DNA of 64,000 nucleotides, taken from positions 178,609 through 242,608 of the forward strand of contig BCKL01000019.1 in NCBI GenBank assembly GCA_001600635.1, given 5' to 3'. The notes under the pieces are model-generated. The model was not told the DNA's origin. It ran no database searches and saw only the letters and a list, made by a program, of their open reading frames with translations. The DNA is from Leucosporidium creatinivorum (Eukaryota; Basidiomycota; Microbotryomycetes; Leucosporidiales; Leucosporidiaceae). Shown piece after piece: positions 1 through 64,000 of this stretch (position 1 is the first letter of the stretch; each line of letters starts with the position of its first letter). A program made the translations under genes and the position numbers.

Positions 1-1554
1 TGAAGTAGTGCTCGGCCTGCTGAGGCTGAGCGTAATAGCCCTGGTTCGTCCGGGGCGAGACGGGGTGGATCAGCTGGCGAGGGTCGAGACCCAGAGGTGC
101 GTACTCGGGCTGAGGCGGCGAGTGAGGAGTTGGGTCCGAGGCGGTCGGCGAAGGCAGCGCAGGGTGCGAGAAGGAGCCGCGGTGCTGCTGGTGTTGTGGG
201 AGCTGATGGTGGTGCGAAAGTTGTTGCTGTTGGTGCTGAGGCGGGACGAAGGGAGTGTAGGGGAGGGTGGTCGATTGCGAGTGAGGCGAGCATTCGGCGC
301 CGAGGGGAACTTGAGCGGTGCTCGAGGGGAAGTATGAGTTGTAGGAAGGGGAGATGGTCGGAGTAGGGTAAGGCGACTGACGGAAGCCGGTCTCGCCGTG
401 ATTGCTGTGGTGATTGGTCGTCTGGATGCACAACGACGAAGCGGCCTTGCGAAGCCGAGGGCGCTCCTCGACAACGGTCTCCTCCTTGGTCGATGAGAGA
501 GTCATGCTGGGGGCAAACTTGAAGTCGGGAATCGAGGACCGACGGTGGGAAAAGCGGTCGTAGGGAGCTGGGCCGGTGCTCGACGACGACGCGGGCTGCC
601 AAGTTGAAGTGGCAGGAGTGTAGGCTCGCCAAGTGGTGATGTCGGCGTGGCGGGGAGGAGGACCTTGCTGGGAGGAGAGGGTGGTTGAAGTGGTAGGAGA
701 GTAGTGCGCGAACGGTGATTGGAAGGAGGGGAGGAAGGTGGTGAGGAGTCGGCGGTCCTCGGCGTATTGAGGGCGGAAGTCGGGGGCTTGCCAGCCGCTC
801 TGGTGCACGGGGGGGAGAGCGAGGGGCATCGTGTGGGAAGAGGAAGGGTACTCGTCCATGCCTTCCAGTGAGCCAGCGGAAGCGACCGAGACGCGGCGGT
901 TGCCTGCTCGCTTTCCCTTCTCGGGTCTGGCGCGGATCTTGCGAATGATGCCCTCGAGCTGCGACGAGTCACCGCGGAGGAAGAAGCCGGTGGGGTGGCT
1001 GTAGTGGAGTAGAGTGAAGGTGGACAAGGGTCAGCTACCAAGGTTGGCAGTCCACACCCCGCAGTCCCGTCATGCCGAGGTTGATTCGGGCCCCGATAGG
1101 ACTCAACCTCTCGGCGAAAGGCAAAGCTCACCTGAAGACGATGAAGCCGCTGGAGGAGGTCCTGCGTTCGCTGCTACGACGACGGTCGGAGAGTCGACGG
1201 AAGCCATAGTAGGAGAGCTGGCGAATGAAGCTGCTCAAGCTGCAGCATCGCGAAGCCAAGGGGTGGGGGGTCAGCGGCGGCTTCGGCGCGGCCAGCGGGG
1301 AACGGCGCAACTCACGAGCGAAACTCCCACTGGGGTGAAAGAGCATGACGAGCTTTGGCATCGTTGGCAGAGATCTCAAAGGCGTCGTCGCCAGCCCAGT
1401 GCAGCGCGTCGCCATCGAACGGCTCCTCGAGCAGCCTGCGGGAGCGCCGAGATCAGCGGGAAGTCGGCGGGAGCAGTGGCGAGGAGGAGAGGACATACCC
1501 ATGGAGCTTCTCGATGAACTGGCTCCTAGTCGGTCGTTGAGGAGTGATGGACAT
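1..1554 (-). CDS. HSF-type DNA-binding transcription factor (3' end beyond window)
   Basis: Nuclear DNA-binding protein of the heat-shock-factor family, carrying the winged-helix HSF domain at its extreme N terminus. Reading from ATG at 1554, exons at about 1499-1554, 1316-1435, 1132-1239 and 998 to the window edge join in frame. The domain runs from residue 11 to about 125: entry helix SQFIEKLHGLLEEP, a tryptophan in LHWAGDDAFEI, recognition helix SSFIRQLSYYGFRRL and the closing wing IVFSHPTGFFLRG followed by a basic stretch. The rest is rich in Ser, Pro and Gln, as in activation regions. The recognition helix departs from the classical HSF1 form (YYGF for MYGF), so an Sfl1/Mga1-like or other HSF-domain regulator is as likely as a true heat-shock factor. 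The C terminus lies off the left edge and no trimerisation coiled coil could be checked. Confidence 0.85.
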
Positions 1555-2610
1555 TGCTGGCGATGCAGAGCGGGAGAGGCGTCCAACTGCTTAAGGTTTC
1601 GAAGGGGGAAGCTGGGCCGCTGTTGAGGTGCTGAAGGCGGGAGGGTGTCGAGGCGCTGACGTGAGGGAGCAAGGGGTTGAGAGGTCGAGTAGAGACGGGC
1701 TCGTAGAGCTTTGGCAAGCGATAGAGATGGCGAGAGGAAGAGAGAACCGCTCGACTGGCTGGGAGAGCTCTTCTCACCGGGGCTTGATCGTTCCTCGCCT
1801 GCGTTCATGGGGACAGTCGGCTCCAACTGTGGCTCCAACTGCAGTAAGGTTGATTTAAGTTAAGGCGGCGGAGGCCTTCCCGGAGCAGGGCGTTAATTCA
1901 CTCAGTCTGGGCCGACGGGGCTTTGCCTCTTCGGGCCAAAATCGTACCTTCTTCGCCTCGAAGCTGCTGAACCCCTCCTCCTCTGCAGCGGAGTCCTGTC
2001 CCCGAAGCCGACTAGCGAGCGACTCAAAGCAGGAAGAATCCACTTTACCAGCATTTCGGCGTGAACGAGCTGCTGCGATTTCATCTCCCGGCTCAGCGCT
2101 CGCCTCCCCTGCGAAATCCACGACGAATTGCTCGTCCACGCGAAAGTGCTCGGCTTGCAAGGCAGGGAGGGGATCTCGGAGTTTCGCGCATGCGACGAGG
2201 AGTCAACTTGTTGCTAATATTCTCGCCTCTCGGAGCTGCTGATCCTCATCAGCTGGAGGTTCATGGAGGGCAACTCTCTCGGTGTTCATCAAGACGACGT
2301 TTGCCCCTGCTGCTGGTCTCCTCGCCGTCCATCGCTCGCGTACCGCCTCCCCAGCTGGCCCGCAGCGATAGGCCTCCGAAGGCCGGGCGGCTGTGGGGTC
2401 GGCCTAGTCTCGAAGCGTCGGGCTCAAGAGCAGCAGGACGTGCTCATGCTCGCTCGCGAAAGCCCGTGCGAGCAGCGCGATTAGGAAAGCAATCTATTCC
2501 CTCTGCCCAGCGGCGATGAAGACAAGATCAGATGTGGTGAGAAGTTGGCGGGCGACCATCGAGGACCGGATCCGAGCCCAGCTCGAAAGGTTCCACTGTG
2601 CAGGAAGGTA
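1555..2610. other. Intergenic region, no supported gene
   Basis: About 1 kb between the start of the HSF-type gene and the end of the phytase gene, both on the minus strand. Open frames of up to about 150 codons exist on both strands, but none shows a domain, consistent splice sites or the codon pattern of the neighbours. It probably holds the HSF gene's promoter and 5' leader and the phytase 3' UTR. Confidence 0.5.
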
Positions 2611-5241
2611 TCAGCTCTTCACTCCAAGGCTGCGAGAGAAGAAGAGAGACGTAAGCGTACAGCAATCGTACTCCCAGCGAATCGAAGACGTCCGTTCAAT
2701 CGTCGCCGAGACGAAAGCGTCGAGAGGACACCACCCCTCGCTGCTCTTGCCACAGCCCTCGATGTTGTCGAGAGGGACGACTCCATCGTTCAGAATCCAC
2801 CTCACTTTGCGCTCATCGCCACACGAGACGATTTGCGAGTGAAGATTGGCGGCGAAGGGTGAGATTTTGGAGGTGACGAAGGAGAGGTTGTTGGGGATGT
2901 GGGTTGATGGTAGAGGACCCGACGATGCGAATGTCGTGAGATTGAGGGTGGTGAGAACCGCCGAGATGACTGCGATGAAGTGGACCCGTCAGCTTCGAGT
3001 GTCCAGCGAGTTCGGCGCTCAACGATTCCGACAAACTGGTATCATGCGTGGCGTCGACGTAGAGGGCTTGGTCCAGAGGGAAGAGCTCGGGAGTATGGTA
3101 GGAGGAGTTGGTAGTCGAGTTGAACTCAATGATGGGCTGCTTGGTGACTCGCGCGAGCCATTCCTGAGGAGGCGGGAGGGTCAGCTTCGGCTATCGCTAC
3201 GAGTTGAGAGACAACTCACTTGGACCCAGCCAAGACCGAGAGCAGCTTGAGAAGGCTGTCCGAACGAGAAGATGTACCAGAATTGGATATCATGAGCATA
3301 CTCGAAGCCACGCCATTCGTCCTCTGCGTGGTGAAGATAGCGTGAGCAGGGGACAGGGAGAGCAGCAAGATCAGTGACGCACCGTTGAAGAGCGTGCAGA
3401 ACTCGGAGCCGCCAATCGCGACGAGCTCGTACGCGCACATGACTGCTCGGCGTTGATAGGTCAGCCATCGCTCGGCACAAAGAGGAGCTGAGAGCTCACG
3501 CTGCATGTTGAAGACGTCTTTGAGAGTAAGCTGGACTCCCTCGACCTGGTGGGACAAGTCAGATCAGCGGCCAGCGCGACGTTCGAACTCGGCGCCGAAC
3601 TCACCTGCTTGCTCAGACGTTTCCAAGCGTCGGTGAGGTAAACGGAGATCCATTCGTTCATCTTGGCGGGTCCGACAGTGAGGTTTGGTCGGTTGGCGTT
3701 CACGCAGGTCACTGCGAACAAGGGCAGTAAGCATGAGAAGCGTGGAGAACGGCGCCGAGGGAGAAAAATCGACGAACTGTAAGGACTGAGCGTGTTGTTG
3801 AAGTGGGGCCACTCGAGGGTGATGAGCTGGTGGTATTGCTCCTCGTAGGGAACTGCGAAAAGAGTCGGATCAGTGTGGAGAGCGACATCACGAGCGAAAG
3901 CACTCACTGCCAAAGAATCCAGCCGCGAAGTTGAGGGAGGATTTGGTCATGCGATCTTGCGACTCGGTGCGGAAGACGGGGAGGTTGCGCTTCTTGGATG
4001 ACAGCGCAGGAGAATCGAGCAGCTGGCCATACATGTTGCGGTATTTGACGCCCAAGGCGAAGAGTTGCTCGCGCTGCGAAGAAGGGAAGATCAGTTTTCG
4101 AGTCGAGGCGACCAGACCGAGTTGATCGTAGAATCACTCCAACTCACCCCAAAGGGCGTCAGGATCTCAGCGCCAAGCTTGTACTCCCAGCCGTTGAGGA
4201 AGGCGAGCTCCCCAGTTCTGCGGACGCGAGAACGGTCAGCTCGGCGAGCACGTTTTCAATGATAAGACGAGGCGTACCCCTCGAAGCCCTCTCGACCGAC
4301 GACGCTCTGAGCAAAGTCGGCGGGACCAGCGCCTGTAGTAGGGTAGCGAGCGCCGTGCCTTCAGTGGTCGACGAGGAAAGGGCAAAGCGGCGATCAGTCG
4401 AGCATAGCGAAGCAAGTGGGTCGTAGCGGTAGTCGCATGGGGAGGACGAGGTAGTCAAGACGATTGGTTACTCACCGATGCAGAAGCTGAACCTACGAGC
4501 GCCGAATGGCAAGGACCGAGAGAGTGGGTCAGCTTTCTCATCGTTCTCACGCTTCTTCAAACGCTGAGCAGCTCGAAATGCGCTCAAAGCTTCCACAGTC
4601 GAGCTCGAGTACCCCAGAATCCCCCAAAAGCCAGGGAGTAGAGCCCTCACCTGCTCGACCTTGCACTCCGGCGGGACTTGCGCCGAGGCGTCGATGCCAT
4701 GATTGACCGTGTGCCACGGCGAGAGATTACCGAGGTGGTCGAGGATGTTGAACTAGTGTAGACGAGTAGGGTTAGTATCTGTACAGCAAGTCCAACGAAG
4801 CTGTTCACTCGCCGACTCGTTCTTGAGGGAGGGAGGAGGGCGGATAGGACTCGTATCTCGGTAAGACGGGTAGGCCGTCGCTGCAGCAAAGGCCTCGAGT
4901 CCAGCTGCCGAATGTACAGGTCAGCTTCAGCTCTCTGTACTCAGCAAGCAACACCACTCACTCGGCGTCGGCCCCTCGAAGCCAATGTTCGTCGGGAAGC
5001 TGCCTCCCTTCTTTCCGCTCGAGCCCTCGCTGCTACTGCTGCCGCTCAGTCCAGACGCCCAACAAGCCGCGATGACTAGCAATGCTGCTGTCGAGAGGTA
5101 GTCGAGCTTGAGCCGGTGGTAGAGCGATGGCTTTGTTGTGTGACTAGCGGGGGAGCCCTTGCGCGAGGTGTTGGTCGTTGGCAGCAAAGGTGAGGTCGCG
5201 GACGCTGCTGCATTGTCGTCTGAATCGTGTGGAGCCGCCAT
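2611..5241 (-). CDS. Phytase / histidine acid phosphatase, N-terminally membrane-anchored
   Basis: Releases phosphate from myo-inositol hexakisphosphate outside the plasma membrane. It belongs to histidine phosphatase clade 2. Starting at ATG 5241, a cytoplasmic tail of about 50 residues precedes one hydrophobic segment (LSTAALLVIAACWASGLSG), then NIGFEGPTPS leads into the catalytic part. Two introns surround a tiny exon near 4480; joining it gives VQLLHRHGARYPTTGAG, the active-site RHGxRxP signature. Later come the typical EWRGFEYAHDIQFWY and FSFGQPSQAALGLG blocks and DATHDT, the counterpart of the HD catalytic motif. About ten introns are present. The last few residues are uncertain: a roughly 31-nt candidate intron near 2630-2665 would replace SLGVKS by a shorter end. 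The family assignment is secure; the substrate is inferred from similarity to fungal phytases rather than to acid phosphatases in general. Confidence 0.9.
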
Positions 5242-5684
5242 CCTGCTTGCGGGCGAAGGAGAAAGGGCGCACGAGGGACGAGCGTGGAGTGAGCACGAGT
5301 CGCTACACGGAGGGAGGTGACTAGTTTACGTTGGGCTAGCGCTGCTGTACTCAAGCTCTAGTGAGGATCCGAAAGCGAACCGAGACGACGAGACGAGCAG
5401 AGTAGTGAGCGGTCGAGCGGTCGAAGGGAGGGCGACTTTTGCTCCTCGTCGGTCAAGTTGACCGACGAGGCAGCATGGCGGTTAAGTTCTCTAACACCAG
5501 GTGATAGATCTCTTCGAAGTGAGACTGCTGCTCGCAAGCTGTACCCGAAGCTGTATTCGAGCCGACCTCGTCACCTCGGCGCCGAACCGGCTCACGACTC
5601 TGCTCGTTGCTCGTGAGCTGAAACTGATATGAAAACATTTCGGAGTACAGAGATATAGATACAAAGCAGCTGCCGAGAACCCGA
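5242..5684. other. Intergenic: phytase promoter and P450 3' flank
   Basis: A stretch of 443 bp between two genes on the minus strand. It must contain the phytase promoter. I see no further gene and no recognisable phosphate-response element that I could defend. Confidence 0.5.
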
Positions 5685-8139
5685 TCACACCTCCCTCGCC
5701 TGAATATCGCAGTAAAACTCCGACTGAACGGCGAACTGAGGAGCGCCGAGGTGAGGATCAGCTGTCTTCCCCTTTGCTCGAGCGCCTTGACCACTCACCC
5801 ATTGACTCGTGCAATGCCACGGCTCCTTCTCGTCGAATGTACCGTCGACTCGGCGACCGGGCTTCGTGTGAGGCGAGGTCGGTGAGCGACGAGTGAAGGC
5901 GAAGTCGTACTTGTGCAGCAGAGTCGGGACGACCTTAGTGATCTCCATGAGCGAGATGTTCTTTCCGATGCAGACACGGGATCCACTGTGAGTGGTGAGA
6001 GAAGTCAGCAAAGCGAAGGAGAGATGAGCTCGGCGATGGCGACGACGGAAGTGCGAGGCGGCAGAGATGGACAGAGAAACAACCTTACCTGCCAAAAGTG
6101 ATCAAGTTACGTTCCATGACCTTCTTTGTCGCCTCGTCGGCTTCGAGCCAGCGTTCTGGGCGGAAAACGGCGGCGTCCTCGCCAAAAGCCTCAGCTCGGC
6201 GGTGAAAAACGAAGGGGTCCATCGCCACCTGAGTACCTGGTGTTGCAAAAACAGTCAGTGGTGATAGGATAGCCGAGTGTAGGAACGCTATTGGCTCACC
6301 AGCGGCGAAGAAATGGCCGGCGAGGACGGCTCCTCCTTCGGGGACGACTCGAGGAAGGGTCCAGGGGACGGCAGGGTGAAGACGCAGGGTCTCCTTGAGG
6401 CATGCCTGTCAGGAAATGAACTGTGAGCTCATGTAGTACACAGAGGGAAGCAGCCCACTCACCTGGAAGAAGCTCAACTTGATGCCCTCGGCGTAGGTCA
6501 GAGGGAAGCTCGAGTTGCCCTCCTCGATAGCCTCCTCGATCTCAGCCATGACCTTGTCGTAGATCCTTTCGTCGCCGATGATGTAGCGGAGAAGTGCGCG
6601 CATGGTGATAGCCGTCGTGTCGGAGCCTTCGCGCCGGAGGAAGGGTCAGCCATAGTTCGTCCGAAGGAGCGGGAGAAGCAGACTCACCAGCGCCGAGAAT
6701 GCTCGTGGCTGCAACTTCAATCTGACGAGTAGAGTACTGGGTGCCGTCGGGGTCTGTACAAGACGTGGTCAGCAATGAAGCGACGACGGGAGGAGCGCCG
6801 AAGGACAGCGCTCACTTTTGGCCTTCATGAGCTTCGAGCTAAACAAGATGAGATTAGCGTATCAACACGGGAAGAGAGGAGGATCAAGAACGTACAGCAT
6901 ATCGTTGCGATCGAAGCCGTCCTTCATCTTGGAGATGCGCTCTTGTACCGCCTTGGTCGTCTTCTCGCCGAGAGCCTGGGGTCCGCGAGCTGAGGTAAAG
7001 TCAGCTCAATAAGCTACAGATAAAGTCGGGGAGAATCACCTCCAACACGAAGCATCACGAAAAGGATGAGAAGCTTTCCCCACCGAGGCTGGGTACCTGC
7101 GAGGGTCGAAAAGACTCGGCGATCAGACGCTGTGACCTACGCGACGCCGAAGCCACGGAATTCACCAGCTAAGGCGCATGAGTAGACGAAGGACTCGAGC
7201 ACTGCAAACGACGATGTCAGCCAGCGTTCGAGAAGAGCCTGAGGAGTGGCGTACTGGGGAAGAAGCCTTCGGTGTCCTTGCCAGCAGCGCATAGGCCGAA
7301 GGTCCGCCCGAAAGCGAGCTCGCCGACTGTGGGGGCAGCAGATCAGCTTGCAACACTTCTGTCAAGCGAGCACGACTCACCAACATCCATCGCAAGAAAC
7401 TGTAATGTCTCGGCCATCTCAATCGTCGCCTTGCCGCCGCCGGCTTCGATCTTGCGGTCGAAGAGAGAGATTAAGTCGTCCAAGCAAGAGTCCACGAACT
7501 CCTCGAGCTCAACGAGAAGGGTCATAGTGTACGCCGGCGACTCGGCTCTTCTGAGCTCAGCGTGTGCTTGATTGCCGAGTGTCGACATGAGGGACGGGGT
7601 GTCGGCGCCTGTGAGTGAAGGGGAAGGTCGAAAGAGTTCATATTGTAAGCGCTGTTGTCGACTCCAGAACAGGAATGCAGCAGGAAGGTGCTCACGGAAG
7701 AAGGTGTAGAAGCTGCAGGCGCACAAAGAGCGACGGTCAGCGGGCTCGGCGAGGGGAAGCAAGGTCGGCTTGCGGCTCGACCGAGCCTCGCCACTCACCT
7801 CGTCTTCTCAAACTTGCCACCATAGCGGTAGATCTCATTGATGGCAGCCGGATCGACGATGCTCACCATATTACGAGCGACTCTAACCACTTGACCGGCG
7901 CACTTGCCGTGCTCCTCCAGGAGCGTCCAGCCCATGTCGTGCTTGAGTGCACGGATTGACATCCATCCTAATCCCATACGGGCGAGTAGAGGACCAGGAA
8001 GGCCGGCAAGAGGGTGGAAGAAGAGCGAGTAAGACACGTAGGCGATGAAGCTAGCCAAAAGCGATCCAGCAAGGGCGAGCAGAAGGTCTGTAGGAGCCAT
8101 CGCGTTGAGCGAAGGCAATTTGGCGATGTAGTCGACCAT
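5685..8139 (-). CDS. Cytochrome P450 monooxygenase
   Basis: Haem-thiolate monooxygenase anchored in the ER membrane. From the chosen ATG at 8139 the protein begins MVDYIAKLP and has a hydrophobic anchor (LLLALAGSLLASFIAYVSY) followed by the proline-rich hinge FHPLAGLPGP. Downstream are an I-helix exon around 6600-6700 ending near TTAITMRALL, the ExxR pair in KETLR, FRPERW, and the haem loop FGSGSRVCIGKN at about 5960-6105, split by an intron. A further in-frame ATG at 8226 would add 29 residues in front of the anchor and looks less likely. The last exon ends CDIQAREV. Overall it resembles the fungal pisatin-demethylase/benzoate-hydroxylase type of P450, but the substrate cannot be read from the sequence. 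It is transcribed away from the adjacent glutathione transferase gene, which suggests a shared detoxification role. Confidence 0.88.
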
Positions 8140-8881
8140 GTTGAGGCGAGCAAATGTACGAAGGGAGAGAAGGAGGATCGAGCTCCAGCTCCGGCCAATC
8201 TCACTCGTCCCCGCCCCCACCTCCACTTCGCTCTCTGCAATCTGCTGCCGAGCAATGTTGCAGCAGGAAGTTCATCTTCCCCTCGGTCAAGGTCAGCAGC
8301 CAGATTTTGTAGAGACTCCTTTCGCCTGGGAGCCTCACAAGCGTATTGCAGGTGTCCATGCAGCTCTCTTCAAGTAATGGAAGAGTACAGTGCTGTAGTA
8401 TGATCGTGCAGCGAGTTGCTCGACGCAAGAGCCGAGATCGCTGAGCTTTTGACTGTCTCTCGAACACCGAGGTCTTCGCCGAGCGCTGAACGGCTTTCGC
8501 CAGGCTGAGGGCTGCCTGGTGCAGCTCCACCGAGTACCGTAGCTAGATACAGCAGCATGCTATCTCACCCACACCTGCCCTCTGCGCGCCCCAATACCGC
8601 TGTAGCGGCTTCGTCAAATCGGCGCTCGGTCCCCTGTTGCTCAAGGCCTTGCTTCAATCTCTCGCCCCTTTTACCTTGTCAGCACTTGCTCTCGCCGAGT
8701 TCATGCCTTACTCAGTTCGCAAAAGTTGCCTTGTGTGGCCTGCGGCCGATGACCGAGCAGCGTGTATGCGTTACCAAGCGCTGACCTCGAAGTGGGGTGA
8801 AACTGAGGCATGAGGCCTGAGGTTGCTCTTTTTCCTCAACTTCGTTCTCGTCTCGACATCGAATCACCTGCAGCACTTATC
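8140..8881. promoter_or_regulatory. Divergent promoter region, P450 / glutathione transferase
   Basis: Some 740 bp separate the ATGs of the leftward P450 gene and the rightward glutathione transferase gene. No coding stretch is supported inside. Both promoters must lie here, so the two genes could be co-regulated; no specific operator is claimed. Confidence 0.5.
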
Positions 8882-10067
8882 ATGTCTTCCCCTCAGTTCA
8901 CCCTTTACTCGCACGCTGGAGGAGTAAGTCCCTTCAGTTACAGAATCTGGATCGCGTGTTCCGCTCGACCGGTTTAGCCAGCAACTGACACGTCGCTCTT
9001 CTCGCTCTCCTGCAGCCCAACGGATGGACCGTCGCCTTCCTTCTCAAGTTCGTCTGTACTCCTGCAGCTCGTCCTTCCTGCGCCAGAGTCGTCGCCATTC
9101 TCCCCTCCGCCTTGTCGCCTTTCGCTCGCCGGATGGTGCTAACCCTTTCGTGTTCACTCATCTTACAGGGCTCTTGGACTCACCTACGAGACCAAGTAGT
9201 GAGTGTTCTCAACCTCAGGGGTCTTCATTAGCAGCAAGACGAACGCTGACCCTCGTCGCTCGCCGCCCTCCTCCTCTCCAGCCTCGCCTTCGACAAGTCT
9301 GAGCAGAAGGGAGAGGACTTCCTCAAGCTGAACCCCAACGGGTAAGACACTCTTCCACTCGCTCTGTAGCCCTGATGAGAGGGCCTGTGACCGACGCTGT
9401 CGAGGGATTCGTCGCCGAGCAGCTCGCTCACACTGAGCTCCACAGCCGCATCCCTACTATCGTCGACCACCAGAACGGCGACTTCACTCTCTCCGAGTCC
9501 AAGGCCATCCTCCTCTACCTTGCCGAGACCTGTGAGTGGCTACATCTTGTCTCCCAGCGCCGAGGCTGACCCGGTTGCCCATCTCAGACGACAAGGAGGG
9601 CAAGTTTCTCGTCTCGGACCCCAAGGAGCGCGCTAAGCTCAACGAGTCGCTTTTCTTCCAGGCTTCCGGACAGGGCGTAAGTGGTCGCAGCTCCTCTCGA
9701 TCCCCCGGTTGACCCTTGAGCCTCGGAGCTGACCTCCCTCCGTGAACAGCCCTACTTCGGCCAAGCCGCTCACTTCAAGATGTTCGCTCCGGAGAAGATC
9801 CCCTACGGTGTCGAGCGCTACGCCAAGGAGGTCGCCCGTGTCCTCGGCGTCCTTGAGATCATCCTCTCCAAGCAAGAGTACCTCGTCGGCGGCAAGCTCA
9901 CCATCGCCGACCTTTCCTACATCACCTGGAACAACTTTGGCATCAACGCTCTCCTCCCCGACGGCACCGACCCCAAGAAGGAGTTCCCCGCCGTTGTCGC
10001 CTGGCACGACAAGCTCCTCGCGCTTCCTTATGTCGCCGAGGCCCTCGCGGAGAAGGCCGCCCTCTGA
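8882..10067 (+). CDS. Glutathione S-transferase, Ure2-like
   Basis: Cytosolic glutathione transferase that conjugates or reduces electrophiles with glutathione. Exons join to MSSPQFTLYSHAGG, PNGWTVAFLLK, ALGLTYETK, SLAFDKSEQKGEDFLKLNPNG and then RIPTIVDHQNGDFTLSES. This is the thioredoxin-fold N domain, with the cis-proline in RIPTIVD and the ES glutathione-binding pair. The all-helical C domain follows (YFGQAAHFKMF, VGGKLTIADLSYITW). The length, a little over 220 residues, is normal for Ure2-type transferases. There are six introns; the one at about 9536-9588 carries CGCCGAG directly before the GCTGAC branch site. It is not a prion-type Ure2, because the Asn/Gln-rich N-terminal extension is absent. 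Confidence 0.9.
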
Positions 10068-10334
10068 GTATAGAGCCTTGTTGTAGAGCCTAGCTAGAGT
10101 CCCAAAATCGAATCAAGAAGTTTTGAAGTACTGAACAGCAGCGCGGTGCGAGTTTAGCTGAGAGGTGTGAGCTGAGCAGTGAGCGCCGAGAAGAAGACAG
10201 CCCGAGGGCAGCGTCGAATTACTGTAAGTCCGGTGCAAATTGTCGCCGATAGAATTGAATTGATTGTACATGTAATAATTCTGAGCTACCGAACCGTCAT
10301 CTGCTCTCATTCGGCGAAGAGACCTTCTCTCCCC

Positions 10335-13300
10335 TCACGCCGAAGTCCCGTTTTTCTGCGAGCCGCGAAGCTCATCCGTACCGTAAGTGCGCTTCGGCTT
10401 AGCCGCCTGCTTCTCCTTGAGCAAACGCTCGGCGACAGGGTTGGGCGTCTCGGCGTGAGTGGTGTTGAGGCCAAGCTGCAGACCGAGGTCGCGGTATCGG
10501 GCAGGCCAGACGCCGCTACGACCGGGGCTGAGGATACCGTTGGGGTCAAGTTGATCCTTCATTTGCTCGTGGAGCTTCATCTGATGGGGGTGAGGAGTGA
10601 CGGAAGGTTGAGAGCGAGGTGAAAGGCGAGAAGGGACATTCTGGTCAGCGACAGCCTTCGGTTCGAGCAGCTATCGCGCCGCGAGTTTACCAACGCTCCG
10701 TCTCCAAAAGCATAGGTCTCAGCGACCTGGTCCTGTAGCGAGATATGCGTGCGATACTCTGCGGAGAGCGAAAGGTCAGCAAACGAGCTGCTCGGAGGTC
10801 TTGGGCGAAGGCGACCGCGACTCACCTCCCCAGCCGAGCTTGGCAGCATCCTCGATCATAGCACGCATACACTTCATAGCCTTGACGCGCTGCTCGGCTG
10901 TGACAGATAGAGCTAAAGTCAGCTGTGTACTTCGGCGAGAGTCGAAAAGCGTGGCGCCGAGCGGCGCGGAGGGGCTAGTCGAACAAGCCTATCAACGAGG
11001 ACGCAGACGACGTACGAACAGTGCGGTCGAAGAGAAGGATGACGATGTTGTGTCCCTCGCGAGGACCGATCTGCAAATGGACGTCGAGATGAGCGAGCGT
11101 TTCGGCGACGAGTGGCTTCGGCGCACGTAAAAGACGTCTAGGAGGGTGCAGTGGGTCAGTGGGGGCGTTCAAACGTCAAAAGAAGGAAGCTAAACATACT
11201 GAAGAAGTCAAAGCCGTACTGCGCAGGCAAGAAAGGTCAGCTCTCATCGCTAGCCTTTACCGCTCGGCGCCGAGCGTCCAAACTCACCTCGCTGCGAATG
11301 AGAACGACGGTCAGCTTCTGTTAGCTCAACACAATATCGCTAGATGTTATGACCCAGGACTCACTCGAAACGGTACTTGAAGATTTCGACTTGCGCGAGC
11401 GCCTCCTTACCATCCACGGGCACAATCGGCGAGAAGAAGAGGGTTGAGGAGTTGGAGATCCTGCAGGGCGAGAGCAAGTATTGGCGAAATGGATAATCAG
11501 CTTCCTACAGCGGTTCTGCGCACCATTTCTGCCAGTCAAGCTCGCTGGTGAAGGTAAAGAGAGAACGCCGAGGTCAGCTGCGGCGCCTTAACGGCAGTGA
11601 GAAGGCCCATGCATGACGGGCAGCCTCCCAAAGAAGGGGATAGTGGTAAACGGAGGCCAAAAAAAAGCTCACCGGAAGGTAGGAATGCCGCTGCAGTGAG
11701 AGCAGAGTGTCAGCAGTCTCGGCGATGATCCTCTCCGACACCAGAGCCTCGAGATCGAGACAACAACGCACCTGAAGACGTTGGCGCGGTCGTGAAGGTA
11801 GTGGTTCTTGGGCACGTCCTCACGTAGGTAGACCTTGGCCCCAGGGACTTGGAAGAAGGCAGCCTTGATCATCTCGAAATGTTGCCTCGCCATCTCGGGA
11901 GGGCCTGCAAAAGATGAGTCGGTCAGCACTCCACTGCTAGACATCCACACCTCGCCTCACCGTAAGCAGCTGCATAGAAGTGCCAGGCAGCTCCTCCCGC
12001 CTTCTCAATGATCGCCTGCTCCTGCTCCTTCGTGAGCGGCTTGCCTCGGTTCTCGGCGCCGACGGCTTCGTCCCTCGTCATGTAGGTCGCCGCATCGTAG
12101 ACGCCGAGGCGGAGTCCGGGGATGTTGTGGAGCAAGCGGTTGAGCATGAGCGGGCGGCAGATGTCGACGAGTTGCTCGAGGTCGGTGTGCTGCCGAGAGC
12201 GAGAAGGTTAGCTTAAGCGATACCGAGTGCTACAGGAGAAGCAGGACCTACTTGCGGGAAGGTGAACATGAAGGGAAGGGCACCTCCGGGACTGGGCATC
12301 AACCACATTCCCTGCACATCGAAGGAGGTCAGCCGAGCGCCGAGATGCTGTGACGAGATGCTGTACCATCTTAGTAACAATTCCAAGAGCACTCTGAGTG
12401 AACATACCGTCAAGGAAGGGTCCAAAGCCGTAGTTAAAAGCTTGCGGGGTCGCCGAGTTCTCCATGGCCATCATACCTTTAGGCAGCTACGTTCAGCGTT
12501 ATGTGTCCGAGAGCAAGAGGCCAGCAGAAACGCACCAGTTCTGACCACAGATCCGTCCGGCATGACGACCTCCATACCGCAGTGTTGAGCAAAGTGGTCG
12601 CCGTAGCTGTTAACGTAGCCGTCAGTACAGGAGCACCGCCGCCGACCGAGCCCCGAGCCTCACGGAGTGTAACTGCGAGGAGTGATACAGGTCAGCTTCG
12701 CTGCACGGTCTGAGATACACTAGAGTACTGACCCAACACCACGGTCGAGCGCGTTGCCCATGACTGCGAGAAGGAGAAAGTCAGCGAGAGATGAGTCGGC
12801 GAGGACGGCGACGCCGAACCTGATCCTCCTCCGAGATCTGTACCATAGAGGGATTCAGCGATAGCCTGCTTGTAAAATACTGGCTACAACTCACCTGGAA
12901 CGTCGATCCAAAGCGAATCGCCAAGTCCTACAGCGCGAAGGTGCTCGTAGAGGTCGAAGCTGAGGGAGCAAGGTCAGCTCTGTCGGCTTGCTCTCGCACG
13001 ACCGAGGACTTACTAGGTGACTCCGGGCTCAAGAAGGCACGAAGCGGTGTTGGGGTCGACCTGGAGCACCTTGTTCATCCTCCTACCAAGGTGGACGATG
13101 AGGGAGCCGGCGACTCGAGGAGAAGCGCCGCCGTAGCCGAGGTTGCGGCCGACGCTGATGGTCCACAGGGGAATGAGGTACTTGTTCGCCCTGTGTAAGC
13201 AGAAAGAGGTCAGAGCGAGAAAAGTGAAGAGTCGACGCACAAGACGGGGATCACGAGCCGAAGCTCGGCGGGAAGACTCGACGCACCATTTGACGATAGT

Positions 13301-13786
13301 GACGACGTCTTCGGTGCTAGAAGGGTAGACAGCTCCACACCCAGCAAAGTACTCGTCATCCAGGACAGAGTAGGGGTCGTGAGAGAGAGGCGGCGCCATG
13401 TAGTTGCCTGCGAGAGCGTTAGCGAAGCCGAGCAATCGAGCCGAGTCAGACTAACCGTGGTTGAGGGGAACGTCGTTGAGCTCGACAGCATCATCGCCTA
13501 TAGCTTGACGAAGCTCGGTGATAGCAGTGTCGAAGGCTTGACGGTCGATCCCAGGAGGAAGCACGACCTCGCGCTTCTCGGTCGCGATCTCGGCGTTCAG
13601 AGGGTCGCCCGAGCCGCCAATGACCTGCAGAGGAGGGTCAGTATACTTGTCTTGACACGAACTTTATTTAAGCCCGAAAGAGTCGCGCACCTCGGCAGGG
13701 TTCATGTGGCATCCAAAGTAGGCGGGGCGGTCGATTTTGGCTGGACGACTCGGAGCCTCGTTGGAGGCGGTGGAGGGGTTGCCCAT
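10335..13786 (-). CDS. Vanillyl-alcohol-oxidase-family flavoprotein oxidase
   Basis: FAD-dependent oxidase/dehydrogenase of para-substituted phenols (VAO/4-cresol dehydrogenase family). The start is ATG 13786 (MGNPSTASNEAP). The FAD-binding PCMH domain is recognisable in DPYSVLDDEYFAGCGAVYP, IPLWTISVGRNLGYGGASPR and TASCLLEPGVTYFDLYEHLR. The catalytic half contains FNYGFGPFLDGMFTQSALG, WLMPSPGGALPFMFTFPQ and GAAWHFYAAAYGE, and the end is LDPNGILSPGRSGVWPARY. All match the order seen in characterised VAO. The gene is split by many introns (well over ten) with very short exons between 10,600 and 12,900. It would act in the cytosol or peroxisome on lignin-derived phenols such as vanillyl alcohol; substrate and compartment are inferred. 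A P450 and a glutathione transferase lie just upstream in the window. Confidence 0.9.
11263..11274. repeat. 12-bp palindrome CTCGGCGCCGAG
   Basis: Perfect copy of the recurrent palindrome, lying in an intron of the VAO-like gene. Confidence 0.8.
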
Positions 13787-14147
13787 GCTGGTAGTGCGAG
13801 TGTAGGTGGTGAGTGTAGGCGTAGTCGAATATTGCAGGAGCAGTGTGGATGGAAGAAGCAGAAGAGAGAAGGCCTGGAGAAGGGCTCCACATTCGAACCG
13901 CAGCCTCGCTCAAGGCCAGAGTGCGGGGACAAGGGTCGGAAGAGCAGTTCAGCTTGTTGGAGCCCGTAAAGTCGCAGTAAGACACGACTCAACTGACCTG
14001 CACGGCGGCACAGTTCTTCCAGGCGAGCCCTCGTCTGCCCCCCTTTCCAGCACTTCCGAATCCGCTTCCGAAGCAGTACGGTAGCCTCCATCGAGCGCTG
14101 GCTCAGAGCGTCGTTGGCGTCGAGAGGTGTTGCAAGGTATCGTCGTA
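13787..14147. other. Intergenic: VAO-like gene promoter, IMPACT gene 3' end
   Basis: A stretch of 361 bp between two minus-strand genes. I see no gene. It holds the 5' region of the VAO-like gene and the terminator of the IMPACT-domain gene. Confidence 0.45.
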
Positions 14148-15160
14148 CTACGCACCATCCATCAAAGCTTGGACCTCTGCTGCCGCCGCTTCCCAGTCCT
14201 CATCGCCGACCTCATCTTCGGCCTGCTCCTTCTCCAACCTGACCTCCTCGGAACCAGCTACTTCCTTCCCGCCACTCATTTCTTTCTCCAGCTCTTCGAT
14301 CGCCTTATCCTCCTCTTCTTTGGCCTTCTTCTGCAGCAAGTCGAGCCGCTTCTCTCGCGCCTTGATCAGTCGCTCGGCTTTGGCGACGTCGAGGTTCTGC
14401 TTAGCGTAGTCGGTGGGGGGTGGAGGTGTTTTTGAGGAGGCGGTAGGAGGAGAGAGTGTGGTGATTTCGTCGTCGAGCGCGCGAAGGCGGGTGAGGAGAG
14501 TGGGGAGAGCGAGGGCGGCTTCGAGGTGGGCGAGGGCTTGGAGGGTGACGGTGTGGATGTGGCGGAACCGATCTTGGCCGAGCATGATCCCTATTATTCG
14601 TTAGGCGAAGGGGAGATCAGCAATCCTAGTCGACCAGAGGACAGCGCCGAACCGAACCCACGCACCTCCATACCACCTGCTGACGACCACCGCTACATCG
14701 ACGCCGCCACCTTCCTCTACGCTCTTCCTCACTTCTGCTCCTCCACCCTTCTCCCCATCATCATCAGCACCAGTCTTGGTCGTCCAGTCGTCCTCGCCTC
14801 CCAGCCCGTCCTTGCCGACTTTCAGCGACATGCACCTCCACCCCAGCATCTCGTGGTCCGCTTCTCGAGGGTGGTCCTTGCTGATGAGCTGGCGCACGTA
14901 GTTTTGGAAGTGTACTGCACCCGTCACGCCGGTGACTGGTGCAGCATGAGCGACGAAGGTCGAGCGTCGGTCGGTGAAGGGCGGTGAGTTGACGATGGGC
15001 GATCTGTAGGGTAGCTTGAGTCAGCTGCCTTCACACTGTGTGGAGCAGTACGCGCTCACGGTGGTTTGGGAGCGGTAATCGTGAAGAAGGACCCAAGGTT
15101 CGAGCGCTTCGGGTCCGGCGCAGAGGCGGAGGAGCCTGCAGGGCGCTTCGTTGAGGACAT
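14148..15160 (-). CDS. IMPACT/UPF0029-domain protein with C-terminal coiled coil
   Basis: Three exons read from ATG 15160. Residues 1-45 are basic and low complexity (MSSTKRPAGSSAS). The IMPACT (UPF0029/YigZ-type) domain follows, with FVAHAAPVTGAVHFQNYV, HEMLGWRCMSLK and the diagnostic VVSRWYGG / IMLGQDRFRHI split by the second intron at about 14,590-14,670. The C-terminal half is a Lys/Glu-rich coiled coil (KAERLIKAREKRLDLLQKK) with an acidic tail. In yeast Yih1 and animal IMPACT this domain inhibits Gcn1-dependent activation of the kinase Gcn2, but those proteins carry an N-terminal RWD domain, which is missing here. A Gcn2-related role is therefore only a guess. A polar insert (GADDDGEKGGGAEV) sits inside the domain. 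Confidence 0.8.
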
Positions 15161-15755
15161 TTGACTATATGAGAGCGCGCGAGGGTGCTCCGAGGGCGCT
15201 GGGCGGAGGGCGAGAGCTCGCTTGTGGAGAGGGGAGGGAGCGCTTCGACGCGCGTCAGAAGCAGTTGGTGGGCCTCTGTTGTGTAGGTGAGAGCTGCTAC
15301 GCTATTGGAGAGCTATTCCGAAGCTGCAGGTCGACAGGAGAAGACGAGAAGACGAAGCAGGAGGATGACGAAGGGAAAGAGCGAGTACCGCGCGCTCGCA
15401 AGTCAGCTCGCGAGTCGTCGACGAGATCGGTCTCCTCTGTACTCTACCAGCCTCCTTAGCGGTCTCCTCTGTACTCTACCAGCCTCCTTAGACACTACAA
15501 TAGCTCCTGCTATCACCCCCAACTCCTCCTGCTGCCCTTCCCGACTGAAAGTCGGAACCTCATTTCGACCGAGTGCTCGTTGAAAGCTGCGAAACGAGGG
15601 AATCGGTTACAGAAAGTAAGACAAGAGTGCACCAACAGTGATGTTGCGGGTAGTAAAAGTACTTTAAGACAGGGCTCATTAGGAGTAGAGAGAGCATCGT
15701 GAGAAAATCTAATGCGAAAGCTCGGCGCTCGTAGATTGGCGCCCTTCCCTCCCTC
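15161..15755. other. Intergenic region upstream of the IMPACT gene
   Basis: Nearly 600 bp with no supported gene. It holds the IMPACT-gene promoter, a perfect 32-bp tandem repeat listed separately, and the 3' flank of the zinc-ribbon gene. Confidence 0.5.
15428..15491. repeat. Perfect 32-bp tandem duplication (two units)
   Basis: Two adjacent identical units, 15428-15459 and 15460-15491, each beginning CGGTCTCCTCTG and ending CCTCCTTAG. They lie about 270 bp upstream of the IMPACT-gene ATG, in its promoter or leader. Confidence 0.9.
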
Positions 15756-18700
15756 CTACATCTCCAGCCGCCCGCCGCCGGATCCCTTGCGGTGACCCGA
15801 GGCCAGCCATTCATCGTCGTTTGTCACGCGCTTCACATAGACATGCCATCCCTTCAGCACTGTGGTCAAGGAGAAGCGAGAGTGAGCTTCGGCGACAGCG
15901 TGCGCAAGCAGAAGGGCGGCTCAGACGTACGCTCGGGGGGAAGGAAGACTGGTCGCGCCGGAGCAAAGTCTGCGCGAGAGGCGTCGGGGTACTTGGCAAG
16001 ATCTGAGGTGAAAGGACCGTCAGCAATCGTAGGGGAAAGGAGAGCTCGGCGAAGGGCTCACAGTCGTCGACAGGGAGGAAGCCTCGCCTCGTCTCGATGC
16101 GGCTCATGATGCGCGAATCCTTCTTGATCATGTCTAGAAGTGGCGAAGAAGCATGCGAGCGAGATGAAAGTCAGCGACCATTCTCGTGCGAAACTAGCGG
16201 CTTTCGTTCGCCATCGGATGCGCGAGCATCGGCCGACGGCGAAAGGGTCGAAGTAGGGACTTACGAAGCGACCAGGCCTGCTTGAGGAGAGGCATGGGAG
16301 GTAGAGACTGTTGGTTCCGAGCAAAGTTGATGGAGGAGATGTCGTTCTGAACGTGACGGAACATGCTCTGTCAAACGCCGAGACGAGATCAGCGAGGGCT
16401 GCGGGAGCCACGAGACGACGCTCTCACCTGCATGAGGCGAGAAGCAGCATCATACGACTCTCCCGAGCCGGTGGGCATGGTAAGAGCGACGTGAAGAGAG
16501 CCAAGGAGGAGCTGCGAAGGGGAGGAAGGGGTCGAGTCAGCTCGGCGTCTCGTCACCAGCAAGTCCAGCAAGCTCGAGCTTGCGACGTACATCGCACTCT
16601 CCAAGAATGTAGCCAGCCAAAACCTTGCCCTCTCTAATCAGAGAGGGCGGCTGGCTCATGCCGGGAGAAGCGGCGGGAGGCGAGTCTCCTTCCTCCTTCT
16701 TGCCCTTGAATTTGCTCTTGCGCGAGGCTGGCGATGTCCATCGGAGGGCAATGTACCTAGGTATGCGAGATACGATCAGTATCAAGGGAAGCAGATTCGA
16801 AGAGGCCTCGGAAGGCGACAGAAAGCTCACCTGCGCGTCGACCAAGCTGCCTCGATGTCCCGAGGGCGAGACGTAAACAAGTCAGCGAAGGCCTCGCAGA
16901 GCACGGACGCCTCGTCAGAAGCGTACCTCGGTGATCAGCGGCTCAAACACCCTATAACAAGCAAAGAGCGCCCGTCAGCGTCGGTTTGGTCGCCTGTCCT
17001 TGGCCCACAGCTCAACTCACGTCCAGCTGTCGGTCGCCTGCTTCATGACCTCCTCGTAGCTCCTCGCGATGGCGCCATGCGACTCCATCATATCGGGCAC
17101 AGCGAGCGTCGAGAGCAAGGTCGAGAAATAGAGCTCGCGGCAGAGCTTGATGAGAGTGCTCGACTGCGAAGCTGGGATCGAGGTGATGGGCCAGACGTCG
17201 CTGTAGATTGCGCAGAATGTTTAGCGAGTCGTGCTTCTCGCGTACAACGAAGCCAGAGACGTACTAGGTCATGTCGTTGAGCGTGCCCATGCGGACGTGC
17301 GAGAGCTGGGAAGCGAAACCGCCGAAGAAGGGTCAGCGTCGTCCTCCGAGCCTTCTCCTCTCAATCAAAGGACGCAAAGCTCACCTGACATGTCCTCCGA
17401 CCCTCGGGAAACAGCTCCTTCGCTCGCCAGCGTCCGACTCTGCGCGAAACGAGGAGGGGAGCGAGTCAGCTCGGCGCTCGCAGCTTCGAGAGCACTCGCG
17501 CTCCTCCGAGACGCTACATCGAGCAGCAGACAGGCACAACTCACCCTCGAGTACCTCCACCACCGCCGCAATCCGAGCAACGAAGATACCTGCTCTCGCA
17601 GTGAGTGCAGAGCACCTCGACCGTGCACTCGAACTTCTCGCCCTCGCTGCCTCCCACCAGACGCAGAGCTCCCGTAGCGATCTCCCGCTTGCACACATCG
17701 CATTGAAGAGCTGTTATGCACAAAGAAACAGTCAGCTCGAACCCTCTCAACGCCTTGACGAGCCCAGAAAGCAGGCGAAGATGGGCGAACTCACACTCCT
17801 CGTCGCTCTTGGTGCGCTTCTTGCTCGTCGATCCGCTCAGTGATTGACCTCCTCCGCTGTAGCGGTTCGCAGGGGGCGGACGAGGATCCGCCGCCTCCAC
17901 CGAGATGCCCTCGAGGCGATCCACCGCCGCCGAAAGGGTGTCGGCGTAGCTCGCTTCTTCCTCCTCGTGTTGGAGATGAGGGTTCTGCGCTGGCGGTGGT
18001 GCAGGGATGGGAACGCACGACGGACAGTAGTAGGTGCCCTCGTGCCGTCCGCTGGTGGTGCTCCCTCCGCCGCGAAGCGTCAACTTGGCTATTGGCACTC
18101 CGCAGAACCTGCAGTCGAAAGCGAGCTCGAGGGCATGGCGCGTCGAGCTCGACGCTTTCTTGGCGACGGGCTTGCGGGGCGTCGAGGATCCACCTGCCGA
18201 ACCCGAGGCGGCCGAGATGGTGGCGAGGCGAATGCGGTTGTTGGCCGCGACGACGGCGGCGTGCGAAGGCTGCGAGGTATTGGGATGCGAGCCGGCGGTG
18301 GAAGGGGGTGATGCTGGGGATGCGGCGACGGCGGATGCAGATGAGCCGGAAAGGCTGCGAGGAGGGTAGGCGTCGGGGTAGGAGAAGGTGTGCGAGGACG
18401 AGTAGGCGGGCGAGGGGTCGTGAAGGGGCGCCGGAGGTCCTTTGCGCGAAGGCTGAGGTTGCTGGCGAGGCTGAGCGGGCGAATAGTTGGTAGGTGCAGG
18501 GTTGGACAATGCTGACGGCGATACCGAGGTGCTGCTCGGAGGGGGATACGATGCGTTGGAGATGGAGGAAGGGGTTCGAGAATGCTTGATCGACGAGGAA
18601 TAAGGGTCGGGGGAGTAAGTTTGGAAGCGGCTGGGGAGCACATCCGAGTAGGGCGCCGAGGTCGTGTAGGTCGAGTCGCCCGACTGTGAACGAGGGAGCG

Positions 18701-19454
18701 GAAGCCCATTGGGGATCACGTAGCCCGAGACGGCGCTCTGGTCGTAGAAGGCGCTCGGCGGAGGATTGAACGACGTCGAAGGCATCGCTTGGTGACCGTT
18801 GCTGACAGTGTCTTGAGCCCAGGGGTTACTGAAGCGAGCTTGTTGATCTCGTCGAGTTCCAGGCTGCTCAAAAGGTGCGATCGGCGCTCCTGCTGCTGAA
18901 GGGCGCCGGGAATGTTGAGAGTCAGCTCGGCGCTCTTGCTACTCGGCAGGGAGGGTTCTCGTCGACTTACAGCTGGCAGGGAGGCCGGCTAGAGCATGAC
19001 CGACTGTGTATTGCTCCCAGTTGGACGTCGGCGCGAAGTTGGCCCCGCCGCTGCTGCCCACCGTCGAGAGAACCCCGCGCGCGCTGGCATCCCAGGCTGA
19101 TGACGAGCCCGAGTAGGCATCGTACTGTGGTGCAGGCTGTAGCGAGCTGGGGTCGACGATTGCTCCAGTCCAGTCGGAGGAGCTCGAGATGGGCGAGTTG
19201 TAGGCGCTGCCGTAGGGTGCGCTCGCTGTTGGCAGGGGCGGCAGAGCGGGCGGTTGGCGGTAGAAGTGAGCGTGCTGGTGCTCTAGTTGCTGCTGGTATT
19301 GATGCTGCTGGATGTAGGGGTCGCCCTGGGCTTGGTAGTGCTGAAGCGGAGCCGACGAAGCTCCAGCGCTCGAACTTGCTATTGCTGGCCAGTTGGAAAG
19401 GTCGCCGCGCGGGCTGGCTGGACGGTAGGGGGAGGGTCGGTGATGGTCGCCCAT
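15756..19454 (-). CDS. Large zinc-ribbon protein A, unrecognised family (paralogue of 21721-25079)
   Basis: I do not recognise this family. From ATG 19454 (MGDHHRPSPYRPASP) about 450 residues are rich in Ser, Pro, Gln and Tyr, as in many fungal nuclear regulators. Two cysteine clusters follow: CRFCGVPIAKLTLRGG, then YYCPSC about 15 residues later, and CDVCKREIATG with later CTHCESRYLRCSDCGGGG. Each looks able to bind zinc. A conserved C-terminal part contains VGRWRAKELFPEGRRTC, a Trp/Pro block (VWPI), RYIALRWTSP, KVLAGYILGECD and IMSRIETRRGFLPVDDY, and ends GWHVYVKRVTND. About twelve introns are present. The C-terminal blocks all recur, in the same order and with introns at similar places, in the divergent gene at 21721-25079. 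A nuclear, possibly DNA- or chromatin-binding role is a guess from composition. Confidence 0.75.
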
Positions 19455-21720
19455 GGTCCCCTACAGATGCTGCTGCTGATGAGAGGGATTGGAGCTGAGA
19501 GGGAGAGGGAGAAGTAGGAAGGCAGGCCGAGGCAAGAGGTCTCGAAACAGCTTGGAGAATTACGACGAGAGCTTCTCGCTGACGATCCCTTGAGTGCTTA
19601 GGTTCATTTACTGCGTACTTGACCCGGCTTCCCTTCCTCGTGAGCTACCGACGAAGTGCTAGCTCGGCTTTCAGGAGTTGGCCCTCGCTGTAGGTGATTC
19701 TTCCCTCCTTCTGCTGCTCTACAGTCTCTGCTTGCTCACAGCGCAGCCAGTGTTCGCGCCGAGGTTGCGTGCCTAAGAAAATGAACCCACAGAGCCACGA
19801 TTGATGTCTCAGTAATAACCACCTTCCTCGACTCTGCACCTTTCCAGACCCGCTTGTGACTCTGATCAACTACAGATGACGTGAAAGAGGCGAATCACCA
19901 GTACACCTGGACGCTCGTTCGATGGTCTGTACCGTTTTCGGAGCCCTCACTTCCGTGGGGAGAGACCTGCGCCGAGCTGTTCCAGTCTTCGGACCGAGCT
20001 AGCAGCCTATGGGGAGGAAGGGGAGGCCTCTCGCTGTAGCTCAAGACTCGCAATTCCGAGGAGCCGAAGTGCACTGCCGACCTGCACCCCCGAATACCCG
20101 TACGGCTTCGAAGCAGCGGAAGGGGTTTACGTCGAGCTTCGGAGATGAGCCTCTGCTCTTCGCACTAAGGTTTAAGCCTCTCCTTAGTTCGTCCTTGTCC
20201 ATCCCGTTGTGCAGCATGGAGCGGGGGAGCGCTCGTGTATACGCGTGGACCGAAGGCGAAGAATGTTCTGTGCAAGGACAAGCTCGAGCTCGCGCCGAGC
20301 AGCTCCCAGAGCAAGCCAAGCGACTTCACGAGAGATCTTGCAGCGGCAGCTCGGCCGTTCTCGAGCGAGCAAAGCTGTTGGATGTGACCTGCCAACCTGC
20401 ACCTCAGCACCTCGACCGTTCCCAGCTCCAGCTCTGGCAACTTCCCCAGACCGAGCGCTGTCTTCGACGTCACCGAAAATTTCGGAGTCGGGACAAGCCG
20501 AGAGCCGTTGTGCCATCTTGATAAAACGGGCAATTCTTGATTGTAACATTGTTTCAGCGCTTACCCGAGTTCGCTTGCTGGCTCGGTTGGTGGTCGGCGG
20601 TGAGGTCGTTCGACTCCCATGCTCGGCGCCGAGCTGCCACACCCACCTCGCTCGCAGTGGTAGGGGTGAGCTATGTACAGGAAGTGCGATGAGTGAGTGA
20701 TCAAACCTTGAAGGCTGAGGTATCTTACGGTGGATCAAGAGTGATCAGGGAGCGCGCAAAAGCTGGAGAAGACGAAGGGGATTGCACTGAGCATTCGGGC
20801 CATCGCCTTGCTTTGTGAAGAGGGTGAAGCTTGTCCTCTCTTCCAGCGTTCTGAGGACTCTCAGTACGCTGCACTTGAGCACGGCAAGCAGCCGCTTCAC
20901 GCTTTGCAACGCGTTCTCACTGCTCGGCAGGCTTGAGCCGAGCGCCGAAGCAGACTGCGAAACTGTGGCTCGCCTTACAGGTCCATCCAGTCCCAACATC
21001 AGAGCGCAGACTCCTAAACAGGCGATCTTGCAGTGAGCTAAGCTGGACAAGAGTGGTACAGCAGCCTTGCTGCTCAAGTTCGGGCTTACCGCAAGTCCAG
21101 CGCCGAAGGTCTGAGCCTCCATCAATACGCCGCTTCTGCTTCGAACGCTTGTGCCGAGCATACTGTCATGCAGACTCAAGCCGAGGATATCTACTCCTCA
21201 AGAGGACAATCCCGGCTGTTCGTCATCCGTCTGCTTCGGCCCCGAGCCGCTTTTCAGAGATGGCGAACCGCTTCGGCGCAAGCTCTCGCTTCTCGCTGAC
21301 TGCTCTGCTATCAGCGAAGATCTGTAGGGAGACCCCATCTGGCACACCGCAATCTCATAGGCTCGCGCGGGGAGCGAGGAGAGCTACAAGTTCAACCTCT
21401 TACCGAGCTTGCCCTTGGGCCCCGGAGAACGGGAGAATCGCTGCGGTGCGAAGGGTGGGACAGAACGTCTCTTGTGCTCTTGCTTTTTTGTGCTGCTTTC
21501 TATGTACTTGTGCTTTCCTACTCAACAAGCGTTTACCGAGGACTATCTTGAGCATCGATGGCAGTCTCCGGCGATGGAGCACGGGCTGGGGCGGCTCAGC
21601 GCTTGAGGAGCAGATGACCTGCTACGCGCTCACCAGTCTCGCTCCCTCCTCCTCGACCGTCCCTCTTCTCGCTCGGCTTCTACGGTACAGCAGGACGACC
21701 TTCGTGTATCAGGGTGTGCT
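19455..21720. promoter_or_regulatory. Long shared upstream region between the two zinc-ribbon paralogues
   Basis: A stretch of 2.27 kb separates the divergent ATGs. Several open frames exist (the longest overlaps the right-hand gene in another frame), but none has a domain or credible splice structure. The region contains one perfect CTCGGCGCCGAG (20622-20633) and many half sites. It is long for this genome, so it may hold complex promoters, long leaders or a non-coding transcript; nothing in the sequence decides between these. Confidence 0.45.
20622..20633. repeat. 12-bp palindrome CTCGGCGCCGAG
   Basis: Perfect copy in the intergenic region between the divergent zinc-ribbon paralogues. Confidence 0.8.
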
Positions 21721-24700
21721 ATGCAGCCCTCGCAGCTCCCCTACACCTCCATGTACCCCAGCACCTCCAGCGGAGCTCAGTTTGATCCGACCTCTCCAAC
21801 TGGCCAGGAGCAGCTGCCAGCGGTCGACTACAGCTCCTACGACATCCAGCACGATGCTACATACGCCTTCTCGTACCACCCTCACCAGTTCTACGACTAC
21901 TCAGCTCCCAACTCCCAAATTGGCGTGGGGCCACAAGAGCAGCAGGCGGGGGAAGGAGGATGGCCTGCCTCGTCCTTTGCGCCGTACGGCGTCGCTCCTC
22001 CAACTTCGCTACAGCACCAGCAACCTGTATGGGACTCGACGCCGGCAACCGCTGATCTACAAAGCCGGTTCCAGGGAGGTGGGGCAGCCGCTGACGTACC
22101 AGCCAACCAACTCGAGAACGCCGGCGCTCTGGCCAGCGGGATGACGAGCCATGGACTGCTACTCGAAGATTTAGGACACCGCTGGGAGAATGGAGAGCAG
22201 CGGGGTAGATTCTGGGAGGCTGCAGAGCACCGAGGAGCACCTGCGCCTGGCGCGGCCTTTGGACTCGGTTTTGGCGCCGGAGGCCTGTACGATGCTCAGC
22301 AGCCCGCCTACCTCCCTCAGCACCTCGCTACAGCTCCGCCGCTCGACGACGCAACGAGCCAGCCGCCTAGCAAGCGCCGTAGCTCGCGCCCCTCGTCGTC
22401 CTCTTCATCCGAACATCCATCTCCCTACCTCCCCACCTCGACGCATCATCCATCATGGCTCAACATGAGTCCTCGCACCTCCCACATCCCCCAACTCCAT
22501 CATGACTCGGTTCCCGCACCTCAGCATCGACACTGGCCAACCACAGCCGGGGGCGCCGCGGCCTACTCCCTTCCTCGATCCGCATCTCTCCCTCACCTCT
22601 TCGATTACGCACAACACTATAACGCTCCTCTCGCCTACCCATCTCCCGGCGTCTCCTCCCCTTACACCTCGTTACAAAACTCGCCGGCCCACACCAGCAA
22701 TTCTTCCCTGCGCAACTCGCCGCTACCAGAGCAACTCCCATTGCCGCCTCACCATTCGCCGCATGACCACAGCATCCCTTTCCACTCTCCAGCGTCGAGC
22801 ATCACCTCCCGGCTCGCCCTCAGCAAGCTCAGCAACCTCACCACCCCTTCCTCGCCGCCGAAGCCTAAACCTAAACCGACCACCCCTCTCGTCGACGCTT
22901 CCTCCTCGCTCGCCGTCCTCGCCCGCGCCAATCGCATCAAGTACGGCGTCGTCGACCCTTCCGCCGACTCGAGTCAGAAGCCTCTCATTACCATCAAGCA
23001 ACCTCGCGCCGTTTCGGCTCGGCGCAACCTCCAAGAGGACGACCTGCATTGTTACGCCTGCGGTGCCAGGATCGGCAGGGTCATTCTTCGCGGGACGGAA
23101 GCGCAGAGAAGCGTTCCCTACCATAGCGGATACGATTGTCTGCGCTGTTGTGCAGCCGAGGCGGTCGTCGAGGAGCTCGATGAAGCGGGAGCGGGAGACG
23201 AGGGCGAGGTGCTCAGGTATGAGACGACCTTCTCCGCCGGGTTGGATAAGCTCGAGGGTCTCGACTTGGAGGTGGAGGATACGAGACCGCCAGCGGGCAA
23301 GACCAAGCCCGTCGCCAAGCGGAAGCGCGAGGGAGTGGAGAAGGAGTTTGTCGCTTGTGAGTCGTAGTGGTGCTTCGCTGAAGCTCGAGATCAGCGGTAG
23401 CGAGCAGAGCTGACCTTTACACTCTCTCTCCGCCTTCTCTAGGCGACGTTTGCACTCGAGACGTAGCTCGCGGTCAGCTTCTCAAGGTCGCCGACGACAG
23501 CCCGGTCGACTTTCACGTCGAGCTCGTCTGTGAGCCATGTCACGAGCGCTACCAACGCTGTACCGACTGCGGTGGGGGAGGAGGACCTCGTCTTGGGTAC
23601 GTCGAGTCGTTTCCTGTCGTCTTCGCCGAGCGCTTGCTGATTTGAATCGCCTCTCTTGTTCTCGCAGTGTCGGTCGCTGGCGCTGCAAGGAGCTCTTCGA
23701 GGAAGGCCGACTCACCTGCAAGCTCAGCCACGTTCGCCTCGGTAGCCCGACCGAGACTCTCTAGTTCGTCTTTCTCGCCCTCGCTCCTTCGCCTTGCCGT
23801 CCACTGACTTCCTCCTCACTCACCCACAGCGATATCTGGCCCATCAAAGACGTCCCTCTCACCGACCTCGAGGACCTCCTCACCATCTGCCGCGACCTAT
23901 TCCAATCGACTTACCTCGGCATCCTCGCAATCCCCGATATGCTCGAGTGCGGCGAACCCCTCGCGAGGACGTATCTCGAAGTTGAGAAGCTTGCGGTGGA
24001 TAGCTTTAGTATGTTTGAGGATTACATGCGGAGGGTGAGTGCTGTTCGTCCGAGATCTGTGGCTTCGAGAAGGCTGACTCGGCTCTCTCGCGCAGGACGT
24101 TGAGGAAACGGAGCAGCGACGGAGGTGAGCTCGAGCGCAGTGGCTTAGTGACGAAGTTCGAGCGTGCTGACCTGTTTTCCTGCAGATATCTCGCCATCCG
24201 CTGGTCATCCTCCTCGCCCAAGCGGAAAGGCTCGGCCGCTTCATCAGGCGTCAACCTCGACGCCGAAGCGGCCAAGGTCCCCTCGAAGCTCATCCGTAAG
24301 GACAAGACGCTCGCAGGCTACGTCATCGGAGAGTTGGATGTGAATACTCTGCCTCACTTCCGTCTCGCCTCGTAGCTGACTCTGTCGCCCCTCGCAGCTT
24401 CGCACCGGAAGCGCCTTCATCCCGCTCTCGATGCCCAAGGGTACTGGTGAGTCGGCTTGCTGCCCTTGCACATTCGCTATCACTGATCTGTCTCACCCTT
24501 GCACTATAGGCGACTCATACGATGCTGGTGAGCATTCTTTCGAGTTACGAACCTCAGCGCCGAGCAGCGTTGACTCGTCTTCACCCTCCACAGCCACCGC
24601 ACTACAGCAAGTCATGCTCCGTCGCATGCAGATGGATCTCGACACTACCAATGCCGAACGTGCTATGCAACAGCTGGGCCCCTACCCCGACGTCAACGAG

Positions 24701-25079
24701 GTTTGGTCGATTCGTGAGCTTGCTCGCCGAGTCGTCGCTTGATCAAGAGGCTGACCGCCCTTCTTCGACCACAGAAATGTACAAGAAGGAGTCCCGCATC
24801 CTCAACCGCCTCGAGACGCAACGGGGCTTCCTCCCTCTCAAGGAATACCTCGCTAAAACTCCCTCGACCCTCACCGACTCTTCGCACTTCCCTCCCGCTC
24901 GGGACATCTTCCTCCCCTCGGAGTTCTTGACGGGCTGGCGAGTCTATGCTCGTCGGTTTGGGAGGCAGGAGGACTTGACGGTCAAGAGTAAGAAGGTGAG
25001 GAGGAAGAGTGGGATTGCCAAAGGGAGGGCGAGGAAAAAGTTTGGTGGTGGGGATAGTGAGGAGGAGGATGAGGAGTGA
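21721..25079 (+). CDS. Large zinc-ribbon protein B, unrecognised family (paralogue of 15756-19454)
   Basis: Start ATG 21721 (MQPSQLPYTSMYPS). The first exon gives about 545 residues: a long low-complexity Ser/Pro/Tyr/His region, then the first Cys cluster (LHCYACGARIGRVILRG ... YDCLRCC). An intron at about 23354-23442 splits the second cluster; joined it reads ACDVCTRDVARGQLL ... VCEPCHERYQRCTDCGGGG. After that come VGRWRCKELFEEGRLTC, DIWPIKDVPL, YLAIRWSSSSPKRKG, KTLAGYVIGELD, RILNRLETQRGFLPLKEYL and GWRVYARRFGRQ, matching the sister gene block by block. Unlike the sister, the C terminus is a basic stretch (KSKKVRRKSG) and an acidic tail (DSEEEDEE). The low-complexity N termini of the two proteins do not align. 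Function unknown. Confidence 0.75.
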
Positions 25080-25489
25080 TGCAGTGGCGAGGATATTTAA
25101 GTAAGCTTGTTGTACCACGCCATGCAAGTGCTGTCCATCATCTTCGAAGACGAGCTCGGCGAAGAGAGTTCGATTCGGGAAGGACCTGCGAGGCGATTTG
25201 CGGGACACACGGGAAGGCGAGCTTGAAGTAGCATGATGGCACTATTCCTGCTCGTCTCGTGCAGTCGACACGCTCTCGACGCGGGAGGCTTAGTTGAGAC
25301 GGGAGTGTGTGGGGCTCATCTCGCTTTCGCGCTTCCTTTTCAATCGTCTCGTCGCCTCTTCGTCTCGGGTACACGAGCAGCAGTTACAAAGCTACACATA
25401 TTCGCTCTGCTCCAGCCCCTCTGTACGTTGTCCGCCCTCCTCTGCACGCTCACCAGCCGCTGAAACGCACTCCTCGAGCAGCAGCAGCA
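25080..25489. other. Intergenic / leader of the next gene
   Basis: A stretch of 410 bp. The second half is open in the frame of the downstream gene from ATG 25307 and would encode an Arg/Ser-rich, presequence-like extension (MWGSSRFRASFSIVSS). I cannot tell whether it is translated. Confidence 0.4.
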
Positions 25490-26359
25490 ATGGCCGTTAC
25501 CTGCCTCGCTTTCGCCCGATCCCACGCTATCGCCGCCGAGATATCTACCAAACTCACTTCCCCCCGAGTCGCCGGCATCCTCATCCCTCCCTACTCGCAC
25601 TCGACGACCGCTTTCGCTCTCCGCCTGCTCGAACCCACTCCCAAGGGCATCGTCATTGGTCCCGCGTTCAGCGAGCACGCGGATGATGCTGTAAAGGTGT
25701 TTGAGGAGGTGCAAAAAGAGCTTGGTGTGGAAGGCGGAATATCGTTCAGATTGCCGCCTGAAGTGCTCGCTGATGGAGGGACAGAGGGGGTTGCCAAGTG
25801 GGTGAAAGATCATTTCGAACAAGCGGGAGTGACTCTAAGCTCTGTAAGTACTGCACGCTCGCCTCCAGCCGACCGACAGCTGACGTTCGGCGCTCGACTC
25901 GGCGCAGACTCCCTCGGCGACCCTCCCCTCCTCCCTCGTGCTCGGCAAGCATCGAGAGATTGCCCGAGACTTCGGCAATACCCTCTCCGACCTCTGCACC
26001 CTCTCGGGAATCTACGTCGACGACTTCTCCGAAGCGGCCGTCTCCCAAGCGCTTCATCTCATGCACCCGGCTCCGCGAGTGTGAGTCTCAGTCTCTGATC
26101 TCTCTCGCACTCTCTCCATAAGCTTGAGTCTGACTTCCCCCTTCGCGCCAACAGCATGCTAGTAGGTGGAGGCTTCCTCGACGATGCGCCCAAGGCCAAA
26201 GCCGTCTTCGAGCATTTCTGGCAGACCAACCCCGACCGTAAGGGCGCTGAGGAGGGCACTGCGTTCGTGAGTGTTGAGCCGAGCATTTGGAAGGAGAAGG
26301 GGAAGGAGGGAGTGGCTGAGCACTTGAGAAAGGGGATCAAGGCGGGCTTAGGCCTTTGA
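25490..26359 (+). CDS. Conserved-looking protein of unknown function
   Basis: Not recognised. Three exons: ATG 25490 (MAVTCLAFARSHAIAAEI) to about 25842, 25908-26081 and about 26155-26359. The splice joins are in frame (VTLSS/TPSATL and APR/VMLVGGGFL). The protein is about 240 residues, soluble, with no signal or membrane segment from this start. Segments such as PKGIVIGPAFSEHADDAV, LGKHREIARDFGNTLSDLC and KAKAVFEHFWQTNPDRKG suggest an alpha/beta fold. An in-frame ATG at 25307 would add 61 residues resembling a mitochondrial presequence, so a mitochondrial form is possible. Its 3' flank contains one copy of a roughly 100-bp sequence repeated after the next gene. Confidence 0.65.
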
Positions 26360-26360
26360 G

Positions 26361-26372
26361 CTCGGCGCCGAG
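26361..26372. repeat. 12-bp palindrome CTCGGCGCCGAG
   Basis: Perfect copy two bases after the stop codon of the unknown gene at 25490-26359, so it lies in the 3' UTR. It could form a hairpin in the transcript. Confidence 0.8.
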
Positions 26373-26438
26373 GTCGAATCGAAGGAGGGAAGGGGTGCTG
26401 GGTTGGTGGAGGGGGGCGTGGTCTACTTAGTGTGCTGT

Positions 26439-26542
26439 GCGATTGATCAGTTCTTTTCTGTACCTCGCGCGTCGTGGTGGAAAGTGCGGAGAGCGTTCGG
26501 TGCTTGACTTTCGGCGCTCGGCGTTAGCTGCTCTCGGCGCTC
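26439..26542. repeat. Duplicated flank, copy A
   Basis: Shares ordered blocks with 28463-28559: GCGATTGATCAGT, TCGT(G/C)GTGGAAA and CTGCTCTCGGCGCTC, with diverged sequence between. It lies about 80 bp after the stop of the preceding gene. Confidence 0.75.
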
Positions 26543-26711
26543 ACGACCTCCAGGCTCGCGCAAATCCGAGCAGCAGGAGACTGAGAGCGATGGGTAACGG
26601 CTGATAGGAGGCTTCAGAAGATGGGTAAGCACCTCAATTGTAGTCCGAGGACGGCGGCACAAAGCGGTGAGTCCTCGTTTCGCTCTTGGCTTCATACACC
26701 ATCGCTTCGAC

Positions 26712-28323
26712 ATGCCTTTCGACACGCTTCCCGCCTCGGCTACGCTCATGGTAGAGCCCTACACAGTCGCTGTACCTGACTCTGCTCTCGAAGGGCTCCA
26801 GGCTGCTCTGAAGGCATCCAGGATTGCGCCCCACACCTTCGAGAATGGGCAACGCGACCGTCGCTTCGGATTGACTCGCGAGTGGGTGGTCCAGGCCAAA
26901 GAGCGTTAGAGCAACGGGTTTGACTGGTGAGCTACATCCTCCTGCTGCTTTTGCACACCGAAGAACGATGCTGACCGAGCCCGCGGCGTTACCAGGCGCC
27001 AGCACGAGTCGCGCATCAATGACTTGCCCAACTACAAGGCGACCGTCGTCGACGATGATGGGAACAGCTACAAGATTCATTTCGTCGGCCTCTTTTCCGA
27101 GAAGAAGGATGCGATCCCCTTGATCCTCCTGCATGGCTGGCCTGGTCTGTTGGTTGCTCGGCGACTCCGTACAGCTTGCTGACCTTCATCCATCACTCGT
27201 AGGCTCCTTCCTCGAGTTCATCCCCATGCTCAACCTTCTCAAAGAGAAGTACACGCCCGAGACGCTCCCCTACAACGTCGTCGTCCCTTCGCTCCCGGGC
27301 TTCGGCTTTTCGGATCGCCCTCCTCTCGACAAGGACTTCGCTTTTAAGGACGTCGCTCGGGTCATGAACCATCTGATGGTCGGATTGGGCTTCGGAGCAG
27401 GCTACGCGGCGCAAGGAGGAGATCTCGGCGCATTCGTCTCTAGGATCCTCGGCACTGAGTTTGAGGCTTGCAAAGGTGAGTTGGCGGGACTGATCTCGTT
27501 CTTCGTGTGCTGACGTCTAACCGAGCTCTGCAGCCGTCCACCACAACTTCACTGTCGTCTACGAGAGCCAGCTCAAAGGCAGCTTCGACAAGAGCAGTCT
27601 CAGCGACCGCGAGCGCAAGGGCTTGGAGCGCGGGGAGAAATTCATGCAGGAAGGGTTCGCTTATGCTCAAGAGCACGCTACTCGCCCTGCTACCATCGGA
27701 CTCGCTCTTTCGTCGAGCCCCATCGCTCCTCTCAGCTGGTGAGTCCAGCCTCGCTTCTCGGCGGTGGCGACGAGGCTGAGTTGGGCGGGCAGAGCTGACC
27801 CTTTTCGTCTCTCTCCCTCCTTCGGCTCTTTTTAAAACGATGTACAGGGTTGGCGAGAAGCTACTCGCTTGGTCCGACGAGGATCCCTCGCTCGACACGA
27901 TCCTCGAATCCCTCAGCCTCTACTGGTTCACCGACACCATCTCGACGTCCTCCTACTGCTACCGCGACGTGCGCAACATTCCTTGTACCGTCCTCGAGCT
28001 CGACCTCGAGTGTGCTTCGCTCTCGCTAACTCGACCTCTCGCGGACAGCCTTACGCCGGCGAGACTCCCAGCTTCATCAAGGTCCCCTACGGCTTCTCCT
28101 CCTTCCCTCTCGAGATCTACTCGTCTCCCAAATCTTGGCTCGAGACGACCGGCAACTTGGTTTTCTACCGCGAGCACGACAAGGTGAGCTCGACTTGCTC
28201 CTCGCTCGCCGAGCCGAGCTGACGCTTTTCGCTCCGCAGGGAGGGCACTTTGCTGCTGTCGAGCAACCGCAAGCGTTGCTTGGGGATGTGGAGGAGTTCC
28301 TCGCACAAGTTTGGGGCAAGTAG
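26712..28323 (+). CDS. Epoxide hydrolase, microsomal type, interrupted by an in-frame TAG
   Basis: Alpha/beta-hydrolase that opens epoxides to diols. From ATG 26712 (MPFDTLPASATLMVEP) the exons give the N-terminal EH domain, the oxyanion-hole motif HGWPG, the nucleophile elbow AQGGDLGAF with its Asp, the cap segment SLYWFTDTISTSSYCYRD, and the catalytic His in GGHFAAVEQP. All later splice joins are in frame. However, the first exon reads AKER, then TAG (26907-26909), then SNGFDW. The family normally has a tryptophan (TGG) at that place, as in AKERW-type segments, and the following exon continues normally (RQHESRINDLPNYKA). No plausible intron removes the stop. So either the gene is a recent nonsense pseudogene, the stop is read through, or one base is wrong in the assembly. 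Confidence 0.85.
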
Positions 28324-28637
28324 GGCGGACGAGCGGACGAGCGGAGCAGCTTTGGGCGACGGCTCGAAAGCGGGCTTGGGGGTTTGAGGCGCTGCGCCGA
28401 AGGAGGGTCGGAGTGAAGGAGGGGTGTTGCTTGCTGCCACTTAGTCTAGCCTCGTTTACTTTGCGATTGATCAGTGCTTTCTTGTCCCTGCATGTCGTCG
28501 TGGAAAACCCCGAGAGGATTCGGCGCACGACGTTCGGCTTGCCACTGCTCTCGGCGCTCGACAATCTCGGCGGCCTCCGCACTTGAGCCGTGACACTGCT
28601 AGTAGTACAACAACAATCCCTCTACACCTGCCACCGT
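28324..28637. other. Convergent 3' region, epoxide hydrolase / MFS transporter
   Basis: A stretch of 314 bp between two convergent stops. It contains copy B of the duplicated flank and no supported gene. Confidence 0.5.
28463..28559. repeat. Duplicated flank, copy B
   Basis: Counterpart of 26439-26542, about 140 bp after the epoxide hydrolase stop. The two copies bracket the epoxide hydrolase gene in direct orientation. Confidence 0.75.
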
Positions 28638-30465
28638 CTACTCCTCCTCCTTCTGCTTGCCCATCTTCCTCAGCCTCCTCATCCCTTCCACCACCACACT
28701 GCCCAGCGCCGAAGCGACGCTCATCCCTCCAACGAACAGCACAAACCTACTCAAACCATACCTGCCCCACGTGCCATCATTCTTCACGCTCGTTTGGGTG
28801 TAGAGCAGCCCCGAGGCAAGGGGACCGGTGATGGAAGCGACGCCGCGCATGATGGCAAGGAGGCCGAAGATGGTGCTTGCTGGGCGAGGGGGAGAGGAAT
28901 GGGCAATGTCGGTGGAGGCGGGGAACCAGGTTGATGAAAAACCGCCGCCCTGCAGGTTTGGAGGGAGAGCGAGGTCAGCGGAGAGAGTGCGCCGAGAAGA
29001 GAGGAAGACGAACCGTTAGGCCTACGAGAACAGCGAAACCTGCTACCTTAGCAAAGGTATCGCCTACTCGGAGGATAGTGAAGATAGCTAGAGTAGTGAC
29101 CACCGCCGAGCCGAGCATTACCTGCACACCTCTCGCCTCATCAGCTTCCCATCCCCATCTCGGCGCCGAACCTCAACTCACGCCTGTATAAGCGAACCGA
29201 TCACACAGTGCGCCCGTAATGATCTGTCCTGGCACTTGGAAGACGTTGAAGAGGGCGAGGATGACGCTTGAGTTGAAAGGGGTGGTGAAAGAAGAGGTGT
29301 AGGTTGGGAGGTAGATGGAGAGGGAGGAGAGGGCGAAGCCTTGGAAGAGGATCGTCGCGGACTGTAGAGCGAGGATGGCTTAGCTTCGTACGTACAGCGA
29401 GAAGAAAAGGGAAAGGCGATCAACGCACTACACCGAGAAAGACTGGATCCCAAAAGAAGGTCAAGTCGACTTTCTGAGCGCTGGCCTCCCTCTTGAACTC
29501 GTCCTGCCCCTTCGGCTCTCGTCGACTAGGCGCACGAACAGGGATCCTCGGCCGAATCCCAAAGATGCAAGCTCCGCAAATGAGCAAACTCCCGAGCGCG
29601 AAGATCCTCAAAGTCCAGCGAAAGCCGACGCGGGGGAGGAGCGAGTTGAGGATGAGGGGGAAGATGAAGCTGTGTATAAGCAACGCTGAGTCAGTATGCG
29701 GTTCGGGGGGGGATGAGAGACATAGCGCACCCTCCCAAGCCAGCTCCAGCGAAGATTGTCCCTCCCGCGAGAGCTCGGCGCGCGGAGAACCATTCCGAGA
29801 TGTAGAAGAGAAGCGGAGCGTACATGAGTCCTCCGGCACTTCCGGCGAGGACTCCCTACGTTATTCATGACTTCGGTCAGCTCGGAAGCACGATGTATGA
29901 GCCGCCACAGGAAGCCGAGCTCACCTGAAAGAGGATCAAAGTCCACACCTGAGTTGCAAAAGAGGCGACGAGGAGGGAGAGGACGTAAAGGAGGAGGGAA
30001 CACCATATACCTCGTCTAACGAGATGAGGCCATTGTCGACACGCCATGCTTCCCAACAGGATCTCGGCGTAGTTGAGCGCCAGCGCGGTTGTGCCGACCG
30101 CCGAGAGACCAGTTTTTGAGGACGTATCGAAGGGTGGGGTCTTGATGTAGTACTCGAGGAACGAGCCGTAGCTGAAGGTCGTGCCCCAGACCTTGTGGAA
30201 GAGCGAGGTCACCTTCGGCGGAGGGGAGAGGTGGGCGAGGACGAACGATCATGTCGAGCGTGAACCCGGCGGCTACGAAGCTCCAGGCGGACCAGCCATA
30301 GTCGACGGGTGGTAGCGCTGTAGCTTCTTCCTCTTGTTGTAGTTGTAGGCGAGCATCCTCAGCGGGGAGGGCAGCTGGTGGATAGGCGTGTGGGGCCTTG
30401 TCGAGTACACACGAAGGTGGCAGAGCAGTAAGTGAGTTCTCTAGTGTAGCTCTAGCAGCTGCCAT
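28638..30465 (-). CDS. MFS transporter, monocarboxylate-transporter-like
   Basis: Twelve-helix plasma-membrane carrier of the major facilitator superfamily. ATG 30465 opens a cytosolic tail of about 55 residues, followed by helix 1 (DYGWSAWSFVAAGFTLDMI) and WGTTFSYGSFLEYY, a pattern seen in fungal Mch/monocarboxylate-type carriers. Later helices are clear in FPLILNSLLPRVGFRW, LGSLLICGACIFGI, the long central loop with charged residues (RREPKGQDEFKREASAQK), GQIITGALCDRFAY (motif-A-like), TIFGLLAIMRGVASITGPL and a Lys/Glu-rich end (GKQKEEE). Six or seven introns are present. The substrate is unknown; the family includes monocarboxylate and secondary-metabolite exporters. It converges on the epoxide hydrolase gene. 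Confidence 0.88.
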
Positions 30466-31124
30466 CGAACTGTAGCTGAATCGAGACCCGAGCGGAGCAG
30501 AGGCAGAACGAGGAAAGAGCGCAACCCGCGTATTGCTCAGCGCTCTTTCACTCTTCCTGCTCGTTCACTCAGGCTCGAATCGTCCGAATGACCTACAGCA
30601 CAACGTACAAGGAATCTCCGACTGCTCTGCAGCGCCCTCTTACAGCCAGCTCAGCACAGCTTCCTCTCTCCGCCGGCTCCTCCTCCTCGATCGTCTTGCC
30701 AGCTTCGCCGCCTCCTTCTGCACCGGTACAGCTCGAAGGAGGGATGCATCCGAGCAAGCATGGAAGGCTACAATAGGCTAGACATGTGCTGCTCGTGCTG
30801 GGAGCAAGTCGGTCCATGGTGTACAAGATCAGCGCCATCGCCGAGTCGCTCATCAGCGCAGGGCCATCTTGTACAGCTCTCACAGCACAACTCTCGATTC
30901 TGCCGACCATACAGCAATGCGCCAAGAGAACTACTGCAGCTGTGAATCTGGTTCCAGAAACCTGCTGACAGCCGGCTTCGATGGGCATGGAATCTCCGAG
31001 CTCGGCTCTCGCGCTCAAGAAGAGCGAAAGGCTGGCTTGTCTTCCTTCCTTCTCTCTCACCACCTCTGTCTCTCATTCCTAGATCCCCTACCCTAGCCTA
31101 CCCTAATCCCCCTCCGACTTCAAC
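30466..31124. promoter_or_regulatory. Divergent promoter region, MFS transporter / GPI-type protein
   Basis: Some 660 bp between divergent ATGs, with no supported gene. Just before the right-hand ATG there is a pyrimidine-rich leader containing three loose CCCTA units. Confidence 0.45.
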
Positions 31125-32988
31125 ATGCTCACCCTCCCTCTCATCCTCTCGGCCGCCTCCCTCGCCTTGGCCGCTCCTTCGTTCGTTCTTCCTCTCACCC
31201 TCACTTCCACCTCCGCTGACCTCTGTAATAATCCACAGCAACCCCCAACGCAGGTCCAACGACCCCTCCGGAGCACCCATCGCCGTGGCATCCACCTTCG
31301 CGACTGGGTTCGTCCCCTTTACCCTTCTCTCCCTCCGCACCGACTGACCCACTGCTCAACCTGCGCAGATCCGATCCCGCCATCGCCACCGCTACCACCA
31401 TCTACGCCACCTCCGACGGCAACAGCCCCTCCGTCACTCTCATCGCGAGCAGCTGGAGTGCGAGCCCGACGATGTCGGGCGAGAATTGTGGACCGGCGAC
31501 GACTGTTACGATGTTGAGGACTGGAGCGTAAGTCTGACTTCTCCTGTATCTCCTTCGAGTAGAGCTGATCAGTTCTCGATGGGGTACAGCGTCGCCACGG
31601 CTACAGCGGTCGGAACGAGCTGGGCCGGATCCTCCGACGAGTAAGCTGTGCTCCCTTTCTCCGGCTTCTTCTGCAAGGGAAGCTCACTTTAAGATCCTAC
31701 GAACAGCTACAGCGGCTCATCCGCTCAAGCCTCGAGCTGGATCTCCTCCGCCGAGACGGTCTCGTAAGTTGAACTTGAAGCTCGGCGCTCGGAGTTGCCG
31801 CCATCCTGTCGCTGACCTCCCTCCTCGCTCAACAACAGCTCCGGCATTGACACCGCCTACACTGGATGGGTCGACCCCTCTGGTCCTGCTGCCGAGCCCG
31901 CTACCTCCACTGTTTGGCCCTCCGCAGGCTCCGGTTCCGCCGAGGGGTGAGTTTGCTTTGGTTTTGCTCCCGTCGAGGAAAAGAACCGATGCTGATGAGC
32001 GATGAGCAGAGCCTACACCACCGTGATCGCCTCCTCCCAAGACTACGCCTCTGTCTCGGGCTACGAGTCAGATGCGCAGGCGTGAGTCTCTCGACGCTCT
32101 CGCTTTCCCTTCATTGCTGAGGATGTGCTGACGTGGGTTTGGGTTGTGCAGAGTATACACCACTATCATCGGCTCTTCCGACGACTGGGATTCGGCTTCT
32201 GGGTCGGCTGTTCAGGTGGCGACGAGCACTGCTTGGGCCGAGTGAGTTCTCTCACCGTCCTTCTCGTCTCCTTTTCCGCCCCGCGCCTCCTCCTCCCAGT
32301 TACTGACGATCTGTCGCCCACTATTGTACACAGCAACTACTCCGGCTCCGTCTCCGCCATCCAAGCCGCTTCGTCCACCTGGGTCGCTTCGGGTCCTATC
32401 GCTGTCACTTCCTCCCTGCCAGCCTCAGGCTCGGGCGCAGTAGTCAGTGAAGCTATGTCGACGGCCAGTGTTAGCACTGGCTATGTGACGGCTACTGCGT
32501 GAGTGGCTCGCCTTCTCCTTCTCGCCGCTCGCCGCTCGGGCTCGGGGGCGAGAGCAGAAAGCTGACCTGTTATGAGGACTGCAGATATGGATGCGCTCCT
32601 ACCGTGACCGTCTGGGTTGATGCCGTTGCTTCCTCTACCGCTACCGCTTCTGGGTGAGTTTTGCTCTGTCCTTCGCGTCACCGAGAAACGAGCTCGGCGC
32701 TGACCGCTCCTCCTCCTCTCCTTGAACAGGTTCATCGCCTCCACTACTCGCATCAGCACTACGATCAGCAGCAACAGTAACAGCAACAACGGTAGCTCGT
32801 CCGGTGTTCGCGCAGAGGCTCAGCAGTGCGTTCTTCTCCAGCTTTCGTCGCCTTCCGTTTCGGCGAACGAGCTTGCTGACCTTTTGAACTCGAACAGAGC
32901 TGCCAAGCCCGCCTCGGCCGCTTCTTCCACCATCATCCCCAGCGGGGCTGCTGTCTTCGCTGTGGGAGCTGCTGCCTTGATGTTCTAG
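31125..32988 (+). CDS. GPI-anchored-type, Ser/Thr/Ala-rich surface protein built from same-phase exons
   Basis: Secreted cell-wall or membrane-surface protein. ATG 31125 begins a classic signal peptide (MLTLPLILSAASLALAAP). The C terminus is a hydrophobic GPI-attachment-like tail (SGAAVFAVGAAALMF) after a Ser/Asn-rich linker. Between them lie short repeats of the form xxSSW..S with many Ser, Thr, Ala and aromatic residues (TSWAGSSDD, SSWISSAETV, YTTVIASSQDYASVSGYES, YTTIIGSSDDWDSASG). I count 12 exons joined by 11 introns, and every intron falls after the second base of a codon, so each internal exon is a symmetric module. There are few cysteines (NCGPAT, YGCAPT). Function is unknown; adhesin or wall structural protein is a guess. 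Confidence 0.75.
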
Positions 32989-33388
32989 AGAGCTAGTTCG
33001 GCGCCGGCGCCGAGCTGGTTGGCGAGGAATTTCTAGACGGTTCGGGAATCGGTTGGATCAGTGCAAAACGGACGACTGTGGTAGATTGAGTGGTGATGTA
33101 ATGCTCTCTGCCTTATAAAGAAGTGAGAGAACAGCGAGAGAGAGAGCGAGCTCGGCGCCGAGCATTAAGTCAAAGCAGAGAGCTTGCCTTGAAGCAGTGA
33201 GAGCTGCAGAAGGATTGAAGAGTCTATAACAGCTCGTCCCTCCCCTGCTGCTCCCCTTCAAGACGACCGCGCCCTGACTCGTTGCTCAGGCCAGACGAAA
33301 CCCCGCCCTCGCTCCTTGCCGTTCTGCTCTATACTTCGTCGACAGTAAGCAGCTCCCGATCCCCTACAGAGCTCAGCTTACTAACGCT
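32989..33388. other. Intergenic with palindromes
   Basis: Exactly 400 bp. It contains GGCGCCGGCGCCGAG just after the stop of the surface-protein gene, a perfect CTCGGCGCCGAG at 33151-33162, and the promoter of the PI31-like gene. No gene seen. Confidence 0.5.
33151..33162. repeat. 12-bp palindrome CTCGGCGCCGAG
   Basis: Perfect copy between the GPI-type and PI31-like genes, directly after a GAGAGAGAGCGAG stretch. Confidence 0.8.
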
Positions 33389-34894
33389 ATGTACCCTTCG
33401 GCAGTGTCTCTCACGCCTGGCAGCCTTAGCGAGCTGGCCGTCTCTCTCCGCCCCTCCTCCGACTCACCCTCGCTGGCCTCCCCCATCGAAGCCCTTGCGC
33501 TCCTCATCCACTCGATCCACACTCAAGTCGGCTTCCGTCTCATCTCGCCTGCTCCTGCTGTAGCCGAGCAGGAAGAAGGAGCAGCTCAAACCGTCATCAA
33601 CAAGCTCCCCGCTGGCTGGAGTAGCAGCGGATCGCCCAAGTTCAAGTACAAGCATGAGCAGTCGAGTTTGGAGTTTGTCATCAGTGTTACGGAGCTGGGA
33701 GGGAGGGCGCTGGTAGCTGCTGTGGCCGTAGAGGTGAGTTACGCGGCGTGTGGGGGGGACGAGCGAGCCAGCTGACCCGACCCTTGGTATCGACTTACAG
33801 AACCCCAAATCCACCTCCTTCGACCTGCTCCTCACCGACTACTTCTCCCCCTCTTCCTTCCCCCTCTCACTCTCCTCCGACTCCGAAACCTTCACCAAAG
33901 CCTTCTCGACCGCCCCCCGTCTCGCCGATTTGATCACCCTCTACCGTCTCAACATTCTCCAGCCGCTCATACCCGGTCTCCAGAAGGAGGGATACACCGA
34001 ACTCGCCGCCTCGAGCAGCGCAAGCGGAAGCGGACAAGGACAAGGCCGAGTCGCCCAGCCGGGAGGGCCTTACTACCCTGACGACGGAGGACCATTGATG
34101 GGCATCCCAGGGCGCGGTGGGGGACAAGCGTTCCCTCCTCCCGAGCGTGGCCCCGACCGAGATCCCCTTCGTATCCCAGGCTCGGGAGGTCAGGGTCGAC
34201 CCTCGGCGCCGAGTATTGGTCGCTCGGACTTGTTGCCGCTTGGAGGGATGGGAGGGACGTTCGGGAGTGCTGGCTTTGGGAGAGACGTCTTCGGTGGAGG
34301 TGGTGGGATGGGAGGAGGGATTGGTGGACCAGGAGGAGGAGGAGGGATGATGATGGGCCGCGATGAGTTCCGAGATCGCTTCGGCGGTGGAGGAGGAGGG
34401 GTTGGGGGGAATGTAGGCGGACAGGGAGGGCGCTGGGGAGGGGATGGATACTTGCCGCCGATTGGAGCGCCTCAGGGAGCGAGGTTCGATCCTGTAGGGC
34501 CTGGGGTACGTTTCTCGGTACTCGCTGCTCGGCGTTGGCTCTAAGGCGATTCTTCTTACTTGCTAACGCCCGTTCTAACTCTCCACCACAGAACGGCCCC
34601 ATCAACTCTGGAGGAGTTGGAGGAGGCAACGCAGGAGGAGGCCTCCACGGCACCGGTTTCGGCGGCGGCGCTGGGATTGGGACGTTCCCTGGAGCTCGCG
34701 GTGGAGGAGGTCGAGGGCCATTAGGCTCGGGAGATCCGGATTGGGATGGAGAGGTACGTCTTGATCCCTCGCTCGCGGCGAGGGAAAGATAGAGAGTGGT
34801 GAGAGAGGAGAGTGCTGACCGCTTTGATGGCTCGACTCGACAGCGACCGCCCGTCTCGGGTGACAACGAGGCGTTCGATAGCATATTCGGTTGA
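33389..34894 (+). CDS. PI31-like proteasome regulator
   Basis: Homologue of PI31 (PSMF1), which binds the 20S proteasome. The start is ATG 33389 (MYPSAVSLTPGSLSEL). Residues 1 to about 165 form the FP (Fbxo7/PI31) domain, with ASPIEALALLIHSIHTQVGFRL, a beta-rich part (KFKYKHEQSSLEFVISVTE) and FSTAPRLADLITLYR. The C-terminal half is Gly/Pro-rich and carries the PI31 signature YLPPIGAPQGARFDPVGP, ending PPVSGDNEAFDSIFG; in PI31 the extreme C terminus enters the proteasome. Four exons; the splice joins AVAVE/NPKSTS, VGPG/NGPIN and DWDGE/RPPVS are in frame. A strong acceptor just after the ATG leaves open an alternative upstream first exon. The very glycine-rich central stretch is longer than in animal PI31. 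Confidence 0.82.
34202..34213. repeat. 12-bp palindrome CTCGGCGCCGAG inside coding sequence
   Basis: Perfect copy inside the linker exon of the PI31-like gene, encoding part of PSAPSIG. It is the only perfect coding copy I found. Confidence 0.8.
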
Positions 34895-35267
34895 AGATGT
34901 CTCTTGGGGGATAGCTCGGAACTCTGTACTATAGTCTGTGCTTCATCTATCGGAAGAGAGGCGAACGAATGAGCGCCGAGAGCCAAGGGGGTCCGGGCGG
35001 CAAGCTGTGAGAGCGGGGTGCAGCAAAGTACAGGCCTTCGCTCTACTGTAGCAGTGTAGCTCTCGCCTTTGGGCTTCATTACAGAACTCACTGCAGAGGG
35101 CTGTAGGAGATTGAACGAAGGGGGCGGTGCGCGCTCGGCGCTCGGCTGCCAAATCGAGACCTTCAAATTGCCTCAAGGAATTGTATTGACTTCGCTCACT
35201 CCTCGCTCGCTTCGCTCTTGCTCTCCTGCAGTTCGTTCCGCCTAGTAGAACTCGCCCTTGGACGTCC
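34895..35267. other. Intergenic, no gene
   Basis: A stretch of 373 bp between two rightward genes: PI31-like 3' end and DOMON/b561 promoter. Nothing else seen. Long open frames on the opposite strand here are shadows. Confidence 0.5.
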
Positions 35268-37051
35268 ATGCTTCCCTACAGCCGACAGCTCACCTGCAGC
35301 GGAGCTCTCCTCCTCTCCTCCCTCGCATCTCAAGCTCAAGCGCTCAGCTCGCAGCAACTTGCCTCAGTCTTTGGCCAGGGAGCTGCGAATCTCACTGGTG
35401 CTACTGCCAACTTGGCTCCCGCTTGGACTTTCACCATTGTCACCAATTCGAGTGAGCTACATTTCCACTCTGCCTGCCCTGCGACTCGCAGAGGAGCCCC
35501 ACTGATCTCTCACTTATCTCCCAACAGCTCATGCTCTGTACTCGTTCAACTCGACCTCTCAGCCTTCTCGAGTAGGATGGATGGGCGTGGGTAGTGGGAC
35601 GGAGATGGTATGTGCTCGCTGCGCTAAAACGATCCTGCTCGGCGAAGACTGAGCTCACCTCGCTGTTCTTCTGCAGTCTAACGCCGACTACGTGATCGCC
35701 TGGTGAGCTTCAGAACCTGGTCTTAGATCACTGCTGCTTTCGCTGCTGGAGCGTGTCGCCATCTGGGAGGATCAGTCAGAAACTGACCAGTTCGGCGCTC
35801 CCTTTCGCAGGCCCAACGCCGGCAACGCTGCTACTCCGTGGACCATCAGCCATCGCAGCTCCCCCGGAGGCGAAGATCAACCCGTCGTGGCCTCTTCCGC
35901 TTCCACCACTTCCACCTCAACCTTCTACACTTTCCTCCCCGAGCTCAGCACCGACTTTTCGGCCTCCTACACCGCCGTCAGCTTCCTACGTCTCCTCGAG
36001 GCGCCCAGTAACTATCCTTCGAGGTCGAGCTACAAGTCGTTGAATCGGAATGGGCGGAATCGCTTCATCTACGCTAGCTCAAGCGTGTCGCCTCGCAGCT
36101 CCGACGAGAGCGCCGACCTTTCTCAGCACAATCAAGTAAGTGCGCTTGGCGGAGGCGACTTTCGGGTTTAGGCTTACTCCTTACTGCTGCACAGGCGCAC
36201 TCGACGACCTCGCTCGACTTGAGCAACCCCGTTTCGCTCACCAGCAACTCGACCGCCGAAGGGGCCCGGGGCTCGGGCGACGTTGGGTCGGCTGCAGGAC
36301 TCAGCAGCAGTCCGCGTCCAGCTTTGTCTACTCGGGATATATGGCTCATCGCTCATGGTGAGCCGCCGACTGCTCGACCTTCGGCGACTGCAAGCTGACC
36401 CCCTGCCTTCCGTCGCGACAGCCGTCTGCGCCTCGCTCGCTATGGTCGTCCTCACACCTATCGCAGTCCTCCTCGGTCGCCTCCTCCGTGCGAGTAGGTG
36501 GTATCCAAGTCATGCCGCCCTCAATTCCATCTCTGGAGTCCTTGTAGTGGTCGCTGTTAGCCTCGGTTTTCGCTCGGTGGTCGGCAAGCACTTTCAGGGA
36601 ACCCATCAGAAGTGAGCTGTCTGCGCTAATCGCAACTTGATCTGTCGGCTTAATTCGCATCAACAGGCTGGGTGCACTCGTCTTCATCCTGGTCCTCGCC
36701 CAAATCCTCCTCGGCGTCGTCGCCCACTCCCGCCCCGTCCAATCCTCACCCACCAGCGGACTCCCCACTCTCAGCCGAAAATCGCCCTTCCGTCTCTTAC
36801 GCATTTTCCTCCGCATAGTCATCCTCGGAGTCGCCTGGATCACCGTCAACGAGGGCTTCGACACTGGGGAGACGACCTCGGACGCTCAGACTCCAGTGCC
36901 CATGGGAGTCAGGATTACGTTTTACGGGCTCATAGTCCTGTATACGGCTGGATACGTCGGTGGATGGGTGCTCGAGGCGATGGGAGGCAACAGGAGGAAG
37001 AAGGAGGATGAAGACACCGAGGGCGAGAAGATTGCTTTGACGTCGTTTTAG
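35268..37051 (+). CDS. DOMON-cytochrome b561 membrane protein
   Basis: Predicted transmembrane electron carrier. ATG 35268 opens a signal peptide (GALLLSSLASQAQA), then an extracellular DOMON domain that would hold haem b or a sugar (WTFTIVTNS, GWMGVGSGTEM, SNADYVIAWPN). A Ser-rich linker follows, then a cytochrome-b561-type bundle: DIWLIAHAVCASLAM, RWYPSHAALNSISG, FQGTHQKLGALVFIL and LLGVVAHSRP supply the four regularly spaced histidines that bind two haems. A last helix (YGLIVLYTAGYVGGWVL) and a charged tail finish the protein. Exons join in frame, for example NST/HALYSF and HQK/LGALVF. In basidiomycetes such proteins are proposed to reduce ferric iron, quinones or ascorbate radicals; the role here is inferred. 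Confidence 0.87.
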
Positions 37052-37383
37052 GGCTCAAGAGGGGCTGGATCCCTTCACTCTGCTCGTGTAGAACTCTCCT
37101 TTGTCGTTACCGCACCTCGCTTTGTGTACCACTCGTCCCCGGGATTAGACACTGAGTTCTCGTCCTCGGTGCAGAGCTCGCCTGACGGTATCGAAGAGAG
37201 ACCGGAAACAAAGACAACAGTATCATGACAGATCACTGATCAAGCTACAAGCTACACACTACAAGTACTTTTCTCCCTTCCTTCTTCGCACTCCCTCGGC
37301 GTTTCCTGCTCGGCGGCGCCCTTCCTCCTCCTTACTCCTACCTCCACTCTTCACTCCCCTCCCTCCTCCCGTCCCACCACAGT
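37052..37383. other. Convergent 3' region, no gene
   Basis: A stretch of 332 bp between the convergent stops of the b561 and Zn2Cys6 genes. It is pyrimidine-rich near 37,280-37,380. Nothing else supported. Confidence 0.5.
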
Positions 37384-40300
37384 TCAAATTCCACTCCCCT
37401 TCCACATCCTAGCATTATTGCCACTCGAATCGCCGCTCCAGCCCCCCCATTTCTTATTCGCCCCCGGATGAGTTACACCGCTTTGGAGGTCGCCGCCGAT
37501 GACTTCTGTGCCCGTTGCTGTTACCGAGTGGGCGGGAGGGGCGACGAGTGCAGGCGTAGAGGCGAGGTGGGCGGAGTGGTGCGGTAGGGAGGGAGCGCGA
37601 GCGCCGAAGTGAGGAGGGTGAGAAGGGGGAGGGGGGTGAGGGTGAGGGTAGAGTTGGGTATGGTGGAGGGAAGGCAGCATGGGTGTGGGAGTAGGGTGCA
37701 GGGGGAGTTGAGGGGCGTAGTGGTGCGGAGTAGTCGCGACGATGTTGGCGCCGAGGGGAGCGGAGGGGTTGAAAGATGCGGAATAAACGGCGGTGGTGGC
37801 TTCTGTAGGAGGTCAGACACGGAGAAGTATGTTAATAGATGCTCGAGGGGGGAGAGGCGATGGTGAAGGACGAACGACGAGGCGAGCGACGGTTTTTCTC
37901 CATCTCGACCAAGCGGCCCATCGCGATGGGGTGGTAGTAGGCGGCACACGAGAGTCCCTTGACGAACCTGTAAAACAGAATCAGCAGATGCTCGACAGCT
38001 CTAACCTCGGCCGGAGAAAGAACTCACCAATCCAGCTCGACCTCGCTGCACTCGAGCGCCTCGGTCGCAGGTCCGCCTGGCTCGCCGAAACGCTGCATCG
38101 CAAGCTCACTCCAGCTGTAGACGAGAAACACGAGTCAGTGAAAAGTTTTCAATGCCCAAAGCAGACAGACTCACTCGGAGAGTAACTCGAGTTGCCAGAA
38201 GAGGTGGTAGGTCCTGTGGCGGTCGGAAGACGATCAGCCAAGCGCCTCACAGCCAAGAAGCGGGTTCGCTCACATGTGAGGATCCCTCGAGGTGATGTAG
38301 AGCTCCGAGTAGAACGAGACGAGCTTGAGGGCATTGCGCACGCGCTTCTCCGACTCGAGCAAGAGGCTGGCGCCGAGAGCACCTCCAATCTTGCGCTCCT
38401 TGACGAGGGTGTGGATGAGGAGGGTGATGTCCTGTTGGCGGGCAGAAAAGAGAGAAAGGTCAGATCTGCGCAGCACGAGTCGGAGAGACCGACCACTCAC
38501 CATCGTATCGCGGTCGAGCCGGGTGATGAAGCGCAGGTGAAGGTCGTTGCAGCCATCGGCTCCACAAGCGATGGGAGCGTAGTCGAGGTTGATGAGGGTC
38601 GTCTGCAAACTCTGCGAAGCTGCGAGGGGGCGGTCATAGGTCAGCTTGGTCGATGTCGTCGGAAAGAGAGGACGGACCTTGGTGGATCTGGTCGACAGCA
38701 CGCCAGAGAGCGTAGACCTGGTTTGAAAGCAGGACGGGATCCAGATGATCTGAGAGAGAGAACTAGTCAACTTCATCGCCCTGCTTGACCGACCTCTCAG
38801 CGTCCGCCCCGGACTCACGAACTGCCATCTCGGCGTACTTCCTCTGCGCCTGACCGAGCCAGGCGTGCACCTCATGCGTCGCAAGGACGAGTGCTTCGTG
38901 CGTAAGGGTACCCTTGAGCAAAGTTGGAGGGATGTGCTTCTGCAGGAGAGGGATGTGCTTCTGCAGGATGCGCTCGAGGAGGTCGACGCCAAAGTCGGGA
39001 ATGGCGAGACCTTGAAGGAACGTTCGGCAGTCGGCGACGGTGATGATGGGCACTTTGCGCGCGTATGCCGACGTGACGGCGTCGCAGGTCTGTGGGAGAA
39101 GAACCAGAAGCGATGTCAGCTTGTCTGGAGTGATCGAGACGGTCGACGAGACCCAAGACTCACGAAGAGAGGAAGGCTGTAGGCGCGCGAAAGTTCCTGC
39201 TTGGTCTCGTTCGGCAGCGTCGAGTTCTGCAGGTCCTGAAACTGACCGAAAGCGAGGCGAACGAGCGTCCGAGACTTGCGAGGGACCAACTCGTTGACTG
39301 CGAAGCGACGTCGAGGGAGGTTAGCTCGACCTGATCTCCTTCCTCACGCCGAGACTCACAGATGAGCATCTGCAACTCGACCATCAGCGCTTCAAAGTTG
39401 ACGGGAGTAGCCTCGTGGATGATGTCGAGGTCGTTGCAGAGGTCGTAGGTGCGAAGATGGAGCGAGCGGCAAGCTTGCTCGCGCCGAACTCCGGCGGCGC
39501 GAGCAGCGTGACTGGCGATGTTGCTCGTGGGGTCGGCAGGACCGACTTCGTGGATGCCGAGAAGAGCCTGGGAGAGAGCCAGCAGCGTGAGCGACTGAGC
39601 AAAGGAGCGGGCGAAGAACTGACCGAGTGAGGCGAAGCTCGAGCGCCCATGGCGCAGAAGGCAGCGACGGCGACCTAGGTAGTCCGAGGGTCAGCAAGTG
39701 GGTCTGGAGGCAGAGGACCAATGCGACTCACCTGGTTGGCCGGGTCGAGGTGATCGATATGAGCGCAGATCTCGGGCAGGCGAGTATGCCACGGGTCGAA
39801 GATGGGGAGGAAGGAGCAGCACGAGCTGAAGAAGGCTGTGGGCCGAGCAGAATGTCAGCTCCTTCTCGCTCTCGACATATGTTGAACAACTCACAGTGCA
39901 TAAGGTGCAGGCTGAGCGCCTTGGCCATCTGGGGCCTCGCGAGCTGCCAATCCAGACTGTGCTCGCCAATCCCGCCGTTGAAGTCGGTGATGGTGCCACC
40001 CCATATGAGCGGGCTCTTTAGGTTCTGGGCGAGGAAGCGGTCGACCGTGAGGTGGGCGTCGCGAGTGCCGGCGAGGAAGGAGGAGCGAATGGCGTCGGCG
40101 AGGGCAGGACTCGGGCTGAATGACGCGTCAGGCGGTGTAAGGCGGTCTTGTTCGGCGAGCTGCATCTGCAGTACGACTGATGAAGAAGATAGGTCAGCTG
40201 TGCAGCTCACAGCGGCAGCAACAGCACTCACCGACTTGATTCTCCAGTTCGGCGACTCGAGGGTCGGCGTTGAGCGTCGGTAGGTCGGTGATGACGTCGA

Positions 40301-41273
40301 CTGCAGGATTGTGATTGATACAGTCAGTATCGCTCTGCAAGACTCTGCTTGGAAAGCCTGCGGCATCATCAGGCCGAGCCGCCCATCGCCGAGGGCGCCG
40401 AATCCATCTCCGAGTAGCGCTTCAGCAGCTCCACCAACCCCAAGCACAGAGCTATGACCGTTCCGTTTATGTATCCCGCTCCCTCAGCCCCCCTCGGCAG
40501 CAATTCTTGACAGCCAACCTTCCCCTCGCTGATCTGCGAACGGTAATGCGCTGCTCACCTGGGACCATGGACCCAAAATCACACTCCTCCCCTCGGCCCT
40601 TGCACCGTTGACATTTGGGCCATTGACGATCACACTGTGTAGGACACTCGAGGTCAGCCCAACAGCGAGTGGAGAGCCTGCGAAGCGACGCACCTTGACC
40701 TTGCGCACGCGACAAGTCTTGCAGGCCTACGAATGAGCTCAGATCAGCGAAGAGCAATCAAAGCTGTACCAAACTAAAGCCCACCTTGTCCGTCAATCCT
40801 CTGGGAGTCCCAGAACTCGAAGGACCGCTCCCCTCATCGCTCCTCGCCCGTTTCGAGGAATTCGGCGCCGGCGCTCCGTTCGAAGACTGGTCCATAGTGA
40901 AGCTGACCGTCATGTCCGTGAGCTGCACTTGTCCTCCTCCTGCTGCCGCTCGCCCCCCGCCGCCGCTTGTACTGCTCCCTCCGCTCTGTATCCCGCCGGT
41001 GATGGAACCTGACCTCGACTGAGTGCCCGAGTCTGATGTAGGGGAGAAGGTGCCGCCGTACGCGTGATCCCTACTGTGGTCGTACAGCGCCGGATACGTC
41101 GCGTACAGAGCTGCAGCGCTGGCGTAATACGCGGCGGAAGGAGGTGCTGGCGGCGGAGGTTGAGGTTGCGGGGGAGGGGAAGGTGCATGACCTGGTACAC
41201 CTCGATAGCCGTTGCCGTTGATGTTGGGCACTGGTGGGATGCTGTAAGGGTTGTAGCTGTGTCTGTCGTCCAT
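37384..41273 (-). CDS. Zn2Cys6 fungal transcription factor
   Basis: Nuclear binuclear-zinc-cluster regulator. ATG 41273 (MDDRHSYNPYSIPPVP) is followed by about 150 low-complexity residues, then the cluster split by two introns: ACKTCRVRKVK joined to CDRQWPKCQRCKGRGEEC, giving the six cysteines with the usual spacing. The remaining 600 or so residues are helical and resemble the fungal-TF middle homology region, for example SLLALSQALLGIHEVGPAD, CNDLDIIHEATPVNFEAL and LHLRFITRLDRDTM. The C terminus is rich in Pro and His and ends MWKGSGI. About fifteen introns are present. A 21-bp tandem repeat at about 38930-38968 duplicates seven residues (QKHIPLL). Target genes cannot be inferred; neighbours give no clear pathway. 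Confidence 0.87.
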
Positions 41274-42944
41274 CTTGTGGAAGGCTGAGTCGCGAGTTAA
41301 GGATCGTCGTTTCGGCGCAGAGGGCAGGGGTTCAGGCGAGCGAGAAGGATGGAAAGGTGCAGAGAGGCTAAAGGTCAGCACTGCTGCAAGCTGTAGGACC
41401 TTACAAGCAACAACTTACGACTCTGTTCGTGAAAGGGAGAAAGAGGAAGGAGCAAGGCAGGCTACGTCAGATACTGAGCGGAGGTGCGAAGGATATCTTC
41501 TAGCTACAGACGAGCATAATCTTGTACTGAGGGGCAGAGGGCGGTGTACTGGAAAGCCTGATTCTGCATTCGAATGGACGAGAGCAGCTTCACGGCGTCT
41601 GTTGTTGAGGAGAGCAGAAGTCGAGGCTCGGCGATCCTTGCGACGGGCTCCTCCGGCTCCCCTCGTGGGCTGCTCTCTTCGAAAGTGCTCTCTTCTACAT
41701 TCCTGCACATCCTCACGCTCATGCTCAACCAGCACCGCTGTAGCTCATCAGCAGCTCGCCTGGCGCTAGCTCCGCCTCGCGGGCAAGCAATTTCCGGCCT
41801 TGTCTCAATCTCGGGTCGGTTGCCGATCTACAGGCTTCAGTCGGATCTGCCCTCGGCCGTAAAACCGTTCAGCCTGAGTCGTTACTCGCGTCAGAGATGC
41901 TACTCGGCGTCTAGAGTACTCGCCGGGTCGTACTGGCGCAACTGGCGATGTGTTGAAGCTCGGCGATGATGAAGAGGGCTTGGAGGAGGCAACCGTCAGC
42001 TTGTGTTGCTTTTACAGTACACACTCGCATCCAGCTTGAATGCTGAACGCGATATTTGGCCAGCAAGCTCACTCCCAGCCTGTGAACGTCAACATCGTCT
42101 CGCTCTGGGCAGTTCGGCGAACTCTCTACTTAGCGACAATCCTCCGTCCCAAGCGGCAGCTCGCTCCTCCCCGTCCACCTTTGGTACTGCAAGTACCGCA
42201 TCATTCTCACCTCCGAGACATCTACGTGCAGTCTTCGAGCGTGGAACGATGGGCAAGCCAGAGCTCGGCGCTCAAACAAGGCTCGAAGTTTCGGCGGCTG
42301 AGCTCGGTGATGATGAGGCTCCTTGTGGCTCCGGAGCTGTGGAGGGGTATACATTGGATCGATCCGTTGATCTGCTGGTGGTACGATCGTACTGAGGACG
42401 GGAGACCAGGTTGACTCGGCCCTTAGACTTCGCCGAGCAGAAACCTGAGCGAGACTTGCCTCTTGCTTCTCCTCCTCGATCATGCAAGCTTTCTAAGGTA
42501 GTCAGAGAGGCTGCGCTGTACTGAGGCTCCTCATGAACAGCAGCCTCGCTCCAGCCGCCTCGAGCATAAGCTGGCTCGCACTGGCAGTGCTCGGCCCCTT
42601 CGGCTCGACAAGGAGCTGAGCCAGGAAGCGACTCGGATGATCGTATGCCGTTGCCAATGCTCGGCAGAGAACTAGATGTGCGCTGAGAGCTGGACACAAT
42701 GTTCCAGTGCTCAAGCTGAAGCAAGACACAGGAGTTGAGGTCGCCGAAAGGGGAAGGAAAGGAGAGCTCCAGGCGCTCCGAACCCAGCTGCCAGCCCGGC
42801 TTGAAGTTCTTGATCTTGTTGATCTGATTTCTCTTTCAACCAAACTACCTTCTGCTCCTCCTCCTCCTCTCCGACCTTGCTCCCCTACAGCAAAGGACCA
42901 TCCAGCCACCTCTCGGCGATCTTCCACCACTCCAGCCCAGCTCC
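41274..42944. promoter_or_regulatory. Upstream region of the Zn2Cys6 gene
   Basis: A stretch of 1.67 kb between a divergent pair. Open frames of up to about 150 codons occur but look like chance in GC-rich DNA. It probably contains the regulator's promoter and leader. No specific site is claimed. Confidence 0.4.
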
Positions 42945-43634
42945 ATGTCCAGTGCCCCCTCCTCCTCTTCCTCCCAGCCCTCCGCGCCCAACTACAGTCG
43001 CCCCCTCCCTCGGATCCCACCACCCCACCACCTCGAGCCAGCAGCACACAGCCCTACGACCAGCGCATCATCCGAAGAAGCTGCCGACGTCGACGACGAC
43101 CTGATGGACCTCGGCTGCTTCCTCGACATGGACGACCTCCGCTGCGGCGGGGACGGCATCACTTGGCGAGCACCCCTCACTGCTCCTCGCGCTGCGTTCC
43201 CCTTCCCCCAAGTCTCGGTCCACTACTCTCGAATCCCACTCACCCGAACCGCTCGAGTTCCCTCCATTTCCTCCTCGCATCGGGGTTCTCGCACTTCAAT
43301 CTTATTTTCCAGCCCGCGCCCTCAATCCTTCGCCCGCTCTGCACCCTCCTCGCCCGCTATGGACCGACCGGCCATCGCCGAGCTGCCAGACCAAGCGAGG
43401 GAAGCGCCGAAGCGTCCTTTGCCATCATTCCTGATCGCTGGAAGATTGTCTGTCGCATTGGAGCTGGATGTAAGGTATGCGTGGGAGATGAGGGAGCAAG
43501 AGCGAGTAGATGAAGGGCTGGAAATGGGGTCGGAGCAGAGGAGGTGGAGCTCGGCGATGGTGCTGGAGCCGGGAGAATGGGGGTTGAAGGAGGGGGAGGG
43601 GATGATGTTTGAGTTCGTGGGCGTTGCTCTGTAG
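42945..43634 (+). CDS. Hypothetical protein, single exon
   Basis: Unrecognised 229-residue frame starting at ATG 42945 (MSSAPSSSSSQPSAP). The first 45 residues are Ser/Pro-rich. An acidic segment DVDDDLMDLGCFLDMDDL follows, and the C-terminal third looks folded (GRLSVALELDVRYAWEMRE, EPGEWGLKEGEGMMFEFVG). No intron is needed, which is unusual among its neighbours and lowers confidence, although the acidic motif and the hydrophobic end look non-random. No membrane segment or signal peptide. Its gene converges on the membrane-protein gene at 43909. Confidence 0.4.
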   Translation: MSSAPSSSSSQPSAPNYSRPLPRIPPPHHLEPAAHSPTTSASSEEAADVDDDLMDLGCFLDMDDLRCGGDGITWRAPLTAPRAAFPFPQVSVHYSRIPLTRTARVPSISSSHRGSRTSILFSSPRPQSFARSAPSSPAMDRPAIAELPDQAREAPKRPLPSFLIAGRLSVALELDVRYAWEMREQERVDEGLEMGSEQRRWSSAMVLEPGEWGLKEGEGMMFEFVGVAL

Positions 43635-43908
43635 AGTAGATCGGGTAAAGTAAGTAGTAGTGATGTCGCCAATGAAGCGGCTGGTCCGTTTCGCTTTGTC
43701 ACCCCGCCGAGTCGTCTGGCGGCCGCGCTCGGCGAAAGGCTCGTCCTCGTCTCGCTTCGGTCGATGTTTGAGGGTAGGCGACCTCGTGCGTGGTGGATAG
43801 GACTGGTATAGGAATTGCAAAAGGCTGATAGACGGATGGCGAGGTAAATCGAGTTGAGAATGATGCGCAAAGGGAGGCTACGGCTGACAAGCTTGGGTGA
43901 GGTTCTCT

Positions 43909-45732
43909 TCACCAGTGCACGATGGCTGCAGGCAAGTAGAAGGTCAGCTCGAGCCTCCCTCCAAAAGACTTCACGACTCACTTCCAGGCTCCTCACGGTG
44001 AAAGACTCCCTGCGACTCGGGCGAATCAGCGCCGAGCTGGCCCTCATTCTCGAGAGGCAAAGGCGAAGGAGCAGGCGTGGAGAATTCTTGGTCGAGCTTG
44101 GCGGGGGTGTAAGACGCGTCGGTTTTAGGCGAAGTAGGAGCGGGCTTGCGACGAAGGAGGAGGAACCAGGTGAGCAGGGCGACGAGGAGGGCGCCGAGAA
44201 GCCCGGCGGCGCCGACGGCGATTCCGACGATGGCGCCCGTCGAGAGCCTGTTGATAGACGAGTTCAGCTTGTGCGCTCACCTGAAAGAGAAGGCAAGCAG
44301 ACTCACCCGTTGGAAGAGCACCGCACGTCTCCCGCGTAAATCGAGGTGTGCACGACGGTCGAGGTGTAGTAGTAGGGAGAGGAGCTCGAGTAGTAGTTGG
44401 TGAGGACTACAGGACCCGAACCGGGTCGGACGGAGTAGGTTCCGACGAGGGAGGTGACGGTCTGTGAGTGCCAAGGGAGCGAGGTTAGCGCCGAGCGTCG
44501 AATTGCTCTTTTCTGCCTCTTCCACCTTCTTCGACTCTCTCCTCGTTTGCTGGTGAAAGAAGCACTCACAAGTCCAGGGGTATACCAAAGCAAGCATCGC
44601 AGTCCCCACTACTCATAAAGCGCGAAGTCCCCTCAGTCGGCGTGCACTCGAGCGTCGCTGTTTGTAAAGATCTCGTCATCAGCTTTCCCTCCGCCGCCCA
44701 CTTCAATCGCTCCGACTCACGATTCGTATAGCACCTCTCTTGACCGCACTGCGCCGAGCCGAAGCGGTAGGGCGCCGAGATGGGGCAGAAGGAGCCCGTC
44801 GAGGCCGCCGATTTGGCGCTGTTGGAGCGGCAGGGTGAGCTGTAGGAACGCTCCTCCAGCGTAAGCGAGTGGTAGCATACCTTGAACCAGCCAGAGTCGA
44901 TCAGCGAGACCTCCTGCGAACGAGCGAGCGAACAAGGTGATTAGCTCCGAGTCCCCTCCTCCTCAGCTCAGCTCGGCTCGGCGAGACAGACTTACGACCT
45001 CAGCGACTTGACGACGGACCACCGGAGCAGCAGTAGCGGTAGCGCTCGTAGGAGGACTTCCGATAACGTTGAGCGGCGAGTTGCCTGCGCCTGCAGGGGT
45101 AGGAGCGGGGTTCGAGGAGGGCGTCTGATTTCACGAGCGAGGGAGGGTCAGCTTCTCTCGCTCCATACTCTGCTGCAGCTCGCTCGGTGGAGGAGACTCA
45201 CCTGACGACCCAGCAACCTCTTCCTAGCACCAGTACTAGTCGGCAGGAACTCGAGGGCCAAGCTCGTCGGCGTCGGAGCGCCCTCGCCCTCGCCCTCGCC
45301 GTTGATATCAAACGAACGACGAGCGGCCGCGCGAGCGTTGTTGTAGGTGTACACGGTGCTACTGTAGCTGTAAGAGTAGCTGGTGGAGATGGAGAGCGAG
45401 GTGGAGAGGGAGGTGATCCAACTTGTAGTGCAGGACATGGGCGAAGCGAACGACGAGAGGTGAGGAGGGGGAGCAGAGAGAGAGCGAGGAGAGCGGAGGA
45501 AGGGGGGACTCGAGGGCTCGGGCGAGCGAGGTTGAGTCGGGTGGGCTGTAGTCGAGTTGGAAGTGGTAGTGAGCTTGTACAGAAAGCTCTTTCGCTTTCC
45601 CCCCACCTGCTGTAGAGCATCAGCCGCTTCTCGCTTCCTCAACGAGTCGCTCACTCCCGCCAACAAAGTCTTGAAGCGGTACAAAACCCCATCGCATTGC
45701 GCACAGACACCGCTCAAGTGTCCTTGACTCAT
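43909..45732 (-). CDS. Single-pass membrane protein with Ser/Thr-rich ectodomain
   Basis: Unrecognised surface protein. The C-terminal part is clear: a transmembrane helix (GAIVGIAVGAAGLLGALLVALL) followed by the basic stop-transfer LLLRRK and a cytosolic tail ending GTIVHW. The ectodomain has cysteine-bearing exons (VCYHSLTLEERSYSSPC, AQCGQERCYTNR, TLECTPTEGTSRFMSSGDC, YTSTVVHTSIYAGDVRC) and upstream Ser/Tyr-rich sequence (TSYSYSYSSTVYTYNN). This layout recalls fungal stress or wall sensors, without a recognised WSC domain. The start is uncertain: ATG 45732 gives an N terminus without a signal peptide; ATG 45438 is an alternative, and a missed upstream exon is possible. The splice between the exons near 44,570 and 44,460 does not keep frame with ordinary GT-AG sites. 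Confidence 0.6.
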
Positions 45733-45801
45733 ACTCTACAGAAAGCGAGCTCAGAACGTCGGAATACTGCGAGGTGCGAGGGGCAAGAGAAGGAGAGTCA
45801 G

Positions 45802-45813
45802 CTCGGCGCCGAG
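45802..45813. repeat. 12-bp palindrome CTCGGCGCCGAG
   Basis: Perfect copy just upstream of the membrane-protein gene. Here the left arm overlaps a CGCCGAGCTGAC element (minus strand, 45797-45808), so it may belong to an intron in a 5' leader. Confidence 0.75.
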
Positions 45814-45849
45814 AATCGATTCGAGAGGGGAGAGAGAGAGCAGAGCCTA

Positions 45850-47358
45850 CTAATCGCTGTAGAGTAGTCCAAAAGTTCGGTCAGCGATCGCTCGCCCACA
45901 CACACAAAGAGAGTGAGAAGTGAGCCTACTTGATCCGATCCTTAGCGTTCTGCGCAATACATTCCGCAATCCACGTCAAACTCCGAATCTCCTGCTCCTT
46001 CAACTTGAAGAAGCTATAAAACACGCCCAGTTGGAACTGCTGGAGGAAGGCGAGCTTGTTGAGCCCCACCTCGTATTGGAAAAAATGGTCCTCCAGGCTG
46101 GCGGCTTGCTGACCCCCTCCTCCTCCTCCTGATCCTCCTTCGGCGCCCGCTCCTCCTCCGCTGCTCTGCCCAGTCTGACCCTCCAAGAACCCGCGATACT
46201 CGACCACCCCATCCAACACGACCTTGACCTGATCGACATCATCCGCCCTAGCCAACGCCAGACTTCCCTCGGGATAAAGCCTGCCCAACGCAGGGAAGAG
46301 CTTTGCCCTCTGATCCTTGGAGAGTGAGGTGCCGAACGAGTTGATGGTGATGTTGAGCGCACGTCGGTCCGCTTCGAAGGAGAGGAGGGGGGACATGATG
46401 TCCGATGTGGGCGAGCCGAGGGTGAGGATGAAGGAGTGGAAGTCTTCGAGGTAGGCTTTGTAAAGCTGTGTGCGTGCGAGATTAGCGAGGGAGGAGGATG
46501 AGGAGAGGGAGTAGATGGGACGAACAGTGTTGCGAATGATCTCAATGTTTAGCTCGTCCAAATCTTGCGCCGAGAGGCATTCGCGGAAGTAGGGGGCTGC
46601 TCGACACTTCGTCGTCAGCACTCATCCCGGTGCAAGAAGAGAAGCAACACAACCCACCCAACGGCGTCTCGACCAGCACAGTAGAGTAGAGCTCCTCTAC
46701 ATTCGTAGCAACGCAGAGGGCGGGCATCGTATCGAAGGTGCCGAGAGGATGGCAGCGCTCGAGGAGGTCGTGCGTGTCGCGCTCGTGGAGGGTGCCCGAG
46801 ATGAGGAGGACGACCTGTGCATGCGTTCAGAGGGTGAGCTGCGTTCTAAGAAGTAGGACAAGGGAGAGAGCGCACATTGTCGATCATGTAGGCGTAGCTG
46901 TGCAGTCCGAACGAGGTGGTCAGCTTCCCATCTCCATTTCCATCTCCCATCTCCAACCCTGATCGCTCAGCCCAGCCAAGGAACTCACGTCATGTAATCC
47001 AGGAATTTAGTCAACGGCTGCACCGAGTTGCTCTTGATGTAATTGAACTCGTCGACGAGCTTCTGCGTCGCCTTCTCGGCGATGGTGCTCGTCGAGATGG
47101 GCGGCGTCTCGTTGGCGAGAAAGTTGCCATAGTCGGTCGCCGAGAGTTGCATGCGGAAGTCTGTGTGGTTTGCGTTGTTATATTATACCGAGGTCAGCGA
47201 TGCGCAGGAGAGAGCGACGAGGAGGGTCAAGACGGACCGTCGAGAGATTCGCATTGCGTGAGATTGTTGTACTGCCCTTGGGTGATGAGGCCGGCTTTGA
47301 AACCGCGAACGATTCCTTCAAGGTAGCCGCCGTGCGAGTTGAAGAAGAGAGCTTCCAT
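45850..47358 (-). CDS. VMA6: V-type H+-ATPase V0 subunit d
   Basis: Peripheral subunit that couples the V0 proton channel to the V1 stalk at the vacuolar membrane. Start ATG 47358: [20 protein letters not shown], then [34 protein letters not shown] and [16 protein letters not shown], all highly conserved in subunit d, and later [30 protein letters not shown] and [16 protein letters not shown]. Reading straight on gives a stop at 45926 (DRIK). An intron with a good GCTGAC branch site from there to a CTACAG acceptor gives DRIND instead, ending at 45850. I prefer that because the family usually ends RIN plus a few residues. A Gly-rich insert ([16 protein letters not shown]) near residue 270 is unusual for this compact subunit. 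Confidence 0.92.
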
Positions 47359-47594
47359 TGTAGGAGAGAGAGAGCGGGGAGGGTGAGGGTGTTGTTGTCT
47401 GCGAGGAGGGGAGAGAAGTTAGCGATGAGATTCAAAGGTGAAGTGTGATGCTGTACAGCTAATAAGCAGGGATCTGCTCCCTCCCCTGCTCGGACTCCTC
47501 TGCTACAGGACCCAGCCAGCACCGTCTGACGGCGTCGAGGTCCCTGCTCGAGCTCGACACAAGCTGCCAGCCTCTACAGCCCCCCAAGTGAGCT

Positions 47595-48117
47595 ATGAGC
47601 GACTCTGAGCCTGCACCTCTTCCTCTCTATGCTCCAACCTCCCCTCCTCCACCAATTGAACCACGAACGCCCACTCGCTCCCTCAGCGCCAACCCGCCAA
47701 GTGGCGCTCCCTCCACCCAGCTGCTCCCCTTCCCCGATGGGTCACAGAGAGCAGGGCTAGGCTACTCCTCCTTTCATCCAGCCCGCCGCTGCTCCCCCTA
47801 CCCACCCCTCAAGCGATATCAACCCGCAAGCGTCCCAGCTGCTCGTCACTCGTCACTCGTCGTCGTCCTGTAGCCCTCTCCTCTCCTCTCGTCCATTTCC
47901 ATCGCCTCGTTGAGAGCGTTCTGTAGCTAGAACGTACCTTATTCTGTCTTACTAGACCTTCGAAAGAGCTGTAAGGAAGCTACTGGACGTCGAGCTGCTG
48001 AGCGGGACTCGAGAGACGAAGCGAGCGAGCCTGAGCGGGGAGTGGGTCCTTGAGAGGTTGGAGAGGGTGTACGAGGAAGGGGGGGCAGGAGGGGTGTGCT
48101 GTAGCCTGTTTGGTTAA
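47595..48117 (+). CDS. Possible small uncharacterised gene
   Basis: Tentative. ATG 47595 (MSDSEPAPLPLYAPTSP) opens a Pro/Ser-rich first exon. Downstream, after a TTACTAG acceptor at about 47953, an open frame reads TFERAVRKLLDVELLSGT, EWVLERLERVYEEGG and ends VCCSLFG at 48117. It looks coding, with amphipathic helices. The exon border between the two parts could not be fixed (candidate donor GTTGAG near 47910). It is divergent from the V-ATPase subunit gene, with 236 bp between the ATGs. No domain recognised. Confidence 0.35.
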
Positions 48118-49078
48118 GAAGAGAAGAGAGGAGGGCAGACGAGGTAAAGCGGTGGGAGCGAGACCCCCTTCAAGCGCTAAGCCTTCAGCGCTTCAGCTCA
48201 GCGATCTCGAGCGACTCCTTCGCCGTTTGGAAACTAGAATCTTGGGTTGAGCTACAACCTGCGGGCTTCGTTCACCTAGCTCGCTACAGCTCCTGCTCAC
48301 CTAGTCTGGCCCAACCGAATCCCCTACATCATGCCCCTCTCGCCGATCCCGAACTCCGAGCGACGCCTCCTCCGTTCTTCCTCCAAACCCTCTCGGCAGC
48401 TAAGCCGGCCTTTCATTCCCATACAGAACCTGTACAACGTCAGCGACCCGCGCTGCCCACCCTCCTCGCTTTGTTTCCTGACCTTCACCCCATTGCCGCT
48501 CCGAGCTGCAGTGTTCTCGGCCGCCCTGCTCGCCTCGCGCGATGAACACGCTTCTTTACATGGCCAAGTGGGTAGCTTGTGCGCTTCTTGCATGCACACA
48601 GTCCATCTCCGTTCCTCGCGGAGGTGGGTTCGAAGCTCGTAAGCTGCTTGACGAGATGGGTTGAGACGTTGAGCCATCGCCGAGCAAGCCCCTTCTGTCG
48701 CTGAGCACGCTGACAGGGCGGCCGCAAGCCCTCCAACGGCACCCAGCACATCGAGAACAGCACTACCTCTCCTTCCGAACCGCTGCTTCCTCCCTCCCTC
48801 AAAGCCGGCCTACGCCGCTCGCTCGGTTGAACTTGAGCTGCTCGCGAGCTCGTCGGCGCGGAACGATTCGACGATCGCTGGAGAAGAGAGAGAGTGCGAT
48901 TGCTATGCGAGGCTGCTGGGGATATGTATACCGAAACTCGGAACTATGGTCTGGTAGAAAAAGGGAGAGGGAACGAGAGCGAATGGGAGGGGATTATGCG
49001 AACGAGCGAAGAGAGAACACGATAAGAACGACGACGGCTCTCCCTCCCCCTCCCACTCCCACTCCCACTCCCACTCCC
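48118..49078. other. Intergenic, no firmly supported gene
   Basis: Nearly 1 kb. A 103-codon frame from ATG 48331 (MPLSPIPNSERRLL) lies here but has no supporting feature. The right end is the 3' flank of the CaaX-protein gene and contains a hexamer microsatellite. Confidence 0.4.
49051..49075. repeat. Hexanucleotide microsatellite (CCCACT)4
   Basis: Four adjacent CCCACT units inside a pyrimidine-rich stretch, directly after the stop codon of the CaaX-protein gene (minus strand). Confidence 0.85.
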
Positions 49079-51013
49079 TCACATGACGACGCACGCGGCA
49101 CAACATCCCTTCCCCTTCTGCTCCGCCCTATCCCTCTCCACCCGAGCCTGAGCCTGAGCCTGCTCCTTACTCCGTCGCTTCTCACCCTCACCCCGGGCGT
49201 CGGCGGAGGCGTGAGCTTGAGCCTGTTGCTGTCGCTCGTGGTTGTCGTTGACAGCCGAGGGAGGGGGAGGGAGTAGCTGGTGTGGAGGAGGATCTTTTTG
49301 AGGAAGTTGTGGAGGGGGGAGGGAGGTCCGATGGTGCTCGGCGTTGGTGTTGGCGCTGGCGGAAGAGGGCTTAGGTTGCTGAGTGTCGTGGCTGATGTCG
49401 TTCGACTGCTCTTCCTCCCTCTGGTCCTCTCCGCCCTCCCTCTCCTGGCCCTCTCCAGCCTCGAGCTCAACAGCCCTCGGCGTCCCCCTCCCACTCCCAC
49501 TCCCCCCACCCCCTCGACCACCAATCAGACTACTGACGACCATCGGCGCGCCCTCCCTATCCCAATGAGTGATCAACCCTTCCCCTCCTTCTTTTGCGAG
49601 ACCTCGAGCTAGGCGTTCGGCTTCGAGGCGGCGGGCGACGGCTGGTTGATGATGCAGGAGCGAGGGGTGGGGGGGGGGGGGGGGGGGGGGGGGGGCGGAG
49701 AGGGGGGGGGGGGGGGGGGGGGGGGAGGGAGAGCGTCAGAAAGGATAGAGCAAGGAGGGGAAGAAGAGGCAGAACTGAACTGACCAGGCAACACCATATC
49801 CTCGACCCTCCCCTCGCTCTTGAACGCCCCCATTCCTCCCTCTTGATCCCGAAACACCCGGGGACTCTCCTGTAACCACGGCACCGCGGGGACTGGCTCG
49901 TCCCCTCTCTCCAGCTCGCCAATCCGGTAGGCAGTGGCAGCGGAGAAGGATTTTCGACGGGCTTTTTTGGTGCTCGGCGCTGGGGGGGATGGGGTGCTGG
50001 AGGGTTTGGGCGGGCGGGGGGNGGGGGAGGGAGAGGGAGAGGAGGGGGAGAGAGGACCCGAGGCGGAGCGGGGGGAAGGGGAGAGCGCGCGTTTGCTGGT
50101 GCTGGTGGTGGTGGAGGAAGCGGGAGAGGAGAGGAGGTTGGACGTCTGAGCTCGTTTTCGGATGCTGTTGGCGCCGTTGGGTAGGGTTGGCGGGGTTAAA
50201 GGGAGTGGTGGGATCTTGTTGCTGTTGTTCGGAGAGGTGGAAGGGAAGGACAGAGGTTGCGAGGCGGGCAGAGAGCCAGCGGTGCGAGAGCGCTGCATGC
50301 CCGCCGAGCTGGCTCCTCCTGCGACGGGGGCGGCGGCTTTGATCGGTCGTGCTCTGATCACCGCAGGCGACGATGAAGGGGAAGAGCTCCCGACCTGTAA
50401 TGTCTCCCATCCCTCCCCTGCTGCCCTCTCGCCTCGACTCGCAACGCCGAGCTGCTCCCCCGCTCCTCGACTCCTACTCCTCGCCCGGCTGAGAGGAATC
50501 TTGGTAGGTTGAGGACCAGGTCCAGGTGGTAATATCGGCCGATTTGACAGCTCCGGGCTATTGCTCCTTGACTTTTCTTGAGGTCGACGAGCGGCGCCGG
50601 GAGAAGACGAGGCGACCGGAGGAGGTGGGGCGCGCGGAAGGGGTTCGTGGGTGAGGGAGGACAAGGAAGAGGCGTGAGAGAGTTTGGCGTGGGAGCGACG
50701 GGAGTGCAGCTCTTGTGCTAGGGGGAGGCTGTAGCCGTACACGGCGTGCAGAGGTTAGCGAGCGAACGGGAGACAAGGGCGCGTAGGGCGTGTTGATGCA
50801 TCTCCCGCTCGGGAGTGAGCTGTAGGGCAGCAGTCAAGGAAGCGCAGAGGCTGTAACGTACGATAGAATATCCTCCAAATGATCTTCTGCCAACGAATGC
50901 GAGTTGCGCGAGGAGGACGAGTCGAGCGTTTGGTGGAGCAAGTCGAGGTCATCGTCCGATGGCGCAGAGTGCATTTGTAGGCTGCTGGTCGTGCTAGCGA
51001 GCAGCTGCGCCAT
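49079..51013 (-). CDS. Ser/Pro-rich protein ending in a CaaX prenylation box
   Basis: Unrecognised protein. ATG 51013 (MAQLLASTTSSLQMHS) starts an acidic first exon (PSDDDLDLLHQTLDSS). An intron joins EDILS to LPLAQELHSRRSHAKLSHAS. The large middle exon is low complexity (Ser, Pro, Arg) and contains one undetermined base at 50022. Joining the exons across the poly(C) intron (49642-49784) gives VEDMVLP / AVARRLEAERLARGLAKEGG, then GLITHWDREGAPMVVSSLIG. The end is GCCAACVVM: CVVM is a CaaX box, with two more cysteines upstream that could be palmitoylated, so the protein is probably farnesylated and held at a membrane. The short conserved-looking segment before the tail and the lipid anchor suggest a signalling or polarity adaptor, but that is a guess. 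Confidence 0.65.
49669..49725. repeat. Two poly(G) runs (poly(C) on the coding strand)
   Basis: Plus-strand runs of 27 G (49669-49695) and 24 G (49702-49725) separated by a short C/G/A spacer. On the coding (minus) strand they form the pyrimidine tract of an intron. Run lengths may be inaccurate because homopolymers are hard to sequence. Confidence 0.85.
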
Positions 51014-51197
51014 GGTCTGTAGCCTTCTAGTTCGCTTTGAAGAGCTACAGCCGAGTCCAAAGGTGTGAGGAGCGACAAGTCGAAAGGCAAGAGAGGGAGA
51101 GGCCTGAGCTTGGGCGCGAAATTGGGTTGAGCTCTTATCCTTCACTTGGCTAAGCACAAAATGCACTCGAATACACCTCGTTAATCGTTACTAAACA

Positions 51198-51830
51198 ATG
51201 CTCGCTAGCAGCCAACCTCCTCATCGGCACCCTTCTCAATCAACCCTCGAAGCTCTCCTCGCAGCTCTCCAATCTAGGCTCTCCCGCCTCGAAGCACGGC
51301 TCAGACTAGTTTAACACTACATACTTCCGCCCACTGCTCTGCGTCTACGGGAGAAAGCTACAGAAACGGACGATGGGCAGGAGGACTCTCGAGCTGCTCG
51401 GGCCCTCGGGATGGGAATGAAGGGGATGGGTCCAGGAGGTTGTGCTACGCTGTAAGTATCTCCTCAGTCTCTCACTGTCTCTGAGCGGCGTGTAGAGGCT
51501 GCTGGCGAGCAGCAGAGGAGCGCCGAGATGGCAACCGACTCGGCGAAGAACAGCCGAGGTGCTGTAGGCTGTCAACTGAGGCTGACCTCCACTTCGCCTT
51601 CACCTCTCATCCCCTCGCGTATCCCTACCCTTGAGCAGCTGGACCACCTCGCCCTTCCCTCCAAACGCTCTCCCCTCTCGGCGCAGCTCAGCACCCTTCC
51701 CCTCGCCGCTGTCCCTCCTCGCTCGACGCTGGACCATGCCGCTCTCACACCTGTCAAAAGACGAGGAGAAGAAGAGCATCGTGCTCATCTGGCGGAGAGG
51801 GACTGGGACTCGGAGCGAGAGGAGTGGTAG
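51198..51830 (+). CDS. Possible small uncharacterised gene
   Basis: Tentative. ATG 51198 gives a helical first exon (TLEALLAALQSRLSRLEARL). A middle exon near 51360-51451 reads DDGQEDSRAARALGMGM, before a clear GTAAGT donor. The last exon from about 51640 reads LDHLALPSKRSPLSAQL and ends RDWDSEREEW at 51830. The pieces look coding but the exact joins are not certain. It is divergent from the CaaX-protein gene, with under 200 bp between ATGs. No domain recognised; a short coiled-coil protein is all that can be said. Confidence 0.35.
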
Positions 51831-52302
51831 CTGGTCGGCGGAGGGGCTCGGCGCATTTCACGAGAGGGAAACGGAGTGGGCGAGGGAATGGAAGGCGAAG
51901 AGTGAGGTCGAACCGAGGGAGTGAGTCGCTTTCTGTTTCTACTCGTCCTCGTCTACTCTGGGGTGCACTGCCTGTAGAAGGAGTCAGGCGATACGAGCTC
52001 GGGGGAGAAGCGCCGAGCGGGAGGACAAGCGGTCGATAGCTGCAGGGCCCAGCAGAGGGAATCGATGCAGCCTGCGAAAAATGGGGTGGTAGTATGCTGA
52101 CCCTCTTCCTCTCTTTTCCTCAGTCCTTCGCGTCCCTCTCACTCCCAACGCGCTGCACAACGCTCGGCGCCGCTCTTCGACAGCATTAGTGCCCGGCGAC
52201 GCGCTGCATCGTTGGCGCTTCGGTGTAGATATGAAAGCATATTGTTGTACACCCACGGTCGACGCTTGACCACTACCCAAGACTACTGCAACACGCTCCC
52301 AT
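51831..52302. other. Convergent 3' region, no gene
   Basis: About 470 bp between the preceding small gene and the end of the GDS-family gene. I see nothing I can support. Confidence 0.4.
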
Positions 52303-53918
52303 CTACTCGACTAAGCCGCCCGCCGCTTCGATCTCGTGCCAAACGAGGTCGAGGACGGTGAGAAGGGTGTACATCTTCTCCGTGTTGACTTGGTAGCTGT
52401 AATGCTGTGGTGTGAGAACGGAAGAGGGAGGTCAGCTTGCGAGCGAGGATGGGGAAGAGGGGACAGGAGAAGGCCGAGCTCACCTGGCCGTCGAACGAGT
52501 CGGCTGCGTCGTGGATAGCAAGAGAGAGATGTGTCAGCTTTTCAACGTCTCGACAGCACTATGCACCACTACGCACCTCCGTCCGTAGCATTGTACCACT
52601 CCATCCGCAGGACCGCTCCCTCGGCGGTCGTCTGAAGCTTCTTGTGCTTGTCCATGATCTGATCAATGCCCTCAATGAAGGCCTTGACGGCCGCTGGTCC
52701 TTGGGAGCTGTAGTAGGGTGTTCCCTCCGCCATCCCTGGCGCATGGCTGCCCTGCCAGATGGGGATAAAGTGAGGCGAGAAGCGCTGGTTCATGTCGAGG
52801 ACGGGGTGGATGAAGTTTGTCGTCGCTACGTCGAGCTTGTACTGTAGGTGGATACCACCGTCGAAGAGGAGAATTGGGGAGAGCTGTTGAGCCGCTGGGG
52901 GAAGGGATGAGGTGTAGGCGAGGATGTTGTTCAGCGAGGTCCTGCGAAGCGAGTGAAAGGACGAGACGAGGAGCAAGGAGGATCAGAGGAAGAGAAGGAG
53001 AGAGAAGCAAAGGTCAGCCTCCTACTCGACCCGACAGCACACGGTACTCACCACTGAAGGTCGACGAAACGCTTGCCCCGAATCGAGCGGCCGGGGCAGA
53101 CACCCTCGGGCAGGCTCTCGAGCAGGTCGTAGATGCCAGTTCGACAGGGAGAGATGACGTTCCAGTTATCGGCTAGCCGGTCGTTGAAGAGATGTTCGCC
53201 ACGGCAGCCACCGCGAAGCTGAGGATCGACGACGGCGCCCGAGAGATCGCCTGTCAAAGTTCGGCGAAAGGTCAGCTTGCGCGTTCTCACCCGCATTCAG
53301 ACAGCAGTTGTTGAGCTCACCAGTCAAGAAGATGAGGAGCGCGTCCCAGACGTGCCGAATGAAGCTATCGCCCGAGAAGAGGACAGCGCCGAACCCGGCG
53401 AGGAGATCGCAGGCTTCGTCTCGAGAGAAGACGTGCGGCGGCGGGCAGGTGTTCATGTCGAAGGAGAAGCCTGCGAATGGTGCTGGAGCATTGTCGGTGG
53501 GGTCATAAGGGGGGAGGGTGCTGTTCCTCGTCTTGCTCGGCGCGTCGTCCTTGATCTTGGACTCCTTGAGGTCCAGCAGCAGCTCGGTGAGATTGCACCC
53601 TTGGTAAAGGTGCGAGTAGGAACGTGGTCCTACGGCCGTATTGTACTGCCGAGTCCAGGTGTAGTGGGATAGGCGTTTGAGCTGCTGTTGCGATTGAGGA
53701 TGAAGCGACGCGAGCGAGAGCACGGCAACGGCGAAGACGACCAAGGCGAGCCAGAGGATGGGGCGACGAGCTGGTCGGTCGGTATAAGGAGGCAGTGAGG
53801 ATGGCGGGAAGCTACTGGCGTCCTCCTGCATCGAGACCTTCGCGTAGCCGGTCGTCATGCTGCTGCTGCTGTCGAGAGAGCGAGGCTGAGGTCGGGAGAT
53901 GGAAAGGCGGCGCGACAT
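52303..53918 (-). CDS. Type II membrane GDS/DxxH protein (PC-esterase/TBL-like), candidate glycan O-acyltransferase
   Basis: ATG 53918 opens a cytosolic tail of about 50 residues, then a membrane anchor (ILWLALVVFAVAVLSLASL) and a lumenal domain. The domain has a Cys/Asn-rich start (YQGCNLTELLLDLKESK), the block VLFSGDSFIRHVWDALLIF with GDS in the nucleophile position, and near the end FDGQHYSYQ. There an intron splits DxxH (Asp-Gly-Gln-His), the second hallmark of SGNH/PC-esterase-type enzymes such as plant TBL and fungal capsule or wall O-acetyltransferases. The last helix reads EKMYTLLTVLDLVWHE. Substrate and reaction are inferred. Its promoter faces that of a glycosyltransferase gene, and the end of a close paralogue lies at the right edge of the window. 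Confidence 0.75.
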
Positions 53919-54402
53919 GGCGTGGGAGGGATTCGCCGTGTGCGTGCGGTCGAAGCGACTGGGAACCGGTACAGAAGAACGAGGAGAGGAGGGAGGAAGA
54001 GCGATGCAGCGAGCAAGAGCAGCGAAAGAGTTCGGCGCCGGGAGAGGGGAGACGCGTCCGTGACTTGCGTCAACGCGTCGAAAGCTTAAATGAGCTACAG
54101 AAGCTTAGAGAGCAGCTGTAGCCAAGTATGAGCTACTAGAAAGCTGTCAGAGCGGTCTGAGATAGGCTCAGCTTCGGCGACCCCCCTTTAAGCTCGGCGC
54201 GAGGCTTATTGCAAGGTGTGCTCGGCTGAGGCTTGAAGCTGAACAGTTGCGAGGCTACAGGACAAGAGTCAATTCTCAATTCTTGACTATAAGTGTCATT
54301 CACCGAGGTCAACTTGTCCCCTCCTCTCCCCCCTGCCTTTCCACTCGCTCGCGGTCGAGACTCTTTGCCTTCGCTCTTCATCTCGCATCACTGCGCACCG
54401 AC
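53919..54402. promoter_or_regulatory. Divergent promoter, GDS-family / HIRWGD glycosyltransferase
   Basis: A stretch of 484 bp between divergent ATGs, with no gene. A head-to-head layout is compatible with co-expression of a glycan-modifying enzyme and a glycosyltransferase. Confidence 0.5.
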
Positions 54403-55721
54403 ATGGCTCGCTCAGGATCTCCAGAGGAGGATACTAGCGAGCTACAGGACCTGCTACACCACCGCCAGTCCCATTCGGAGGAGCCGACATCGACTTGGGA
54501 GGAAGAGACGCAGGCTACTACGTTAGGAAGAGAGGGACGGAGGAATCAGAACGGGCGCAAGGTCGGCGTGCTTTCTGTCTTGACCCTGGGGCTCTTGCTG
54601 CTGCTCGGGCTGAGCTACACGGCTGGGCGGAGGAGCGCAGGACCAGCTGAGAAGAGCGCCTCAGGGTGAGTCTCGAAAGTCCGGTTGCTGCAGCGTGGTG
54701 GCTCGGGAGGGGTACAGAGTCTTACAGAACTAATCGAGGCCTCCCTCCCCCAGCCCAACATCAACTCCCCAAGTTCAACGGCTGCTCATTCGCCCCTGGG
54801 CCGACAACGAAGGACTGGGAAGCGTCCTACAGCTGCTCAAGAGTACGGAGGTCCATTCGCTGCTCTTCAGGTTCACAATATTGACCTCCTTCGTCTACAG
54901 TCCCCATCATCATCGCCGAACGCGTAGCCAACGCGACCTTCTGGCTCTCGGAAACCGAATCCATCCACCACTACTCCTCCTCTCACCTCTACAACGCTCG
55001 CTACTTCAACAGCACCTTCCCACTCGGCAAGACCTGCCTCCTCAGCCACTACCTCCCTCTGGCAGACCGACTCCCCCTCGTCCGAGCTGTCTGTCAGCCC
55101 GACTCGGCCTCCCCTTCCGCACTCGCCCAAGCCGCCGACCTCGGCCAACGACTCGCCCTCTGCGCCATCATCATCGACGATGCACCTCACGAGGTACACC
55201 AAGACCTCAATGGCTGCATCTCGCACTTCACGCGCGAGCGACTCGGAGGGATTGAGCAGCGACGGCTCGGCGCTTCCAAGGCCGTCTCGATTGGCGTCCA
55301 CATCCGCTGGGGCGACTCGGCTCGACCTGGCCAATCCCACTTCCGAGGTTCGATGGATCTGGAGCATGTCAACACCGTCGTTCGGGATGCTCAGGCGCGG
55401 TACCAGCAGCTCGACATTCGAGTCGCGATGGAGAATCACACGGCCACCGTGCTGTCCCAGCTCAACTTTCCCTACACGCTCATCGACGGCGACGACGACT
55501 TGGGTGACCTCAAGTTACTGGCCGACAGCGACCTTCTCCTCGTCGGGAGTTCGAGCTATGGCGCGCTGGCTCACCTGCTCGCCCCGTCGAAGGGCCTCAC
55601 CATCGTCGAGGGCAATGACCTCAAGTATAGGAATACGCCGAGGGAGTTTGTGCTCTTTGGAGATTATGCCAGCGGGTCACTGAGTGCGTTGGATCGGGTG
55701 TTGGGCTGGTCGGAGCGGTAG
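54403..55721 (+). CDS. Type II membrane glycosyltransferase, fucosyltransferase-like (HIRWGD)
   Basis: Golgi-type enzyme. ATG 54403 opens a cytosolic tail of about 48 residues and an anchor (VGVLSVLTLGLLLLLGLSYTAG). Joining three exons gives VQRLLIRPWADNEGLGSV, KSTEV/PIIIAERVANATFWL, FPLGKTCLLSHYLPL, AVSIGVHIRWGDSARPG and the closing nucleotide-sugar-side motif DLKLLADSDLLLVGSSSYGA. HIRxGD plus a late D/S-rich loop is the pattern of GDP-fucose-using families GT11/GT23/GT65/GT68. The exact family is not decided and other sugars are possible. The join KSTEV/PIII uses a GTCCAT donor at about 54859, less standard than others here. It is part of the glycan block at 52-64 kb. Confidence 0.7.
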
Positions 55722-56392
55722 AGCGTCGAGCTCGGAGCAGGGGAGTTGGAGCCGGATCAGTGCTGTTAAAGACAGGGCAAGCAGCTGTAAAGAGCATCGA
55801 GTGTTGTTGTACCATCCACTTCGATCGGAGAGGCGTTTGCTCGCTCCCGACAGGCCTCAATCAACATCCTCTCGGCGAGCTCGCTGCCTTCGCCTCGACC
55901 CTTCGCTTCTCGTTCGCCTTGCTCTTCAGGAGCTGTTGCTTCGCTAGGGCTCTGCTCGTATGTTCCGTGATGATTTTTCTGGATTCCACAAGGCTTCAGA
56001 TGAACAAAGAGTCAACGAAGGCTACCTCGGCGAGAAGCGCGGAGCGGGAATGAGCAAAAGGGGGGGTTGAGCGACGGCACTCTCTAACAGCTGAGTGTGT
56101 GGCGAGGCGTCCGTATATTGAAGCTACAGATACAATGAGAGGGGAACGGGGCTAAAAAGCAGCCGATTCGTATACGTGGGCGTGAGTGACAGTGATGGTC
56201 GAGCGAGACCGAGGACATGAGTGAGAAGAGAGGGACTGCTAGCAAGGTGGAGCGAGGGGTGCGGAAGATGGAAGGTGCAACGAAGAGACACCGCCGAGCT
56301 TGAAGAGGGTCTATGTACTGATGAGGCGAAACTAGAAACCTGGGAGAAGAGAGAGAGCACTAAACCGAACGAGAGGGCGACGAGGCGACGAC
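55722..56392. other. Convergent 3' region, no gene
   Basis: Some 670 bp between the convergent glycosyltransferase and PriA-like genes. Only chance frames are seen. Confidence 0.45.
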
Positions 56393-57607
56393 TCAAGCCT
56401 GAGTGGTCGAACAGTAGTACTGGCCTGTCGAGCTAGTACGGCGGTAGTAGCCTGTAGAATGGACGAGACGATGTGTCAGCTCTCTGCCTGTGAGTCGACG
56501 CCGAAATGCCATCGCCGAAGCCTGGCGCCGAGATGATGAATCAGAAGGCTCACCGTTCGGGCAGGTGATGCCGCACTTGAAGTTGTAGCAGTGAACGCTG
56601 CCAATCCCGTTGTACGAAGGAGGGCAGGCGTTTCCTTCCTGCAGGATGAGAAGCGCCGACGGCAACGGTCAGCTTCGGCGCTCGAGGAAAAGGCTAGGAA
56701 GGGTCACTTACAGCACCACAGTTGTTCGCATCGAACTTGGTGTTGACGCAAGCGGTTCCAGCGGCGTTAGGGGTCTGTATTAGGTAGCGACGAGAGGGCA
56801 AGGTCAGCCTCGGCGATGAGGAGAAGGCGCCGAGCCGAGCCTTAACTCACCTGGCCGAAGTTGCAGACGAGAGTGCAGCGAGCGCCAGGGGTACAGAGAT
56901 AGACACCATTGCGAGGAGCCTTGGGGCAGACCTTGCCGGTGCAGATATTGGCGTTCTTGTAGCAAAAGCCGTTACGGAGGGTGTAGTTGTTGTTGCAGAC
57001 GATCTGGCACCGTCCGGTGTTGCTGTTACACGCGACGCGACCGTTTGCAGGGATTTCTGAGTCGAGGGCATATTTGCGACATATGGGAGCTGCTCGGCGA
57101 AGAGAAGAAACGGCAGGGGAAGGGCGGGGGGAAGGGTCAGCTCTCCAGAGTCACTCTGAGACTCTGATCAGCAAAGCCAAGACGCACTGCTGGCTTTGGC
57201 TCCCTTGCCGCACTGCACCTTGGCAACAGCGCGACGGTGGATCTCTCGGCGCTCGAGGTCACGCTTGGTTAAGCCCTCAGCCTTGGCCATCTCCTCGATG
57301 GCGCGCTCGACCATGTTGAAGTGGCTCTCGTACTCGAGGGCGCGAGCCTTCTTGGCGTTGCGAGCGTTGGTGGCAGCGATGCGGGAGACGGCTTCGGCGC
57401 GGGCTTCGCGCTTGTCGAGGAGAGGGTAGTCGCGGCCGAGGAGGACTGGATCGTCGAGCGAGAACTCTGCAAGGCGGAGGAGCGCAAGTTAGCGGTGCTT
57501 TTGAGAGCACAGGGATCGGGAAGCGAGGGAGCCTCACCTTTGAGGGGAGACGCCGAGGTGAGGCTGAGGAAGGCCACGGTGGCGAGGAGAGTGGTGAAGG
57601 TCCGCAT
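56393..57607 (-). CDS. PriA-like cysteine-rich secreted protein with Kex2-type sites
   Basis: Secreted protein. ATG 57607 gives a signal peptide (MRTFTTLLATVAFLSLTSAS). The pro-like region contains LLDKREARAEAV, a Lys-Arg followed by Glu-Ala/Arg-Ala dipeptides as at Kex2/dipeptidyl-aminopeptidase sites, and further dibasic sites (LTKRDLERR). After an amphipathic stretch the mature part is cysteine-rich: APICRKYALDSEIP, TGRCQIVCNNNYTLRNGFC, ICTGKVCPKAPRNGVYLC, TPNAAGTACVNTKFDANNCG and ACPPSYNGIG ... CGITCPNG, closing GQYYCSTTQA. The spacing matches the C-terminal domain of basidiomycete PriA-type proteins, which are small wall-associated secreted proteins of unclear role. Six exons. It sits inside the glycan block but on its own promoter. 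Confidence 0.78.
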
Positions 57608-59131
57608 GGCTAGTGAGGAAAGGAGTGCAGGAAGGAGGGTATGAGAGGGAGGGAGAGAGAGGAGAAGCGAGAAAGGGACTGCTCGAAAGGGCTCTTAGGA
57701 AGAGATAGTCGGCAGCTCAGCCCCAGAGTTTCACTCTCGGCGCTGCCCTCGCGTCGCGACCCACCGCCGGGAAGCTCTCGCAGCTCAGGATCAGCCACTT
57801 CTCCCAACCATGCCAGCGAAAGTCCTTGATCGTACAGACCCTCAAGCTGTCCCGTTTAAATTTATCCAGGCTCTCGGTGCTCTCAAAGACGGGTCGGGGA
57901 AGGGGGAGCACAGCGCCGAGCCATCGAGCCAAGGGAGGTGACTGTACCAAGCTATACACCGTCACTGCCTCCAACGTTTTCCCGTCTTTGGGCAACTCCA
58001 ATAGTCCTCGTGCGAAGGACAAAGGTGCCCTTCTTTGCTCGAACCTCTCGGCGCAGGTTCTGGGACTTCGTTCGGCCGAGTCTTTGCCCCACGCCGCTCA
58101 GCATCGGAGCACCGTGTCAATCTTGTACCCCGGTGGGTGCTTCGAAGCATCACACTTTCCACCTTCCGCTCTGGGAAAGAGTAGACAGCTTTGTCTGTCG
58201 CAGAGATAAGACGGGCCTGGCGGCGCCAGCTTCTCGAGCACTCGATCTCGCTCTCCTCCTCTCGAACGCCTAGGATTTGCGCGAAGGGTTAGCGGGTTGC
58301 AAGCTGAGCAACCCACTGAGAGCCAGGCATTGCGGCGACTGTCCCGAGCAGCGAGCACAAGCGCAACGACTTGAAGCGAAGGAATCTCGCCTTTTCCGTC
58401 TTCGCAGCTCGGCGCCGAGCGATTCAGCGGCCGGGTCGCGCAGAGTCCCGGGAAAACCTCTATAAGCCACTCTAACTGTGTCGTGGTGTGAGGATAGAGA
58501 CCCGCGCCGGGATGCTGGAGCCCTCGGAAAAACAGCTCGGCGCAACACTTGCACTTCGGTCGACGTCTCGAGATCGCTCGTAACAGCGAGCAGGCATGGA
58601 TGTACGATGCCGGCTCGCCAAAGCCGTTTAATGTGCTCTGAATCCGCCTCTTGCCGTCGGACCTGCAGATTCTGCGAGCTCAGCTTGCCTCAGAGTGGGT
58701 GAAGACAACGCCGAGCTTTGCCTTGTCTGGGCAGCTTGAGGCGAACACTACAAGCAAGAAGAACCAGCCTCAGTCCCGATTGTTGAGATGTTTCATGCTG
58801 CGATTCTCGCTGGTCTGCGACCGGAGAAGCGTGAGTCGAACGGGGGAATTGAAAGGCAGCGAGCAAGTGGGTCGAAAAGTCGACCGCTGGCATCACCGCA
58901 GGCAAGCTAAGACGCGGAGACGCATAGGAAGCGGGTGCTACAAATCGCTCAGCTTGAACGTCGAAGCAAGCTGAGGAAAGAGGCTGCCCTCCCGTGAATC
59001 GAGGTGCTGCGACCGAGGCCAGCGCCGAGCTTGCGCTTCGCTTGTCTCGATAATGCACGCTGCTGAGACGATTGGGAGCTGTATCGTTGAAGATTTTCTC
59101 ATCTATGCTGTCTATGTCCTCTATCTCCTCT
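57608..59131. other. Intergenic, no firmly supported gene
   Basis: A stretch of 1.5 kb between two minus-strand genes. A minus-strand frame at about 57717-58150 (SFARGLLELPKDGK, FRWHGWEKWLILSC) is open for over 130 codons but starts without ATG, and I could not connect it to a start. It also holds a perfect CTCGGCGCCGAG at 58408-58419. Probably the promoter and leader of the PriA-like gene. Confidence 0.4.
58408..58419. repeat. 12-bp palindrome CTCGGCGCCGAG
   Basis: Perfect copy in the 1.5-kb intergenic region upstream of the PriA-like gene. Confidence 0.8.
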
Positions 59132-61335
59132 TCAATAGTAGTCCCAGTCGCTCGGCCATGAGCGCCCGTAAATGTCTCGACAGACGTCGCTGCCCGTCCT
59201 GCCCAGGCCGACTCGGAGGTAGCAGAGGTAGATGGTGAACGTGCTGTATGTGCTGCCTGTAGATTGGAAGCGAAGGCGAGGCGTAGAGTGGCAAGGAGCG
59301 AAAGAGAGGGCAGACAAAGATCAGCGGAAGGTCGACCGAGAAGCGAGCGAAGAGTATGGACGACTCACCGACGAACTTGTCACCCCACTTGCAGACCTGC
59401 TGCACCATCGCTCCCAGCTGCATCGACTCTCCCAGCTCCGGATCCACGAGATGGCCGAACCACGGCTGGTTGAACTCGTACCAAAAGTGCGCCCGAGGGA
59501 ACTTCTGCCTGAATCTCCAGCGAAAGTCGTAGCTCTTGTTCTCGTCCGACGCGATGTAGATGTCTTGGTCGGCCGGCATCATCCCTGCGAGCAACTCGGC
59601 CAGCTCGGAGATCGTCTTCTCGCCCTTGTGGACCGAGGCGAAGTCGCCGCGACGGATGTGAGCGCAGTTGAACCCAGGCTTGCCCGTACTGAGCATGGCC
59701 GCCTTCTGGAGCTGCTGAACGATGGAGGTCGCCGTAACGTTGATGAGAGAGCCTGGGACGAGACCGGTGGTGAGGAGGTCGCCGAACGCCTTGTTCTCGG
59801 CCGGGTCAACGAACTTGTGGAAGCGGCGGAAGGTACTGGTGAGGTAGAGGATGGGTTCAGCTTGATGAGGAGCGAACCAGCTAGTGATCGCCTTGTCGGT
59901 GGCGCCTCGGAAGCCGCCAGCGGCCTTGAAGGTGATCCGAGGAATCTCGGCGGGGATGGGGCCGAGGGAGGAGGGGCCGATGTCGATGTGGAAGATGTGG
60001 CTCGGGGGGGACGGGAACGTGCGCTTGAGGAAGGAGTGCTCGCGGAAGTTCTGTGTGAGGCGAGAAGGTTAGTAGTTGATCCAGCGAAGGAGAGAACGAG
60101 CGACGAGCAAAAACCTACGGGGAAGGTGGTGCTGAAGGCGTCATAGTCGAGGAAGTAGTCGAGCATGACGACGACGTCCTTGCCGTGATGCGAGTAGAAC
60201 TCGGGGAGAATGAGGGTGCGGTTGAGAGTCTTGGCGATGGCGAGCGCCGAACGAAGACTGGCTCGAAGACTATTCCGGCCGTTATCCTCGATCTCGGGGC
60301 CGTAGTAGACGAGGTACTTGGTGTCCTTCGTGTCGAAGTACTCGGGCGCGTCCTGCGTCCACATGCCGAGACCGCGGAAGCGGTACTCCTTGGTGCGCTT
60401 GCCGTCGACCCAGTTGTTGTGGATGCAGAAAGGCTCCACGTTGGCCCGGTTGGTGATGTCGCGAGAGAAGTATTGGAAGCCATTGGGGAACAGAAGAGGG
60501 TTGAGGACTCGGTAGCGGACGCGGAGGGTGTTCTCCTGAAGGATGGTGTTGAGCAGGTGCTGCTCGCGCCGGTCGGGGTTCTTGGACACCTTGTCGATGA
60601 GAAGGTCGTAGAAGTCGGCCATCTTGGGGGTACCGCGAGCGTAGAAGAGACCTGAGTTGACGAACTCGCGGAAGGGAGCTTCGGGGTCGAGCTCGGTGAA
60701 GCCGGCTCGGGCGTCCGATTGGATCTCGTAGTCGTAGTCGCCGTTGAAGAGGAAGGGGAAGGGGCTCTTGATCCAGATGACGTCGAGATCACTCTGGAGG
60801 ATGTGGAAGCCAGCGCGAAGGGAGGTAGAGACGATGTTGCACCGCCGATTCACGATTCGGCGAAAGCCGTCCGAAGTGTACGAGTCGGATCCTCCGAGTT
60901 TGGCGACTTCCTCGTCGAGGTAGGCATAGTAGGGTACACCCTCGGCCTTGGCGTAGTCGACAGCCGCCTGATCCATGGCAATGAGGAGGAAGTTGGTGAT
61001 GCCAGCGGCTCGAACGCAGTGGACGAAGTTGCGAGTGACGGCGAGGTAGTTGCCTGTAGCAAAAGCGAGCATTACATTGTTTGCTGGCGAGGCTACCTCC
61101 TGCAGCTTGGGTGAGAGCGCGGGGCTTCATCGACTGGTCTGCGCGAGCTGGTTTCGGCGAGAGCTGAGAGGCTCGACTTGAGCGGGGCAAAGGCGGTGGT
61201 GAATTTGAGGTCGCTGAGCGGAAGGCGCGTTGTCGAAGGCGAAGCGAGGTAGACGAAGGAGACGAGGATGAAAGCGACGCCTGCCAGCAGATACGGCAGC
61301 CTCAGGCCGGAGAGGTTGAGAGTAGAGGGCGACAT
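59132..61335 (-). CDS. Two-domain glycosyltransferase: DxD nucleotide-sugar transferase plus HIRRGD fucosyltransferase-like half
   Basis: ATG 61335 (MSPSTLNLSGLRLP) opens a type II anchor (YLLAGVAFILVSFVYLA). After an intron (donor GTCGAG, about 53 nt) the first catalytic half reads VMLAFATGNYLAVTRNF, FHILQSDLDVIWIKSPFPF (DxD motif), FVNSGLFYARGTPKM and REQHLLNTILQ, the layout of GT77-type nucleotide-diphospho-sugar transferases. The second half, in the same open frame, starts DTKYLVYYGPEIEDNGRNS, has LNRTLILPEFYSHHGKDV, CAHIRRGDFASVHKGEK, DIYIASDENKSYDFRW and the end TFTIYLCYLRVG ... DWDYY, resembling O-fucosyltransferase-type enzymes with their HIRRGD site. A single 700-residue protein would thus carry two sugar-transfer centres in tandem. 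Only about three introns, fewer than its neighbours. Donor sugars are inferred. Confidence 0.8.
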
Positions 61336-61585
61336 GTTGGCAGGTAGCCAAGAGCCTGAGGTGTTCTCCTGTTCTCCTGTGCTCCTACGACGTACCCCGC
61401 GAGCTGAAGTAGCGAACAAGTGATGAGTCAGGCTGAATTAGGGGGCGAGTGGGAGGCCAGCTAGAGAATCGAGGTAAGATGTAGAAAGAGAGCAAGAGCG
61501 CAAGAGGCGAGCTCGAGCTCGATCGCAGCTCTCCTTTCGCCTCCTCGCAGCTCTTCATCTCGACAGGTCGCTTCGACTAGAGGGA
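61336..61585. promoter_or_regulatory. Short bidirectional promoter of two glycosyltransferase genes
   Basis: Only 250 bp separate the ATGs of the leftward two-domain glycosyltransferase and the rightward GT10 fucosyltransferase, so both promoters must overlap here. It contains an AGCTCGAGCTC palindrome at about 61510. Co-expression is a reasonable inference. Confidence 0.65.
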
Positions 61586-63367
61586 ATGGACCGCTCGCTG
61601 CTGCACAAGATCACACCCCTGCAGCGCAACGTCGCCATCGTTGTCGTTGTCTTCCTCCTCTTCGTCCATCTCCTCAGCCCCTCCGCCAGCCGCCCGAGCC
61701 TCTTCTCGGCGCCGATACATCAAACTTCAGCAGCAGCAAGAACCTACTGGGCTACAGAACTCGACACGGACGCCTCTGTCCAGGCTTTCCTCGCTCAACT
61801 CTACTCGGAGCGAGGGACGAGCCGCAACTCGTCCACCGCCGCCGCTTTCGCTCGCGGCGCTCGTCGCAACGACCGCACGCTCGGGAGCAGGACACCAGTT
61901 ACAATATACTGGCCAGAGCCTCCCTATTTCTGGGACAAGTTCTACGGCACAGGGAAGGGAGAGCGGATCGAGGTCAAGGGATGCAAGGTGGAGTGCTCGC
62001 TCGTCTCGGGCAGGAGCAAAGATCCGGCTCAGAGGGACGCCCATCTCCTTCTCAACTACAACACCTACCGCTCCACCATCGACGGCTTGCCTGAGAAGGG
62101 CCCTCGGACCCTGGAGTCGTGGCAGAAGTCGGCAGTCTACTCGATGGAGCCGAATACCTTTGCTGTGTGGCATCAGGAGCGGTTGAAGGCGAGTCGACTC
62201 GTCAGTAGGATCTCTGATCGATCGCGCTAACCCTAACCACCTACAGCTCTTCGACATTGTCGCCTCGTTCTCGCAGTACGCCGATATTCGCTTCGAGACC
62301 TACCCTCGCATCCTTTGCCCCGCTGGTCCAAGCAAGGACTGCATCGGACTGGCTCAACTGGAGGATGAGGAGACCGTCAAGCGGTATTTTGGGCCAGGGA
62401 AGGACGCCAGGTGAGCTCGTCTCTTTCTCGAGAGCGCCGGCCGAACTCTCTCGCTGACCGTCCTGCACTCTCTGCAGCCCATTCTTTGACGCCGAGCTCG
62501 CCAAGAAAGCACCTCTCCCGACCGAGGACGGCCCTCGGTTAGCCACCTTCATCTCCAACTGCGGCGGCGGGTCTCGCAATCGTCTCATCACCGACCTCGT
62601 CAAGGAGGGCATCGTTTTTGATCATTACGGCAAGTGCAAGGAGGATGTATTCGGTGGTGCACCGCAGGTGAGTTCTCGTCTTCTGCGACACCGTCCTCAC
62701 CTCTCGACAGCTGCTAAAGCGCTTCCTCTCCCCTCGGTAGACCTACGCCCAGCTCGTCGCCCCACTCGTCTCGGAGCATGGCTACGGGTTCAAAGAGACT
62801 GTTCGTATTTGTTTTCCCGTTCCCAAACACCCTCACGTCCTCCTTGAACGTAGAAGCATAGAACTGACCCCTCGACATCTCCCTCAGATCCTCGCCCTCT
62901 ACGACTTTGTCCTCGTCGCCGAGAACACGGTCCTCTCCGACTACATCAGCGAAAAAGTAACGCAAGGCCTCCTCGCCGGCGGGATCCCCATCATCCTCGG
63001 AGCCCCCAACCTCGGCCACGAGCTTCAATCCTCCCTCCCCTCCGCTGTCCGCACCTCCTCTGCCTCCCACCCCGCGTACCTCGACGCCACTCGTTTCTCT
63101 CCTGCCGAGCTTGCCGCCGAATTGCGCTCCCTTCATGCCTCGCCGGAACGGAAAAGCAAGTTCCGTTCGTGGATCAAGGAGCTGCCGAGCAAGGAGCTGC
63201 CGATCGTGCGGTACGCTCAGAGGACGATGGAGCACGACTTTACGACCAAGGAGATGATGGAGCCGCTGTGCAAGCTGTGCGAGCACTATCACGAGCAGTA
63301 TGATTGGGTCGGGGAGGCGCCACTGTCGCCTTCGTCAGCCGTGGTGGACTCGGCGGCGCAAGGCTGA
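61586..63367 (+). CDS. GT10-type (alpha-1,3-) fucosyltransferase
   Basis: Golgi enzyme transferring fucose from GDP-fucose to a glycan. ATG 61586 gives a short tail and an anchor (NVAIVVVVFLLFVHLLSPS). The lumenal part has TPVTIYWPEPPYFWDKFYG, HLLLNYNTYRSTIDGLP, LFDIVASFSQYADIRFETY, LATFISNCGGGSRNRLITDL and the GT10 signature region VLVAENTVLSDYISEK followed by GLLAGGIPIILGAPN, where animal and plant enzymes have a conserved AFENS...DYVTEK...GTVPVV.GAPN. Five introns; the second exon begins LFDIV after a GTCAGT donor. The C terminus (CKLCEHYHEQYDWVG) is complete. GT10 enzymes are uncommon in ascomycete yeasts. Linkage specificity is not readable from the sequence. It shares its promoter region with the two-domain glycosyltransferase. 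Confidence 0.88.
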
Positions 63368-63590
63368 TCAGCTGCACCGTAGAAGGGGACGGAGCGGCCG
63401 AGTGGGGGTGGTTCATAGCATAGCATGACTCGTCATTTGTACTTCGTTGTTTGCCTCGGTGTTTGTCTCGCTGGGTTCCCTCACCGCATGCGAAGCTCGG
63501 GGCGAGCGAGGACATCAGCGAGAGGCCTTTCTCCGCGAAGACTCTCGGCAGCGAGTGGTACATCCCTATCAATTACCACGCTGCTCAAGA

Positions 63591-64000
63591 TTACGACGTG
63601 AATAGGCATTGGTAGCTCTCTTTGCCCGGCGGACACAGCTCAGTCAGATCCCACATGCCGCCCATCGCCTTCGTCTCGCCCCAGAGTAGATCGAGGTAGT
63701 TGAGGATGAGATGCGCCTTCTCCATCTATGAGAGAAGAGTGTGATGGTCGAGTAGGGGAGGCAGATGTGGGGGAGTCGCGTAGAGAAAGGGTGCGAAGGA
63801 GAAGGAGCGCCGAGGGACGGGAAGGAGGGGAAGCCGCAGTCGAGTGATGCAGAGTCGTGAGGAGATGACAGGGGAGATGGTGAGAAGAGCGATGGACCGT
63901 GTCGAGAGCGCACGGCGCGCAGAGTGAGAGTGGATGGGAGAGTTCGGAGATCAGCCCTCCTCCTCGTCTCGGCGGTCGTCTCACCCCTCGCCAAAGACGA
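63591..64000 (-). CDS. Second GDS/DxxH-family protein, C-terminal exon only (5' part beyond window)
   Basis: The last exon (about 63591-63725) reads MEKAHLILNYLDLLWGET, KAMGGMWDLTELCPPG and ends YQCLFTS. It aligns with the end of the GDS/DxxH protein at 52303-53918: both have EK, then three residues, a Leu-rich stretch, LDL, one residue, W, one residue, E, then A-x-GG. This copy is longer by about 20 residues with two cysteines. A TCATAG acceptor precedes the exon; a GTGAGA donor near 63,980 would make a 250-bp intron, but the upstream phase cannot be checked at the window edge. The catalytic motifs lie outside, so activity cannot be judged. Confidence 0.55.

What the first reader, a model, noticed from the sequence alone, without database searches (positions are those of the whole stretch)
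52303..64000. Candidate cluster for a fucosylated, acylated surface glycan
Seen: within about 11 kb stand a GDS/DxxH membrane protein, a HIRWGD glycosyltransferase, a two-domain DxD + HIRRGD glycosyltransferase, a GT10-type fucosyltransferase and a second GDS/DxxH gene end. They come in two head-to-head pairs, interrupted only by a PriA-like secreted protein. Known: cell walls of Microbotryomycetes-type yeasts are reported to contain mannose with fucose, and PC-esterase/TBL-type proteins O-acetylate wall glycans. Inference: these genes build and acylate one fucose-containing polymer or glycoprotein glycan. Glycan genes are usually scattered in fungi, so linkage would be notable.
Basis: partly seen in the sequence, partly recalled or inferred. 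Interest (0 to 1): 0.75.

Follow-up and report, generated by a model that had tools for sequence, protein, structure and literature searches.

The report
Yeast surface-sugar gene island
In this yeast, genes predicted to make, fucosylate and acylate a cell-surface sugar chain sit together in one stretch of the genome, much as capsule genes do in bacteria, whereas in fungi such genes are usually thought to be scattered.

Summary
In the window stand a probable SGNH-fold membrane protein (A), a HIRWGD protein (B), a small secreted-looking protein (C), a Nucleotid_trans + O-FucT protein (D), a GT10 fucosyltransferase (E) and the last exon of an A-like gene (F). A/B and D/E are divergent pairs.

They open a 116-kb stretch of contig C19 (615 kb, 2.2% of a 27.7-Mb genome). 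Further on lie three tandem ESKIMO1-like PC-esterase genes, GDP-mannose 4,6-dehydratase (first step of GDP-fucose synthesis), a Pvg1-like pyruvyl transferase, a GT92-like exon and paralogues of A, B and D. Whole-genome searches found GT10, PC-esterase, Nucleotid_trans and pyruvyl transferase on C19 alone, and 5 of 6 O-FucT matches there; controls GT69 and GT15 gave 0 of 4 loci each.

In Leucosporidium creatinivorum all five relatives found lie on contigs of one and the same length.

Best reading: an island for one fucosylated, O-acylated, perhaps pyruvylated surface glycan. Shared product and co-expression are inferred. B is not confirmed as a glycosyltransferase. Of the 116 kb, 58% is unread or reads N.

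The parts
52303..53918 (-). Gene A: 5 exons, 427 aa, N-terminal membrane anchor + probable SGNH-fold domain (GDS, DGQH); candidate glycan O-acyltransferase/esterase
   Evidence: splice model; anchor; model of ortholog P0010; GDS invariant in 7 of 7 relatives aligned
54403..55721 (+). Gene B: 3 exons, 390 aa, N-terminal membrane anchor, HIRWGD; candidate GT, not confirmed
   Evidence: motif in 5 of 5 relatives aligned; no Pfam family or PDB glycosyltransferase; matches only on C19
53919..54402 (.). 484-bp divergent spacer between A and B
56393..57607 (-). Gene C: 6 exons, 264 aa, Cys-rich, signal-like N-terminus; the 'PriA-like' protein; relation to the cluster unknown
59132..61335 (-). Gene D: anchor + Nucleotid_trans (PF03407) + O-FucT (PF10250), 662 aa; first junction uncertain (35-nt intron or one-base slip)
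   Evidence: weak POFUT2 match
61336..61585 (.). 250-bp divergent spacer between D and E
61586..63367 (+). Gene E: 5 exons, 502 aa, anchor + GT10 fucosyltransferase; the only GT10 match found in the genome
63591..63725 (-). Gene F: last exon of an A/P0016-like gene; the rest lies beyond the window in a stretch that reads N

Best explanation
The interval is the left edge of a glycan-assembly island (C19:230.9-346.6 kb of this genome, from window 52.3 kb to beyond its end) in a Leucosporidium-like yeast. GDP-mannose is turned towards GDP-fucose by the island's GMD, with GDP-fucose synthase encoded elsewhere. Golgi-anchored transferases then build and fucosylate the chain: the D pair (a nucleotide-sugar transferase fused to an O-FucT domain), the GT10 enzyme E, a GT92-like enzyme and perhaps the B family. 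SGNH/PC-esterase proteins (A, F, G1-G3) put acyl groups, most likely acetyl, on it, and a Pvg1-like enzyme may add pyruvate ketals. The product is most likely a surface or secreted heteroglycan. Shown: the genes, the families of D, E, G1-G3, GMD and the pyruvyl transferase, their linkage, and that searches found several of these families on C19 alone. Inferred: Golgi site, acetyl as the acyl group, the roles of A, B and F, a single shared product, co-regulation through divergent promoters.
For: Families: D and E; E aligned to fucosyltransferase A of PDB 9s6a over the donor-site block; GMD over 99 residues to PDB GMDs, E 3.7e-51; G1-G3 PC-Esterase 2e-22 to 4.5e-17, G2 to ESKIMO 1 (PDB 6cci) 3.3e-9; pyruvyl transferase to PDB 5ax7, 1.5e-30; GT92-like 0.005, below cut-off. 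Location in exon-by-exon searches: GT10 1 of 1, PC-Esterase 3 of 3, Nucleotid_trans 2 of 2, pyruvyl transferase 1 of 1, O-FucT 5 of 6 at E <= 0.01 (of the 3 that reach the cut-off exon by exon, 2), B family 5 of 5 loci at E <= 1e-4 on C19. Controls: GT69 0 of 4, GT15 0 of 4 loci. Linkage: 5 of 5 L. creatinivorum relatives on contigs of 330,047 bases. P0016 joins an A/F-like part to an O-FucT part. Membrane anchors in A, B, D, E. Fucose in the wall of Microbotryum is stated as known in PMC4469406 (passages).
Against: GDP-fucose synthase is on C23, not in the island. Two of four A-family loci at E <= 1e-3 are on C41 and C33, with a further weak match on C29. The best O-FucT match of the genome is on C29, and three of the five on C19 lie outside the 116-kb stretch. 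C has no glycan link. A and C have no Pfam match and B none of use. Other PF16363 loci exist off C19, one of them full-length (C5), so a second GMD is not excluded. No expression or chemical data. Many members are paralogue pairs or sets (A, B, D, G, H, K), so duplication alone adds to clustering. Of 115,703 bases 55,214 were not read and 12,360 read N.
Confidence: 0.55

Rival explanations
1. A neighbourhood of duplicated Golgi genes without a common product: local and segmental duplication multiplied a few transferase and SGNH genes, which now act on different N-glycans, O-glycans and wall polymers.
For: Paralogue pairs A/A', D/D', H/H', K/K', three G genes, several B relatives on C19.
Against: Duplication does not bring unrelated families (GT10, GMD, PC-Esterase, pyruvyl transferase, GT92-like) together; controls GT15 and GT69 are elsewhere.
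Confidence: 0.25
2. The genes decorate protein-linked glycans (mannoproteins) rather than a free polysaccharide: O-FucT and GT10 cap N- or O-glycans, and pyruvyl and acyl groups are peripheral.
For: The closest solved relative of the pyruvyl enzyme is 'Pyruvyl transferase 1' (that it is fission-yeast Pvg1 acting on N-glycan galactose is recalled). E's best solved relative is a glycoprotein fucosyltransferase. D's second domain is weakly like POFUT2.
Against: G2's relative ESKIMO 1 points to a polysaccharide acceptor (that ESKIMO 1 acetylates xylan is recalled). No search for a polymerase was made, so this is open.
Confidence: 0.35
3. The SGNH proteins are esterases that remove acyl groups rather than transferases that add them.
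For: The fold matches of A's ortholog are mostly esterases, including carbohydrate esterases; PMC2824669 predicts esterase activity for the PC-esterase family (passages).
Against: The only solved relative of G2 found is ESKIMO 1; peptidoglycan O-acetyltransferase PatB is also among A's fold matches.
Confidence: 0.25
4. A glycosylated secondary metabolite or glycolipid rather than a surface glycan.
For: PMC10481521 (passages) speculates that some Dikarya O-FucT subfamilies belong to secondary-metabolite clusters, as for strobilurin.
Against: No polyketide or peptide synthase was noticed in the exon pieces read by eye, but 58% of the stretch was unread or N and no family search for them was made.
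Confidence: 0.07

Closest known systems
E. coli K-12 colanic acid (wca) cluster
   Same: gmd beside fucosyltransferases and an acetyltransferase for one fucosylated surface polysaccharide (annotation seen; its pyruvyl transferase WcaK is recalled)
   Different: Bacterial cluster with polymerase and fcl inside; here a eukaryotic, intron-bearing, Golgi-type set with the fucose synthase elsewhere; similarity is of plan, not of descent
Arabidopsis ESKIMO 1/TBL29 O-acetyltransferase
   Same: G2 shares the GDS block and the DCxHxCLPGxxDTWN block; G1 and G3 have the same blocks
   Different: Plant xylan acceptor (recalled); here three tandem fungal copies inside a glycan island
Cryptococcus Cas1p and capsule genes
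   Same: PC-esterase domain linked with a surface glycan O-acetylation system (PMC2824669 passages)
   Different: Cas1p carries a multi-TM acyltransferase domain; capsule genes are scattered (recalled); here CAP59-type genes are not on C19
Aspergillus galactosaminogalactan cluster (recalled)
   Same: A fungal gene cluster for one secreted, modified polysaccharide
   Different: Fewer genes, other sugars and enzymes (recalled); not compared here by sequence
Pyruvyl transferase 1 of PDB 5ax7 (S. pombe Pvg1, recalled)
   Same: Same family at 1.5e-30
   Different: Here in one stretch with fucose genes

Membership tests
GT10 fucosyltransferase (E) | PF00852 above curated cut-off | tested here: met
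   60.5 bits against 23.9
GT10 fucosyltransferase (E) | conserved donor-site block EN..DY..EK..AG.P...GAPN (its role is recalled) | tested here: met
   alignment to 9s6a
GT10 fucosyltransferase (E) | GDP-fucose transfer | not testable with these tools
   needs an enzyme assay
O-FucT (D, C-terminal domain) | PF10250 above cut-off and HxRxGD | tested here: met
   40.2 bits against 31.5; HIRRGD in D, P0001, P0002, P0003; profile to POFUT2 0.0056
Nucleotid_trans, GT77-like (D, N-terminal domain) | PF03407 above cut-off | tested here: met
   111.4 bits against 22; the CAZy number is recalled
PC-esterase/TBL (A) | PF13839 match | tested here: not met
   no match at E <= 1; none in the relatives scanned (P0010, P0013-P0016)
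SGNH/GDSL superfamily (A) | GDS and DxxH motifs | tested here: met
   both in A; GDS in 7 of 7 relatives, DGxH in 6 of 6 that reach it
SGNH/GDSL superfamily (A) | SGNH fold | tested here: met
PC-esterase/TBL (G1-G3, outside window) | PF13839 above cut-off and ESKIMO 1 similarity | tested here: met
   80.9, 75.7, 63.3 bits against 27; 6cci 3.3e-9, G2 only tested
Fucosyltransferase superfamily (B) | known family profile | tested here: inconclusive
   no relevant Pfam match, no PDB glycosyltransferase by profile, no profile link to D; only the HxRxGD motif
GDP-mannose 4,6-dehydratase (C19:332.1-333.6 kb) | closest to GMD among SDR enzymes | tested here: met
   one 99-residue exon piece: 10 of 11 distinct PDB sequences at E <= 1e-20 are named GDP-mannose dehydratases, best 3.7e-51
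Fungal biosynthetic gene cluster | functionally coherent genes on one stretch | tested here: met
   58% of the stretch unread or N
Fungal biosynthetic gene cluster | linkage kept in another species | tested here: met
   contig level only: 5 of 5 L. creatinivorum relatives on contigs of 330,047 bases; order there not seen
Fungal biosynthetic gene cluster | co-regulation and one product | not testable with these tools
   no expression or chemical data

The most novel reading that the evidence does not exclude
A eukaryotic counterpart of a bacterial capsule locus: a single, evolutionarily maintained island of over 100 kb in Leucosporidium-type yeasts holds most of the pathway for one fucosylated, O-acylated and pyruvylated surface polysaccharide, from nucleotide-sugar synthesis to final decoration, and much of contig C19 is devoted to it.
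Probability: 0.33. Interest if true: 0.85.

Novelty: new variant of a known kind. Interest (0 to 1): 0.7.

Why it matters
Glycan biosynthesis genes in fungi are usually treated as scattered, so pathways of unusual wall sugars are worked out gene by gene. An island that puts GMD, fucosyltransferases, O-acyl- and pyruvyl-transferase homologues together would give the candidate pathway for the fucose reported in walls of such yeasts in one step, make gene functions testable by deletion, and show that eukaryotes can assemble capsule-like loci.

Tried and rejected
Rejected: that the Golgi transferases of this genome are all on C19. Rejected: that A is a Pfam PC-esterase. Led nowhere: B against D by profile comparison (probability 0.6%); structure of B's ortholog (pLDDT 44.9), not used for a fold search; B profile against PDB; P0001 alone against PDB, no match; Rfam on the window, none; Pfam on four exon pieces of C19:460-615 kb, one O-FucT piece below cut-off. 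In the VIA comparison ESKIMO 1 was not among the 50 rows shown for A, which proves nothing. Literature: ten searches were answered. The ones aimed at fungal glycan gene clusters, fucosyl- or pyruvyltransferases, exopolysaccharide or Leucosporidium (two of them listed no paper) showed no title or beginning of an abstract describing such an island; the library lacks most subscription papers. Not done: genome-wide gene prediction; synteny in other Pucciniomycotina (I had no such genomes); searches of this genome for GT92, for C, or for polymerases and synthases.
Full report
Where it is. The window is G000:C19:178609-242608 of a 27.7-Mb assembly of 63 contigs; C19 has 615,231 bases, 2.2% of the genome. 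The closest named relatives of D, A and B are from Leucosporidium creatinivorum (74, 78 and 80% identity), so I take the organism to be a Leucosporidium-like yeast; its name was not given.

What is in the window. Spliced models give A (427 aa), B (390 aa), C (264 aa), D (662 aa) and E (502 aa), as listed under parts. Pfam confirms D as Nucleotid_trans plus O-FucT and E as GT10. E aligns with a solved alpha-3-fucosyltransferase through the donor-site block. A, B, D and E have one strong N-terminal hydrophobic stretch, as expected of Golgi type II proteins; C's N-terminus looks like a signal peptide. A/B and D/E are divergent with 484 and 250 bp between start codons. F shows only its last exon (63591-63725); 24 of its residues are 75% identical to a stretch of P0016. 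The left part of the window looks ordinary: of ten exon pieces scanned from 6-47 kb, six matched V-ATPase (two), PI31, an alpha/beta hydrolase, an FAD-binding domain and GST above cut-off, one a P450 just below it, two only unrelated families below cut-off, one nothing; none a glycan family (a selection of the pieces).

B. HIRWGD is invariant in 5 of 5 relatives, but no family or solved structure confirms a transferase, and its model is too poor to use. It is kept as a candidate on motif and context.

D. Relatives in Rhodotorula toruloides and Hyaloraphidium curvatum have both domains, and the L. creatinivorum one is listed with both. The profile touches POFUT2 weakly (0.0056); P0001 alone found nothing.

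Beyond the window. A run of 6,866 N follows the window's end (C19:242609-249474); whether gap or withheld is not known. Then come three tandem genes G1-G3 (249.5-254.5 kb, G1 cut by the N run), PC-Esterase at 2e-22, 7.9e-21 and 4.5e-17, G2 matching ESKIMO 1; H, without a Pfam match and with a paralogue at 266 kb; a GDSL-like lipase/acylhydrolase (1.9e-12) and a GT92-like exon (0.005, below cut-off). At 267-270.5 kb are a second A and K, with a filamin repeat at its cut-off (8.1e-6); K has a paralogue at 342-343 kb. At 332.1-333.6 kb is GMD, at 337-340 kb a second D with an extra N-terminal part, at 344.3-345.3 kb a pyruvyl transferase, and B relatives lie at 322.6, 330.0 and 336.4 kb, with weak ones at 316.8 and 345.8 kb.

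How exclusive. Searches of the whole genome, exon by exon and therefore lower bounds, gave GT10 1 locus, PC-Esterase 3 (one over cut-off exon by exon, all three when spliced), Nucleotid_trans 2, pyruvyl transferase 1, all on C19; B family 5 of 5 loci at E <= 1e-4 on C19; A family 2 of 4 at E <= 1e-3, plus a weak match on C29. O-FucT gave 6 loci at E <= 0.01, 5 on C19 (two of them D and its paralogue); only three reach the cut-off exon by exon, 2 of these on C19, and the strongest is on C29. Controls chosen as ordinary fungal Golgi families gave 0 of 4 loci on C19 for GT69/CAP59 and 0 of 4 for GT15. Under uniform independent placement, 5 or more of 6 O-FucT loci on C19 has probability 3e-8, 4 or more of 5 with D and its paralogue counted once 1e-6, and 2 or more of the 3 over cut-off 1.5e-3. 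These numbers ignore duplication; GMD, PC-esterase and pyruvyl transferase were searched after I had seen them or their like near the window, so their location is descriptive. PF16363 also matches C5, C20, C1 and C18; only the C19 locus was tested as GMD, and a second GMD at C5:752-754 kb is not excluded. GDP-fucose synthase, sought with E. coli fcl, gave one match on C23.

Conservation. The tables name five L. creatinivorum proteins, relatives of D, A and B (P0001, P0010, P0011, P0017, P0018); each is given one contig of length 330,047. I infer that it is one and the same contig; order was not visible, and P0011 and P0018 are probably the counterparts of the second A and of the B relative at 501 kb. 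For R. toruloides the relatives of A and D come from contigs of different length and say nothing on linkage. In 'Microbotryomycetes sp. NB124-2' P0016 carries an A/F-like part followed by an O-FucT part, either a fusion or two neighbours merged by annotation; both readings support linkage.

Mechanism. The parts make a plausible line: GMD to GDP-fucose, D, E and other transferases building and fucosylating in the Golgi, SGNH and PC-esterase proteins acylating, a Pvg1-like enzyme pyruvylating. The plan resembles the colanic acid cluster, where gmd, fcl, fucosyltransferases and an acetyltransferase stand together. That is analogy, not membership.

Literature. PMC4469406 (passages) states that fucose in the Microbotryum wall is known, that Microbotryum and Puccinia graminis have a candidate fucosyltransferase not found in the other basidiomycetes it surveyed, and lists five GT92 proteins in Microbotryum. 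PMC8092308 (passages) predicts fucosyl donors in Basidiomycota except Ustilaginomycotina and cites Takashima et al. 2000 on fucose in urediniomycetous walls (not read). PMC10481521 (passages) maps GT10 and O-FucT in Pucciniomycotina and speculates on secondary-metabolite roles of some O-FucTs. PMC2824669 (passages) defines the PC-esterase family. PMC8355462 (passages) predicts a fucose-containing polysaccharide in lichen basidiomycetes. No passage seen describes a cluster like this one.

Limits. Within the island 55,214 of 115,703 bases were not read and 12,360 read N, so gene counts are lower bounds and unrelated genes may lie between; C19:1-178.6 and 347.6-460.0 kb were not read either. Gene models rest on splice rules and homology. 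One product is inference.

Noticed in passing
C19:242609-249474 and 323404-328878 (L002, L046): Long runs of N inside the island, the first beginning at the base after the window's end; gap or withheld stretch cannot be told apart.
   Followed up: no
window 61099-61135: D's reading frame breaks once; relatives continue through it, so either a 35-nt intron or a one-base slip in a C run.
   Followed up: partly
C19:337182-340369 (L013, L015): The paralogue of D carries an extra N-terminal part with a possible DxD, also present in R. toruloides P0002 but not in D; no relevant Pfam family matches it.
   Followed up: partly
P0016: A/F-like part and O-FucT part in one protein of Microbotryomycetes sp. 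NB124-2; its O-FucT part matches C19:595 kb.
   Followed up: partly
C19:269243-270502 and 342011-343035 (L011, L048): Paralogue pair K/K': a filamin repeat followed by a possible SGNH domain, an architecture resembling NXPE proteins (recalled).
   Followed up: partly
C19:492027-492638 and 555215-555895 (L033, L039): Two proteins with a similar stretch by eye, one with GDSN; no Pfam family above cut-off.
   Followed up: partly
C19:573286-578088 (L041): Coding stretches that look by eye like a Copia-type retrotransposon.
   Followed up: no
C19:84643-84993, 127833-128522, 595071-595505: Three more O-FucT matches far from the island but on the same contig.
   Followed up: partly
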